In this document: one piece after another, positions 1 through 58,174 of the stretch
How the letters are laid out: each line of letters starts with the position of its first letter
How positions within the stretch are numbered: position 1 is the first letter of the stretch
Assembly: GCF_002188465.1 (NCBI RefSeq)
Contig: NZ_NINW01000018.1
Coordinates: 1 to 58,174, forward strand
Direction: 5' to 3'
Source of the DNA: Pigmentiphaga sp. NML080357
GTDB lineage: Bacteria > Pseudomonadota > Gammaproteobacteria > Burkholderiales > Burkholderiaceae_B
Length of the DNA: 58,174 bases
Program-made: the position numbers and the translations under genes
Notes under the pieces: generated by a model
Told to the model about the DNA's origin: nothing
Seen by the model: the letters and a program-made list of their open reading frames with translations, nothing else
The model's database searches: none

Positions 1-128
1 ACTGTTCCGGCGCCTCAAAGGCTTCCGGCGCATATTCTCGCGATTCGACAAGCTGGATGTGATGTTCATTGCCTTCATCAATTTCGCGCTCATCGTTGAT
101 GGGCTTAGATAGTGTGAACACGCCCTAG
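1..128 (+). mobile_element. Right end of an IS5-like insertion sequence (truncated by window start)
   Basis: The first 112 bases encode the C-terminus of a DDE transposase, followed at once by an end-like sequence (about 106-124) and CTAG at 125-128. CTAG or TA is a common target for some IS5-family groups, so the element probably ends near 124. The left end is outside the window, so terminal inverted repeats and target duplication cannot be verified. The group assignment is inference. Confidence 0.55.
2..112 (+). CDS. Transposase C-terminal fragment, IS5-like (partial)
   Basis: The open frame enters from the left edge and stops with TAG at 110-112. It encodes 36 residues beginning LFRRLKGFRRI and ending NFALIVDGLR. 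The pattern R-LK-FRRI-RFDKLD followed by a hydrophobic helix is typical of the C-terminal end of IS5-family DDE transposases, where the last catalytic Glu lies just upstream, here outside the window. It is partial only because of the window edge. Nothing shows whether the full gene is intact. Confidence 0.6.
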   Translation: MFRRLKGFRRIFSRFDKLDVMFIAFINFALIVDGLR

Positions 129-928
129 GCCAGGGCCAGCAGGCTGTCGGCCACTTCGCGTGGATATTCGAGCGGAGACAGGTGCCGCGCGCGAGGCAGG
201 ATGCACAGCGTCGAGCCGGAAATGGCGTCGGCAAGCGCCTGCGCCATGGCCACGGGAGTGGCGTAGTCTTCTTCGCCGACCAGGATGCGGGTGGGGGCTT
301 CGATGCGGGAGAGGTCCGCACGCTGGTCCATGTTGCCCAGCATGCGGCAGGTTTCCAGGTAGGCGGGCATGTCGTTGGCAAGGAATATCCGCTTGCAGTG
401 TTCGACCACGTCGGGATGGTCGCGGCGGAAGTCGTCGGTGAACCAGCGCGTTTCCTGGAATGCGATCAGGCTCGCGAGTCCGTCCTGTACAGCTTTCCGG
501 CCGCGTCCTTCCCAGTCGGCAGGCGCGGTGGCGCCATACCATGCGGTCGTGTCGAACAGCCCAAGGCCTGCGGTTCGGCGTGGATGGCGGATGCCGAAGG
601 CCAGGGCGACGCTGCCGCCCATCGAGGCTCCGCCGACCACGGCGCGCTCCCACCCCAGTGCGTCGAGCACGCTGGCGACGTCATCGGCGAAGGTCTCGAT
701 GCGGTAGGGACCTGCCGGTTTGTCCGAGCGGCCGTGTCCGCGCGCGTCCAACGCCGCGACCGCCGCGTCGGGCCCAAGTTCGGCCGCGACCGTGTCCCAG
801 AAGCTGTGGTCCATGGCCAGGGAGTGGACCAGGGCGAAGCGGCGCTTCGCGCCGGCTTGGCCATGCAGGGCATAGGCGATGCGGGTGCCGTCCGCGGAAG
901 AGGCGTAGTGCAATGGCGTTTCGGGCAT
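125..928 (-). CDS. Alpha/beta-fold hydrolase, 3-oxoadipate enol-lactonase-like
   Basis: This 267-residue soluble alpha/beta hydrolase has the PcaD-like size and layout. The nucleophile elbow GGASMGG puts Ser at about 102, the acid is Asp about 221 (VGEEDYATP), and the catalytic His is about 249 (ARHLSP). An oxyanion region follows the first strand (VHSLAMDHSFW). It is the last gene of a minus-strand cassette with two Bug receptors and a UbiD-type decarboxylase, which suggests hydrolysis of an ester, lactone or ring-cleavage product. True PcaD genes normally sit with other pca genes, absent here, so the substrate is unknown. The stop codon (125-127) lies within the CTAG bordering the IS end. 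Confidence 0.85.
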   Translation of the reverse strand: MPETPLHYASSADGTRIAYALHGQAGAKRRFALVHSLAMDHSFWDTVAAELGPDAAVAALDARGHGRSDKPAGPYRIETFADDVASVLDALGWERAVVGGASMGGSVALAFGIRHPRRTAGLGLFDTTAWYGATAPADWEGRGRKAVQDGLASLIAFQETRWFTDDFRRDHPDVVEHCKRIFLANDMPAYLETCRMLGNMDQRADLSRIEAPTRILVGEEDYATPVAMAQALADAISGSTLCILPRARHLSPLEYPREVADSLLALA

Positions 929-954
929 CTCGATCTCTGCTCTTTCTGCTCGGA

Positions 955-1917
955 TTAGTCGACCTTGCCGATGCGTTGCACGGCCTGGATTTGTCCTTCC
1001 GCGTCTTCCTTCCAGAATTTGGCGAAGTCCGCGGTGTTCAGATATTTGATGGGCAGGCCGGCGCCTTCCTCGATGACTTTTTGCACGCGGGCGTCTTCAA
1101 CGGCGAATTTGACCGCTTCGCCCAGCTTTTCGAGCACCGGGGACGGGGTGCCGGCGGGGGCGAACAGGCCGCTCCACTGATAGAACTCGACGTTGTAGCC
1201 CAGCGATTTCAGGCTGGGTAGCTTGGGGAAGGCTTCGACGGGTTCGCTGCCCCAATGGGCCAGCAGCCGTACCGCGCCGCTGTCCACGTGCTGCTTGACC
1301 GATCCGGGCGAGACGGCCAGAGCCTGGATCTGCTTGCCCATCAGGGCCATCATGGCCGGGCCGGCCCCGCCGTAGGGAACGTGCAGGGTCTTCATGCCGG
1401 CCGCGTTGGCCAGCGACGCCATGTACATGTGCAGCGTGCCGTAGACGCCCGACGATCCATAGGTGATCTGTTCTTTGCGGGCATGGTCGATGAACTCCTG
1501 CGCCGTTTTCCACGGGCTGTCGCTGCGGACCGCGAGCACGGCAGGATCCGCCGTGATGCGGGCGATCGGGGCGAACTGGTCGACCTGGTACATCGGCTGG
1601 CGGCCGATCAGCTTGTCGGCCGTCGGCATGCTCGAGATTGCCGGCAGCGACATCAGGATGGTGTAGCCGTCCGGCTTGGCACGTGCGGTATGGGCGATTC
1701 CCACTGCGCCTCCCGAGCCCACCTTGTTTTCCACGATCACGGGTTGGCCCAGCTTGCGCGCCATGGCCTCGGCCACCGGACGCGCCACCGCGTCGGTCAC
1801 GCCCCCGGGGGCAAAGGGCACGATCATGGTGATGGGGCGGGCGGGCCACTCCTGGGCCTGGGCGGTGCCTGCCGCGAGGGTGGCGGCGATCGCCGCGGCG
1901 ACGACGTACTGGTTCAT
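955..1917 (-). CDS. Bug-type tripartite tricarboxylate (TTT) solute-binding receptor
   Basis: The 320-residue periplasmic protein has a signal peptide (residues 1-21, ending AQA) followed by the Bug-family start EWPARPITMIVPFAPGG. The PGG loop and later AKPDGYT segment are the carboxylate-binding loops of this family. ATG at 1917 was chosen because AAGGAG lies seven bases upstream and the signal peptide follows; the frame stays open further upstream without a better start. It lies 20 bp downstream of the UbiD-like gene and is probably co-transcribed with it. Bug proteins bind organic acids such as citrate, aromatic carboxylates or amides. No TctA/TctB membrane partners are nearby, so it is an orphan receptor whose ligand is unknown. 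Confidence 0.9.
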   Translation of the reverse strand: MNQYVVAAAIAATLAAGTAQAQEWPARPITMIVPFAPGGVTDAVARPVAEAMARKLGQPVIVENKVGSGGAVGIAHTARAKPDGYTILMSLPAISSMPTADKLIGRQPMYQVDQFAPIARITADPAVLAVRSDSPWKTAQEFIDHARKEQITYGSSGVYGTLHMYMASLANAAGMKTLHVPYGGAGPAMMALMGKQIQALAVSPGSVKQHVDSGAVRLLAHWGSEPVEAFPKLPSLKSLGYNVEFYQWSGLFAPAGTPSPVLEKLGEAVKFAVEDARVQKVIEEGAGLPIKYLNTADFAKFWKEDAEGQIQAVQRIGKVD

Positions 1918-1937
1918 GTCTGCTCCTTGGTTCTTGG

Positions 1938-3398
1938 TCATTCGTCGAGAACGTGGCTCCATTTCTGGCGGGTTGCGGCCTGCAGCGACTTGCTGGCCTC
2001 GGCTACGCCGGGAAACCGGGCCAGGTAGTCGTACGGCCGGCACGCGTCGATGACGGCCTTGGAGTTGAACGGCGTGTCGGTGCCGAAAGTGACGAACAGC
2101 GGATCGTTCTTCGATCCCATGCCGCGCCGGACGATGTCGATGTCGCGCTCGGGGTCGGAGCGCGTGGCCACCGCCCACATCACCTCCTGCAGATTGGCCG
2201 GGTCGATGTCTTCGTCCACCACCACCGCCCAGCGCGACATGTAGGCCCCCACGCCGCAGTTGAGCAGCAGGTGGCCGGCCTGCCTCGCATGGCCCGGATA
2301 ACGCTGCTTGATCGATACCACGTTGAACATGCGAGCGCCGCCGATCTCGTGCGCCCATACCGCCTGGACGTCGGGTACGCCCGCGGCCTGCAGGGCGTCC
2401 ATCAGCAGCGCCGAACGCATCACGGCCTTCGAGTACGAATAGTCGTTGGGCGGCTTGGCGGGCGGGCTGCCCAGCAGAATGGGCCGTGAGCGATGGTAGA
2501 TGTGTTCGATCGTGACTACGGGCGATACGCCTTGCTTGCCGGGGTAGTAGCCATGGAACTCGCCGAACGGGCCTTCCTCTTTCATGTCGCCGGGGTGGGC
2601 CCAGCCTTCGATCACGATCTCGGCGGCGGACGGGAAGGGCAGGCCGGTGGCCTGGCCGCGCACGACCTCCACCGGCTGCCCGAGGATGGCGCCGATGTAG
2701 TTGTACTCGCACATGCCGTAGGGCACTTCGATGCCCGAGATGGTGTAGCCCAGCGGGTCGCAGCCCAGCACGATGGCCACGGGAAAGGGCTTGCCGGCGG
2801 CCACGTGCTTGTCGTACTGGATGGCGCCGTGCTTGCCGGGGATCATGTCCAGGCCGACGTGGTTGCGGTCATGGATCATGACGCGGTAGGTGCCGACGTT
2901 GACCCAGTCCGAGTCGAGGTCCTTCGTGACCACCATGCAGCCGGTGCCGATGTAGCGGCCGCCATCCTTTTCGTGCCAGAGCGGCGCGGGGAAGGCGGAC
3001 ACGTCCACGTCCCTGCCCGAGACCACATGTTCGAACACGGCGCCGTTTCCAACTTGCACAGGGTCGTATTCCGCGGCGCGGCTCTTCCAGGCATTGGGCC
3101 GGCCGCGCAGCTTGCCGACCAGATCCTGGTGGCCCGAGACATCGCCCAGCCGCAGGATACTGGCCAGGCGCACCGCATTCGAGGTGGTGCAGGTGAGTAC
3201 GCGGTGGCCGGATGGGTAGCCGGGAATGTCGTCGAACAGCAGTGCCTTGGGGTCGGCCTTCTTGACGTTCAGCTCGGCGATCGCGCCCAGTTCCAGGTTC
3301 CAGTCCGCGCCCGAGACGCGCTTGAGCTGCTTGTCGGCGTCGATGTCGGCAAGCCACTGCCGCAAGTCCAATCCGTGTGCCTTGGTGTGTGTCGTCAT
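1938..3398 (-). CDS. UbiD-family prenyl-FMN-dependent (de)carboxylase
   Basis: The 486-residue UbiD-fold protein would carry out reversible non-oxidative decarboxylation of an aromatic or alpha,beta-unsaturated carboxylic acid using prenylated FMN. By alignment to fungal Fdc1, the catalytic Arg is about 172 (TYRVM) and the two Glu are about 275 and 280 (EGPFGEFHGYY). The metal/prFMN ligands are Asn about 167, His about 190 and Glu about 231, so the active site looks intact. No UbiX prenyltransferase lies in the window; the cofactor must be supplied from elsewhere. It lies between two Bug receptor genes, pointing to decarboxylation of an imported organic acid rather than ubiquinone synthesis. 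The substrate is not deducible. Confidence 0.9.
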   Translation of the reverse strand: MTTHTKAHGLDLRQWLADIDADKQLKRVSGADWNLELGAIAELNVKKADPKALLFDDIPGYPSGHRVLTCTTSNAVRLASILRLGDVSGHQDLVGKLRGRPNAWKSRAAEYDPVQVGNGAVFEHVVSGRDVDVSAFPAPLWHEKDGGRYIGTGCMVVTKDLDSDWVNVGTYRVMIHDRNHVGLDMIPGKHGAIQYDKHVAAGKPFPVAIVLGCDPLGYTISGIEVPYGMCEYNYIGAILGQPVEVVRGQATGLPFPSAAEIVIEGWAHPGDMKEEGPFGEFHGYYPGKQGVSPVVTIEHIYHRSRPILLGSPPAKPPNDYSYSKAVMRSALLMDALQAAGVPDVQAVWAHEIGGARMFNVVSIKQRYPGHARQAGHLLLNCGVGAYMSRWAVVVDEDIDPANLQEVMWAVATRSDPERDIDIVRRGMGSKNDPLFVTFGTDTPFNSKAVIDACRPYDYLARFPGVAEASKSLQAATRQKWSHVLDE

Positions 3399-3437
3399 TC
3401 AGGATCCGTGGTGGTCGTGCCGCGCCGCTTGCGGCGT

Positions 3438-4400
3438 TCAGGGTTCGATCCTGGCGCGCTCGATCACGCCGCGGACGTTCTTCAGGTCGAACTCGATGCG
3501 TTGCTTGAATTCGGCCGGCGGCATGCCGCCCACGGTGGCGCCGTTCTCGGCGAAGCGCTGGATCACGTCGGGAGCCGCGAGGGTCTTGGCCACTTCGCGG
3601 TGCAGGATCTCGATAATGGTGTCGGGCGTGCCCTTGGGCGCGAACATCCCCACCCAGTTCGAGGCGTCCACACGCGGCACGCCCGCGCCCTGGGCGGTCT
3701 TCCATTCGGGGTGGTCGGCCATGCCGCGGCGGGTCAGCAGGCCCACCACATGCACGCGCCCGCTCTTCACGTGGGGCAGCACGGCCGGCACGGCCACCAC
3801 GCCCAGCGGCACTTCACCGCCGGCAACCGCCGCCATGGCCGGCGCGCCGCCCTTGTAGGGAACGTGCATGAGTCTGATGCCGGACTCCAGCGCGAACCAT
3901 TCGCCGCCCAGGTGGTTGTAGCTGCCCGCGCCGGGGGACGAGAACGCGAGCGAATCAGGCTTGGCCTTGGCCGCCTTGATTACGTCGTCGAAGGTCTTGT
4001 AGGGCGTGGCGGCATTGGCCACCAGCAGCAGCGGCGTGTCGCTGACCAGGGTGATGGGCTTGAAGTCGCGATCGAGATCGTAGGGAACGTGCTTGAAAAG
4101 CGCCGGGTTCACCGAGAATTCGCCGGTATGCGCCATCAGCAGCGTGTAGCCGTCGGCGGGCGCCTGGGCCACGTTGCTCACCGCGATAAAGCCATTGCCA
4201 CCGGGCTTGTTCTCGACGATGACATTCCAACCCAGGCGCTCGGTCAACTTCTGGGCCAGCAAGCGGGCCGTGACGTCGACCACGCCGCCCGCGGCAAAAG
4301 GCACGACCATGCGGATCGGCCGGCTGGGATAGTCCTGGGCGTGGGCTGCGCCCACGGCTGCGAGCATGAGCGCCGCAAGCAATGTCTTCGATGTTCTCAC
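3438..4400 (-). CDS. Bug-type tripartite tricarboxylate (TTT) solute-binding receptor
   Basis: The protein is a periplasmic Bug-family receptor with signal peptide (RTSKTLLAALML...AHA) and mature start QDYPSRPIRMVVPFAAGG. The start was placed at GTG 4400 because GGAG lies just upstream and the product is then 320 residues, the same as the receptor at 955-1917. An in-frame ATG at 4445 would add 15 residues without a clear ribosome-binding site. It lies 39 bp upstream of the UbiD-like gene and is likely first or second in the operon. Two different Bug receptors flanking one decarboxylase suggest two related ligands, or one duplicated and diverged function. Confidence 0.88.
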   Translation of the reverse strand: MRTSKTLLAALMLAAVGAAHAQDYPSRPIRMVVPFAAGGVVDVTARLLAQKLTERLGWNVIVENKPGGNGFIAVSNVAQAPADGYTLLMAHTGEFSVNPALFKHVPYDLDRDFKPITLVSDTPLLLVANAATPYKTFDDVIKAAKAKPDSLAFSSPGAGSYNHLGGEWFALESGIRLMHVPYKGGAPAMAAVAGGEVPLGVVAVPAVLPHVKSGRVHVVGLLTRRGMADHPEWKTAQGAGVPRVDASNWVGMFAPKGTPDTIIEILHREVAKTLAAPDVIQRFAENGATVGGMPPAEFKQRIEFDLKNVRGVIERARIEP

Positions 4401-4576
4401 TGGTGTCTCCGCCTGGGGGGGCCGGATCGGTGTCCGGCTTGTCATCGGTCCGGCGAATTGTGCCGACGCCGGCGGAGTGCGCCAAATGAAATGTCCTAAT
4501 GACAGGCATGAGCCGTTTTATTGACCGCGCGGAGGGCTTCTCGCGCGATCGCGGTCGTCGGGTCGAACCATGGCGT

Positions 4577-4828
4577 TCAGTGTGCCTCGACCAGGTCTCG
4601 CAGCGCCGCGTCGCGGATGGCCAGCACTTCGAACAGACCGAGGGCCCGCAGCGCCGGCAAGGCATCGAGGATGTCGCGCTCGGCGCGCATGCGGGCGCCG
4701 GGATCCGAGGCCGGGTCGCACCATGTCCGGGCGTTGGCCAGGAAGGCGCCGACGCTGCCTTTGCGGATGACCACGCCGTTGCGTTCGACGGTGTCGAGAT
4801 GGTCGGGAAGAATGTCCTGGGCTTGCAT
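4577..4828 (-). CDS. Small conserved-looking protein of unknown function (83 aa)
   Basis: The 83-residue protein begins MQAQDILPDHLDTVERNG, has a central RKGSVGAFLANAR segment and ends in an amphipathic helix. It has no signal peptide, membrane segment or metal-binding motif that I recognise. The start has AGGAAACGATATG-like spacing in reverse complement (AGGAAAC six bases before ATG), a credible ribosome-binding site. It stands divergent to the AraC regulator and in the same direction as the Bug/UbiD cassette, 176 bp upstream of it, so it may be the first gene of that unit. It is probably real, but I do not recognise its family. Confidence 0.65.
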   Translation of the reverse strand: MQAQDILPDHLDTVERNGVVIRKGSVGAFLANARTWCDPASDPGARMRAERDILDALPALRALGLFEVLAIRDAALRDLVEAH

Positions 4829-4923
4829 ATCGTTTCCTCATGGCTGGGCGGAATCCAGGATAGGACAGGCGGGATGGCCTGGATACGCTATAAAGGACAT
4901 TCGATAGCTTGTTCAGGCCAATC

Positions 4924-5703
4924 ATGCCAATATCCTGGATTTCCTCCGTGGACGCCTCGGCGGACGATGGGCCACCGGTCCTGGCCGTGTCGCGGCGGAC
5001 GGGGGCCGTGCGCCTGACCCGCCGCCACCGGCATGGGCGGGGCCAGTTGCTCGGCGCCATGCAAGGCCTGCTGTCGGTCGAAGCCGGCGGCAGCCGGTGG
5101 GTGGTGCCGGCCACCCACGCGGTATGGATACCGCCCGGCGTGCCGCACGGCGCGCGCTCGCATGGTCCGTTCGCGGGGTGGAGCGTCTATGTCGTTCCAT
5201 CGGCGTGCCGGGATCTGCCGCGCCAGCCTTGTCTGCTGGCCGTATCCGGCTTGTTGCGCGAGGCGGCGGCACGCGCATCCTCGTGGACGGCCGGCGCACC
5301 GCTGGATGCGGCGCAATTGCGCGTGGCGGGCGTGATCCTCGACGAAATCCGCAGTTCGCCCCACGAGACCTTGGGGCTGCCCATGCCGCGGGACGAACGT
5401 CTGTTGAAAATCGCCAGGGCGCTGTCCGACCGTCCGGACGACGATCGCCGCCTGGAGGAATGGGCGGCATGGGCGGCTGTCGCGCCACGCACGCTTACGC
5501 GGCGTTTTCGCGTCGAGACCGGATTCAGTTTCACCGCATGGCGCCAGCGCGTGCGGCTCTTGCGCGCGATGGAGATGCTGGCCGCGGGGAAGGCGGTGAC
5601 CACCGTGGCGCTGGATCTCGGCTACGACAACGTGAGCGCGTTCATTGCGCTGTTCCGCCGGACGTTCGGCGTGACGCCGGGGCGCTATCTCGCCTCGGGT
5701 TGA
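4924..5703 (+). CDS. AraC-family transcriptional regulator
   Basis: The 259-residue regulator has an N-terminal cupin-like sensing domain (residues about 20-110, with HRHGRGQLLGA and WVVPATHAVWIPPGVPH motifs). Its C-terminal double helix-turn-helix covers about residues 165-255 (RTLTRRFRVETGFSF, then LGYDNVSAFIALFRR and FGVTPGRY). The PPGVPH cupin motif is typical of the AraC subgroup with small-molecule-responsive N-domains. ATG 4924 is chosen; a TTG at 4909 in frame would add five residues. It is transcribed divergently from the small unknown gene and the Bug/UbiD cassette, so control of that cassette is plausible but inferred only from position. Confidence 0.9.
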   Translation: MPISWISSVDASADDGPPVLAVSRRTGAVRLTRRHRHGRGQLLGAMQGLLSVEAGGSRWVVPATHAVWIPPGVPHGARSHGPFAGWSVYVVPSACRDLPRQPCLLAVSGLLREAAARASSWTAGAPLDAAQLRVAGVILDEIRSSPHETLGLPMPRDERLLKIARALSDRPDDDRRLEEWAAWAAVAPRTLTRRFRVETGFSFTAWRQRVRLLRAMEMLAAGKAVTTVALDLGYDNVSAFIALFRRTFGVTPGRYLASG

Positions 5704-5789
5704 GTCCGGCTCGCTTGCCGACGCGAAGGCCCGCATGCGGCAGGCATGAACCTTGCCGGCTGGCCGAGGCTTACCGCCTGGAGCTATCG

Positions 5790-6428
5790 ATGAGCATGCA
5801 TATCGAAACCGCGCCGCCCGACGTGGTCGTGGTGCCGGATCAGGAGCCCGCTTCGCTGGACACGTGCCGGCGTTGCCGGCTGTGGCACGACGCCACGCAG
5901 GGGGTGGCGGGCGAAGGGCCGAAGCGCGCGCCGATCATGATGGTGGGAGAGCAGCCCGGCGACAAGGAAGACCTGGCCGGCAGGCCTTTCGTGGGGCCGG
6001 CCGGCGCATTGCTGGACTCGGCGCTGGCCGATGCCGGCGTGGACCGCGACGAGGTCTTCGTCACCAACGCGGTCAAGCATTTCAAATGGTCGCTGCGCGG
6101 CAAGCGCCGCATGCACAAGACCCCGGGCCAGCGCGAGATCGAGGCCTGCCGGTACTGGCTGGAAAAAGAGTATGCCGCGGTCGATCCCCTCATCGTGGTG
6201 GCGCTGGGAGCGACGGCGCTGAAGTCGGTCCTGCACGACTACCGCGCCGGCTTGCGCGACAAGCTGGGCGAGGTGCTGCCTTGCGGCGGGCGGCTCGTCG
6301 TGCCGACCTATCATCCGTCCTACGCCCTACGCGCGCCGGATGCGGCCGCGCGCCAGGAAGCCTACGACACCATCGTCGCGGCCTTGAAGCGCGCCGGCGA
6401 GCTCGCGCACGAGCGCGCCGGCAGGTGA
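5790..6428 (+). CDS. UdgX-type uracil-DNA glycosylase (covalent uracil-DNA binder)
   Basis: The 212-residue protein is of the uracil-DNA glycosylase superfamily. Motif A is GEQPGDKEDLAGRPFVGPAG-like (about 53-72) and the C-terminal motif is HPSYALR (about 175-181). The diagnostic UdgX insertion KRRMHKTP (about 105-112) is present, with His about 109 in the position that, in characterised UdgX, attacks the abasic sugar and leaves a covalent protein-DNA link. Cys26 and Cys29 (CRRC) and Cys120 are likely iron-sulfur ligands; a fourth may be Cys165. ATG 5790 follows GGAG; a much longer upstream open frame overlaps the AraC gene and is not coding. It appears monocistronic. Confidence 0.88.
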   Translation: MSMHIETAPPDVVVVPDQEPASLDTCRRCRLWHDATQGVAGEGPKRAPIMMVGEQPGDKEDLAGRPFVGPAGALLDSALADAGVDRDEVFVTNAVKHFKWSLRGKRRMHKTPGQREIEACRYWLEKEYAAVDPLIVVALGATALKSVLHDYRAGLRDKLGEVLPCGGRLVVPTYHPSYALRAPDAAARQEAYDTIVAALKRAGELAHERAGR

Positions 6429-6436
6429 GCCACGCG

Positions 6437-6961
6437 TCAGCGCTTGGCTTGCGCATGCGGTATGCGCGCCAGTTCCAGGTATCGCGAGGCAATGTCGTCC
6501 TGGTGGTCCTCCAGCCACTTGGCCATGGCTTCTTCCTCGGCAAGAATGCGTTCGCACACCTGCTGCGTCTGGGTGTCTCCCACGGTTCGGGCGGCACCGA
6601 TGAGGTTGCGGTACGCCGCGATCTCCAGATGCTCGAAGGCATAGCTGAACATGGCGCCCTTGACGACTTCGTCGGTGGCGAACATGCCGGAAATGCCCTG
6701 GGCCATCGCCATGGCCTTGCCAGCCAGATCCTTCAAGGTAGAGTTGTCGCCGCCACGCCGCTCTATGCAGGTGACCAGCAATTGAGCCTGGTTCCTGGTT
6801 TCTTCCAGATGCTGCTCGATACGTTGCTTCAGGTCCGGGTAGTTTTCCAGGCGGCCGGCCATCGAATTCAGCATGGTTTCCGCCTGTTTCTCCATGGCAT
6901 GGGCATCACGCAGCCAATCCATGAAGTGGTGGGCGGCGACGTCATCCGTACGTTGGTCCAT
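6437..6961 (-). CDS. YciE/YciF-family (DUF892) ferritin-like protein
   Basis: The 174-residue protein is an all-helical DUF892 member. It has metal-ligand-like residues in FMDWLRDAHAMEKQ, the helix ending HLEETRNQAQ, and the paired segments YAFEHLEIAAY and ILAEEEAMAKWLEDH, which give the Glu/His set of a ferritin-like di-iron bundle. The family is often induced by osmotic or general stress in enterobacteria; its precise role is unclear. ATG at 6961 was preferred to the in-frame ATG at 6994 because GGAGAG precedes it by seven bases. It is adjacent to a small disordered protein and an SDR, a combination suggestive of a stress-response neighbourhood. Confidence 0.85.
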   Translation of the reverse strand: MDQRTDDVAAHHFMDWLRDAHAMEKQAETMLNSMAGRLENYPDLKQRIEQHLEETRNQAQLLVTCIERRGGDNSTLKDLAGKAMAMAQGISGMFATDEVVKGAMFSYAFEHLEIAAYRNLIGAARTVGDTQTQQVCERILAEEEAMAKWLEDHQDDIASRYLELARIPHAQAKR

Positions 6962-7109
6962 GTTCGCTCTCCATTGAGTGTCGAAAGGGCGCAAGCCATG
7001 CGCGATGGCCCGCCGCTTCCGGCTCCGCAGATTTCGTACCCGGCGGGGCGTTCAAGACGCGAGCGGGGCACGGCGCTTGCTGCGGTTTCCTTCGTGCATG
7101 GAGGACGAC

Positions 7110-7319
7110 ATGATGAAACCACAGAACACCGGCGCGCCGGACCGCGAACCCCATCCCGAGGCCGATCCGCAGGTCGTGCGCACGCCTCGCCGCAGCGCGC
7201 AGGCGCCGGCCGAAGGGCCTGACGACTGGGGGAGGGACGGCGCCGTCGGCCGAGATGACGGCGCCGTCGGCAAGACTCAGCCTGCGCCGTCGGGCCGGGA
7301 CCCCGGCGCCGCGTCCTGA
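7110..7319 (+). CDS. Small disordered protein (69 aa), unknown function
   Basis: The 69-residue product begins MMKPQNTGAPDREPHPEADP and is rich in Pro, Gly, Asp, Arg and Ala, with a short internal repeat (RDGAVGRDDGAVG). No structured domain is visible. ATG 7110 is supported by GGAGG five bases upstream; longer in-frame starts lack such a site. It is divergent from the DUF892 gene and convergent with the SDR gene. The good ribosome-binding site argues for a real gene, but the low-complexity composition in a high-GC genome leaves doubt. Confidence 0.55.
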   Translation: MMKPQNTGAPDREPHPEADPQVVRTPRRSAQAPAEGPDDWGRDGAVGRDDGAVGKTQPAPSGRDPGAAS

Positions 7320-7346
7320 AGCGGCGCCCTTCCTGTACTAGGCGTA

Positions 7347-8354
7347 CTAGGGACGGCGGGCGGCATGGGCCGCGCCTAGCGCCGCGCCCACCAGCAGGAC
7401 CGCGCACGCCGCCGCCAGCAGCGGTCCGCGGCCGCGTGTCGCCATGTGCGTATAGGCGCTGTGGCGATGGACCCGCCCCTGGCTTACCGGGGCTTCGCCG
7501 TCGCCCGGGGTCTCTAGTCCATCGTGGCGTTCGCGCGCGGGAATGCCGGTGCGCTGGTGCTTGACGAGCCAGTTCGCCATTCTGTCGGCCAGCCGCGGCA
7601 TGCGCTGGCCGAAGTGACCGATGGCCTTCGCCGCGCCGCCCACGTAGATGTCGCGGCGAGGATGCTCGGCGGCATACAGGATGGCCCGGGCCGCGACCTC
7701 GGGCGCATAGACGGGCGGCGGCAGGCGCGGCTCCACGTCCATGTAATTGCGCGCATTGGCCGTGAACCGTGTGGCAATGGATGCCGGCTTGACCAGGGTG
7801 ACCGACACGGGCACGCCTTCGGTTTCCAGTTCCATGCGCAGGGCATCGGTGAACCCCTTCACGGCATGCTTGGACGCCGAGTAGGCGCCTTGCAGCGGCA
7901 CCGCGCGGTCCGACACTTCGCTGCCGACGTTGATGAGGGCGCCGCCGTGCTTGCGCAGATGCGCCACCGAGACGATCGAGCCGTAGACGACGCCCCAATA
8001 GTTGGTGTCGAAGAGCTTGCGCTGGTCTTCCAGCGGCACGTCCTCGATGCGCCCATAGATCGAGACTCCGGCATTGTTGATCCAGGTGTCCACTGCGCCG
8101 TAGGTGTCGAGGGCGGTCTGCAGCAGCCGCTCGTGATCCTCGCGGCGACCCACGTCCGCCTGGACGGCGGTGGCCTGGCCGCCCGCCGCCCGCAGTTCCT
8201 CGGCCACCGCGTCCAGCCGTTCCTTGTCGCGGCAGGCGAGCACGAGCCGCGCCCCCTGGCGGGCGGCCTCGCGGGCGGTCGCCAGCCCTATGCCGCTGCT
8301 GGCTCCGGTGATGACGATGACCTGGTCGGCAAGTCGTTTCAGGCGGTATTTCAT
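7347..8354 (-). CDS. SDR-family oxidoreductase with C-terminal membrane tail
   Basis: The 335-residue classical short-chain dehydrogenase has a Rossmann TGASSGIG (16-23), NNAG (93-96) and catalytic Ser about 145, Tyr about 158 and Lys about 162 (YSASK), so it should be active with NAD(P). Beyond the usual 250-270 residue core there is a basic linker and a final hydrophobic helix (about 312-330, LLAAACAVLLVGAALG), predicting tail anchoring in the inner membrane. The substrate is unknown. The gene is transcribed toward the small disordered protein gene. Confidence 0.88.
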   Translation of the reverse strand: MKYRLKRLADQVIVITGASSGIGLATAREAARQGARLVLACRDKERLDAVAEELRAAGGQATAVQADVGRREDHERLLQTALDTYGAVDTWINNAGVSIYGRIEDVPLEDQRKLFDTNYWGVVYGSIVSVAHLRKHGGALINVGSEVSDRAVPLQGAYSASKHAVKGFTDALRMELETEGVPVSVTLVKPASIATRFTANARNYMDVEPRLPPPVYAPEVAARAILYAAEHPRRDIYVGGAAKAIGHFGQRMPRLADRMANWLVKHQRTGIPARERHDGLETPGDGEAPVSQGRVHRHSAYTHMATRGRGPLLAAACAVLLVGAALGAAHAARRP

Positions 8355-8500
8355 ATCGGCTCTCCTGTCAGACGGGCAGGACGACGACTGACGCAGGGAG
8401 CGTGCCCGCCGCGCTACGGCCGAGCCCCCGCGGGCGTCGTGGCGAGGCGAGCGCTATGATGCGCACGCGGTTCGCCAGCCGCCAACCGGAGCATCGTGAC

Positions 8501-9388
8501 ATGCATACTTCCCCGCATTTCGGTTTCATCGGACTCGGCAACATGGGCCTGCCCATGGCGCGCCGCCTGCTCGCCGCCGGCCGCGGGACTACCGTCTGGA
8601 ACCGCAGCGCCGGCAGATCGGCCGGACTTGGCGCGGCCGGCGCGCGGGTAGCGCGCACGCCGGCCGACGTGCTGCGCGCCGCCGACGTCGTCGGCATCTG
8701 CGTAAAGGACGGGCCAGCGGTCGAAGAAGTGGTCTTCGGACCCGACGGCCTTGCCAGCGCCGGTCGTTTCGCGACGAAGAAAATCGTGGTGGATTTTTCG
8801 ACGATCGCGCCCGAACAGGCGCGGGACTTCGGCCGCCGCCTGTACGAGCGGACCGGGGCGTCGTGGCTGGATGCGCCCGTGTCGGGCGGCGTGCCGGGTG
8901 CGGAGCGCGGGACGCTGATCTGCTTTGTCGGCGGGGACGAGGCGGACCTGGAAGCGGCGCGGCCGTTCCTGGCCGCGCTGACGTCGCGCGTCACCCACAT
9001 GGGGCCTGCGGGCGCCGGCCAGACCACCAAGATCTGCAATCAGATGATCGTGGCGGTGAACGTGCTCACCATTGCCGAGACCTATGGCCTGGCGCGCCGC
9101 GCCGGGGTGAACGTCGCCAGCCTCGCGAAGGCGCTGGCGGGCGGATTCGCCGATTCCCAGCCGCTGCAGATCTTCGGCCCGGCCATGGCGGCGGGCAGTT
9201 TCCAGCCGACCCGCACCGCGGTCGAACTGATGGCCAAGGACATCGGGATTTCGCAGGACATGGCGGCGGATCTCCAGGCCGACACGCCGGTGTCGGCCTT
9301 TTGCGCCGCGCTGTACCAGCGCATCCGGGAGCAGGATCCGGCCTTGTTCGCTGGCGACGTCTCCGGCCTGGTCCGGCGCTACGGCTGA
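8501..9388 (+). CDS. NAD(P)-dependent beta-hydroxyacid dehydrogenase (3-hydroxyisobutyrate dehydrogenase family)
   Basis: The 295-residue enzyme has N-terminal Rossmann GLGNMG (11-16), the substrate loop DAPVSGG (124-130) and catalytic Lys about 177 in GAGQTTKICNQ, all diagnostic of the 6-phosphogluconate/3-hydroxyisobutyrate dehydrogenase superfamily. It would oxidise a beta-hydroxy acid or reduce a semialdehyde. ATG 8501 begins right before the Rossmann strand and has GGAG upstream; the open frame extends earlier to 8402 but that part looks non-coding. It is divergent from the SDR gene. The exact substrate (tartronate semialdehyde, 3-hydroxyisobutyrate or other) cannot be told. Confidence 0.88.
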   Translation: MHTSPHFGFIGLGNMGLPMARRLLAAGRGTTVWNRSAGRSAGLGAAGARVARTPADVLRAADVVGICVKDGPAVEEVVFGPDGLASAGRFATKKIVVDFSTIAPEQARDFGRRLYERTGASWLDAPVSGGVPGAERGTLICFVGGDEADLEAARPFLAALTSRVTHMGPAGAGQTTKICNQMIVAVNVLTIAETYGLARRAGVNVASLAKALAGGFADSQPLQIFGPAMAAGSFQPTRTAVELMAKDIGISQDMAADLQADTPVSAFCAALYQRIREQDPALFAGDVSGLVRRYG

Positions 9389-9483
9389 GCCCGCGCGGGC
9401 GGGTACGCGTGTCATCGTATTTTCATTGATGTAACGGCGCTCAAGTGCGCTCCTTGCAGAGCCGATAAGGCGAGTGACACGCA

Positions 9484-9515
9484 ACGGCGGGGTTCTCCGG
9501 AATCCCGCCGTTGCC
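9484..9515 (+). terminator. 10-bp perfect stem, terminator-like
   Basis: CAACGGCGGG (9484-9493) pairs perfectly with CCCGCCGTTG (9506-9515) around a 12-base loop. It lies about 100 bp after the dehydrogenase stop and just before the chemoreceptor gene. Only a short T-rich stretch (CCGTTTGT) follows, so intrinsic termination is likely but not certain. Confidence 0.5.
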
Positions 9516-9546
9516 GTTTGTGGGCCAGGGGTTTCATTAGGACGTC

Positions 9547-11211
9547 ATGAAAATACGCAGCAAATTGTTCGCGTTGGGCACGGCCGGCATCGTCGCGCTG
9601 GCGGTGGTGGCCGGTTGTTCCGTGGTGGGACTGTTGCGCCTGAGCGCGGCGGTCGATGGTTTTGCGCGCCACCGGGTGCCGGCGCTGGTGGCGCTGGGCG
9701 CGCTCCGCGAGGGGCAGGTGCAGGTCGCGCGCCATAACCTCGAGCCGCTGCAATGGGTAGGCGAGTACTCCATCGAGGCCCGCAATGAATGGGAACGCAT
9801 GCTGCAATCGAAGGCGCGTACCTGGGCAGCCATGGACGAGGCGCGCGCGGCGTTGGGCGACGGCGGCGTCTCGGAAGATGAAGAAAAAGCGCTGCAGGCC
9901 TTCGACGCGGCCTTTCATGCTTGGGCAGAAAAGGAACGGCCGCTTACCGATCTGCTCAAGCAACTGGTGGAGGTGGATTCGGAAGAGCGCCAGCGGTTTC
10001 TTTTCCTCAAGTACTTGGCCGCCTATTCGGCCCAGGAGTCCTATTACGTGCAGGCCCAGCAGGCCATGCAGGCCCTCGCCGGGACGGGGGCGCAGGCGGC
10101 GGCCGAGCGGGCGGCGGAGCTGCGGCAGGCGAGCCTGCGCCTGGCCTGGCTGATTGCCGGCGTCGGGATGGGGGCGATCCTGGCCATGCTGCTCGGCGCC
10201 TGGCGTGCGGGCAGCACGATCGTCGGCGCCATCGACGGCATGCGGGGGCGGCTGGCCTCGATCGCCGGCGACCTGGATTTCCGGCCGCGGGCGATGGTGC
10301 GGGGCAACGACGAAGTGGCCGACATGGCGCGGGCGCTCGATCAACTGGTGGGGCGCATGCGGTCATCGCTGGCCACGGTCCAGGGCCTCTCGGGGGCGAT
10401 GAACGCGGCCGGCGACGAAGTATCGGCCGGCGCTGCGGGCGTGGCCGGCGGCGCGGCGCGGCAGAGCGAGGCGGCCGGGCGCATGGCCCAGTCCATGCAG
10501 GAGGTGGCCGCGAGCATGGACCAGGTGGCGGCATCGGTGGAAGAGGCGGTGGGACTGTCGCGGGCGGCATGCGAGCTGGCCGCCCGGGGTGGCGAATTGA
10601 TAGGGACCGCGGGCGGCAGGATGGACGCCATCGCCGGACGCATGGCGGATGCTTCGCGCGCGCTGGAGGCGCTCGGCCGGCACGGCGCCTCCATCAGGGA
10701 AGTGGCCCGCCTGATTTCCGATATCGCCGCCCAGACCAAGCTCCTGTCGCTCAACGCCGCGATAGAGGCTGCGCGCGCGGGCGAGGAAGGCAGGGGATTC
10801 GCCGTGGTGGCCGAGCAGGTGAGGGTGCTGGCCGAGAAAAGCGCCGCTTCCAGCCATCAGATCGGCCTGACCGTGGAACGCATCGCCGACGAGACCATGG
10901 TGGCCGCCGAGCTGATGCGGGAAGTGGTGGAGGCCGTCGCGGTGGGGCAGTCGAGCGCCGGCGAGGCAGGGCGTTTCATGGGCGAACTGCATGCCGGATC
11001 GGCACGGGCCGCCGGCGTGGTGGCCGACATCGGGAACGCCTTGCGCGAACAGGCGGCCCTCAACGAGGGAGTGGTGCGGCACGTCGAAGAAGTGGCCGGC
11101 ATGGCCGAGCACTACCGCGAGGCGGCGGGCGCGATGGCGGCCCAGGTCGCGGGCCTGCGGGAAACCGTCCGCAAGGTCGACGAAACCGTGAATTCGTTCA
11201 GGGTGTCGTAA
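9547..11211 (+). CDS. Methyl-accepting chemotaxis protein
   Basis: The 554-residue chemoreceptor has TM1 at about 8-30, a periplasmic helical sensing domain of about 165 residues (four-helix-bundle type, about 31-195) and TM2 at about 196-219. A HAMP-like region follows to about 270 and then a long cytoplasmic coiled coil. The signalling hairpin lies at about 389-435 ([25 protein letters not shown]), slightly divergent from the usual [18 protein letters not shown]. There is no C-terminal CheR-tethering pentapeptide (ends VNSFRVS). AGGA precedes ATG 9547. No che genes are nearby, so it is an orphan receptor; the ligand is unknown. Confidence 0.92.
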
Positions 11212-11290
11212 GCCTTGGCCGACGCGGCTTTCCCCGGGGGCGGAAGGGGGGCGAGCGTTTCGGCTGACTCAGGGTTTGCGCTATACTTTC

Positions 11291-11329
11291 TGTCGGACCG
11301 GCATGGGTATGAAACATGCGTGTCCGACA
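11291..11329 (+). other. Stem-loop in nuo leader
   Basis: TGTCGGAC (11291-11298) pairs with GTCCGACA (11322-11329). Inside, after a two-base mismatch, GCATG (11301-11305) pairs with CATGC (11315-11319) around a 9-base loop. It starts directly after the -10 hexamer TATACT, so it would be the 5' end of the transcript or a dyad operator at the start site. Confidence 0.5.
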
Positions 11330-11445
11330 GTTACCGGTAAGACAGTTTTGTTTGGCGCCGACTCGCAAGGTTTGAAGACGCAGCAGTCCGCGCAAAAACA
11401 TACATCCTTGCATGTAAGTGTGGACTAGCGGTTTAGAATTGCGCC

Positions 11446-11461
11446 GGCCCCGGCCGGGGCC
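11446..11461. other. Perfect 16-bp GC palindrome upstream of nuoA
   Basis: GGCCCCGGCCGGGGCC is its own reverse complement and lies between the candidate second promoter and nuoA. In a high-GC genome short GC palindromes are not rare, so function is uncertain. Confidence 0.4.
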
Positions 11462-11578
11462 CAGCAGGCGGCATCTCTGGCCGTCCGTCGCAAGGAAGTC
11501 TGTCCGCTCCTGCCAATTTTTTGCCAATGACGCCTCGGGCAGCCTCATGCCTGTGGCGTTACTCGAACAGGTTGCCTG

Positions 11579-11938
11579 ATGAATATCGAGAGTTACCTTC
11601 CTGTCCTGCTGTTCATCATCGTGGGCAGCGTCATCGGATTCGCGCTGATGTTCCTCGGCTCCGTGATCGGCCCTAGCCGGCCCGACAGCGAAAAGCTCTC
11701 GCCGTACGAATGCGGCTTCGAGGCGTTCGAGGATGCCCGCATGAAGTTCGACGTGCGGTACTACCTCGTGGCCATCCTGTTCATTCTCTTCGATCTCGAG
11801 ATCGCGTTCCTGTTCCCATGGGCCATGGCCAACGAGCAGGTGGGCCTGCTGGGCTTCGGCACCGTGGCGGTATTTCTGGCCGTTCTCGTGGTCGGTTTCG
11901 TTTACGAATGGAAAAAGGGCGCGCTCGACTGGGAGTGA
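11579..11938 (+). CDS. nuoA: NADH-quinone oxidoreductase subunit A
   Basis: The 119-residue membrane subunit of complex I has three transmembrane helices at about 8-30, 62-84 and 90-112. The cytoplasmic loop carries the conserved [18 protein letters not shown]-type segment (about 38-55), which contacts the quinone cavity, and [19 protein letters not shown] follows, characteristic of NuoA/ND3. The length is standard. It is first of the fourteen-gene nuo operon, preceded by a leader with stem-loop and promoter candidates. Confidence 0.98.
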
Positions 11939-11973
11939 TCCCAGGGCATGCCGAAGGACACCGGGTTTCATCA

Positions 11974-12450
11974 ATGGCTATCGACGGAATTCTCAACGAA
12001 GGCTTCATCACCACGACGGCGGACAAGGTCATCAACTGGGCGAAGACCGGCTCGCTGTGGCCCATGACGTTCGGCTTGGCCTGCTGTGCGGTCGAGATGA
12101 TGCATGCGGGCGCGGCGCGTTACGACCTCGACCGCTTCGGCATCATCTTCCGGCCGAGTCCGCGCCAGTCCGATCTGATGATCGTCGCGGGCACGCTCTG
12201 CAACAAGATGGCCCCGGCTTTGCGCAAGGTCTACGACCAGATGCCGGAGCCGCGGTGGGTGGTGTCCATGGGGTCGTGCGCCAACGGCGGCGGCTACTAC
12301 CACTATTCCTACTCGGTGGTGCGCGGCTGCGATCGCATCGTCCCGGTCGACGTCTACGTCCCGGGCTGCCCGCCCACGGCCGAAGCGCTGGTGTACGGCT
12401 TGCTGCAGCTGCAGAACAAGATCCGGCGCACCAATACGATCGCGCGCTGA
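11974..12450 (+). CDS. nuoB: NADH-quinone oxidoreductase subunit B
   Basis: The 158-residue peripheral subunit carries the terminal 4Fe-4S cluster N2, which donates electrons to quinone. Ligands are the tandem Cys37-Cys38 (GLACCAVEM), Cys102 (GSCANGG) and Cys132 (PGCPPTAE). ATG 11974 begins [11 protein letters not shown], the typical beta-proteobacterial start; the frame stays open upstream but overlaps nuoA. It is followed by a 90-bp gap before nuoC, with no obvious internal promoter. Confidence 0.98.
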
Positions 12451-12540
12451 CATCGATGCCGGTGCGCCTTCCCTTTCTCCTCATCATCCTGCCCGGACAG
12501 GCCGCCGCCTGCCCGGTGTCGTCTTTTGATCCGAGCGCTC

Positions 12541-13134
12541 ATGACCAAGCTTGAAACCCTGCGCCAGAATCTGCTTCGCGCCTTGGGCGAAGACATCCGT
12601 CTCACGCTCGCCCTGGGCGAGCTGACGCTCGAGGTTCCGGTCGAACGATATATCGAGGTGTGCCGGACGCTGCGCGACGACGCCGGGCTGCGCTTCGAGA
12701 GCTGCATCGACCTGTGCGGCGTCGACTACTCGACCTACGGCAACGAGGTGCGCGAGACCGCGCGCTTTGCGGTGGTGCTGCACCTGACCTCGATCACCCA
12801 CAACTGGCGCCTGCGCGTGCGTACGTACGCGCCCGACGACGACATGCCCGTCGTGCCTTCGCTGGTCGATGTCTGGCCCGGCGTCAACTGGTACGAGCGC
12901 GAAGCCTTCGACTTCTACGGAGTGCTGTTCGAAGGCCATCCGGACCTGCGCCGCATCCTTACCGATTACGGCTTCATCGGCCATCCGTTCCGCAAGGACT
13001 TCCCCCTGTCGGGCAACGTCGAGATGCGTTTCGACCCCGAGCAGAAACGGGTCATCTACCAGCCCGTCACCATCGAGCCGCGCGAGATCATTCCTCGAGT
13101 CATTCGCGAAGACGGTTACGGAGCAGGGCGTTAA
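12541..13134 (+). CDS. nuoC: NADH-quinone oxidoreductase subunit C
   Basis: The 197-residue 30-kDa subunit bears the family signature [24 protein letters not shown]-like stretch (about 119-142) and [15 protein letters not shown] at about 145-159. It is separate from NuoD, unlike the nuoCD fusion of enterobacteria. ATG 12541 is preferred to TTG 12526 (five residues earlier), which has no better ribosome-binding site. It works in the connecting module of complex I. Confidence 0.97.
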
Positions 13135-13136
13135 TC

Positions 13137-14390
13137 ATGGCAGAGATCAAGAACTACACCCTCAACTTCGGTCCGCAGCACCCGGCCGCGCACGGCGTGC
13201 TGCGCCTGGTGCTGGAGCTGGACGGCGAGGTCATCCAGCGCGCCGATCCCCACATCGGCCTGCTGCACCGCGCCACCGAGAAGCTGGCCGAGCACAAGAC
13301 CTTCCTGCAGGCCTTGCCCTACATGGACCGCCTCGACTACGTGTCCATGATGTGCAACGAGCACGCCTACGTCATGGCGATCGAGAAGCTGCTGGGCATC
13401 GAGGTGCCGCTGCGGGCGCAGTACATCCGCGTCATGTTCGACGAGATCACCCGCATCCTGAACCACCTGATGTCGCTGGGCTCGCATGCGCTCGACGTCG
13501 GCGCGATGGCGGTGTTCCTCTATGCCTTCCGCGAGCGCGAGGACCTGATGGACTGCTACGAGGCGGTCTCGGGCGCCCGAATGCACGCGGCCTACTACCG
13601 TCCGGGCGGCGTCTATCGCGACCTGCCGGACCGCATGCCGCAGTATCGTCCGAGCAAGCTGCGCAGCGAAAGGGAAATGAAGGCGCTGAACGAGGACCGC
13701 TCCGGTTCCCTGCTGGATTTCATCGAGTCCTTCACCAACCGCTTCCCCGGCTACGTCGACGAATACGAGACGCTGCTGACCGACAACCGCATCTGGAAGC
13801 AGCGCCTGGTCGACGTCGGCATCGTCAGCCCCGAGCGCGCGAAGGCGCTGGGCTTCACCGGCCCCATGCTGCGCGGCTCGGGCGTCGAGTGGGACCTGCG
13901 CAAGATGCAGCCCTACGAGGTCTATGACCTGGTCCAGTTCGACGTGCCGGTGGGCGTCAACGGCGACTGCTACGACCGCTACCTGGTGCGGATCGAGGAA
14001 ATGCGCCAGAGCAACCGCATCATCAAGCAGTGCGTAGAGTGGCTGCGCAACAATCCCGGCCCGGTCATGACGAGCAACCACAAGGTCGCCCCGCCCAGCC
14101 GCGCCGAGATGAAGACCGGCATGGAAGAGCTGATCCACCACTTCAAGCTCTTCACCGAAGGTTTTCACGTGCCGCCGGGCGAGGCGTACTCGGCCGTCGA
14201 GCACCCCAAGGGCGAATTCGGCATCTACCTGGTGTCCGACGGCGCCAACAAGCCGTATCGCCTGAAGATACGGGCTCCGGGCTTTGCCCACTTGCAATCG
14301 CTGGACGAGATGGCGCGCGGCCACATGATCGCCGACGCCGTCACGATTATCGGCACGCAGGACATCGTGTTCGGCGAGATCGACCGCTGA
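13137..14390 (+). CDS. nuoD: NADH-quinone oxidoreductase subunit D
   Basis: The 417-residue 49-kDa subunit lines the quinone-binding cavity with NuoB. It begins [24 protein letters not shown], the conserved N-terminal loop with the quinone-binding His (HPAAHG), and includes [13 protein letters not shown] and [11 protein letters not shown]. The start is ATG 13137, two bases after the nuoC stop, so translation is tightly coupled. The length equals the family norm. Confidence 0.98.
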
Positions 14391-14394
14391 AGCC

Positions 14395-14925
14395 ATGACC
14401 GCGTCCCAACCGGATACCACCATGCTGCTTTCCGAACAGGCCCTCAAGAAGATCGACCGCGAAGTCTCCAAGTACCCGGCCGACCAGAAACAGTCCGCCG
14501 TGATGGCGGCGCTGGCCATCGCGCAGGACGAGAAGGGCTGGCTGTCGCAAGAGGTGATGGAAGAAGTGGCGAAGGTCCTCGACATGGCGCCCATCGCCGT
14601 GCAGGAAGTCGCCACCTTCTACAACATGTACAACCTCAAGCCGCTGGGCAAGTACAAGATCTCTGTCTGCACCAATCTGCCCTGTGCGCTTCGCGACGGC
14701 GAGAAGGCCGGCCACTACCTCAAGCAGAAGCTGGGCGTCGGCTACAAGGAAACCACCGCCGACGGCCTGTTCACGCTGGTCGAGGGCGAGTGCATGGGGG
14801 CCTGCGGCGACGCGCCGGTCCTGCTGGTGAACAACAAGCGTATGTGCATTCAGATGTCCGAGGCCAAGCTCGACGCCCTCGTCGATGAGTTGAAGGCCGA
14901 GGCGAATGCCGGAGGTGCAAAATGA
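14395..14925 (+). CDS. nuoE: NADH-quinone oxidoreductase subunit E
   Basis: The 176-residue 24-kDa subunit carries the 2Fe-2S cluster N1a. Ligands are Cys92 and Cys97 (VCTNLPC) and Cys133 and Cys137 (GECMGAC). The start ATG 14395 lies four bases after the nuoD stop; ATG 14422 ([10 protein letters not shown]) is an alternative giving 167 residues. The 3' end overlaps nuoF by four bases (ATGA), typical translational coupling in the NADH-dehydrogenase module EFG. Confidence 0.97.
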
Positions 14926-16241
14926 GCGTGGCCGAACCGGTCATCAGCACGGCGTTCCACAACCGCCACATCGACCCGCAGATCATGGCGGGCCTGGACG
15001 GCAGCAACTGGCGCCTGAACGATTACGTTGCGCGCGGCGGCTACGAGGCCCTGCGCAAGATCCTGTCCACGGGCATGACGCCCGAGCAGGTCATTGCCGA
15101 AGTCAAGTCCTCCGGGTTGCGCGGCCGCGGCGGCGCGGGCTTTCCCACCGGCCTGAAGTGGAGCTTCATGCCGCGCACGTTCCCGGGCCAGAAGTACCTG
15201 GTCTGCAACTCCGACGAGGGCGAGCCGGGCACGTTCAAGGACCGCGACATCCTGCGCTACAACCCGCACATCGTGATCGAGGGCATGGCCATCGCCGCCT
15301 ACGCGATGGGCATCACTGTGGGCTACAACTACATCCACGGCGAGATCTTCGAGGTGTACGAGCGTTTCGAGGAAGCGCTGGAAGAGGCGCGGGCCGCCGG
15401 CTTCCTGGGCAACAACATCCTCGGTTCGAACTTCAGCTTCCAGCTGCACGCCCACCATGGCTACGGCGCCTACATCTGCGGCGAGGAAACCGCGCTGCTC
15501 GAGTCGCTGGAAGGCAAGAAGGGCCAGCCGCGCTTCAAGCCGCCGTTCCCGGCCAGCTTCGGCCTGTACGGCAAGCCGACCACCATCAACAACACCGAGA
15601 CCTTCGCCGCTGTGCCCTGGATCATCCGCAACGGCGGCGACGCCTACCTGCAGGTGGGCAAGCCCAACAACGGCGGCACCAAGCTGTTCTCGGTCTCGGG
15701 CGACGTCGAGTATCCCGGCAATTTCGAAGTGCCGATGGGCACGCCGTTCTCCAAGCTGCTGGAACTGGCCGGCGGCGTGCGCGGCGGCCGCAAGCTTAAG
15801 GCCGTGATCCCGGGCGGCTCCAGCGCCCCCGTGGTGCCCGCCGACATCATGATGGACTGCACGATGGACTACGACTCGATCGCCAAGGCCGGGTCGATGC
15901 TGGGGTCGGGCGCGGTCATCGTGATGGACGAGACGCGCTGCATGGTGAAGTCGCTGCTGCGCCTGTCCTACTTCTATTTCGAGGAAAGCTGCGGTCAGTG
16001 CACGCCGTGCCGCGAAGGCACGGGCTGGCTGTACCGCGTGGTCCATCGCATCGAGAGCGGCAAGGGCCGCCCGGAAGACCTGGACCTGCTCGATTCGGTG
16101 GCTGGCAACATCATGGGCCGCACCATCTGCGCGCTGGGCGATGCCGCGGCGATGCCGGTGCGGGGCTTCCTGAAGCACTATCGCGACGAGTTCATGTACC
16201 ACATCGAGCACAAGCACTGCCTGGTGCCGGAGTACCTGTAG
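14922..16241 (+). CDS. nuoF: NADH-quinone oxidoreductase subunit F (NADH/FMN-binding)
   Basis: The 439-residue 51-kDa flavoprotein oxidises NADH. Visible are the glycine-rich [14 protein letters not shown] motif (about 67-80, NADH/FMN), [13 protein letters not shown] (about 95-107, FMN) and the 4Fe-4S N3 ligands in [12 protein letters not shown] (about 352-363) with a later Cys (about 401, TICALGDAA). Its start overlaps the nuoE stop. All expected motifs are intact. Confidence 0.98.
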
Positions 16242-16287
16242 CCGCCGCGGCCCGCCCCGCAACGAAAGACTTTACCGAAACGCACAC

Positions 16288-16307
16288 GCCCCGCCCGACG
16301 ACGGGGC
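16288..16307 (+). other. Small hairpin between nuoF and nuoG
   Basis: GCCCCG (16288-16293) pairs with CGGGGC (16302-16307) in the 79-bp nuoF-nuoG gap. No T-run follows, so it is more likely a mild mRNA-processing or attenuation structure than a terminator, if functional at all. Confidence 0.3.
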
Positions 16308-16320
16308 AAACGGAAATAAG

Positions 16321-18648
16321 ATGGTTGAAATTACGATCGACGGCAAGACAGTGGAGGTGGCCGAGGGCAGCATGATCATGCATGCCGCCCAGAAGGTCGG
16401 CCTCTACGTGCCGCATTTCTGCTATCACAAGAAGCTGTCGATCGCGGCCAATTGCCGCATGTGTCTGGTCGACGTGGAAAAGGCCCCCAAGCCGCTGCCC
16501 GCCTGTGCTACTCCGGTCAGCAACGGCATGGTGGTCCACACCGCTTCCGAGAAGGCCATCAACGCCCAGAAGGGCGTGATGGAGTTCCTGCTGATCAACC
16601 ACCCGCTCGATTGCCCTATCTGCGACCAGGGCGGCGAGTGCCAGCTGCAGGACCTGGCGGTTGGCTACGGCGGCTCGTCCTCGCGCTACGCCGAGGAAAA
16701 GCGTGTGGTGTTCCACAAGAACCTCGGCCCGCTGGTGTCGGCCGAGGAAATGACCCGCTGCATCCACTGCACCCGCTGCGTGCGCTTCGGCCAGGAAATC
16801 GCCGGCGTCATGGAGCTGGGCATGCTCAACCGCGGCGAGCATTCCGAGATCACCACCTTCGTGGGCCGCGCGGTCGAGTCCGAGCTGTCGGGCAACATGA
16901 TCGACCTGTGCCCGGTCGGCGCGCTGACCTCCAAGCCGTTCCGCTACAGCGCCCGTACCTGGGAGCTGGCTCGCCGCAAGTCCATCAGCCCGCATGACAG
17001 CATCGGCGCCAACCTGATCGTCCAGGTCAAGAATGACCGCGTGATGCGGGTCGTGCCGTTCGAGAACGAGGCCGTCAACGAGTGCTGGATCAGCGACCGC
17101 GACCGCTTCTCGTACGAAGGACTGAACAGCGAGGACCGCCTGACCGCGCCGATGGTGCGCGGCACCGACGGCCAGTGGAAAGAGGTGGAATGGGCCGAGG
17201 CGCTCGACTTCGTCGCCGCCGGCCTGCAGTCGGTCAAGAACAGCTACGGCGCCGGCCAGATCGGCGCCTTGGCGGCCCAGTACGCGACCACCGAGGAATT
17301 CGCCCTGTTGGCGCGGCTGGTGCGCGCGCTCGGTTCCGACAACATCGATTTCCGGCTGCGCCAGACCGACGCCGGCTTCGATGCGGCCCGCAGCGGCGCG
17401 CCGTGGCTGGGTATGGCGCTGGCCGACATCGGCACGCTCGACCGCGTGCTGGTGGTCGGCTCGTTCCTGCGCAAGGATCATCCGCTCCTGGCCCAGCGCC
17501 TGCGCCAGGCCGCCAAGGCCGGCACGCAGGTCGTCCTGGTCGACGTGGCGGCCGACGATCCGCTGATGCCCGTTGCCGAGCGCGTCACGGTCGCGCCGGC
17601 GGCGTTGCCGTCGGTGCTGGCCGAGATCGCCGTGGCGCTCGCGCGGGCCAAGGAAGTGGCCGTCGCCCCCGAGTTGGCCGACGTGCAGCCGGGCGAGGCG
17701 GCCACCCGCATCGCCGCGCTGCTGGCCTCCGGTGAAAACGCGGCCGTGCTGCTCGGCAACCTGGCCGTGCAACATCCCCAGGCCAGCACGCTGGCCGCCA
17801 ATGCGCAGCTGATCGCCCAAGCCGCGGGCGCCCGCCTGGGCTTCACGACCGAGGGCGGCAACACCGTCGGCGGCTACCTGGCCGAAGCGGTGCCCATGCG
17901 CGGCGGCAAGACCGCGGCCCAGATGTTCGCCGAGCCCCTCAAGGCCTATATCGTGGTGCATGCCGAGCCGGCGCTGGACGCCGACAATGGCGTGGCCGCC
18001 GTGCGGGCGCTGCGGTCGGCGCAGTTCAACGTGGCGCTGACCCCGTACCGGTCGGCCGCCCAGGACTGGGCCCACGTCATGCTGCCGATCGCGCCCTTTA
18101 CCGAGACCTCGGGCACGTTCGTCAACGCCGAGGGCAGGGCGCAGAGCTTCAAGGGCACCGTGCGCCCGCTGGGCCAGACCCGCCCGGGCTGGAAGGTGCT
18201 GCGCGTGCTGGGCAATGCGCTGGAACTGCCAGGCTTCGACGACGAGACCTCGGAGTCGGTGCGCGACGCGGTACTGGCTGGCGAGATCGCTCCCCGCCTG
18301 TCCAATGCCATCGGCGCCAAGCCGGGCGTGGGCCAGCCGGCCCAGGGCCTGCAGCGCGTGGCCGACGTGCCGGTGTATTTCAGCGATGCCATCGTGCGCC
18401 GCGCGGAGTCGCTGCAGGCTGCGCCGGCCGCCGACGCACCGGAGGCGCGCGCCAACGCGGCCACCCTGGCCGGCCTCGGCCTGGCCGACGGCGACCGGGT
18501 GCGCGTGAAGTCCGCCACCGGTTCGGTCGAACTCTTTCTTTCCCTGGATGACACGGTGCCTGCCGGCGCCGTGCGTGTTGCCGCCGCCCATGCCTCGACC
18601 TTCGCACTGGGCAGCGCGTTCGAACAACTCAGCGTGGAGCGTGCCTGA
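16321..18648 (+). CDS. nuoG: NADH-quinone oxidoreductase subunit G
   Basis: The 775-residue 75-kDa iron-sulfur subunit has an N-terminal 2Fe-2S ferredoxin domain (Cys34, Cys45, Cys48, Cys62) and a His94/Cys98/Cys101/Cys107 4Fe-4S site ([14 protein letters not shown]). A further 4Fe-4S site has Cys147/150/153 and Cys197 (CIHCTRC ... LCPVGA). A molybdopterin-oxidoreductase-like domain without an active cofactor site forms the C-terminal two thirds. The last base of its TGA is the A of the nuoH ATG, so the two are translationally coupled. Confidence 0.98.
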
Positions 18649-19721
18649 TGCAGTGGATCGACGTCCTTCAGGCTCATGGAACGGAGCTGATCGGCCCGGT
18701 GGCCTGGTCGGTGGTGTGGAACATCGTCAAGATCGTCTGCATCGCGGTGCCCATCATCCTGTGCGTGGCTTACCTCACGTACTGGGAACGCAAGATGATC
18801 GGCTGGATGCACATCCGCCTCGGCCCCAACCGCGTCGGTCCCAAGGGGCTGCTGCAGCCGTTCGCCGACGTGCTCAAGCTGCTGACCAAGGAAGTGATCG
18901 TTCCCAGCAACGCCAACAAGGTGCTGTACATCGTGGCGCCCGCCGTGGTGCTGATGCCGGCGCTGGCCGCCTGGGCAGTGGTGCCGTTCGGCCCCGAGGT
19001 CGTGCTGGCCAACGTCAACGCCGGCCTGCTCTACATCATGGCGATCACCTCGCTGGGCGTCTACGGCGTGATCATCGCCGGCTGGGCGTCGAACTCGAAG
19101 TACGCCTTCCTGGGTGCGCTGCGCGCTTCGGCGCAGATGGTGTCCTATGAACTGGCCATCGGCTTCGTGCTGGTGACGGTGCTGCTGGTGTCCGGCAGCC
19201 TGAACATGAGCGAGATCGTCCTGAAGCAGGCAGACGGCCGCTTCGCCGGCATGGGCCTGTCGTTCCTGTCCTGGAACTGGCTGCCGCTGTTGCCGCTGTT
19301 CGTGATCTACGTGATCTCCGCCGTGGCGGAAACCAACCGCCACCCGTTCGACGTGGTCGAAGGCGAGTCGGAGATCGTGGCGGGCCACATGGTGGAATAT
19401 TCGGGCATGACCTTCGCCCTGTTCTTCCTGGGCGAATACGCCAACATGATCCTGTTGTCCGCGCTGGCTTCGATCATGTTCCTGGGCGGCTGGCTGCCTC
19501 CCATCGACGTGGCGCCCTTCACCTGGGTGCCGGGCTGGATATGGCTGGCGCTCAAGACGTTCGTCGTGGTCTCGATGTTCATCTGGTTCCGTGCGTCTTT
19601 CCCGCGCTACCGCTATGACCAGATCATGCGCCTGGGCTGGAAGATCTTCATCCCGCTGACGCTGGTCTGGCTGCTCGTGGTGGCGGTCTGGATGCAGACG
19701 CCCTGGAACATCTGGAAGTAA
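18648..19721 (+). CDS. nuoH: NADH-quinone oxidoreductase subunit H
   Basis: The 357-residue integral membrane subunit with about eight helices links the quinone cavity to the proton-pumping arm. Conserved segments include [28 protein letters not shown] (about 46-73), the charged loop ELAIGF, and [27 protein letters not shown] (about 226-252). All key Glu and Arg residues are present. It overlaps the nuoG stop by one base. Confidence 0.98.
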
Positions 19722-19763
19722 ACGCCCGCCGCGTGCGAGCCAAAGAATAGGCAGGACTGAAAC

Positions 19764-20252
19764 ATGCAAGCGATCAAGGAATTCTTCGGCAGCCTGATGC
19801 TGACCGAGCTCCTCAAGGGATTGCGCCTGACGGGGCGGTACATGTTCGCCCGCAAGATCACGGTGCAGTATCCCGAGGAGAAGACCCCGATGTCTCCGCG
19901 CTTTCGCGGCCTGCACGCCTTGCGCCGCTATCCCAACGGGGAAGAGCGCTGCATCGCCTGCAAGCTGTGCGAGGCGGTCTGCCCGGCGGTGGCCATCACG
20001 ATCGAGTCGGAAGTGCGCGAGGACGGTACCCGCCGCACCAACCGCTACGACATCGACCTGACCAAGTGCATTTTCTGTGGTTTCTGCGAGGAAAGCTGCC
20101 CGGTCGACTCCATCGTCGAGACGCACATCCACGAGTACCACGGCGAACAGCGGGGCGACCTGTATTTCACCAAGGAAATGCTGCTGGCGGTCGGCGACCG
20201 CTACGAAGCCGAAATCGCGCAGAACCGCGCGCAGGATGCGAAATACCGGTAA
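19764..20252 (+). CDS. nuoI: NADH-quinone oxidoreductase subunit I
   Basis: The 162-residue TYKY-type ferredoxin subunit carries clusters N6a and N6b. The two motifs are Cys63/66/69/73 ([12 protein letters not shown]) and Cys102/105/108/112 ([12 protein letters not shown]). The N-terminal amphipathic stretch [22 protein letters not shown] docks it to the membrane arm. The gene lies 42 bp after nuoH and 9 bp before nuoJ. Confidence 0.98.
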
Positions 20253-20261
20253 CCGAAAACC

Positions 20262-20909
20262 ATGACCGCCATACTGTTCTATATCTTTGCCGCGATCCTC
20301 GTCGTGGCCGCCTGCCGGGTCATCGTCGCGCGCAGCCCCGTCACCGCCGTCATGCACCTGGTGCTGTCGTTCTTCACCGCCTCCATGATCTGGATGCTGC
20401 TGAAGGCCGAGTTCCTCGCCATCCTGCTGGTGCTGGTCTACGTGGGCGCGGTGATGGTGCTGTTCCTGTTCGTGGTGATGATGCTGGACATCGATAGCGC
20501 CAAACTGCGCGAAGGGTTCCGGACCTACCTGCCCATGGGCATCGTGGTGGGCGCCATCATGGTGGGGGAAATGGCCTTCGTGCTGGCCAATGCCTATTGG
20601 GATCCCAGCGTGCCCCAGGCGCCGGCCGACTTCAACAATACGCGCGCCATCGGCGTGGCGATGTACACCGAATACATCTACGCCGTGGAGATCGCCGCCG
20701 TCATCCTGCTGGTGGGCATGGTGGCCGCCATCGCGCTGACGCTGCGCCGCCGGTCCGACGTCAAGGTGACGCGGCCGTCCGAACAGATCCGCGTGCGCCG
20801 CCAGGATCGCGTGCGCCTGGTAACGATTCCGTCGCAAACCGAAAATTCCCAGCAGGGCGAGGGCGCCGCCGCGCCTGCCGCCTCCGACTCCAAGGGAAGC
20901 CAACCATGA
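20262..20909 (+). CDS. nuoJ: NADH-quinone oxidoreductase subunit J
   Basis: The 215-residue membrane subunit has five helices. The conserved [18 protein letters not shown] segment (about 58-75), including the helix with the pi-bulge, is visible. A hydrophilic C-terminal tail of roughly 50 residues ([25 protein letters not shown]...) follows the last helix, rich in charged residues then Gln, Ala and Ser. The last codons overlap nuoK by four bases (ATGA). Confidence 0.97.
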
Positions 20910-21214
20910 CCCTGACTCTCGGCCATTTCCTCGTGCTGGGGGCGATCCTGTTCGCCATCAGCATCGTCGGCATATTCCTCAACCGCAAGAACATCATCGT
21001 CCTCCTGATGGCGATCGAACTGATGCTGCTTGCGGTGAACATGAATTTCGTCGCCTTTTCGAGCTGGATGGGCGATCTGAGCGGGCAGGTGTTCGTGTTC
21101 TTCATCCTGACCGTGGCGGCCGCCGAGTCCGCCATCGGCCTGGCCATCCTGGTTGTATTGTTCCGCAACCTGAACACGATCAACGTTGACGAACTTGACC
21201 GGCTGAAGGGCTGA
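20906..21214 (+). CDS. nuoK: NADH-quinone oxidoreductase subunit K
   Basis: The 102-residue three-helix membrane subunit (ND4L) has the two conserved membrane glutamates of the proton path in [13 protein letters not shown] (Glu about 37) and [11 protein letters not shown] (Glu about 73). Start ATG 20906 lies inside the nuoJ stop; longer upstream frames only run through nuoJ. The length is standard. Confidence 0.98.
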
Positions 21215-21241
21215 CGGTCCGGGCTACGAGAAAATCAAGAC

Positions 21242-23278
21242 ATGTCGGTACCTAAGCTCTATCTCCTCATCGCTTTCGCCCCGCTGGTCGGGTCCATCAT
21301 CGCAGGCTTGTTCGGCACCGGTTTCCTCGGGCGCTGGGTAGGCCGGGCCGGCGCCCACTGGGTGACCATCCTGGGCGTGCTGGTCTCGGCCATCGGTTCG
21401 GTCTTCGTGCTGAACGACGTGCTGGCGGGCAATACCTTCAACGGCGCGCTCTACACCTGGAGCGCGATCGGCGGCATCAAGCTGGAAATCGGCTTCATGA
21501 TCGACTCCCTGTCGGCCATGATGATGGTGGTGGTCACCTCGGTGTCGCTGATGGTGCACATCTACACCATCGGCTACATGAAGGACGATCCCGGGTACCA
21601 GCGCTTCTTCGCGTACATCTCGCTGTTCACGTTCTCGATGCTGATGCTGGTCATGTCCAACAACATGCTCCAGCTCTTCTTCGGCTGGGAAGCCGTGGGC
21701 CTGGTCTCCTACCTGCTGATCGGCTTCTGGTACACCCGTCCCACCGCCATCTTCGCCAACATGAAGGCCTTCCTGGTGAACCGGGTAGGGGACTTCGGCT
21801 TCGTGCTGGGTATCGGCCTGCTGTTCGCCTATGCCGGCTCCATGAACTACACCGAGGTGTTCTCGCAGTCGGACAAGCTGGCGGGCATGCTTTTCCCCGG
21901 CACCGACTGGATGCTGCTGACCGTGGCCTGCATCGCCTTGTTCGTGGGCGCGATGGGCAAGTCGGCGCAGTTCCCTCTGCACGTGTGGCTCCCCGACTCG
22001 ATGGAAGGCCCGACCCCGATCTCCGCGCTGATCCACGCCGCGACCATGGTCACGGCGGGCATCTTCATGGTGGCGCGCTTCTCGCCGCTGTACGAGCTGT
22101 CGACCACGGCGCTGTCCTTCATCATCGTCATCGGTGCGATCACCGCGCTGTTCATGGGCTTCCTGGGCATCATCCAGAACGACATCAAGCGCGTGGTGGC
22201 CTACTCGACGCTGTCGCAGCTGGGCTACATGACCGTGGCCCTGGGCGCCTCGGCCTACTCGGTGGCGATCTTCCACCTGATGACCCACGCCTTCTTCAAG
22301 GCGCTGCTGTTCCTGGCTGCGGGCTCGGTCATCATCGGCATGCACCACGACCAGGACATCCGCAACATGGGCGGCCTGCGCAAGTACATGCCCATCACCT
22401 GGATCACCTTCCTGCTGGGCTCGCTGGCCCTGATCGGCACGCCGTTCTTCGCCGGCTTCTACTCGAAGGAAAACATCATCGAGGCGGCCAAGCTCTCCCA
22501 CGTCTGGGGATCCGGGTTTGCCTATTTCGCCACGCTGGCCGGCGTGTTCGTGACGGCGTTCTACTCCTTCCGCCTGTACTTCATGGTGTTCCACGGCAAG
22601 GAGCGGTTCGACACCTCGGGCGCGCACGGGCATGGCCATGACGACCATGCGCAGGGACACGGCGACCATGGCCACGACGATCACGGCCATCATGGCGGCG
22701 TGCCGCACGAGTCGCCCGCGGTGGTGACGGTGCCGCTGATGCTGCTGGCGATCCCGTCGGTCGTCATCGGCGCCATCGCCATCGGGCCCATGCTGTTCGG
22801 CGATTTCTTCAAGGGCGTGATCTTCAATTCGCCCGAGCATCCCGTCATGGATCACCTGGCCGAGCATTTCCACGGCTGGGTGGCCTACGGCCTGCATGCC
22901 TTCGGCACCGCGCCTTTCTGGCTGATGCTGGCCGGCGTGGTCGTGGCCTGGTACTTCTACATGGTCAACCCGGCCATTCCCGCTGCCATCAAGGCCCGCG
23001 CAGGCTGGCTGTACAACCTGCTCGACAACAAGTACTACATGGACAAGATCAATGAAGCCGTCTTCGCGCGCGGCGCCCGCGTGCTGGGCGGCGGCCTGTG
23101 GAAGGTGGGCGACCGGTCGCTGATCGACGGCCTGCTGGTCAACGGCAGTGCCCGCCTGGTGGGCTGGTTCGCGGGGGTGGTGCGCCACCTGCAGTCCGGC
23201 TACATCTATCACTACGCCTTCGCCATGATCGTCGGCATCATGGCCCTGGTTACCTTCTTCGTCCTGCTGAACAATTGA
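21242..23278 (+). CDS. nuoL: NADH-quinone oxidoreductase subunit L
   Basis: The 678-residue antiporter-like proton-pumping subunit has about 16 helices and the long lateral helix at the C-terminus. The conserved SMEGPTPISALIHAATMVTAG and FFGWEAVGLVSYLLIGFW segments are present. An unusual His/Asp/Gly-rich hydrophilic loop (about residues 461-490, DNA about 22620-22710) holds about a dozen histidines in repeated GHGHDDH-type groups. Its TGA overlaps the ATG of nuoM by one base. Confidence 0.97.
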   Translation: MSVPKLYLLIAFAPLVGSIIAGLFGTGFLGRWVGRAGAHWVTILGVLVSAIGSVFVLNDVLAGNTFNGALYTWSAIGGIKLEIGFMIDSLSAMMMVVVTSVSLMVHIYTIGYMKDDPGYQRFFAYISLFTFSMLMLVMSNNMLQLFFGWEAVGLVSYLLIGFWYTRPTAIFANMKAFLVNRVGDFGFVLGIGLLFAYAGSMNYTEVFSQSDKLAGMLFPGTDWMLLTVACIALFVGAMGKSAQFPLHVWLPDSMEGPTPISALIHAATMVTAGIFMVARFSPLYELSTTALSFIIVIGAITALFMGFLGIIQNDIKRVVAYSTLSQLGYMTVALGASAYSVAIFHLMTHAFFKALLFLAAGSVIIGMHHDQDIRNMGGLRKYMPITWITFLLGSLALIGTPFFAGFYSKENIIEAAKLSHVWGSGFAYFATLAGVFVTAFYSFRLYFMVFHGKERFDTSGAHGHGHDDHAQGHGDHGHDDHGHHGGVPHESPAVVTVPLMLLAIPSVVIGAIAIGPMLFGDFFKGVIFNSPEHPVMDHLAEHFHGWVAYGLHAFGTAPFWLMLAGVVVAWYFYMVNPAIPAAIKARAGWLYNLLDNKYYMDKINEAVFARGARVLGGGLWKVGDRSLIDGLLVNGSARLVGWFAGVVRHLQSGYIYHYAFAMIVGIMALVTFFVLLNN

Positions 23279-24777
23279 TGGCAAGCGATATGGCTCAAAC
23301 TTCTTTTCCGTGGCTCTCGCTTGCGATCTTCACCCCGATCGTGTTTGGCGCGCTGGTGCTGGCGGTGGGCCGCGACAGCAACCCCACGGTGGCGCGGGTC
23401 CTGTCCCTCATCGGCGCGATCGCAGGCTTCCTGGTGACGCTGCCGCTCTATACCGGCTTCGATTCCTCGACGGCCCAAATGCAGTTCGTCGAGAAAACCT
23501 CCTGGATTGCCCAGTACGGCGTTTCCTACTACCTGGGCGTGGACGGCATCTCGCTCTGGTTCGTGCTGCTGACCGCGTTCATCACCATCATCGTGGTGCT
23601 GGCGGGCTGGGAAGTGATCACCAGCCGCGTCGCGCAGTACATGGGCGCGTTCCTGATACTGTCGGGCCTCATGATCGGCGTGTTCGCCGCGCTGGACGGC
23701 CTGCTGTTCTACGTGTTCTTCGAGGCGACGCTGATCCCGATGTACGTCATCATCGGCGTGTGGGGCGGCCCGAACCGGGTCTATGCGGCGTTCAAGTTCT
23801 TCCTGTATACGTTGCTGGGTTCGCTGCTGACGCTGGTGGCTTTCATCTACCTGTGGTACTCGGCCGGCGGTTCGTTCGACATCCTGGCATGGCACAAGCT
23901 GCCGCTGGGGCACACCGAGCAGATCCTGATCTTCCTGGCGTTCCTGATGGCTTTCGCGGTCAAGGTGCCGATGTGGCCGGTGCACACCTGGCTGCCCGAT
24001 GCCCACGTGGAGGCGCCCACCGGCGGTTCCGTGGTGCTGGCTGCCATCATGCTGAAGCTGGGCGCCTACGGTTTCCTGCGGCTGTCCCTGCCGATCGTGC
24101 CCGATGCCGCGCATAGCCTGTCCGGCCTGATGATTGCGCTGTCGCTGATCGCCGTCATCTACATCGGCCTGGTTGCCCTGGTGCAGGACGACATGAAGAA
24201 GCTGGTGGCCTATTCGTCGGTGGCCCACATGGGCTTCGTCACGCTGGGCTTCTTCATCTTCAATACCGCCGGCGTCGAGGGCGCCATCGTGCAGATGGTG
24301 TCGCACGGTTTCGTGTCGGGCGCGATGTTCCTGTGCATAGGCGTGCTGTACGACCGGGTGCACTCGCGCCGCATCGCCGATTACGGCGGCGTGGTCAACA
24401 CCATGCCCAAGTTCGCGACCTTCTTCGTGCTGTTCTCGATGGCCAACAGCGGCCTGCCGGCCACCAGCGGCTTCGTGGGCGAGTTCTTCGTCATCATGGG
24501 CTCGGTCGAGTACAACTTCTGGATCGGCCTTTTGGCCGCCACCGCCCTGATCCTGGGCGCGGCGTATTCCCTGTGGATGGTCAAGCGCGTCGTGTTCGGC
24601 GAGATCACCCACCAGCACGTGCGCGAGCTGGCCGACGTCAACAGCCGCGAGTTCTTCATCCTGGGCGTGATGGCCATCGCCGTGCTGTACATGGGCGTCC
24701 ATCCCGCACCCTTTACCGACGTGATGCACGTCTCGGTCGATGCGCTGCTCAAGCACGTCGCCATTTCGAAACTGTAA
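23278..24777 (+). CDS. nuoM: NADH-quinone oxidoreductase subunit M
   Basis: The 499-residue antiporter-like subunit has 14 helices. Conserved features are FFEATLIPMYVIIGVWGG (about 143-160), with the essential Glu of helix 5, and KVPMWPVHTWLPDAHVEAPTGGSV (about 228-251), with the Lys/His of the proton channel. ATG 23278 overlaps the nuoL stop; ATG 23290 (MAQTSFPWL) is a possible alternative start four codons later. Confidence 0.97.
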   Translation: MASDMAQTSFPWLSLAIFTPIVFGALVLAVGRDSNPTVARVLSLIGAIAGFLVTLPLYTGFDSSTAQMQFVEKTSWIAQYGVSYYLGVDGISLWFVLLTAFITIIVVLAGWEVITSRVAQYMGAFLILSGLMIGVFAALDGLLFYVFFEATLIPMYVIIGVWGGPNRVYAAFKFFLYTLLGSLLTLVAFIYLWYSAGGSFDILAWHKLPLGHTEQILIFLAFLMAFAVKVPMWPVHTWLPDAHVEAPTGGSVVLAAIMLKLGAYGFLRLSLPIVPDAAHSLSGLMIALSLIAVIYIGLVALVQDDMKKLVAYSSVAHMGFVTLGFFIFNTAGVEGAIVQMVSHGFVSGAMFLCIGVLYDRVHSRRIADYGGVVNTMPKFATFFVLFSMANSGLPATSGFVGEFFVIMGSVEYNFWIGLLAATALILGAAYSLWMVKRVVFGEITHQHVRELADVNSREFFILGVMAIAVLYMGVHPAPFTDVMHVSVDALLKHVAISKL

Positions 24778-24795
24778 GACGCCGGACGTTAAGCA

Positions 24796-26277
24796 ATGGA
24801 ATTTGCCAATCTGAACCTGTCCCTCGTCGCACCGGAGATCACGCTGCTGGTGCTGACGTCCGCCATCTTGCTGATCGACCTGTTCGTCAAGGACGAAGGC
24901 CGCGCGCTGACGCACATCCTGTCGCTGCTGGCGCTGGTGGTGCTGAGCTGGATGAGCCTGTCGGACCTGGCCTCGGGCGTGCAGGGCTCCGCCTTCGACG
25001 GCATGTACCTGGCCGACGGCCTCTCCCATGTGCTCAAGGTGTGCTCGTACATCGCGGTCGGCGTGACGCTGATCTACGGCAAGTCCTACGCCAAGGACCG
25101 CGGCATGCTTCGCGGCGGCGAATTCTACGTGCTGTCGCTGCTCGCGCTGCTGGGCCAGATGGTCATGATCTCGGCCGGCAACATGCTGACCATCTACCTC
25201 GGCCTGGAGCTGATGTCGCTGTCGTTCTACGCGCTGGTGGCGCTGCGCCGCGAGCACACGGTTTCCACCGAAGCGGCGATGAAGTATTTCGTGCTCGGCG
25301 CGCTGGCTTCCGGCCTGCTGCTGTACGGCATGTCCATGATCTACGGCGCGACCGGCACCTTGAACCTGGCTGACATCGCCCTGGCCACGGCCGATGCCGG
25401 CCAGAACCACATGATCCTGGTCTTCGGCCTGGTGTTCCTGGTGGCCGGCCTGGCATTCAAGCTGGGCGTGGTGCCGTTCCACATGTGGGTACCCGACGTC
25501 TACCAGGGTGCGCCTACGGCCGTGACGCTGCTGCTGGGCGGGGCCCCCAAGCTCGCTGCCTTCGCCATCGTGCTGCGCCTGCTGGTGGACGGCCTGTTCG
25601 GCCTGGCCGCCGACTGGCAGCCCATGCTGGCGATCATGGCAGTGCTGTCGCTGGCCATCGGCAACCTGGCCGCCATCATGCAGACCAACATCAAGCGCAT
25701 GCTGGCCTATTCGACCATTTCCCATATGGGCTTCGTGCTGCTGGGCCTGATGTCGGGCGTGGTCGAGGGCAGCGCGTTCAACGCGCAGAACGCCTACACA
25801 TCGGCCATGTTCTACGTGATCGTCTACGTGCTGACCACCCTCAGCTCGTTCGGCGTACTGATGCTGCTGTCGCGCTCGGGCTTCGAATGCGAGAACGTCG
25901 ATGACCTCAAGGGCCTGAACCGCCGCAACCCCTGGTTCGCCGGCGTGATGCTGGTGCAGATGTTCTCGCTCACCGGCATTCCCCCCACGGTCGGGTTCTA
26001 TTCCAAGCTGGCGGTGCTGCAATCGCTGGTGCAGGCCAACCATATCGTGCTGGCGGTCGTGGCGGTGCTGTTCTCGCTGATCGGCGCGTTCTACTACCTG
26101 CGAGTGGTCAAGGTCGTGTACTTCGACGATCCCGTCGACCAGGCGCCGCTGGAGGGCTCGGCCGGTTTCCGCACGGTGCTGTCCGTCAACGGCGCGCTGC
26201 TGCTGATACTGGGCGTCTTCCCCGCGCCGCTGGTCGCCCTGTGCGCCCAGGCGATCGCCAACTCGCTCGCCCTCTGA
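24796..26277 (+). CDS. nuoN: NADH-quinone oxidoreductase subunit N
   Basis: The 493-residue antiporter-like subunit is last of the nuo set. [16 protein letters not shown] (about 135-150, with the key Glu) and [25 protein letters not shown] (about 217-241) are conserved, as is [16 protein letters not shown]. It begins 18 bp after nuoM and is followed by a perfect 11-bp hairpin before the DUF2818 gene. Confidence 0.98.
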
Positions 26278-26290
26278 CCTTCCGGCGGTA

Positions 26291-26318
26291 GCAGCCGCGG
26301 CCGGTGTGCCGCGGCTGC
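26291..26318 (+). terminator. 11-bp perfect hairpin after nuoN (terminator or attenuator)
   Basis: GCAGCCGCGGC (26291-26301) and GCCGCGGCTGC (26308-26318) form a perfect stem with a six-base loop (CGGTGT), 13 bp after the nuoN stop. There is no T-run, so partial attenuation, RNase protection or Rho-assisted termination is more likely than full intrinsic termination, since two co-oriented overlapping genes follow closely. Confidence 0.5.
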
Positions 26319-26352
26319 CCCGGAACAGATTCGTCGTGCCAGGAATACCGCC

Positions 26353-26673
26353 TTGAAACAGACCCTCGCCATCTACGTCCTTATCCTGCTGGCATTGGTG
26401 ACCGCCAACCTGCCGTTCCTGACGGAACGCGTCTTCGGCGCGATCGCTTTCCGCCGCGCAGGCGTGCCGGCGAGCAAGCCGTTCTGGCTGCGGCTGGCCG
26501 AGGTGCTAGTGCTGTATCTCGTGGTCGGCGCCATCGGCATCGGGTTCGAGGCCAGCCTGGGCAACGTCTTTCCCCAGGGCTGGCAGTTCTACGCCATCAC
26601 GCTTACGCTGTACCTGGTGCTGGCTTATCCCGGTTTCGTCTATCGTTATCTCTTTAAGCGGAGCTCGGGATGA
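26353..26673 (+). CDS. DUF2818 family small membrane protein
   Basis: The 106-residue protein has three hydrophobic segments (about 5-24, 49-67 and 81-99). This family is regularly found directly downstream of nuoN in beta-proteobacteria, which suggests a role linked to complex I assembly or stability; that role is inference from context. The start is TTG 26353, supported by AGGA eight bases upstream; no in-frame ATG exists before the first membrane helix. Its stop overlaps the Nudix gene ATG by four bases. Confidence 0.88.
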   Translation: MKQTLAIYVLILLALVTANLPFLTERVFGAIAFRRAGVPASKPFWLRLAEVLVLYLVVGAIGIGFEASLGNVFPQGWQFYAITLTLYLVLAYPGFVYRYLFKRSSG

Positions 26674-27251
26674 GTCGTGACCGAGCCTTGGAAGAACTGG
26701 CGCAGAGCTCGCAACGGCTGCGCGAAGAGCCCCTGACGAGCGAATCCGTGTTCAGGGGCAAGCTGCTCGACGTGCGCCGCGACACCGTCAAGCTGCCCGG
26801 TGGCGCCACCGCCACGCGCGAGTACATCATGCACCCCGGCGCATCGATGATCGTGCCGCTGCTTCCCGACGGGCAAGTCGTGCTGGTGCGCCAGTACCGC
26901 TATCCCATGCACCGCGCCTTCGTCGAATTCCCGGCCGGCAAGATCGACGCCGGCGAAGCCCCGTTGGCCACTGCGCAGCGTGAGCTGCTCGAGGAAACCG
27001 GCTATCGCGCCCGCAAGTGGACCGAACTGACTACCATCCACAACGCCATCGCCTACGCCAACGAACGCATCATCCTGTTCCTGGCCGAAGACCTCGAGCG
27101 CGGCGAACAGAAGCTGGACGAGAATGAATTCCTCGAGATATTCACCGCGCCCCTCGATGACCTGATGACGTGGATCGCCAAGGGCGAGGTCACCGACGTC
27201 AAGACGGTGATCGGCGCGTTCTTCGTGAAAGAAGCCCTCGCCAAGCGCTGA
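26670..27251 (+). CDS. Nudix hydrolase, ADP-ribose pyrophosphatase type
   Basis: The 193-residue Nudix protein has a complete box at about residues 90-112 (GKIDAGEAPLATAQRELLEE, with catalytic R104-E105 and E108-E109). The upstream VVLVRQYRYPMHRAFVEFPAG is the NudF-type ADP-sugar-binding stretch. It probably cleaves ADP-ribose or related nucleoside diphosphate sugars to AMP and sugar phosphate. It is translationally coupled to the DUF2818 gene, so it sits at the tail of the nuo transcript, possibly recycling NAD-derived ADP-ribose. Confidence 0.92.
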   Translation: MSRDRALEELAQSSQRLREEPLTSESVFRGKLLDVRRDTVKLPGGATATREYIMHPGASMIVPLLPDGQVVLVRQYRYPMHRAFVEFPAGKIDAGEAPLATAQRELLEETGYRARKWTELTTIHNAIAYANERIILFLAEDLERGEQKLDENEFLEIFTAPLDDLMTWIAKGEVTDVKTVIGAFFVKEALAKR

Positions 27252-27275
27252 CCCGGACAGTAGGGGGCACCGCCA

Positions 27276-28250
27276 TCAATACAACCCGCGGACCCGCCCA
27301 AATAGCCGGGCAAGCCCGAAAAGCGCATCGATATTGGGCGTAGGCACGCCCACCTTCTGCCCCAACTCCCGAACCGCCGCCACGATCCCGTCGAGCTCGA
27401 TTGCCCGCCCGGCCTCCACGTCCTGCAGCATCGAGCTCTTGAACGCTCCCAGCTTCTCCGTCACCGCGTGGCGATCCTCGGCGCTCTGTTCGATGGCGCA
27501 ACCCAGTTCGCGCCCGATGCGCGCCGCCTCGTCCATCGCATCCGAGCAGAACCTGCGCACCAGCGGATCCGCCAGGACGAGATCGATCGTGGCCCCGGTC
27601 ATCGCCGAGACCGGATTCATCGTCAAATTGCCCCAGAGCTTGTACCAGATCTCCTGCCGTATGTTCTGCGAGGCCTTGACCTCGAAACCCGCCTCGGCAA
27701 GCAGCGCAACCGCACGCTCGACCCGGCTGGACGGCGCGGCGTCCGGTTCCCCAACGATGAGGCCGCACCCCATGTGATGCTGCACCAGGCCAGGTTCGGG
27801 CGTAGCCGTGCTCGCATGGACGACACAGCCGATGACGCGCGCCAGCGGAATGGCCCGGGCGATGGCGCCATCCGGATCCACGCAGGCCAGCGCAGCCGAC
27901 TCCGGCGGAAAGACGCCATGGGCGAACCACCACGGCACGCCGTTCATCGCGGGCATCACCGCCGTGTCCGGGCCGAGCAACGGTCCAAGCCTGCTCGCCA
28001 CTTCCGCCAGGGCCGGACCCTTCACGGCGATCACGACGAGGTCCTGAGCGCCCAGCTCTTCCGGTCGGTCGCTGGCCCGGGCAGGCGCCTGGACGAGTTC
28101 GCCGTCCTGCCGCAGGCGCCAGCCGTGGGATTGCAGCGCCCGCAGCGTGGCGCCGCGCGCCAGGGCGCTGACCTCGCATTGGCCGGCGGCGGCCAGCCGC
28201 GCGCCGATGAAACCGCCGATGGCGCCGGCGCCGACGATGCAAACCTTCAT
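27276..28250 (-). CDS. 2-dehydropantoate 2-reductase family enzyme (PanE/ApbA-like)
   Basis: The 324-residue NADPH-dependent reductase has N-terminal GAGAIGG (7-13) and catalytic Lys about 204 in IWYKLWGNLTMNP. The C-terminal SSMLQDVEAGRAIELDGI segment holds the Glu/Ser substrate ligands. All hallmark residues of ketopantoate reductase are present, yet the gene lies beside a Bug receptor rather than pan genes. Many such paralogues act on other 2-keto acids, so pantothenate synthesis is possible but not secured. It is probably co-transcribed with the upstream Bug gene (28334). Confidence 0.88.
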   Translation of the reverse strand: MKVCIVGAGAIGGFIGARLAAAGQCEVSALARGATLRALQSHGWRLRQDGELVQAPARASDRPEELGAQDLVVIAVKGPALAEVASRLGPLLGPDTAVMPAMNGVPWWFAHGVFPPESAALACVDPDGAIARAIPLARVIGCVVHASTATPEPGLVQHHMGCGLIVGEPDAAPSSRVERAVALLAEAGFEVKASQNIRQEIWYKLWGNLTMNPVSAMTGATIDLVLADPLVRRFCSDAMDEAARIGRELGCAIEQSAEDRHAVTEKLGAFKSSMLQDVEAGRAIELDGIVAAVRELGQKVGVPTPNIDALFGLARLFGRVRGLY

Positions 28251-28333
28251 GATTGTTCCTCGTGCATCTGGTCCACGGCAGACCGCCTACAGGCGCGTGC
28301 CGGCTGCAAACGGTCGAGCCTTGCTGTCGCTTC

Positions 28334-29359
28334 CTATTCCAGCGTCACGTTGGCCTTCTGGATCAGCTTCTGGTAGGTCCGGGACTTGGCCGAGACCTGG
28401 CGGTGGATTTCCTCCGGCGACCAGCTGATGGTCTGGAAGGCGAAGGTATCCAGGCGCTTCTTGATTTCGGGATCGGCCACGATCTTGGCCACGTCGGCGT
28501 TGATCTTGTCGCGGATGGCGGGCGGGATGCCCTTGGGCGCGAGCAGGACGACGAAGGAATTGACGTCGAGGCTGGCGGGGCCGCCGCTTTCGGCCACGGT
28601 GGGCACTTCGGGCATCTGCGGAATGCGCTTGGGCGCCGCGACCGCGATGTAGCGCAGCTTGCCGGCCTGGTAGGGCCCCTGGCTGGAGGCGATCGTCGCC
28701 ATGCTCCAGTTCACTTCCTGGTTGCTGACGGCGGCGTACAGCTGGCCCACTTCCTTGTAGGGCACGTGTTGCATCGAGAGGTTGGCCTCGCTTTCGAGCG
28801 CGATGCCGCCGAGGTGGCCGGGGCTGCCTATGCCCCAGGATCCGTAGGTGACCTGGCCGGGCTTGGCCTTGGCCGCGGCGACGAGGTCGGAGACGGATTT
28901 CCACGGCGACTGGGCGGAAACCGAGACCAGGAAGGGGGTGATGAAGAGGGTGGCGACCGGATCGAAGATCTTGTCCGGATCGTAGTTGCGGCTCTTGTAC
29001 AGGTGCGGCAGCGCGGCCAGTTGTTCGCTGTCGAGCTGCAGCAGGGAATAGCCGTCGGGCGCCGAGCGCTTGAACGCGTCGATGGCGATGAAGCCGGCGC
29101 CGCCCGGGCGGTTCTCGACCACGACGCGCTGGCCCCAGGCCTTGCCCAGCCGGTCGGCGACCAGGCGCAGCACCGTATCCGGGCCGCTGCCGACCGAGAA
29201 CGAGGTGACCAGCGTGACGGGTCTGGACGGATAGGCGTCGGCGGCCTGGGCCGCGGGCAGGACGGCCGCGCCGGATAGGGCGGCGGCGACGGCAAGCCGC
29301 ACGAGGAAATCGCGGCGCGCGGACGGGGTTTGGGTGCGGCGGGCCGGGCGGATGGGCAT
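28334..29359 (-). CDS. Bug-type tripartite tricarboxylate (TTT) solute-binding receptor, Tat-type signal
   Basis: The 341-residue receptor has a twin-arginine-like signal (ARRDFLVRLAVAAAL, cleavage after AAQA about residue 39), then the Bug start YPSRPVTLVTSFSVGSG. The first ligand loop reads SVGSGPD rather than the usual PxGGxxD. It lies upstream of the PanE-like gene on the same strand with an 83-bp gap. Export by the Tat path rather than Sec is inferred from RR-x-FL. The ligand is unknown; no TctAB partners are adjacent. Confidence 0.88.
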   Translation of the reverse strand: MPIRPARRTQTPSARRDFLVRLAVAAALSGAAVLPAAQAADAYPSRPVTLVTSFSVGSGPDTVLRLVADRLGKAWGQRVVVENRPGGAGFIAIDAFKRSAPDGYSLLQLDSEQLAALPHLYKSRNYDPDKIFDPVATLFITPFLVSVSAQSPWKSVSDLVAAAKAKPGQVTYGSWGIGSPGHLGGIALESEANLSMQHVPYKEVGQLYAAVSNQEVNWSMATIASSQGPYQAGKLRYIAVAAPKRIPQMPEVPTVAESGGPASLDVNSFVVLLAPKGIPPAIRDKINADVAKIVADPEIKKRLDTFAFQTISWSPEEIHRQVSAKSRTYQKLIQKANVTLE

Positions 29360-29483
29360 GGTCTGTCTCCTGATGAGTTCGCTTTTGCCCGCTAAGAATA
29401 GTGGGCGTGCCGCATCGCGTCAAAGCCGCGTGGGCACGGCGCTTGCCGCGTACCCCGGAGCGTTTTTATCCGGAGAGCACATC

Positions 29484-30125
29484 ATGACTGTGAAGCTGGA
29501 AGCGGGGCAGGTTTTCCCCGATTACGTCCTGCCGGACCATACGAAGACGGCCCGCGCGTTGTCGGCGCTGCAGGGCGATGATCCTTTGCTGCTGGTGCTG
29601 ATCCGCGGTTTTTTCTGCCCCAAGGACCGCGAGCAGCTCAAGGCGTTGACGAGGTTTCATCCGCAACTGGTTGTGGGCAATTGCCGGCTGGTGGTCATCA
29701 CCACGGACGACTGGCACACGACCAATAATCTGCGGCAGCAGCTGGGGGCGCATTATCCTTTTCTATATGATGAAGCGAGACGGGTTCGGGACGAGCTCGG
29801 CATCCTGGAATACACGGATCCGCAGCATCAGCCGATGATTCCGCATACGTTGCTGCTGGCGCCGGGGCTGCGCATCCATAAGGTCTGGAATGGCTATTAC
29901 TACTGGGGGCGTCCGTCGGTGGCGGAATTGCATGGGGAGTTGCGCGAGCTTACGCGGGAGATCCGGCCGGATTGGGACCTTCGGGATCCGGAGGTGAGGC
30001 GCCGTTGGGAGCAGGGGGATAAGAAGGCGTTCTATCCGTACGGGACGAAGTCGATGGAGCAGGTGCTCAAGGAAATGGCGGGGGCGGTGGATCAGTATGC
30101 GGGGGAGGCGGGGAAGGGTTCTTGA
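29484..30125 (+). CDS. Peroxiredoxin-like (AhpC/TSA superfamily) protein
   Basis: The 213-residue thioredoxin-fold protein has the N-terminal pattern GQVFPDYVLPDHT (about 8-20) and a peroxidatic-type Cys about 45 in LIRGFFCPKDREQL. No clear resolving CxxC is present, so it would be of the 1-Cys type or not a true peroxidase. The C-terminal part (WNGYYYWGRPSVAELHGELREL) is family-like. ATG 29484 is supported by GGAG upstream; the frame extends to 29334 without a better start. Convergent with glcB across a long palindrome. Confidence 0.78.
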   Translation: MTVKLEAGQVFPDYVLPDHTKTARALSALQGDDPLLLVLIRGFFCPKDREQLKALTRFHPQLVVGNCRLVVITTDDWHTTNNLRQQLGAHYPFLYDEARRVRDELGILEYTDPQHQPMIPHTLLLAPGLRIHKVWNGYYYWGRPSVAELHGELRELTREIRPDWDLRDPEVRRRWEQGDKKAFYPYGTKSMEQVLKEMAGAVDQYAGEAGKGS

Positions 30126-30132
30126 GTCGGTC

Positions 30133-30380
30133 GTGTCCGGTGCGCGGTGGGAGCGGCCGGCCCGGTAGGGCGCAGCGACACCGGTCCCGGCTTTGCCGGG
30201 ACTTCCCGGTTTCGGCATGGCCGGCGGGGCGGGCGCAGAACTCGCGCGGGGACAGTCCCCCGGACTGTCCCTACTGCCGCGCTCGAACAGCTGCGCCCTT
30301 GCTTCCCCGCCGACCATGCCGAAACCGGCGGCGCCGAATGCGCCCCACCGGGCCGGCCGCCCCCACCGCGCACCGGACAC
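30133..30380. repeat. 248-nt imperfect palindrome between convergent genes
   Basis: Outer arms 30133-30173 and 30340-30380 are inverted repeats matching 39 of 41 bases. A second pair, 30206-30225 and 30309-30328, matches 19 of 20. Further inside, the GGCGGGG...GGGCGCAG and CTGCGCCC...CCCCGCC segments pair with a small bulge, and GGGACAGT/ACTGTCCC pair across CCCCCGG. The left half also has its own hairpin TCCCGGC-TTT-GCCGGGA. It probably serves as a bidirectional terminator for the flanking convergent genes, but its length suggests an inserted repeat element. Confidence 0.75.
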
Positions 30381-30409
30381 GACCTGCGGCGGGGGGGCGG
30401 GGTGTGGGG

Positions 30410-32587
30410 TTAGCGGGCTTGCGCTTTTGTCTTGGCGCGGTACGCGTGCAGCAGCGGTTCGGTATAGCCGTTGGGCTGGCTGCGGCCCTCGAAGATCAAG
30501 GCCGAAGCGGCCTGGAAGGCCAGCGACTTTTCCTCGTTGCCGGACATGGGCTGGTAGTGCGGGTCGCCGGCGTTCTGCTGGTCTACCACCTTGGCCATGC
30601 GCTTGAGTACTTCGCGCACCTGCGATTCGTTGGTGATGCCGTGGCGCAGCCAGTTGGCGATGTGCTGGCTCGAGATGCGCAGCGTGGCGCGGTCTTCCAT
30701 CAGGCCGATGTTATGGATGTCGGGTACCTTGGAGCAGCCGACGCCCTGGTCGATCCAGCGCACGACGTAGCCGAGGATGCCCTGGGCGTTGTTCTCCAGT
30801 TCCTGCTGGATATCGGCCGGAGACCAGGCGGACGGGTCGCCGACGGGCACGGTCAGCAGGCCCTGCAGCAGTTCCTCGCCGACGGCGCTCAGTCGGGTCT
30901 TCTCCAGTTCCTGCTGGACGGCCTGCACGTCCACCTGATGGTAGTGCAGCGCATGCAGGGTGGCCGCGGTGGGCGAGGGGACCCAGGCGGTGTTGGCGCC
31001 GGCCTTGGGATGGGCGATCTTCTGCTCCAGCATGGCGGCCATCATGTCGGGCATGGCCCACATGCCCTTGCCGATCTGAGCGCGGCCGCGCAGGCCGGCG
31101 TCCAGGCCAATCAGTACGTTGCTGCGTTCATAGGCGGCGATCCAGGCCGAGGATTTCATGTCGCCCTTGCGCAGCATGGGGCCGGCTTCCATGGCGGTAT
31201 GGATTTCGTCGCCGGTGCGGTCCAGGAAGCCGGTGTTGATGAAGGCCACGCGGGCGCTGGCCGCGGCGATGCAGGCCTTGAGGTTGACGCTGGTGCGGCG
31301 TTCCTCGTCCATGATGCCCATCTTGAGCGAATGGCGCGGCAGCTTGAGCAGGTCTTCCACGCGGTCGAACAGCTCGTTGGCGAAGGCGACTTCGGCCGGG
31401 CCATGCATCTTCGGCTTGACGATGTAGAACGACCCTTTGCGGGAGTTGCGCCTGAGCTTCCGGTCGGGCAACGACACCAGCGTGGCGACGACGGCGTCCA
31501 GGATGCCTTCCGGGATTTCGTTACCGTCCCGGTCGAGCACGGCCGGGTTGGTCATGAGGTGGCCGACATGGCGCACGAACATCAGCGAGCGGCCGTGCAG
31601 CGTAAGCGACGATCCGTCGGCGGCGGTGTATTGACGGTCGGCGTTCAGGCGGCGGGTGAAGGTCTTGCCATTCTTGGTGACTTCCTCGGTCAGGTCCCCC
31701 TTGTTCAGGCCGAACCAGTTGCGGTAGATCTTGACCTTGTCCTCGGTGTCGACCGCGGCGACCGAGTCTTCGCAGTCCATGATGGTGGTGATCGCCGATT
31801 CCAGGACCACGTCCTTCACGCCGGCCGCGTCGGTGGCGCCGATCTGGCTGGCGCGGTCGATCTGGATCTCGAAATGCAGGCCGTTGTTCTTGAGCAGGAT
31901 GGCCGAGGGCGCCTGCGGCTGGCCCTGGTAACCGATGAACTGTTCGGGCCGGCGCAGCCCGGTTTCGCCTTGCTTGCCGGCCACCACGAGCTTGCCGTCG
32001 CGCACCGAGTAGGCGGTGGCGTCCGCGTGCGATCCCTGGGCCAGCGGAGCGGCCTGGTCGAGGAAGGCGCGCGCGCGGGCGATGACCGCGCGTCCCCGGA
32101 CCGGGTTGTAGCCGGTGCCGCGCTCGGCGCCGTCGCTCTCGGGCAGGGCGTCGGTGCCGTAAAGGGCGTCGTACAGGCTGCCCCAGCGGGCGTTGGCGGC
32201 GTTCAGCGCGTAACGCTGGTTGGAGACCGGCACCACGAGCTGCGGGCCGGCCTGTTCCGCGATCTCGGTATCGACGTTGTCGGTGGCGACGCGGACTTGT
32301 TCGGGCTGCGGCAGCAGGTAGCCGATGCGTTCGAGGAAGGCGCGATAGGCGGCCTGGTCGCGGATGGGGCCCGGATGGGCGCGATGCCAGGCGTCGATCT
32401 CGGCCTGCAGGCGGTCGCGTTCGGCCAGCAGTGCGCGGTTCTTGGGGGCGAGGTCGTGCACGATCCGCGAGAAGCCCTCCCAGAAGCCGTCGCTGTCCAG
32501 GCCGGAGCCGGGCAGCGCTTCTTCTTCGATGAAGCGGTCAAGCTGGTTCGCCACTTGCAGGCCGTGGCGGTTGGTGCGTTCCGTCAT
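30410..32587 (-). CDS. glcB: Malate synthase G
   Basis: The 725-residue monomeric malate synthase condenses glyoxylate and acetyl-CoA to malate. The TIM-barrel core has the Mg-binding/catalytic segment [14 protein letters not shown] (about 268-281), [18 protein letters not shown] (about 395-412) and [14 protein letters not shown]-like stretch. A C-terminal plug carries [14 protein letters not shown]. Length matches the G isoform (about 720). ATG 32587 has AGGAG eight bases upstream; a much longer open frame upstream overlaps the haem oxygenase gene antisense and is rejected. It points to growth on glycolate, glyoxylate or C2 sources. Confidence 0.97.
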
Positions 32588-32824
32588 GAGGTTCTCCTGG
32601 CAATGCCCGATGGTGCTGGCGGCCTCGCGGACCGCCCAATGGAATGTATCGATGATAAACGTGGAACCCTGGCGCCGGACGGCTGGATACCGTGTGCCGG
32701 AGTCACAATTGCTTTGCGCGGGAGGAGAGAATGCGCGGCGCGAGACAGATGCCGGCCGACAAGGCATAATTCGATCTAATTGAGATTGAGTCTTTTTTGC
32801 ATTTCCATCCAAGGCGCCATCCCC
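32588..32824. promoter_or_regulatory. Divergent promoter region glcB / hemO
   Basis: This 237-bp gap between divergent glcB and the haem oxygenase gene must hold both promoters. For the + strand a CATAAT -10 candidate is at 32765-32770 with a weak GAGACA -35 (32742-32747). An AT-rich stretch with the direct repeat ATTGAGATTGAG (about 32780-32791) lies next to it. A regulator site is expected for iron/haem control but no clear palindromic Fur box is visible. Confidence 0.4.
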
Positions 32825-33439
32825 ATGACGATTCAAAGTCCCTCCCAGCCCTCGCTGGCGCTTCGTTTGAAGGCCGAAACCGCACCGCTGCACGAGAAGC
32901 TCGACAGGCTCGTGATGTCGGTCGATCCGTTCGGCAATCGCGGCAACTATGGCCGCTTCGTCACCGCCCAGTACCTTTTCCAGCGCGACATCGAATCGCT
33001 CTACGGCGGCGAGGCCTATGCGGCATTGATTCCCGACCTCGCCACGCGCCCCCGCCTGGCCGCGGCCGAGGCGGATTTGCGGGACCTGGGCGTGCCCGTG
33101 CCGGTGGCCGAGGGCGCGCCGCTGGGCGAGGGCCTCGCGCTGCCCGAGGGCCTGGGCTGGCTGTACGTGTCGGAAGGCTCCAAGCTGGGCGCGGCGTTCC
33201 TGTTCAAGGAAGCCGGCCAGAGGCTTGGGCTGGACGAGAACTTCGGCGCCCGCAACCTGGCGGCGCCGGCCGACGGACGCGGCGCGGCATGGAAGCGTTT
33301 CGTGCAGGCGCTGGACGGCAGCGGCCTGTCGCCGGCGGAGCAGGACCGGACCGTGGCCGGGGCCGCCGCGGCGTTCGAGCGTTTCGCGGTGCTGCTTGCG
33401 CGCAGCTATGATCTGAAGGGCGAGCCTTCGCTCGCATGA
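32825..33439 (+). CDS. Haem oxygenase (bacterial HemO/BphO family)
   Basis: The 204-residue all-helical haem oxygenase opens the haem ring to release iron, CO and a biliverdin. The proximal haem ligand is His23 in [10 protein letters not shown], and the distal helix segment [17 protein letters not shown] supplies the flexible glycine region. ATG 32825 is chosen; the frame continues upstream to a CTG/ATG-poor leader. Its TGA overlaps the ATG of hmuT (ATGA), so iron release is translationally coupled to haem import. The symbol in this genus may be bhuO-like. Confidence 0.88.
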
Positions 33440-34350
33440 GGGGCAAGATGTCGATGTCGAAGATGCGGGGCGATGCGCATGCGGCACGCCGCCGGACCTT
33501 GCTGGCGGCGCCGGCGGGCTTGCTGCTGGGCGCGCTGGCGCCGCTGGCGCGAGCCGACCACGGGCCGCGCGTGGTGTCCGTGGGAGCCGGCGTGACGGAA
33601 ATCGTCTACGCGCTCGGTGCCCAGTCGCAATTGCTGGCGGTCGATACCAGTAGCCTCTATCCTCCCGAAGCGCAGGCGCTGGCCAAGATCGGCTACCAGC
33701 GGACGCTGTCGGCCGAAGGCGTGCTCGCCCTCGGCCCGCAGGTGCTGCTGGCTGGCCAGGAGGCGGGGCCGCCGGCCGTGCTACGGCAGATCGAGTCGGC
33801 AGGCGTGAAAGTCGTGCACGTGGACGGCGACTACACCTTCGATGGCGTGCTGGAACGGATCCGGACGGTGGCGGCGGCCCTCGACCGTACGTCCGCGGGC
33901 CGGGCGCTGGCCGATACGCTGTCGGCCCGCTGGCAGGCATTGCAGGCCCGCATGGCGTCGGCGCCGCTGCGCGGCCCGGGCGGCCGGCCGCTGCGCGTGG
34001 CGTGCCTGATGCGGCACGGCGCCAACACCATGGCCGCCGGCCGGGATACCGGCGCCGATGCGATGCTCAGGCTCATCGGCGCCGTCAATGTCTTCGGCGG
34101 CGACTTCGCCAACTACAAGCCGCTGTCGGCCGAATCGCTCGCCCACGCGGCGCCCGATGCCGTGGTGGGCACCTTCGATGGCACGCAGGAACCGGATGCG
34201 CGCGCCCGGCTGCTCGCCACGCCGGGCCTGTCCATGACCCCCGCCGGCAAGAACCAGCGCGCGGTCCTGTTCGACATCGTCCTGCTGCTGGGATTCGGTC
34301 CCCGCCTGCCGCAGGCGGTCGAGGACCTGTACGACGCGCTAAGGACATGA
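33436..34350 (+). CDS. hmuT: Periplasmic haem-binding protein
   Basis: The 304-residue periplasmic binding protein has a basic signal ([15 protein letters not shown]...ARA, cleavage about residue 40). Two lobes joined by a helix follow, with the strand start [17 protein letters not shown] typical of cobalamin/haem-binding proteins. Tyr75 ([10 protein letters not shown]) is in the position of the haem-ligating Tyr of ShuT/HmuT. Several in-frame ATGs (33436, 33448, 33454) are possible; 33436 overlaps the hemO stop and is kept. Its TGA overlaps hmuU. Confidence 0.92.
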
Positions 34351-35453
34351 GCGTGTCCGCAGGCGCCGCTTCGCCCGCCGCGTCGGCCTGGGCCCGCGTG
34401 CGGGCCGGGCGCATGCCGGCCGCCCCGCTGTTCGCGGCATTGGCCGCGCTGCTGGCGATATTGGTCGTGGTGGCAGCCGGGCGCGGCGCCTACCCCATTT
34501 CCGCGTCCAACGTGGTCGCCATCCTGCTGCACAAGGCCGGGCTGGCCCAGGGCGGTTTCGAGCCGCAGCAGATGGGCGTGCTGTGGACCATCCGCCTGCC
34601 GCGCGTAGTGCTGGGGGTGGGGGTGGGCGCGTTGCTGGGCATGGCGGGGGCGACGCTGCAGGGCCTGTTCCGCAACCCGCTGGCCGATCCGGGCCTGATC
34701 GGCGTTTCCAGCGGCGCCGCGCTCACGGTGGCGCTGACCATTGTCTTCGGCAACCTGTGGTGGCCGGATCTGTCCCGCATGCTCGGCCTGGCGCTGCTTC
34801 CGGTGGCTGCCTTCACCGGAGGCGTGCTGACCACGCTGCTGGTCTACCGCATCGGCCGCACGTCCTTCGGCGTGTCCGTGGCCGCCATGCTGCTGGCCGG
34901 GATCGCCATGAACGCCATTGCGCTCGCCCTCATCGGGCTGGCCAGCTATATGGCCACCGACGAACAATTGCGCAATCTCACCTTCTGGAACCTGGGCAGC
35001 CTGGCGCCCGCGACCTGGCCTGTCGTGGCCGTGGTATTCGCGGTAGGCGCGGTGGCGCTGGCGGGAATGTGGCGCCTGCGCGGCGGGCTCAATGCCATGG
35101 CGCTGGGCGAGTCCGAGGCCCGGCACCTGGGCGTCGCGGTCGAGCGCCTGAAGGCGCTGGCCATCGTGTTCAGTGCGCTGGCGGTCGGCATGGCGGTGGC
35201 TTTCTGCGGCATCATCGGCTTCCTGGGCCTGGTGGCGCCGCATTGCATCCGCCTGATGGCGGGGCCGGACGCCAGGGTGGTCTTGCCCGGCGCGGCGCTG
35301 CTGGGTGCGGCGCTCACCGTCGGGGCCGACCTGGTGGCGCGTACCGCCATCGCGCCGGCCGAAATGCCCATCGGCGTCCTGACCGCGCTGATCGGTGCGC
35401 CGTTCTTCCTGTTCCTGCTGCTGCGGGCCAAGGGCCGGATGTTCGAGGGATGA
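34347..35453 (+). CDS. hmuU: Haem ABC transporter permease
   Basis: The 368-residue FecCD-family permease has about ten membrane helices. Typical segments are RLPRVVLGVGVGALLGMAGATLQGLFRNPLADPGLIGVSSGAAL (about 83-126) and the cytoplasmic coupling loop GESEARHLGV (about 254-263). It starts inside the hmuT stop and ends overlapping hmuV by four bases, so T, U and V are made in fixed proportions. Confidence 0.95.
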   Translation: MSVSAGAASPAASAWARVRAGRMPAAPLFAALAALLAILVVVAAGRGAYPISASNVVAILLHKAGLAQGGFEPQQMGVLWTIRLPRVVLGVGVGALLGMAGATLQGLFRNPLADPGLIGVSSGAALTVALTIVFGNLWWPDLSRMLGLALLPVAAFTGGVLTTLLVYRIGRTSFGVSVAAMLLAGIAMNAIALALIGLASYMATDEQLRNLTFWNLGSLAPATWPVVAVVFAVGAVALAGMWRLRGGLNAMALGESEARHLGVAVERLKALAIVFSALAVGMAVAFCGIIGFLGLVAPHCIRLMAGPDARVVLPGAALLGAALTVGADLVARTAIAPAEMPIGVLTALIGAPFFLFLLLRAKGRMFEG

Positions 35454-36274
35454 CCGCCATGCTGGAAGTTCGTTCGCTGAAAGTCGCGCGCCGCCAGGCC
35501 GGGCAGCCGCAGCCGCGCGTGGTGCTGGACGGCATCGATTGCGCAGTCGAGGCAGGTGAGATCGTGATGCTGATCGGTCCCAACGGCGCGGGCAAGTCGA
35601 CCCTGCTGGCGACGATGGCGGGGGACCTCGCGCCAGCCGCGGGGCAGGTGCGGTTCAAGGGCAAGCCATTGCAGGACTGGGCCGCGGGCGAGCTGGCACG
35701 GCAGCGCGCGGTGCTGCCCCAGCGTGCCGGCCTGAGCCTGCCTTTCACCGTGGACGAAGTGGTGCATCTCGGATGCCTGGCGCGCGCCGAATCGCGCCGG
35801 CAGCTCGGTGACATCGTCCGGGCGGCGCTCGAGACAGCGGGGGTGTCGCACCTGGCCCAGCGGTCCATGCCTGCGCTGTCGGGCGGCGAGCAGGCCCGCG
35901 TGCACCTGGCGCGGGTGCTGGCGCAGATCTGGCCTGCAGGTACCGGGGACGATGCCGGCGGCAAGCTGCTGTTGCTGGACGAGCCGTGCGCCAGCCTCGA
36001 TCCCCACCACCAGCACTCCGTCTGCACCGCCATCCGGGAGTTTGCCCATCGCACGGGCGCGGCGGTGATCGTGACCATGCACGACATGAATCTCGCGGCC
36101 CAATACGCCGACCGCATCGTGGCCTTGTGGGAAGGAAAGCTGATCGCGGATGGCACGCCGCAGGCCGTACTCACGCGGGAGTTCGTGCGCCGGTGCTTTG
36201 CCGTGGACGCGGCGCATTGGCAGGCCGGGGAGGACTTCCTGGTCGCCACCAGGCCGCTGCCAGAGCATGCCTGA
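35450..36274 (+). CDS. hmuV: Haem ABC transporter ATP-binding protein
   Basis: The 274-residue ATPase has Walker A GPNGAGKST (43-51), signature LSGGEQ (143-148), Walker B LLLLDEP (173-179) and switch His in TMHDMNLA. ATG 35450 overlaps the hmuU stop; ATG 35459 is an alternative. It energises HmuU for haem import. No outer-membrane haem receptor, HmuS-like protein or TonB is in the window, so the receptor gene must be elsewhere. Confidence 0.95.
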   Translation: MTAMLEVRSLKVARRQAGQPQPRVVLDGIDCAVEAGEIVMLIGPNGAGKSTLLATMAGDLAPAAGQVRFKGKPLQDWAAGELARQRAVLPQRAGLSLPFTVDEVVHLGCLARAESRRQLGDIVRAALETAGVSHLAQRSMPALSGGEQARVHLARVLAQIWPAGTGDDAGGKLLLLDEPCASLDPHHQHSVCTAIREFAHRTGAAVIVTMHDMNLAAQYADRIVALWEGKLIADGTPQAVLTREFVRRCFAVDAAHWQAGEDFLVATRPLPEHA

Positions 36275-36336
36275 CGCCTGCGGGGCACTGGCCATGCCGG
36301 CGTATCCTGCGCGCGGGCCGAGATTTGACGTGAACA

Positions 36337-36355
36337 GGCCGTCGGCGCCACGGCC
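36337..36355. terminator. Hairpin between convergent hmuV and ETF-QO genes
   Basis: GGCCGT (36337-36342) pairs with ACGGCC (36350-36355) around CGGCGCC, in the 89-bp gap between convergent genes. No T-run follows on either side, so termination function is only suggested. Confidence 0.3.
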
Positions 36356-36363
36356 GCCCGCCG

Positions 36364-38016
36364 TCACATCTCGTTGTAGACGGGCCCTTCGCCTCCTTGC
36401 GGCGTGACCCACACGATGTTCTGCGTGGGATCCTTGATGTCGCAGGTCTTGCAGTGCACGCAGTTCTGCGCATTGATCTGCAGGCGGTCGGCGCCGTCGT
36501 CGTCCTTGACGAACTCGTATACGCCGGCGGGGCAGTAGCGGCTCTCCGGGCCGGCGTAGCGGGCCAGGTTGACGTCGACGGGGACCGTGGGATCCTTGAG
36601 GGTCAAGTGGACGGGCTCGTTTTCCTCATGATTGGTGTTCGAGATGAACACCGAACCCAGCCGGTCGAAGGTGAGCTTGCCGTCCGGCTTGGGGTACTCG
36701 ATGCGGGGGCACTCCGAAGCCGGTTTCAGGTAGACGTGGTCGGGCTTGTCGCGATGGATGGTCCACGGGAAGTTTCCGCGCAGCAGCCATTGCTCGATGC
36801 CGGTCATCAGGGTGCCCACGGTGCGCCCCTTCTTGAACCACTGCTTGAAGTTGCGCGACTTGTTCAGTTCCTCGTGCAGCCAGGACGATTCGAAAGCCCG
36901 GGGGTAGCTTGCGAGTTCATCGTGGCTGCGGCCCGCCTCGAGCGCCTCGAACGCCGCCTCGGCCGCCAGCATGCCGCTCTTGATGGCGGCATGGCTGCCC
37001 TTGATGCGCGAGGCGTTCAGGAAACCGGCCTCGCAGCCCACCAGCGCGCCGCCCGGGAACACCAGCCTGGGCAGCGACAGCAGCCCGCCCGCGGTGATCG
37101 AGCGCGCGCCGTAGGCGATGCGCTTGCCGCCTTCCAGGAAGCCGCGGATGGACGGGTGGGTCTTGAACCGCTGGAACTCCTCGAATGGCGACAGCCACGG
37201 GTTGCTGTAGTCCAGTCCCACGATCAGCCCGATGGCGACCTTGTTGTCTTCCAGGTGGTAGAGAAAGGAGCCGCCATAGGTATCGGCATCCAGCGGCCAC
37301 CCCGCGGTGTGGATGACGAGGCCGGGCTGGTGCTTGGCGGGATCGATCTCCCACAGTTCCTTGATGCCGATGCCGTAGCTTTGCGGATCCTTGCCGGCGT
37401 TCAGCTTGAGTTTCTCGTTCAGCTGGCGTCCCAGGTGACCGCGCGAGCCTTCGGCGAAGATGGTGTAGCGCGCATGCAGCTCCATGCCCGGCTGGTATTG
37501 CTCGGTGGGCTGGCCGTCGCGGCCCACGCCCATGTCGCCGGTGGCCACGCCCTTGACCGAGCCGTCCTCGTTATAGAGGATCTCGGCCGCGGCAAAGCCG
37601 GGGAACAGGTCCACGCCCAGGGCCTCGGCCTGCTCGCCCAGCCAGCGGGTGACCTTGCCCAGGCTGACCACGTAGTTGCCTTCGTTGTGGAAACAGGGCG
37701 GCAGCAGCCAGGCTGGCGTGGCGCGGGCGCCGGTCTCGGACAGGAACAGGAAGCGGTCCTCGGTGACCGGCGTGTTCAGCGGCGCGCCTTTCTCCTTCCA
37801 GTCGGGGATCAGCTCGGTCAGCGCGCGCGGGTCCATGACCGCCCCCGAAAGGATGTGGGCGCCGATCTCGCTGCCTTTCTCCAGTATGCAGACTCCGATT
37901 TCGCGGCCTTTCTCGGCAGCAAGCTGCTTGAGGCGGATCGCGGTGGCCAGGCCGGCGGGGCCTCCCCCGACGATCACCACGTCATATTCCATCGACTCGC
38001 GTTCGTTGCCTTGCAT
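36364..38016 (-). CDS. Electron transfer flavoprotein-ubiquinone oxidoreductase
   Basis: The 550-residue membrane-associated enzyme passes electrons from ETF (beta-oxidation, amino-acid dehydrogenases) to ubiquinone. FAD-binding GGGPAG is at about 17-22. The C-terminal ferredoxin domain holds SRYCPAGVYEF and NCVHCKTCDIKDP, giving the four Cys of the 4Fe-4S cluster. ATG 38016 has GGAGGAA nine bases upstream; ATG at residue 9 (MEYDVV) is a shorter option. It stands divergent to the CoA-transferase genes, in keeping with fatty-acid or ketone-body use. Confidence 0.96.
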   Translation of the reverse strand: MQGNERESMEYDVVIVGGGPAGLATAIRLKQLAAEKGREIGVCILEKGSEIGAHILSGAVMDPRALTELIPDWKEKGAPLNTPVTEDRFLFLSETGARATPAWLLPPCFHNEGNYVVSLGKVTRWLGEQAEALGVDLFPGFAAAEILYNEDGSVKGVATGDMGVGRDGQPTEQYQPGMELHARYTIFAEGSRGHLGRQLNEKLKLNAGKDPQSYGIGIKELWEIDPAKHQPGLVIHTAGWPLDADTYGGSFLYHLEDNKVAIGLIVGLDYSNPWLSPFEEFQRFKTHPSIRGFLEGGKRIAYGARSITAGGLLSLPRLVFPGGALVGCEAGFLNASRIKGSHAAIKSGMLAAEAAFEALEAGRSHDELASYPRAFESSWLHEELNKSRNFKQWFKKGRTVGTLMTGIEQWLLRGNFPWTIHRDKPDHVYLKPASECPRIEYPKPDGKLTFDRLGSVFISNTNHEENEPVHLTLKDPTVPVDVNLARYAGPESRYCPAGVYEFVKDDDGADRLQINAQNCVHCKTCDIKDPTQNIVWVTPQGGEGPVYNEM

Positions 38017-38154
38017 GTACAGGGTTCCTCCGGGGTGGGGTGGGGGTTCGGAACCGGCGGTTTCGCCGCTACGCTAAGATAGTTCGAAGTATCATCCCGG
38101 ATTGTATTTCAAGCGGTCACGGCCGTCGGCCAACACGTTTAGCGAGGAAGACAA

Positions 38155-38847
38155 ATGAACAAGGTCTATGCCAGCGCCCGGGAAGCGCTAGCGGACATCG
38201 TACGGGACGGGCAGACCCTGGCGGTCGGCGGTTTCGGCCTGTGCGGCATTCCGGAAGCCCTGATTGCCGCGCTGCGCGACACCGGGGTCAAGAACCTGAC
38301 CTGCATCAGCAACAACGCGGGCATCGACGGCGCAGGCCTCGGGCAGTTGCTCGAAACGCGGCAGATCCGCAAGATGATTTCCTCCTACGTGGGCGAGAAC
38401 AAGGAGTTCGAGCGCCAGTACCTGGCCGGCGAACTGGAAGTGGAATTCACCCCCCAGGGCACGCTGGCCGAGAAGCTGCGCGCCGGCGGCGCCGGCATTC
38501 CGGCCTTCTTCACGCCTACCGGCGTCGGCACCCAGGTGGCCGAAGGCAAGGAGATCCGGGAGTTCGACGGCAAGAAATACGTGATGGAACGCGCGCTGGT
38601 GCCCGACGTGGCGCTGGTCAAGGCCATGGTGGCCGACAAGAGCGGCAACCTGATCTTCAACAAGACCGCCCGCAACTTCAACCCCAACGCCGCGATGGCT
38701 GGCAAGATCACGGTGGCCGAGGTCGAGCGCATCGTCGAAAACGGCGAGCTGGATCCCGACCAGATCCACTTGCCGGGCATCTTCGTACACCGCCTCGTGT
38801 TGAACGCCAATCCCGAAAAGCGCATCGAGCAGCGAACGACGAGATAA
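38155..38847 (+). CDS. 3-oxoacid CoA-transferase subunit A
   Basis: The 230-residue subunit A of a succinyl-CoA:3-ketoacid CoA-transferase (SCOT/Sco type) has the family I pattern [13 protein letters not shown] (about 25-37), CoA-binding FTPTGVGT (about 120-127) and [13 protein letters not shown]. It activates acetoacetate (or another 3-oxo acid) with CoA from succinyl-CoA. A TAAGAT -10 candidate is at 38075-38080 in the divergent gap with ETF-QO. It is separated from subunit B by 142 bp, holding a repeat module, wider than usual for this pair. Confidence 0.93.
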
Positions 38848-38898
38848 CCCCCTGCGCGCTTGCGTGCGCCCGCATGGTGGGCTCCCGGCGCGCTGCTT

Positions 38899-38929
38899 GC
38901 GGACCGGCGGAGCCGGATCCGCGGCGCCC
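38899..38929. repeat. 31-bp GC module, copy 1 (between CoA-transferase A and B genes)
   Basis: This module starts GCGGACCGG and ends GATCCGCGGCGCCC. It is identical to 40432-40462 and 57499-57529 except at two adjacent positions (GG here, AA and GA there). It contains the short hairpin CCGGC-GGA-GCCGG. Here no 108-bp unit follows it, so it is a solitary module. Confidence 0.75.
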
Positions 38930-38989
38930 GGGTCGGGGCCGTTAGTGGGGGGCGGGGTGTAACGGTTATGGATATTGAGGAGAGATGAG

Positions 38990-39652
38990 ATGGCATGGAC
39001 TCGCGATGAAATGGCGGCGCGGGCGGCGCGTGAGTTGCAGGATGGGTTTTACGTCAACCTGGGGATCGGGTTGCCGACGCTGGTGGCCAATCATGTGCCG
39101 GCGGGGCTGGAGGTCTGGCTGCAATCCGAGAACGGGTTGCTGGGCATCGGGCCGTTTCCCACCGAGGACGAGGTCGATCCGGACCTGATCAACGCCGGCA
39201 AGCAGACGGTGACGACGCTGCCGGGTTCGTCCATTTTCTCGTCGGCGGATTCTTTCGGCATGATCCGCGGCGGCAAGATCAATCTCGCCATCCTCGGCGC
39301 GATGCAGGTGTCCGAGAAGGGGGACCTGGCCAACTGGATGATCCCGGGCAAGATGATCAAGGGCATGGGCGGCGCGATGGACCTGGTGGCCGGCGTGGGG
39401 CGCGTGGTGATCCTGATGGAGCACGTCGCCCGCAAGAAGGACGGCACCGTGGACCTGAAGATCCTGCCCGAATGCACCCTGCCGCTGACCGGCGTGGGCG
39501 TGGTGGACCGCATCATCACCGACCTGGCGGTGATCGACGTCACCCCGCAAGGACTCAAGCTGGCCGAACTCGCCCCCGGCGTGTCGGTGCAGGAAGTGGT
39601 CGACAAGACCGGCGTCAAGCTGGACACCTCCGCCGTTGCCGCTGCGGTGTAA
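38990..39652 (+). CDS. 3-oxoacid CoA-transferase subunit B
   Basis: The 220-residue subunit B holds the catalytic Glu about 47 in [12 protein letters not shown], which forms the gamma-glutamyl-CoA thioester in family I CoA-transferases. [13 protein letters not shown] and the [23 protein letters not shown] segment are standard. ATG 38990 is preceded by GAGGAGAG, a strong ribosome-binding site; TTG 38975 is rejected. It works as a heterodimer or heterotetramer with the product of 38155. Confidence 0.94.
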
Positions 39653-40310
39653 GCGGGGAAGGGCGGTCCTGCGGACCGCCCTGGCTGGCGTGCTGGCGAT
39701 ATTCGCCGGATCCGCGCATGGCGAGGCCGGCGGCCCCTACATACCGGCAGCCCTGGCCATTCCGGCCGTTGCGTCCCGGGCCGAAGCGTTCGTCCCCGAC
39801 GGTTTTTCGCTCGAGCGCGAAGTCGAGGGGGACCTGGGCGGCGACGGGCCCGGCGTGGCGCAGGTCTACCGGAACGCCCAGGGGCGGCGGGCGCTGCTGC
39901 TGGGCACGCGCGGCGCCCAGGGGTTCGAGGCCACGGGCTGGGGCTTCGTCCTGCCCTGCGCGGCCTGCGGCGTGGACCTGCCCGCCGACCGCAACCTCGA
40001 CCTGGCGATACGCCAGCAGCGCGTCGTGATCATCGACCGCAGCCTTTCCAAGGCCGAGTCCATTTCCACTTCGGCCGAGCTGACCCTCTCTTACGATCGC
40101 GCAGCCCGCCGCTGGTGGCTGCAATCGCTGCGCCAGCTCACCGTGTTCGAGCGCACCGGCCGCGCCGAGGAGTCGCGCGTCGACTACGACTCCCGAACCA
40201 CCCGCGACGCCGTCGGCCGCTACGACGGCCAGGTCTTCTTCGCCGAAAGCGTCCAGCCCGGCCAGCTCGAGGGCGACCGCCCCGCGCTGGATACGCTCGT
40301 GCTGTACTGA
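39636..40310 (+). CDS. Putative secreted protein, unknown function
   Basis: The frame encodes up to 224 residues with a signal peptide ([17 protein letters not shown]) and a mature part holding an FG-GAP-like stretch ([19 protein letters not shown]). The end, [13 protein letters not shown], is well formed. The frame has no ATG near its start: options are TTG 39636 (overlapping the subunit B stop, no ribosome-binding site) or CTG 39669, which has GGGGAAGGG upstream and would begin right at the signal peptide. Two Cys (PCAACGVD) could form a disulfide. It is probably real, but the start is unresolved and the function unknown. Confidence 0.6.
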
Positions 40311-40431
40311 TGAGGGGGGGCTAAGACCCCCCTACGCGCTTACGCGCGCCCCTCAGGGGGCGGCGCTGGCGGACCGGAAGGTAAGCCCACCCCGCGCGGC
40401 TCACGCCGCACCCCTCCGAGGGGCAGCGCTG

Positions 40432-40462
40432 GCGGACCGGCAAAGCCGGATCCGCGGCGCCC
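40432..40462. repeat. 31-bp GC module, copy 2
   Basis: This copy differs from copies 1 and 3 only at the two central bases (AA). It directly abuts the solitary 108-bp-type unit at 40461-40569, the same arrangement as copy 3 and the tandem array. Confidence 0.8.
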
Positions 40463-40569
40463 TTGATCTGGTACGAGTTTCTTGGGTCGCAGCACCGTTG
40501 CTACCGCTGGCAGCCAGCTAAGCATAGGCGCCACATTCCAAGAAAGCGGCACTAGACCCAGGATGCGGT
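40461..40569. repeat. Diverged single copy of the 108-bp palindromic unit
   Basis: This 109-bp copy shares exact blocks ACCGTTGCTACCGCTGGC, CCAAGAAAGCGG and ACTAGACCCAGGATGCGGT with the tandem units at 57528-58174, with substitutions elsewhere. The outer arms are only partly complementary here. It ends directly upstream of the inverted module copy and about 125 bp before the pyrG promoter. Confidence 0.8.
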
Positions 40570-40628
40570 GGATCCGGCTCCGCCGGTCCACCCGCATCGC
40601 CCCCTGGGGGGCGCGCGGCAGCGCGTAG

Positions 40629-42404
<1,776 letters not shown>

Positions 42405-42419
42405 AGCCCGGAGGTCACC

Positions 42420-43307
42420 ATGAGCCAAGATCCACACGTCTCGACCCGCAGCTATCCGATCTGCGGCTTCGAGATCGGCCTTGCCAAGCCGTTCTTCCTG
42501 ATCGCCGGGCCGTGCGTGATCGAGTCGCTGCAACTGGCGCTCGATACCGCCGGCACGCTCAAGGAACTGACCGGCAAGCTGGGCATTCCGTTCGTCTACA
42601 AGAGTTCCTTCGACAAGGCCAACCGCAGCTCGAGCAAGTCCTTCCGCGGCATGGGGATGGATTTCGGGCTGAAGGTGCTGTCGGAGGTGAAGGCGCAGAT
42701 CGGCGTGCCGGTGCTGACCGACGTGCACGAAACCGAACAGGCGCAGCCGGTGGCCGACGTGGTCGACATGCTGCAGACGCCGGCCTTCCTGTGCCGCCAG
42801 ACCGATTTCATCCGCGCCTGCGCCGCCACGCTCAAACCCGTCAATATCAAGAAGGGCCAGTTCCTGGCGCCGCACGACATGGTCAACGTGGTGGCCAAGG
42901 CACGCGAGGCCGCGATCGAGGCGGGCGGCGACGGCGGCAACATCCTCGTGTGCGAGCGCGGTGCATCGTTTGGCTACAACAATCTCGTGTCGGACATGCG
43001 TTCGCTCGCTATCATGCGCGAAACGGATTGTCCCGTGGTCTTCGACGCCACCCACTCGGTGCAATTGCCAGGCGGACAGGGCGCGACCTCGGGCGGGCAG
43101 CGCGAATTCGTGCCGGTGCTGGCGCGCGCGGCCGTGGCCGTCGGCGTGTCGGGGCTGTTCATGGAAACGCATCCGGATCCGGCCCATGCCAAATCGGACG
43201 GGCCCAACGCCGTGCCGCTGGGGCGCATGGGCGACCTGCTGGCTTCGCTGATAGAACTCGACCGCGTGACCAAACGTCACGGGTTCCTCGAAAACGATTT
43301 CCAATAA
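42420..43307 (+). CDS. kdsA: 3-deoxy-8-phosphooctulonate synthase
   Basis: The 295-residue TIM-barrel enzyme condenses phosphoenolpyruvate with arabinose 5-phosphate to give KDO-8-phosphate, a step in lipopolysaccharide core synthesis. Visible motifs are [12 protein letters not shown] (about 25-36), [12 protein letters not shown] (about 60-71), [17 protein letters not shown] and [12 protein letters not shown]. It lies 15 bp after pyrG and 20 bp before eno, which makes its PEP substrate. Confidence 0.98.
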
Positions 43308-43315
43308 CTTCTTGA

Positions 43316-44611
<1,296 letters not shown>

Positions 44612-44618
44612 TGCAACC

Positions 44619-44651
44619 GGCGCCGCGGCCGCCTTCGGGCGGCGTGGCGCC
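44619..44651 (+). terminator. GC hairpin between eno and ftsB
   Basis: GGCGCC (44619-44624) pairs with GGCGCC (44646-44651), and inside GCCGCC pairs with GGCGGC around TTCGG. No T-run follows. It may partly end the eno transcript or simply separate mRNA stability of eno from ftsB. Confidence 0.35.
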
Positions 44652-44672
44652 GCCAGCTAGGAGACGGGCTGC

Positions 44673-45020
44673 ATGCGTCTGCTCACTCTGATAATCGCCT
44701 TGCTGCTGGTGCTGATCCAGTATCCGTTATGGCTGGGCAAGGGCGGGTGGCTACGCACCTGGGAACTCGAGCGCCACCTCGAGGCCCAGCGCCAGACCAA
44801 CGACGAACTGCGTACGCGCAACGTGGCGCTCGATGCCGAGGTGCGCGACCTCAAGAGCGGCACCGCGGCCATCGAAGAGCGGGCCCGCTACGAACTCGGC
44901 ATGCTGAAGCAGGGCGAGGCGTTCGTGCAGATCGTTGATAATCCTCCCGCCGGCACCGCCCCGGTCAACGCCGCCGGCCAGGCCGCTCCGCGCGCGCCTT
45001 CCACGCCGGCCGACCGCTAG
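44673..45020 (+). CDS. ftsB: Cell division protein FtsB
   Basis: The 115-residue bitopic protein has one N-terminal membrane helix (about 3-21, [20 protein letters not shown]) and a periplasmic coiled coil (about 32-72). The conserved [19 protein letters not shown] segment binds FtsQ/FtsL. A Pro/Ala-rich tail (about 87-115) is longer than in E. coli. The position after eno is the widely conserved one for this divisome gene. Confidence 0.93.
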
Positions 45021-45040
45021 ATTCCCTGTCCCGGTGGCCT

Positions 45041-45934
45041 TCAGGCCTCGAAGTAGCCTGGCCCATCCATATCGGCTATCAATCCAGCCCGTCTTGGCTC
45101 CCAACCCAGCATTGCCCGCGTTCGTTCGCTCGAGGCCGCCGCATCCATGCCGGTGAACATGGCGAACCAGCCGAAATGCCCGGCGGCTTCTTCCGGCGCC
45201 AGGGCCACGACCGGCAGGTGAAGGCGGCGGCCGATCACCTCCGCGATATTTTTGAACGACACGCCTTCCTCGCCGGCCGCATGGTACCGCTCGCCGGCGG
45301 CGCCGCGCTCCAGCGCCAGCCGGTAGAGCCGGGCGGCATCGAGCCGATGGACGGCGGACCAGCGGTTGCGTCCTTCGCCCACATAGGCGGCCACGCCTTT
45401 CTGGCGGGCCAGGCCGATGAGATGGGGGACGAATCCGTGATCGCCCTCGCCATGGACCGAGGGCGGCAGGCGGACCACCGATGCGTACACGCCGCATTCC
45501 GCCACGGCGGCGGCAGCGGCTTCCGAGGCGCGCGGAAACCTCGGAGAAGGAGGCGGCGGCATGTCGTCTTCGATCGCCAAGCGCCCTTGTGCCAGATGGG
45601 CCATTCCCGAAGTCACGATCAAAGGACGGCGCGATCCCGCGAGTGCGGCGCCCAGTGCTTCGATCGCATGCCGGTCCAGTTCGCAGTTGTCGGCAAATCT
45701 GGAAAAGTCGTGGTTGAACGCGGTATGGACCACGCCATCGGCGGCCGCGGCGCCGCTGCGTAGACTGTCGAGGTCTTCCAGCGAGCCGTGATGGACTTCG
45801 GCTCCGGCCGCGGCGAGTTGCGCCGCGCCGGCCTCCGAACGGGTCAGGCCGAGCACCTGGTGTCCCGCGGCTAGCAATTCCTGGACGACGGCCGAACCGA
45901 CGAAGCCGGTCGCTCCGGTAACAAAGACGCGCAT
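45041..45934 (-). CDS. Atypical extended SDR, NAD-dependent epimerase/dehydratase-like
   Basis: The 297-residue Rossmann protein has N-terminal GATGFVG (7-13). The YxxxK catalytic pair of typical extended SDRs is missing: the matching stretch reads [11 protein letters not shown] after TSGMAHL. The later [17 protein letters not shown] and [15 protein letters not shown] stretches are characteristic of a common group annotated as oxidoreductases of unknown substrate. It is divergent from an HTH regulator with paired operator-like sites between, so it is probably that regulator's target. Confidence 0.85.
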
Positions 45935-45979
45935 AGAGAGTCTCCTGGTCGAGAAGGGCCCCCACTATGGCGCTCTGTG

Positions 45980-46017
45980 CTTATCCAGGTAAAGTAGTGA
46001 TCTTATACAGGTATAAG
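45980..46017. promoter_or_regulatory. Two tandem operator-like sites in the SDR/HTH intergenic region
   Basis: A perfect inverted repeat CTTATAC-AG-GTATAAG lies at 46002-46017. A near copy, CTTATCCAGGTAAAG, lies at 45980-45994, 22 bp away, so both sites face the same side of the helix. They fill the 99-bp gap between two divergent genes. This is the arrangement of an autoregulator controlling itself and its neighbour, most likely the HTH protein encoded at 46034. Confidence 0.7.
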
Positions 46018-46033
46018 CACCAACAGGATTCGC

Positions 46034-46888
46034 ATGCCGGCTTCCCACGACAAGCTCCTCGGCGCCTTTCTCAAGGACCGACGCGCAAGGCTCGACCCGG
46101 CTGCCTTCGGGATCGCGCTCAATCGCCGGCGCACGCCCGGATTGCGCCGGGAAGAGGTCGCCCAGCGCGCCCACATCAGCACGACCTGGTATACCTGGCT
46201 CGAACAGGGGCGCGGCGGCGCACCCTCCGCCGAGGTGCTCGAGCGGATTGCCCGCGCCCTCATGCTGACCGACGCCGAGCGCGAACACCTCTTCCTGCTC
46301 GGACTGGGCCGCCCGCCCGAGGTCCGCTACCAGGAGGCGGACGGCGTCACGCCGCGGCTCCAGCGCGTGCTCGACGCGCTGGAACTCAGCCCAGCCCTGG
46401 TGAAGACCGCCACCTGGGACGTCGTCGCCTGGAACCGCGCCGCCGCCGTGGTGCTGACCGACTACGGAAGCCTCGCGCCCGAGCAGCGCAATATCCTTCG
46501 CCTCGTCTTCTGCGACCCGAAGGTGCGCGCCGCGCAGTTCGATTGGGAACAAGTGGCCCGGTTCGTGGTGGCCGCGTTCCGGGCCGATGCAGCGCGTGCC
46601 GGCGCCGCGGCGCGTGTAGAGGCGTTGGTGGACGAACTGTGCCGCCTGAGTCCTGAATTCGAGACCATGTGGCGCGACCATGATGTCCGCAGCTACGGCG
46701 AAGGCGTCAAGCGGCTTCGGCATCTCACCGCCGGGTCCATTGCGTTCGAATATTCCGCCTTCGCGGTGGATGGCCGTCCCGACCTGGGCATGGTGGTCTA
46801 CAACCCGGCGACGCCGGAGGATGCCGAGCGGATTAAGACACTGATCGACGCACAGGCTGCCACCTTGCCGATGCCGTCGTCGAGCTGA
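46034..46888 (+). CDS. XRE-type HTH regulator with MmyB-like ligand-binding domain
   Basis: The 284-residue regulator has an N-terminal helix-turn-helix (about 33-58, TPGLRREEVAQRAHISTTWYTWLEQGR) and a C-terminal PAS-like MmyB domain (about 100-270) with VAWNRAAA, NILRLVFCDP and FETMWRDHDV motifs. These proteins bind a hydrophobic ligand (fatty acids in one structural study) and often regulate a divergent SDR gene, as here. ATG 46034 lies 17 bp after the perfect operator-like repeat, so autorepression is likely. Confidence 0.9.
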   Translation: MPASHDKLLGAFLKDRRARLDPAAFGIALNRRRTPGLRREEVAQRAHISTTWYTWLEQGRGGAPSAEVLERIARALMLTDAEREHLFLLGLGRPPEVRYQEADGVTPRLQRVLDALELSPALVKTATWDVVAWNRAAAVVLTDYGSLAPEQRNILRLVFCDPKVRAAQFDWEQVARFVVAAFRADAARAGAAARVEALVDELCRLSPEFETMWRDHDVRSYGEGVKRLRHLTAGSIAFEYSAFAVDGRPDLGMVVYNPATPEDAERIKTLIDAQAATLPMPSSS

Positions 46889-46901
46889 TGATCGATTTGC
46901 G

Positions 46902-47612
46902 CTACGGCGCCAGAAGATCCCGGGTCTTGCCGTGTTCGCGCGCCGCCGATTGCATGGGCATCGCGATCTCGCGGCGAATCACCAGCAGGCCCGCGGCGCG
47001 CGCTTGGCGCACGTAGTCGTCCCGCTCCGAAGGGCTGGACAATTGGCGCAGCAGCGCGCGTATTCCGGGCAGGTAAGGGGCGTGCAGATAGGTCAGCCGC
47101 AGCACCAGCGTATTGGCTTCGAACAGCGTCTGGCCCGAGCGCGGCCCCATGCCGTTGCGGTAGCGGGAAAGATAGACGGTGTCGTGATGCAGGCGCTGGT
47201 AGTCGTAGTCAAGTTCGCGTGTGCCGGCCCGGCGGGCGTCGTCTGCCGAAAAATCGTCGAAGCTGGCCGGACGCGGGCTTAGCTGCTCGATGCGCGCCAT
47301 GCGGATTCCATGGGTAGTGGCCCATCTGGCCATTCTCGCGCGGACGGCCGAAGCGAGGGCGGCCGGATCCGCCGCGCCGCCGATGCCCAGGGCCGGCGCC
47401 AATCCCCGTTCGAAAGCCTGGGCCATGGCCGCCGGTTCAGCTCCGGACACGGTCCCCGCCCGCGCGGCTTCGAACAGCGCGTAGCCCGCGGCCTGGCGCA
47501 TCAGCAACCACCGGCCGGTCTCGAACGCACCGAAGCCGGCCAGCAGCAGGGGAAGGGCCACGACGACGAATTCGGCCATGGCGGCACCGCGGTGGAAGGA
47601 ACGGGCACGCAT
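46902..47612 (-). CDS. TadE-like pseudopilin-family protein
   Basis: The 236-residue protein starts with a short basic region (RARSFHRG), then AAMAEFVVVALPLLLAGFGAFETGRWLLMRQA. This is the TadE pattern, an N-terminal prepilin-like segment with Glu and a single membrane helix (about 13-32). The C-terminal periplasmic part is rich in Arg. TadE proteins normally sit in tad/flp pilus clusters, but no other tad gene is near, so it is an orphan. It may be a remnant or serve another pilus encoded elsewhere. Confidence 0.75.
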   Translation of the reverse strand: MRARSFHRGAAMAEFVVVALPLLLAGFGAFETGRWLLMRQAAGYALFEAARAGTVSGAEPAAMAQAFERGLAPALGIGGAADPAALASAVRARMARWATTHGIRMARIEQLSPRPASFDDFSADDARRAGTRELDYDYQRLHHDTVYLSRYRNGMGPRSGQTLFEANTLVLRLTYLHAPYLPGIRALLRQLSSPSERDDYVRQARAAGLLVIRREIAMPMQSAAREHGKTRDLLAP

Positions 47613-48069
47613 GCTTCAACGAAGTGAAAGACGCCCAGCATGGGGGCCGAATGAGGATATGTCGATTGTGGGAACTACGCCGGAATGCGCCGAGGCACTT
47701 GTGAAGGGCGGCTGTCGACGCCTCTGTGATGAATTTTTCATGACAACCGCCGACTTGTCGCGCGCGCGTTCGTCCTATTCGTAGGCTACTGCGGCTGCCG
47801 GCACCACATCGCACGCAAGTCTGCGCTTCGCGGTTACAGCGATTGTTTGCGCTCTGCATATCCCGTTGATCTGGCTTGTCATCCACGTGGCGGGAAGACG
47901 GGCTGAACAAGCCGTTGTACCGGAGGACCCGAGAGCTTGAACGCAAGTGCGGGGCGATCGGATCAACGCCGATGCGCGATGCCGAGCGGCAGTGCTACAT
48001 GGGAATCGGAGCTTGACCGGCATCTGCCGGCCATAGGCATCGACGCCACGACGGCGTCTTCCCCTCGGT
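47613..48069. other. 457-bp stretch without a convincing gene
   Basis: Between the TadE-like gene and hslO, short frames exist on both strands but none has a good ribosome-binding site plus plausible protein composition. Local AT content rises near 47725-47745. Two small inverted repeats lie near the hslO end (48017-48030 and 48042-48058). Leftover DNA from a lost gene is possible. Confidence 0.5.
48017..48058 (-). terminator. Hairpin pair downstream of hslO
   Basis: GACGCC/GGCGTC (48042-48047 and 48053-48058) and CCGGCA/TGCCGG (48017-48022 and 48025-48030) lie within 55 bp after the hslO stop on the minus strand. No T-run follows, so they may act in RNA 3'-end protection or Rho-assisted termination. 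Confidence 0.35.
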
Positions 48070-48999
48070 TCAGTGCCGCGACCCGCTGTGATGCCGAACC
48101 ATGGCCGAGTCGTTGGCGAACAACTCCGCACAATCCACCGCGTCGAACTCGAAGCTCTTGACGCAATAGTCGCAATTGATCTGCACACGTCCTTGTTCGG
48201 CCAGGATGTCGTCGACTTCTTCCTTGCCGATGCGCAGCAGCACGTCCGCGACTTTCTCTCGGGAGCAGGTGCAGCGGTAGGTGACCGTGGCAGGGTCGAA
48301 GGTGCGCAGGGTTTCCTGCCAGTAAAGGCGCCGGATCAGCGCGTCGGGCGTGAGCGTGAGCAGTTCGTCGGACTTGAGCGTATCGGCCAGGATCTGCGCG
48401 CGTTCCCAGGTGTCCTCGGTAACCGCCGCAGGGTCTTGCGACTGCGTCTTTCCGCCGTGCTTGGGCAATTGTTGCAGCAGCACGCCGGCCGCGCATTCGG
48501 CGTTGGCGGCGAGCCAGATGCGTGTCTGGAGCTGCTCGGAGGCGAGCATGTAGTGCTCGAGCGCCTGGGCGACCGAATCGCCTTGCAGCGCCACGATACC
48601 CTGGTAGGGCTGCTGGCCGGGCTGGCGGTCTTGGGGGTCGAGCAGCACCGAGAAGCGGCCTCCTCCCTGGCTATTGAGCAGGCTCTGGAAGGTGCCGTCG
48701 TCGGGCACGTCGTGGCCTTCGCGCAGCTTGACGGTGGCCCGCATGCCGAGGTCGGCGTGGCATTCGACGACGATCAGGCCGATCGGTCCGTCGCCCTGCA
48801 ATTGCATGACTACGGTACCGTTGAACTTGATATTGGCGGCCAGGAGCGCGCTTGCCGCGACCAGTTCCCCCAGCAGCCGCTGCACGGCGGGCGGATAGTC
48901 GTGGCGGGCCTGGATTTCCTTCCAGGTGTTGCGTATGGAGGTGACTTCAGCCCGGACGGTCTGGTCCTCGAACAGGTATTTCTTGAGCTGGTCGGACAA
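48070..48999 (-). CDS. hslO: Hsp33 redox-regulated chaperonin
   Basis: The 309-residue chaperone holdase is activated by oxidation. The C-terminal zinc centre has Cys243 and Cys245 (YRCTCS) and Cys276 and Cys279 (NCDYC). The N-terminal core has the family strand NIKFNGTVVMQLQGDGPIGLIVVE (about 56-79). Length is slightly above the E. coli protein. It is divergent from the DUF455 gene by 50 bp. Confidence 0.96.
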   Translation of the reverse strand: MSDQLKKYLFEDQTVRAEVTSIRNTWKEIQARHDYPPAVQRLLGELVAASALLAANIKFNGTVVMQLQGDGPIGLIVVECHADLGMRATVKLREGHDVPDDGTFQSLLNSQGGGRFSVLLDPQDRQPGQQPYQGIVALQGDSVAQALEHYMLASEQLQTRIWLAANAECAAGVLLQQLPKHGGKTQSQDPAAVTEDTWERAQILADTLKSDELLTLTPDALIRRLYWQETLRTFDPATVTYRCTCSREKVADVLLRIGKEEVDDILAEQGRVQINCDYCVKSFEFDAVDCAELFANDSAMVRHHSGSRH

Positions 49000-49049
49000 A
49001 AAACTTCCTCGAAAGCGCGTGGGGGTGAGCCATTCTACAATGCACGCCT

Positions 49050-49877
49050 ATGACAGCCGAACCCGAACTGCGGCAGGCGGCGCGCCTGCTGCTCACGCTG
49101 CGCGATCCGGCCGAGAAGGCCGCTCGCACGCGCGAACTGGGCGCCATGCAGATATATGTGGATGCTGCCCGCGATTTGCAAGAGCCCGAGGGCACGCCTG
49201 GGCGGCCGGCGCGGCCGCCGCTGGTGTCGCCTCGGGAAGTGCCCGGCCGTGGCGTGGCCACGGTCGAGGCCCGGGCGGCGCTGCTGCATGCGCTGGCGCA
49301 CATAGAATTCAATGCCATCAATCTGGCGCTGGATGCGGTCTGGCGTTTTGCCGGCATGCCGCACGCGTACTACCTGGACTGGCTCAAGGTGGCCAGCGAG
49401 GAAGCCTTGCATTTCACGTTGCTGGCGGAGCACTTGCGGGTCCTGGGCCATGCCTACGGCGATTTCCCCGCCCATGACGGGCTCTGGCAGATGGCCGAGC
49501 GGACCCGGCTCGATCCGCTGGCGCGCATGGCGCTGGTGCCGCGCACGCTGGAGGCGCGGGGCCTGGACGTGAGCCCCGCCATCCGGGCGAAACTGGCCGG
49601 GGCGGGCGACATGGCGGCCGCCGGCATCCTCGATATCATCCTGCGCGACGAGATCGGCCACGTCGCCATCGGCAACCGCTGGTACCGCTATCTGTGCGAG
49701 CGCGAGGGCGTGGACCCGGTGGAACACTATGCGGTCCTGGCCCGGCGCTATGAGGCGCCGGGCCAGTTCGGGCCGTTCAATCTTCCCGCCCGGCGCGCGG
49801 CGGGCTTTACGGAAGCGGAGCTGCGTTCGCTGGAGCAGGCGGCCATTTCCGGACGCGATCGTCCTCGATCTGCCTGA
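49050..49877 (+). CDS. DUF455 ferritin-like domain protein
   Basis: The 275-residue all-helical protein has Glu/His metal-ligand motifs of a ferritin-like di-iron fold: ALAHIEFNAINLALD (about 82-96), KVASEEALHFTLLAEHL (about 111-127) and DIILRDEIGHVAIGNRWY (about 194-211). It is commonly annotated as DUF455, sometimes as a tRNA-hydroxylase-like protein. Function is not established. Its 3' end overlaps the convergent acyl-CoA-synthetase-like gene by 71 bp, both ends being in good coding frames. Confidence 0.88.
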   Translation: MTAEPELRQAARLLLTLRDPAEKAARTRELGAMQIYVDAARDLQEPEGTPGRPARPPLVSPREVPGRGVATVEARAALLHALAHIEFNAINLALDAVWRFAGMPHAYYLDWLKVASEEALHFTLLAEHLRVLGHAYGDFPAHDGLWQMAERTRLDPLARMALVPRTLEARGLDVSPAIRAKLAGAGDMAAAGILDIILRDEIGHVAIGNRWYRYLCEREGVDPVEHYAVLARRYEAPGQFGPFNLPARRAAGFTEAELRSLEQAAISGRDRPRSA

Positions 49878-51564
49878 GCGCCTGGCGCCTGACCTTGCCA
49901 GAGGGGGTCAGCGGCAAGGCCTCGACGAACTCGATGTCCTTCGGCGCTTCGTCCGGCCCGAGCTGGGCGGCCGCATACGACAGCAGCATGTCGCGCAGGG
50001 CGGATTCGCGCCCGGCCTTGCCTTGGGCCGGCGAGGGAGCGGTTCCCGGTCCCGAATGGGCGGGTTCCGCCGCTGGAGGGGCTTGAACGGCCACGGGCGA
50101 CGCGGGCTGGGCGACGACATAGGCCTTGATGCCCGTGCCGTCCGGCATGGGCACGGCCACCGCTTCCGCCACCTCGGGATGCCGTGTCAGGCAGTCTTCG
50201 ATCGGTCCTGGCGCCACGAGGCGGTTGCCGAGCTGGAACATCTCGTCCAGCCGCCCCACGTACCAGAGGTAGCCGTCTTCGTCGAGGCGGGCGAGGTCGC
50301 CCGTGCGGTGCCACGTCCCGCTGACCGGTCGCCCGGTTTCCTCGCCCCGCCAGTAGCCGGCGAAGAAGGACGGATCCGGATGGCCGTGGATGTCGTAGCG
50401 GTTGACGGCGATCTCGCCATGTTCGCCAGCGGCGACCGGACGGCCGAGCGCATCGACGATGGCGATCTGGTGTCCGGGATAGGGACGGCCCATGCTGCCG
50501 GGTCGGGCTGGCCATTTCTGGCTGCTCTGGCCGATGACCGTGCCGATCTCGACCTGGCTGAAGGTTTCGTTGGGCTCCGTGCCCAGGGCGGTCTTGCATT
50601 GTTCGAACAGGGCCGCCCCGAGGGAAGTGTCGGTTGCCGTGATCGCCCGCAGCGCCAGCCGGTAGCGTTCCGCCGGCCGCGGCACCGCCTTGAGCAGGCG
50701 GCGCAAGTCGCGCGTGGTCAAGGCCAGGTTGGTGACGCGGTAGCGTTCGAGCAGGGCGAACGTGGCCTCCGGGCCGGGCGGTTGGCGCACGCCGACCAGC
50801 GGCTGGCCGAAATACAGGCTGGGCAGCATCGCGCCGAACAGGCCGTGCGGACTGCCCCATTCGGAGGCCGTCCACAGCACGTCCGCGGGTTGCGGGAACC
50901 AGTTCTGGGCCGCGACGAAGCCCGGCAGGTTGCCGATCAGGGTGGCATGGGGCAGCACCACCCCCTTGGGCACGCTGCCCGCCCCGGCGGTGTAGAGCAG
51001 CAGGGCGGGATCGGAGGCCGAGGTGGGATGCATGTCGAAGGCACTTTCCTGGCGGGCGAGCAGCGTGCGCCAGGAAAGGACCCGCTCGTCGTCCAGGTCG
51101 ATGCCGACGGTCTGGCGTAGCAGCGGACAATGCTCGGTGGCCGGCAGGAGGGCCGGCGCGGCGGTTCCGTCGACGATGGCGATGCGGGCCTCGCTGTCGC
51201 GCAGCCTTTGCTCGTAGGTCTGGGCGTTCAGCGCGACCGACAGCGGGACGGTGATGGCGCCGAGTTGGTAGACGGCGATGTGGGCGACGACGGCTTCGGG
51301 GCGCTGGGGCAGGGCGATGGCGACGCGGTCGCCGCGCTGCACGCCCATGCGGCGCAGGCCATTGGAAAAGCGGTTGGCGTATTCGTGCAGGCGGCCGTAT
51401 GTCCAGACTTCGCGCCGGCCTTCGGCGTCTTCGGCGTAGATGGCGATGCGCCGGGCGTCGGCGCTGGTGACGGTCCAGCGGCGGCAACAGACATCGGCGA
51501 TGTTCAGGCGTTGCGGAACCCACCAACGGAACGTGGTGTAGAGTGCCTGGTACTGGTCTTCCAT
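49807..51564 (-). CDS. AMP-dependent synthetase/ligase-like protein with divergent motifs
   Basis: The 585-residue protein has the ANL adenylation fold and acyl/benzoyl-CoA ligase-like order. The phosphate-binding motif reads YTAGAGSVPKG (about 191-201) rather than YTSGTTGxPKG, and the YGxTE motif is FSQVE. The aspartate motif GTWHRTGDLARLDEDGYLWYVGRLDEM and catalytic Lys about 557 (PLTPSGKVRR) remain. An Ala/Pro-rich insertion separates parts of the C-domain. ATG 51564 follows GGAGGGTT. It may be a slow or repurposed ligase; the substrate is unknown. Confidence 0.85.
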   Translation of the reverse strand: MEDQYQALYTTFRWWVPQRLNIADVCCRRWTVTSADARRIAIYAEDAEGRREVWTYGRLHEYANRFSNGLRRMGVQRGDRVAIALPQRPEAVVAHIAVYQLGAITVPLSVALNAQTYEQRLRDSEARIAIVDGTAAPALLPATEHCPLLRQTVGIDLDDERVLSWRTLLARQESAFDMHPTSASDPALLLYTAGAGSVPKGVVLPHATLIGNLPGFVAAQNWFPQPADVLWTASEWGSPHGLFGAMLPSLYFGQPLVGVRQPPGPEATFALLERYRVTNLALTTRDLRRLLKAVPRPAERYRLALRAITATDTSLGAALFEQCKTALGTEPNETFSQVEIGTVIGQSSQKWPARPGSMGRPYPGHQIAIVDALGRPVAAGEHGEIAVNRYDIHGHPDPSFFAGYWRGEETGRPVSGTWHRTGDLARLDEDGYLWYVGRLDEMFQLGNRLVAPGPIEDCLTRHPEVAEAVAVPMPDGTGIKAYVVAQPASPVAVQAPPAAEPAHSGPGTAPSPAQGKAGRESALRDMLLSYAAAQLGPDEAPKDIEFVEALPLTPSGKVRRQALRQIEDDRVRKWPPAPANAAPLP

Positions 51565-51758
51565 AACCCTCCGCTGGATTCAGGATCTGGGTCCGGCCAG
51601 GACGGCGGACGGCGTGTGCTGCGTGATATAGCAATCATTACTGACCTGACCGGTAACCGCAATAACTTTGGTGCGATGCGTACGGCACGGAGAGCCTGAC
51701 CGGCCTGGCCGTTCTGTCGCCTTTTCCTCTAATTTCCGTCAATTTTCGATAAGTCGCC

Positions 51759-52667
51759 ATGTACAAGCCGCTTGTGCCGTCCCGATCCGACTACCTGGAA
51801 ATACGGGGTTTACGTCACCATTTTCGTCATTGGGGCGACACGGACGCGCCCATGGTGCTGGCGCTGCACGGCTGGATGGATTCCTCGGCCTCTTTCCAGT
51901 TCATCGCCGATCACCTGGGAAGCGGTTTCCATCTGGTGGCGCCGGACTGGCGCGGCTTCGGGCGCACGGCGTGGGGCGGCAGCGATTCTTACGAAGTCGG
52001 CGAATACCTCGGCGATCTGGACGCGTTCTGCCGGCATTTTTCGCCATCGGCCCCGCTTGCCGTGCTGGGCCACAGCATGGGCGGCAATATTGCCATGCTG
52101 TACGCGGGAGTACGCCCGGAGCGGGTGGACGCTGTGGTCAACCTTGAAGGGCTGGGACTGCCCGCGGTATCCCCTGAAGCGGTTCCGGGCCGGCTGCGCC
52201 AGTGGCTGGATCAGATTGCCGCGGGGGCCAGGCTGGGAGACTACGCCGACGCACAGGCGTATGCCCAGCGGCTGGTGCGGGACAATCCGCGCCTGGATCC
52301 CGCACGGGCGGCCTTCCTGGCGGAAGAAAACGGCCAGCAGGCCGAGGGGCGCTGGCGGCTGCGGGCCGATCCTGCGCACAAGATCATCAATCGCGTCGCC
52401 TATCGCGTGGAAGAGGTGTTGGCGTGCTGGCGCGAAATCGCTGCGCCGGTGCTGTGGGTGGAGGCGGCCGACAGCCCCATGCGCGCCAAGATGCTGGCCG
52501 AACCGGGCTACGAAGACCGGCTGCGGTGCGTTGCATCGCTGCAACGGGTGCTCGTGGAAGAGGCCGGCCACATGCTGCATCAGGAACGTCCGGCCGAGGT
52601 GGCGCAACTTGTCGCAGATTTCCTGGGCCGGGTGACGACGCAGCGGGGTGCCCGTCCTACAATGTGA
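51759..52667 (+). CDS. Alpha/beta-fold hydrolase
   Basis: The 302-residue hydrolase has oxyanion motif LHGWMDSS (about 36-43), nucleophile Ser about 106 (VLGHSMGGN), an acid Asp in the segment WVEAADSPM (about 239) and catalytic His about 271 (EEAGHMLHQ). The overall pattern resembles eukaryotic serine hydrolase-like and epoxide-hydrolase-like proteins. The stop (52665) is two bases before the start of the PHP gene, so the two are a unit. The substrate is unknown. Confidence 0.9.
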   Translation: MYKPLVPSRSDYLEIRGLRHHFRHWGDTDAPMVLALHGWMDSSASFQFIADHLGSGFHLVAPDWRGFGRTAWGGSDSYEVGEYLGDLDAFCRHFSPSAPLAVLGHSMGGNIAMLYAGVRPERVDAVVNLEGLGLPAVSPEAVPGRLRQWLDQIAAGARLGDYADAQAYAQRLVRDNPRLDPARAAFLAEENGQQAEGRWRLRADPAHKIINRVAYRVEEVLACWREIAAPVLWVEAADSPMRAKMLAEPGYEDRLRCVASLQRVLVEEAGHMLHQERPAEVAQLVADFLGRVTTQRGARPTM

Positions 52668-52669
52668 CC

Positions 52670-53512
52670 ATGGATTCCCCACAGAACGTCGATCTGCATT
52701 GCCATTCCAATGTCTCGGACGGCATGCTCGCGCCCGCGGAGCTGGTGGCGCGCGCCCACCGCAACGGCGTCGACGTGCTGGCGCTGACCGACCATGACGA
52801 AATCGGCGGCCTGCTCCAGGCTGCCGACGCGGCGCGGGGCCTAGGCATGCATTTCGTACCCGGCGTGGAGATTTCGGTCACCTGGGCCGGCGAGACCATC
52901 CATATCGTCGGCCTGCGCATCGACCCGCACGACGCCACCCTCGCCGAGGGCCTGCGCGACACCCGGTCGGGCCGCGAACGTCGTGGCAGGGAAATGGCCG
53001 AGCAACTGGCGGCGGTCGGCATCCCGGGCGCCTTCGAGGGGGCGCTGCGCCACGTCGGCAATCCGCAACTCATCAGCCGCACGCATTTCGCCCGCTTCCT
53101 GGTCGAGCAAGGCGTCTGCCGGGATGTGAGCGAGGTTTTCCAGAATTACCTGGTGGAAGGCAAGCCCGGATACGTGCCCATGCGCTGGGCCACGCTGCCC
53201 GATGCGGTGCGCTGGATACTCGGCGCCGGCGGCGTGGCCGTCATCGCGCACCCGGGCCGCTATCACTACACGCCGCTGCAGTTCCAGGCGCTGTACGACG
53301 AGTTCCTGCAACTGGGCGGGTCCGGCATCGAAGTCGTCACCGGCAGCCATATCCCCGAGCAGTACCGCGAGTATGCCGAGGTGGCCCGGCATTACGGCTT
53401 TCTTGCTTCGCGCGGCTCCGATTTCCACGCCCCCTCCGAAAGCCGGATCGATCTCGGGCGCCTGCCGCAGCTACCCGCGCACCTGACGCCGATCTGGCGC
53501 GACTGGTTTTAG
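52670..53512 (+). CDS. PHP-domain phosphoesterase (RNase AM / YciV-like)
   Basis: The 280-residue PHP protein has metal-site motifs DLHCHSNVSDG (about 8-18), LTDHDE (about 41-46), PGVEIS, VIAHPGRY and the final RGSDFHAP. Such YciV/RnmA enzymes hydrolyse 3',5'-bisphosphate nucleotides and trim RNA 5' ends in E. coli; that function is extrapolated. ATG 52670 comes two bases after the hydrolase stop. A longer upstream frame overlaps the hydrolase gene and is not used. It is followed 12 bp later by greB. Confidence 0.9.
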   Translation: MDSPQNVDLHCHSNVSDGMLAPAELVARAHRNGVDVLALTDHDEIGGLLQAADAARGLGMHFVPGVEISVTWAGETIHIVGLRIDPHDATLAEGLRDTRSGRERRGREMAEQLAAVGIPGAFEGALRHVGNPQLISRTHFARFLVEQGVCRDVSEVFQNYLVEGKPGYVPMRWATLPDAVRWILGAGGVAVIAHPGRYHYTPLQFQALYDEFLQLGGSGIEVVTGSHIPEQYREYAEVARHYGFLASRGSDFHAPSESRIDLGRLPQLPAHLTPIWRDWF

Positions 53513-53524
53513 TGTTTTAGTGTC

Positions 53525-54088
53525 ATGAACAAGGCTTTTGTCAAAGAATCCGAGGGCCAGGAAGACGACGACCTGCCCGAGCACCTGGCCCTGCCCGCCG
53601 GCGTACGCAACTACATGACGCCTGAGGGCTATGCGCGCCTGCGCGGGGAACTGGTCCACCTGATGAACGTGGAGCGGCCCGCGGTGGTGCAGGTCGTGTC
53701 CTGGGCCGCTTCCAACGGCGATCGTTCCGAGAACGGCGATTACCTGTACGGCAAGAAGCGCCTGCGCGAGATCGATCGCCGCATGCGCTTCCTGACCCGC
53801 CGGCTGGACATCGCCGAGGTGGTCGACGCCTCGGCGCAGCCGAACCGGGACCAGGTTTTTTTCGGCGCCACCGTCACCTATCTCGACCGCGCGGGCGAGG
53901 AACACGTCGTGACCATCGTGGGCGTGGACGAGGCCGAGCCGCTGCAGGGCCGCATCAGCTGGATTTCGCCGGTAGCGCGAGCCCTGATCAAGGCCCGGGA
54001 AGGCGAGACGGTAGTGTTGCGCACGCCCGCCGGGGTGGAAGAACTGGAAATTCTGGAAGTGCGCTATCCCGACCCGGCGCCGCAGTAG
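53525..54088 (+). CDS. greB: Transcription elongation factor GreB
   Basis: The 187-residue Gre factor has an N-terminal coiled coil with tip acidic residues Asp66 and Glu69 (NGDRSENGDYLYGKKRLREIDRRM), which stimulate RNA polymerase transcript cleavage. The C-terminal FKBP-like domain has FGATVTYLD and the WISPVARALI-type motif. An acidic N-terminal extension (about 30 residues) is seen in beta-proteobacterial GreB. It is convergent with spoT across a 51-bp gap. Confidence 0.93.
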   Translation: MNKAFVKESEGQEDDDLPEHLALPAGVRNYMTPEGYARLRGELVHLMNVERPAVVQVVSWAASNGDRSENGDYLYGKKRLREIDRRMRFLTRRLDIAEVVDASAQPNRDQVFFGATVTYLDRAGEEHVVTIVGVDEAEPLQGRISWISPVARALIKAREGETVVLRTPAGVEELEILEVRYPDPAPQ

Positions 54089-54139
54089 CGGACCAGAGAG
54101 GCACGTCGGCGGTAGGAGGGGGCGCAGGCGGCGCGGAAA

Positions 54140-56404
54140 TCAGCCCTTGACGCGGATGATGCGCTGCACCTGGGGAACGCGCCGCAGGTAGCGTATGACC
54201 TGGGCCAGGTGCTGGCGGCTCTCGACCTGGATGGTGAAATGCACCGCCACCGTGGACGAAGCCTCGTCCTGCATCGATACGTGGGTGATGTTGGCGTCGG
54301 CCGCGGAAATCTCGGCCGCGACGCGTCCCAGGACGCCACGCTCCTGGCGCAGCACGACGTCGATGCGCACGTTGAAGTGGCGCGAGGTCTGGTCGTCCCA
54401 GGCCACGTCCAGCCAGCGCTCGGGCTCCCGCGCCCGCTGGCGCCTGGCGTTGGGACAGTCTTCGGTGTGCACCACGAGCCCGTGCCCCAGCCGCACGTAG
54501 GCGACGATCGCGTCGCCGGGGATGGGCGTGCAGCAGGGCGCCAGCTGCACGGCCAGGCCTTCGTTGCCCTGGATGCGGATGGGCGAGGCAGTGCCTTGCT
54601 CGGTATAGCGATCCACCTGCTCGGCCGTGGTCGAGATGGGATCGCCCTCGGGCATGAAACGCCGGGCGACTACCGCGGCCAGCCGCTTGCCCAGGCCGAT
54701 GTCTGCCAGGATCTCGTCGCGCGAACGCGCGCCGCTGCCGCGCGCGAGCTTGTCCCAGATCGGGTCGGCGCTCTCGGGCATGGGCATGTTCATGGACTTG
54801 AGCGCCTGGGCCAGCAGGCGCTCGCCGAAGCTGACCGATTCCTCGTACTTGACGGTGCGCAGGTAGTGGCGGATTTCGGAACGCGCCTTGCCGGTGCGCA
54901 CGAAATTCAGCCACTGGGCGTTGGGGCGGGAATTCTCGGCGGTGATGATCTCCACCGCATCGCCGCTCTTGAGCTCGGTGCGCAGCGGCACGAACTCGCT
55001 GTTGACCTTGGCCGCCACCGTCTGGTTGCCGACGTCGGTGTGGATGCTGTAGGCGAAATCGATGGGGGTGGCCCCGCGAGGCAGCGAGATGATCTTGCCG
55101 CGCGGCGTGAAGACGTAGACCGCGTCGGGGAAGAGGTCGACCTTCACGTGTTCCAGGAACTCGCTGCTGTCGCCGGTCTGCCGCTGGATGTCGAGCAGCG
55201 ATTGCAGCCACTGGTGCGTGCGTTTCTGCAGGTCGTTCAGATTGACGTCCGAGGTCTTGTACAACCAGTGCGCCGCCACGCCGCTCTCGGCCACCTGGTT
55301 CATGTCGCGGGTGCGGATCTGGAACTCCACTGGCGTGCCGTAGGGGCCCACCAGTGTCGTGTGCAGCGACTGGTAGCCGTTCACCTTGGGAATGGCGATG
55401 TAGTCCTTGAACTTGCCCGGCACTGGCCGGAACAGCTGGTGCAGCGTGCCCAGCGCCAGGTAGCACTCGGGCTGCGAGTTGACGACGATCCGGAATCCGT
55501 AGATGTCGAGCACCTCGGAGAACGACTTCTTCTGGTCCAGCATCTTGGTGTAGATGCCGTACAGGTTTTTCTCGCGGCCGTTGACCTCGGCCTCGATCCC
55601 GGCCGCGGGCAGCGCGGCCCGCACCGCCTCCTGGATCTTGCCCACCAGTTCGCGCCGATTGCCGCGCGCCGCCAGCACCGCCTTGCGCAGCACCTGGTAG
55701 CGATGGGGGTACATCGCCTCGAAGCACAGTTCCTGAAGCTCGCGGTAGATGATGTTGAGCCCGAGGCGGTGGGCGATGGGCGAATAGATCTCGAGTGTTT
55801 CCCGCGCGACGCGACGGCGCTTCTCGGGGCTGACCGCCCCCAGCGTGCGCATGTTGTGCAGGCGGTCCGCCAGCTTGATCAGGATGACGCGCACGTCGCG
55901 CGCCATCGCCAGCAGCATCTTGCGGAAGCTCTCGGCCTGCTGCTCGGCCTTGCTGGCGAATTCGAGCCGGTCCAGCTTGGAGAGGCCGTCGACCAGGTCG
56001 GCGACCTCGGTGCCGAAGCGTTCCATCAGCTCCTGCTTGGCGACGCCCTGGTCTTCCATGACGTCGTGCAGCAGGGCGGCCATCAGCGCGGCCGCATCGA
56101 GCTTCCAGGCCGCGCAGATCTCGGTGACCGCGATGGGGTGCGAAATGTAGGGTTCGCCGCTGGCGCGGAACTGGCCCAGATGGGCTTCATCGGAAAAGCG
56201 GTAGGCTTCGCGGACCCGCCGGACGTCTTCCGGGCTCAGGTACTGGGAGATGGTTTCGGCCAGGGGGGCGAAGGACACGCCGGCCGAGGCTTGCGCCGGG
56301 TTGGAGGAGGCGGGGACGAGCGCCTGGGTGCCGGCGGCGGCAGTCACTGCGGGCGGTGTTCCGGACACGGCCCCGGAACGCGAGGAAGAGACTGGAAATC
56401 CCAT
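54140..56404 (-). CDS. spoT: Bifunctional (p)ppGpp synthetase/hydrolase SpoT
   Basis: The 754-residue RSH protein has an N-terminal HD hydrolase domain (YISHPIAV and the catalytic HDVMED at 113-118) and a synthetase domain (about 255-370, with GREKNLYGIYTKM and KVNGYQSLHTTLVG). TGS follows (about 410-470, VFTPRGKIISLPRGATPIDFAYSIHT), with a C-terminal ACT domain (about 670-750). The intact HDxxED supports hydrolase activity. An N-terminal Ala/Pro/Ser-rich stretch of about 45 residues precedes the HD domain. It is the last gene of the gmk-rpoZ-spoT operon. Confidence 0.96.
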   Translation of the reverse strand: MGFPVSSSRSGAVSGTPPAVTAAAGTQALVPASSNPAQASAGVSFAPLAETISQYLSPEDVRRVREAYRFSDEAHLGQFRASGEPYISHPIAVTEICAAWKLDAAALMAALLHDVMEDQGVAKQELMERFGTEVADLVDGLSKLDRLEFASKAEQQAESFRKMLLAMARDVRVILIKLADRLHNMRTLGAVSPEKRRRVARETLEIYSPIAHRLGLNIIYRELQELCFEAMYPHRYQVLRKAVLAARGNRRELVGKIQEAVRAALPAAGIEAEVNGREKNLYGIYTKMLDQKKSFSEVLDIYGFRIVVNSQPECYLALGTLHQLFRPVPGKFKDYIAIPKVNGYQSLHTTLVGPYGTPVEFQIRTRDMNQVAESGVAAHWLYKTSDVNLNDLQKRTHQWLQSLLDIQRQTGDSSEFLEHVKVDLFPDAVYVFTPRGKIISLPRGATPIDFAYSIHTDVGNQTVAAKVNSEFVPLRTELKSGDAVEIITAENSRPNAQWLNFVRTGKARSEIRHYLRTVKYEESVSFGERLLAQALKSMNMPMPESADPIWDKLARGSGARSRDEILADIGLGKRLAAVVARRFMPEGDPISTTAEQVDRYTEQGTASPIRIQGNEGLAVQLAPCCTPIPGDAIVAYVRLGHGLVVHTEDCPNARRQRAREPERWLDVAWDDQTSRHFNVRIDVVLRQERGVLGRVAAEISAADANITHVSMQDEASSTVAVHFTIQVESRQHLAQVIRYLRRVPQVQRIIRVKG

Positions 56405-56497
56405 GGTCGCCTCAGGAAGAGCAGGCCGGGGAGGACCGGCCTGTTCCAGGCGCCGCCGGCGTCATTGCCGGCAGCAAGACCGTTATGGTCTTGGAAA

Positions 56498-56701
56498 TCA
56501 GGTGGGGACCTTTTTCAGCATTTCCAGTCCGGTCAGTCCGGCAGCCACTTCGCGCAGCGCGGTGACGGTGGGCTTGTCCTTGGTATCGAGCTTGGGCGCA
56601 TGGCCCTGGGCCAGTTGGCGCGCGCGATAGGTAGCCACGAGGGTCAGTTTGAACCGGTTGGGAATTTGCTTCAAGCAGTCTTCGACGGTGATACGTGCCA
56701 T
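56498..56701 (-). CDS. rpoZ: RNA polymerase omega subunit
   Basis: The 67-residue protein [30 protein letters not shown] is the typical omega N-terminus, with the ARQLAQG segment that packs on the beta' subunit. A longer upstream frame exists, but ATG 56701 is the standard start. It lies between gmk and spoT as in E. coli, and with SpoT forms part of the ppGpp-responsive machinery. Confidence 0.97.
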
Positions 56702-56738
56702 GAGGGTCCCTGAAAGCTGTGCGTGCTGGACGCGATAT

Positions 56739-57380
56739 TCAAAGCGGAGCGGACGTCTGCGGGATGCCCAGTTGCGAGAACAGGTCGGCATGCCGCGCTG
56801 CCTGCGAACGAAAACGCAGCCTGGCGGCGGTAACGATCGTCGTCAAATCTGCCAAGGCTGCGCTAAAGTCTTGATTAATAATAACATATTCGAATTCGGG
56901 GGCATGCGCGAACTCGCCCCCCGCCGCCAGCAGCCTGCGGGCGATCACATGGGGCTCGTCCTGGCCGCGCTGGTGCAGGCGCGTTTCCAGGGCTTCGATC
57001 GACGGCGGCAGGATGAAAATCCCGATGGCTTCCGGGAACTTGGCGCGGACCTGGCGCGCGCCCTGCCAGTCGATTTCCAGCAGGACATCATTGCCCGCCT
57101 GGGTCTGGCGATCGATCCAGTCGCGGGGGGTGCCATAGTAGTTGCCGTGCACCTCCGCCCATTCCAGCAGGGCATCGTCGCGCTGCATTTTCTCGAAGGC
57201 GGGGACCGAGACGAAGTGGTACTCCTTGCCGTCGGTCTCGCCCGGGCGGGGCGGGCGGGTAGTGCAGGAGACGGACAAGCGGATTTCCGGCCTGGCCTTG
57301 AGGAGGGCATTGACCAGGCTGGACTTGCCGGCGCCGCTGGGAGCGACGACCATGAAAACGTTACCGGCGCGTGGAGGCAT
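56739..57380 (-). CDS. gmk: Guanylate kinase
   Basis: The 213-residue enzyme converts GMP and ATP to GDP and ADP. P-loop APSGAGKSS is at 13-21. GMP-binding residues lie in [22 protein letters not shown] (about 36-57) and [13 protein letters not shown]. The start ATG 57380 is preceded by GGAGGC-like bases on the minus strand after the repeat region. It is first of the gmk-rpoZ-spoT operon; the 108-bp array occupies the DNA upstream of its promoter. Confidence 0.97.
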
Positions 57381-57527
57381 GAAAAGTCGGGCGCAAAGAC
57401 GCTAGCATACCAACTGCCGCGCCAGGCCTCCCAAACCGTTGTGAAAAAGCCCACCCCCTGGCGGCCTTCGGCCGCTCCCCCTCAAGGGGGCGGCGCTGGC
57501 GGACCGGCGAAGCCGGATCCGCGGCGC
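57381..57527. other. gmk upstream region with GC repeats
   Basis: This region holds the presumptive gmk promoter (minus strand), a short hairpin GCGGCC-TTC-GGCCGC (about 57461-57475), CCCCCT-CA-AGGGGG (57477-57490), and the third copy of the 31-bp module. The module directly abuts the tandem array. Confidence 0.55.
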
Positions 57528-57529
57528 CC
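57499..57529. repeat. 31-bp GC module, copy 3
   Basis: Matches 38899-38929 and 40432-40462 except for two adjacent bases (GA here). Its last two bases are the first two of the tandem array's first unit, the same join as at 40461-40462. Confidence 0.8.
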
Positions 57530-58174
57530 TGGGTCTAGTGAGACTTTCTTAAATTGCTACACTGTTGCTACCGCTGGCGCCAGCGAAGCACCGGCGCCAC
57601 AACCCAAGAAAGCGGTAATAGACCCAGGATGCGGTCCTGGCCTAGTGAGACTTTCTTAAATTGCTACACCGTTGCTATAGCTGGCGCCAGCGAAGCACCG
57701 GCGCCACAACCCAAGAAAGCGGTACTAGACCCAGGATGCGATCCTGGGTCTAGTGAGACTTTCTTAAATTGCTACACCGTTGCTATAGCTGGCGCCAGCG
57801 AAGCACCGGCGCCACAACCCAAGAAAGCGGTACTAGACCCAGGATGCGGTCCTGGGTCTAGTGAGACTTTCTTAAATTGCTACACCGTTGCTATAGCTGG
57901 CGCCAGCGAAGCACCGGCGCCACAACCCAAGAAAGCGGTACTAGACCCAGGATGCGATCCTGGGTCTAGTGAGACTTTCTTAAATTGCTACACCGTTGCT
58001 ACCGCTGGCGCCAGCGAAGCACCGGCGCCACAACCCAAGAAAGCGGTACTAGACCCAGGATGCGGTCCTGGGTCTAGTGAGACTTTCTTAAATTGCTACA
58101 CCGTTGCTACCGCTGGCGCCAGCGAAGCACCGGCGCCACAACCCAAGAAAGCGGTACTAGACCCAGGATGCGAT
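57528..58174. repeat. Tandem array of six 108-bp palindromic units, continuing past the window
   Basis: Units begin at 57528, 57636 (107 bp, one-base deletion), 57743, 57851, 57959 and 58067; the window ends exactly at the sixth unit's end. In each, CCTGGGTCTAGT (unit 1-12) pairs with ACTAGACCCAGG (90-101) and CTTTCTT (17-23) with AAGAAAG (79-85). The centre has the palindrome CTGGCGCCAG (47-56). Unit ends read GCGGT, GCGAT alternately through all six. Copies 2-4 have GCTATAG where 1, 5 and 6 have GCTACCG. No spacers vary, so it is not a CRISPR. Confidence 0.92.

Follow-up and report, generated by a model that had tools for sequence, protein, structure and literature searches.

A tandem array between mlaC and gmk of Pigmentiphaga formed by the core of a dispersed hairpin element found behind genes

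The tandem array at one end of a contig of Pigmentiphaga sp. NML080357 is, in the reading that we favour with moderate confidence, the amplified core of an element of the 3' untranslated region (UTR) that resembles REP and BIME sequences, is without a RAYT and acts as RNA within the messenger. The window, by which we mean the whole 58,174-nucleotide stretch of DNA that was analysed, is the entire contig C20 of a genome of 59 contigs and 5.73 Mb (G000 in what follows), and the array lies in it beside gmk, with mlaC on its far side in a second contig. Dozens of relatives of the array unit occur elsewhere in this genome, as the cores of composites that stand at the ends of genes; the arms of these composites covary across genera, the core pairs in a strand-asymmetric manner, and among the genomes sampled the core was found only in Pigmentiphaga, in part of the genus.

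TRF reports the array at 57528-58174 with a period of 108, 6.0 copies, 97% matches and a score of 1203, which bears out the six near-identical 108-bp units running to the end of the window that a first-pass annotation had described, and by direct reading the units measure 108, 107, 108, 108, 108 and 108 bp. The nested inverted repeats claimed for each unit are likewise all seen by direct reading, namely 12-bp outer arms (CCTGGGTCTAGT/ACTAGACCCAGG), 7-bp middle arms (CTTTCTT/AAGAAAG) and a central palindrome (CTGGCGCCAG), as is the alternative stem across the unit junctions, in which CTAGACCCAGGA and TCCTGGGTCTAG stand on either side of TGCG(G/A). On the plus strand, unit 1 (57528-57635) carries the private variants CTGTT and GGTAATAG and ends in GGT, unit 2 (57636-57742) is the one of 107 bp, has CCTGGCC and ends in GAT, unit 3 (57743-57850) ends in GGT, unit 4 (57851-57958) in GAT and unit 5 (57959-58066) in GGT, and unit 6 (58067-58174) reaches the contig end. 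This alternation of GGT and GAT at the 3' ends of successive units would point to the amplification of a 216-bp dimer, and the sequence suggests that the dimer was multiplied after one first duplication. That the unit can fold, as had been proposed, is seen in unit 3, which as RNA lies far below its shuffles on both strands (z -4.9 on the plus and -8.4 on the minus strand).

The contig end cuts the array, C20 stopping inside it, and the array goes on in contig C32 (L009:1-669), which starts with the last 27 bp of unit 1 and leaves the array at 669. The private variants GGTAATAG and CCTGGCCTAG are common to both contigs, and the two combined imply about seven units, a count left in some doubt by a conflict in unit 6, which reads CC...GAT in C20 and TA...GAT in C32. 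Two conserved arms flank the array and each is present once, the core alone being multiplied at this site. The left arm (57450-57527, plus strand, its outer end at 57450 and its inner end joined to unit 1) has three hairpins and is assigned by its sequence, by the presence of a similar arm next to most of the dispersed copies that were read, and by the fold and covariation seen across arms of this family; the right arm is in C32 (L009 about 670-737), where it overlaps the end of mlaC. Beyond the array, gmk (guanylate kinase, Pfam PF00625; 56739-57380, minus strand) lies on the same strand as mlaC, with 147 bp between its start at 57380 and the array. Among named sequences its nearest match is gmk of Pigmentiphaga humi (91%), in a comparison from which records of its own genome may be missing. 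The first-pass annotation had allowed for a structured RNA upstream of gmk, and both the strand-asymmetric pairing and the location at a gene 3' end support such an RNA, which would however belong to the 3' UTR of mlaC and not to the leader of gmk.

The frame of mlaC enters the arm and stops in the loop of its first hairpin (TGA/TAA; L009 about 718-740 in C32), so that the arm itself supplies the mlaC stop codon, and an arm-supplied stop with a short PPTR-like tail of MlaC was seen by eye in G000 and in the relatives G002 and G007. Across 56700-58174 there are six terminator-like matches against 1.7 expected, four of which are the junction hairpins on the plus strand, opposite to the favoured RNA strand; the sole canonical-looking minus-strand terminator near the element in the 1.5 kb scanned is at 57464-57451, and the same interval holds no promoter-like match. 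Elsewhere in the window there are a second composite of the same family, in single copy (40461-40575, plus strand, 89% to the typed query), and a short imperfect tandem repeat at 7380-7430 (period 27, 1.9 copies).

The composite consists of a palindromic core of about 102-109 bp between two arms of about 80 bp that face each other, and the array unit is its core, which rules out an independent repeat. A 17-base pattern from the core end has 51 exact and 20 one-mismatch matches in the genome (hand tally), 13 of these 71 in the contig ends that hold the array and 58 elsewhere, and the reversed pattern, used as a control, has none. From 41 core matches in G000 one at a locus edge was dropped, and the array units were left out of the single-copy statistics; in the remaining 40 dispersed copies, all with both flanks, the core is single and conserved arms bound nearly all of them (by eye), the layout being outer hairpins followed by GGCGGACCGGCAAAGCCGGATCC or a related form. 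Part of an arm is missing in a few copies (L043, L045 and the second copies in L014 and L016), and the dispersed cores differ in length through indels. Of 25 pairs of neighbouring arms separated by at most 200 bp, 20 are in facing orientation. In L021 the arm is directly preceded, left of the element (near 2042), by some 18-20 consecutive G, a stretch that may be unstable in length or a sequencing effect.

Among the loci read, a multiplied core alone is seen only at mlaC-gmk. Three tandem copies of a 214-bp unit, core plus arm, lie inside a contig of G002, and this second tandem type, a core with one arm of about 213-214 bp in all, was noted at L299 (G002:C12 about 60470-61020) and at L319 (G008:C1 about 759200-759450), the latter having one core and then the start of a second, with a junction very similar to that of the G002 unit. 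As for the suggestion of a mobile palindromic element that had amplified, the unit is indeed a module of a dispersed palindromic element and its amplification is local; what is dispersed, however, is arm-core-arm rather than the 108-bp unit by itself, and the places searched for a transposase partner yielded none.

Genes were called with a codon-score script of our own and not with a published gene finder. All 40 G000 copies are outside called genes, and 38 of them border on a gene 3' end on one side or both; in the orientation of the element, a hand tally gives 18 gaps between leftward pairs, 11 convergent gaps, 9 between rightward pairs and 2 divergent gaps, with a gene 3' end toward the right arm in 29 of the 40 copies and toward the left arm in 20. 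A further survey covered one contiguous 1.6 Mb of the relative G008 (about 3.40-5.00 Mb), chosen for its many core matches, where the 15 full composites comprise 7 convergent, 7 same-strand and 1 divergent case and a single one of the 15 is inside a called gene, the convergent share of 7/15 comparing with 30/313 for gaps of at least 150 bp (p 1.4e-4). The same 1.6 Mb holds 89 arm matches, 4 of them inside called genes; with these 4 and one arm without a neighbour omitted, the gaps of at least 100 bp comprise 60 that hold an arm, of which 17 are convergent and 2 divergent, and 415 that do not, of which 19 are convergent (p 8e-8) and 179 divergent (p 4e-11). Where a gap holds a single arm, gaps with more than one having been left out of this distance test, the outer end is toward a gene 3' end in 33 of 42 cases, with a median distance of 5 bp to the stop among those 33, and toward a gene 5' end in 9. 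Arms in 23 loci of other genomes behave alike: in other genera 19 of 21, and in G005 and G010, which are Pigmentiphaga, 2 of 2 face a gene 3' end, 21 in all. The element thus lies, as would be expected of a REP-like sequence, downstream of genes, in convergent and same-strand gaps and rarely in divergent ones.

Two side observations concern G008. Several of its arm-bearing genes in these 1.6 Mb look like housekeeping genes by eye, one resembling rho and others aroC, ilvC, glmM and lpxC, and the strand of the element appears uneven along G008:C1, being mostly minus above 3.4 Mb, which perhaps tracks the direction of genes or of replication.

The arm, about 78-88 bp long and with a GC content of 78% in the typed arm, folds as three hairpins, and four arms of about 80 bp stand in tandem in L197. 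In an alignment of 26 arms from seven genera (20 from six other genera and 6 from Pigmentiphaga, 4 of the 30 loci L174-L203 having been left out) 96.3% of cells are paired, 8 of 26 pairs are changed on both sides, and the covariation score is 0.156 against 0.074 when shuffled, with 0 of 500 shuffles as high; four of five measures lie above all 500 shuffles, the exception being further pair types, for which 278 of the 500 shuffles reach the observed value. Compensatory changes, which the first-pass annotation had looked to for support, therefore back the hairpins of the arm, with the kind of hairpin conservation that is typical of REP-like elements, but they are not strictly seen in the core. 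In the set of 88 copies described below the inner part of the right arm folds more stably as the minus strand in 86, and that of the left arm as the plus strand in 73 (as the minus strand in 14); for either arm the stabler reading is the one that runs from the outer end inward.

The core is a long imperfect palindrome, the pairing of which was scored in 88 copies from six genomes by a strand-neutral self-alignment of each copy; copies from G002, G004, G007 and G009 were picked among the best matches of the genus search, and copies that did not span the model from position 20 or lower to 180 or higher were dropped, as were gap-rich columns. Read as the minus strand, these cores contain 414 G-U and 88 A-C oppositions beside 3298 Watson-Crick and 519 other pairs, with G-U in excess in 83 of the 88 copies, A-C in 2 and neither in 3, and with G-U leading at 21 of 25 positions, although the copies are related and these counts are not independent events. 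RNA of the minus strand of the core is the stabler in 85 of 88 copies, and in 68 of 70 without column trimming. This strand runs from right arm to left arm and is the mlaC/gmk strand at the array, and the strand preferences of core and arms match the gene context, which was found independently. The unpaired core bases of the minus strand are themselves skewed (G+T 806 against A+C 538), from which a G-U to A-C ratio of about 2.2 follows by arithmetic against the 4.7 observed, an excess of about twofold, so that mutation bias may lie behind about half of the asymmetry. Among G000 copies the identities of the left and right core halves are not correlated (-0.03), the two halves assorting freely, and the core gives no sign of strict covariation; RNAalifold on the full core alignment did not recover the long core hairpin. 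Taken together, the element probably works in messenger RNA rather than as DNA.

Within the genus the core is present in 7 of 11 genomes, its own included, strongly in six and weakly in one, and with at most four candidates scored per genome it was found in 8 of 200 genomes of the family, seven of them Pigmentiphaga and the eighth (G177) by one 21-bp match; a unit first described from a single genome is therefore present in others. The arm is more widespread, occurring in 44 of the 200 family genomes and 10 of the 43 sampled genera, and in 16 of 250 genomes of an order sample, its own included, several of these by short matches only. With mlaC of the relatives recognised by eye, mlaC adjoins gmk in G002, G004, G005, G006, G007 and G008; gmk of G009 is split over two contigs, gmk of G003 has the same contig coordinates and upstream bases as in the window, and G001 has another gene beside gmk and no element. 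Read by eye, the gap holds two arms with another short spacer in G002, one arm in each of G007, G008 and G009, a remnant in G004 and nothing in G005 and G006, and in G003 there is one arm at which the contig ends. A tandem core is absent from mlaC-gmk in all the relatives compared, and the array is thus private to this genome among them.

Turnover of the composite was followed at 13 orthologous sites of G000 and G008, sorted by eye, a fourteenth pair (L035) having been dropped as a paralogue; for 26 further G000 copies the flanks were not close together in the G008 tiles, those of L025 and L040 lying far apart. None of the 13 G008 sites has an intact composite, 4 being empty and 9 having one or more arms, a different spacer or a partial core. 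At one of the 9, the L018 site, the model scores full length though a terminator-like hairpin replaces half of the core; here (near G008:C1:4132100) the core is interrupted by a canonical-looking terminator, a hairpin between runs of A and T. At the 4 empty sites no clear target-site duplication was recognised by eye, the outer ends being variable and the sites diverged. For 45 of the 88 copies the nearest relative of the core is in the same species, where shuffling gives a mean of 21 and a maximum of 36, and within G000 uniformity is higher in the arm parts of the model (0.92 and 0.96) than in the cores (0.82). Given this likeness within species and the uniformity of the arms, the composite copies are likely to have been spread by gene conversion or recent copying.

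Parts of the published description of REP, BIME and REPIN sequences (PMC3733652) allow a comparison with the present element. According to these, REPs are mostly downstream of genes and plausibly transcribed, and as here the three are intergenic hairpins 3' of coding regions, in convergent or same-strand gaps and often in facing pairs, whereas they are built of one palindrome of 20-40 bp where the arm has three hairpins in about 80 bp (PMC3733652). No invariant GTAG/CGTC end tag of the REP/REPIN kind was seen by eye at the outer end of the 26 arms, CTAC/TACG occurring internally in some, and the composite differs from REP and REPIN also in the lack of a RAYT in the core-bearing genomes, in its separate conserved core of about 109 bp and in its strand-asymmetric pairing; having failed the tests for tag and RAYT, the element is not filed as a REP. 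The Bor and Bor-1 sequences of Bordetella, in the Alcaligenaceae, are described as a high-copy intergenic stem-loop family, Bor-1 with models of 93 and 117 bp that are predicted to be structured and Bor near coding regions, and in a comparison by description only neither a facing-arm composite nor a core is among the features given in the available portions of those reports (PMC1590033, PMC2267715). REP-like families without conserved end motifs are also recorded for Bordetellae in the accessible part of the REP survey (PMC3733652).

A further candidate is BRE, in Bordetella a GC-rich, mostly intergenic repeat of 75-91 bp that is found in tandem and in variable number, occurs in Alcaligenaceae and other Betaproteobacteria and has one copy in the transcribed bprJ region, as far as the available text relates (PMC3110155). 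Compared by that description, its length, its GC range of 63.7-78.9% and its tandem copies fit the arm (about 78-88 bp, 78%, tandem in L197), but its mean GC is 69% and its 1-29 copies per genome, 8-22 in Bordetella (PMC3110155), are few beside the 89 matches to the arm in just 1.6 Mb of G008. No arm was found near lexA in 13 genomes, none of which was identified as belonging to the B. pertussis group. The arm may be the Bor-1 or BRE repeat of Bordetella. A known Rfam RNA is ruled out for the six loci searched (C32 and five single-copy loci), where no match reached the gathering score. The Correia elements or NEMIS of Neisseria are about 105-155 bp long, have inverted ends, are dispersed near genes and form hairpins that are processed as RNA. 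The composite is like them in its inverted ends and its dispersal near genes, a likeness drawn from general descriptions. In the literature searched no description was found of the composite, the core, the strand asymmetry or the amplification, and it is the Pigmentiphaga core, the asymmetry and the amplification that are the new part.

The rival that has to be taken most seriously, possible though in our view doubtful, is a non-autonomous mobile parasite of the MITE or REPIN kind that was spread by a transposase, its hairpins serving as recognition sites and its sites behind stop codons being merely tolerated. Such a parasite would account for the fast turnover at all 13 orthologous sites, for the 45 of 88 cores with their nearest relative in the same species (against a mean of 21) and for the long inverted-repeat architecture, but it would need a transposase, and no Y1 transposase of the RAYT family was found in any core-bearing genome; the search for Y1_Tnp (PF01797) in the 11 genus genomes gave one match, covering the last 31 of 121 positions, in G010, which is without the core, and a RAYT/REPIN system is thereby ruled out. 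Nor is any of the 28 genes that lie between arms 400-3000 bp apart in the 1.6 Mb of G008 transposase-like, as judged by eye from the first 60 residues. The empty sites are without a clear target duplication, the placing of the outer end, within a few bp of the stop and in a constant orientation, is more exact than tolerance would require, and compensatory changes in the arm extend across genera. It is unlikely that the core, gained within Pigmentiphaga, serves as a functional RNA set free from 3' UTRs, be it a small RNA or a protein sponge, with the array as its dosage-amplified source in the direction of mlaC. Unlikely too is an element that works as DNA, a cruciform or a set of binding sites for gyrase, a nucleoid protein or the like, as has been proposed for BIMEs. 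Convergent gene ends, where the composite is enriched, are sites of positive supercoiling, and the L010 composite folds far below its shuffles as single-stranded DNA (z -10), yet palindromic DNA predicts no strand difference, and G-U exceeds A-C 4.7-fold, about twice the effect of composition. The asymmetry also makes the protein-binding array of the first-pass annotation less likely where this is taken to act as DNA, and the arms are oriented relative to the gene.

Two further readings concern the array itself. It would seem very improbable that one or two real copies were collapsed or expanded by the assembly at a contig end; the array does stand at the ends of two contigs which conflict in unit 6, but private variants order the units in both, each has six full units, so that the second contig too shows several copies, and a tandem in another register (3 x 214 bp) lies inside a G002 contig. 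Translation of the array as a protein-coding repeat, by a 36-residue frame open across most of it, we can hardly credit at all: one frame has only 2 stops, and a 207-aa open frame passes through most of the array, but when units are shuffled without change of composition one or more of the six frames stay open in 82% of trials, and the dispersed cores vary in length by indels, on which grounds a coding repeat was ruled out.

If the array is, as we favour, the amplified core of an RNA element of the 3' UTR, its mode of action can be sketched from the sequence, with transcription, an effect on mRNA and the routes of spread and amplification being what we infer. The arm starts a few bases behind the stop with its outer end first and would thus be transcribed as 3' UTR, giving the mRNA a 3' end of three hairpins. 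At convergent gene ends one arm would serve each gene, between genes on the same strand two facing arms would close one gene, and the core would continue the hairpin structure for the right-hand gene, its RNA being read from right arm to left arm, here on the mlaC/gmk strand. In E. coli the hairpins of REP and BIME sequences protect mRNA 3' ends from exonucleases or influence termination, and by analogy those described here probably block 3'-5' decay or aid the ending of the transcript or of translation. Seven cores would then amount to seven long hairpins in the 3' UTR of mlaC ahead of gmk. The array could have originated by slippage or template switching at the inverted ends of 11-12 bp, the first duplication being followed by the copies of the dimer.

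The composite adds a structured element that is without an Rfam match in the six loci. With arms oriented near stop codons, a mismatch bias on one strand, no RAYT, rapid turnover and one amplification of the core only, it offers a natural test case for the long-standing question at which level, DNA or RNA, the dispersed palindromes of bacteria act.
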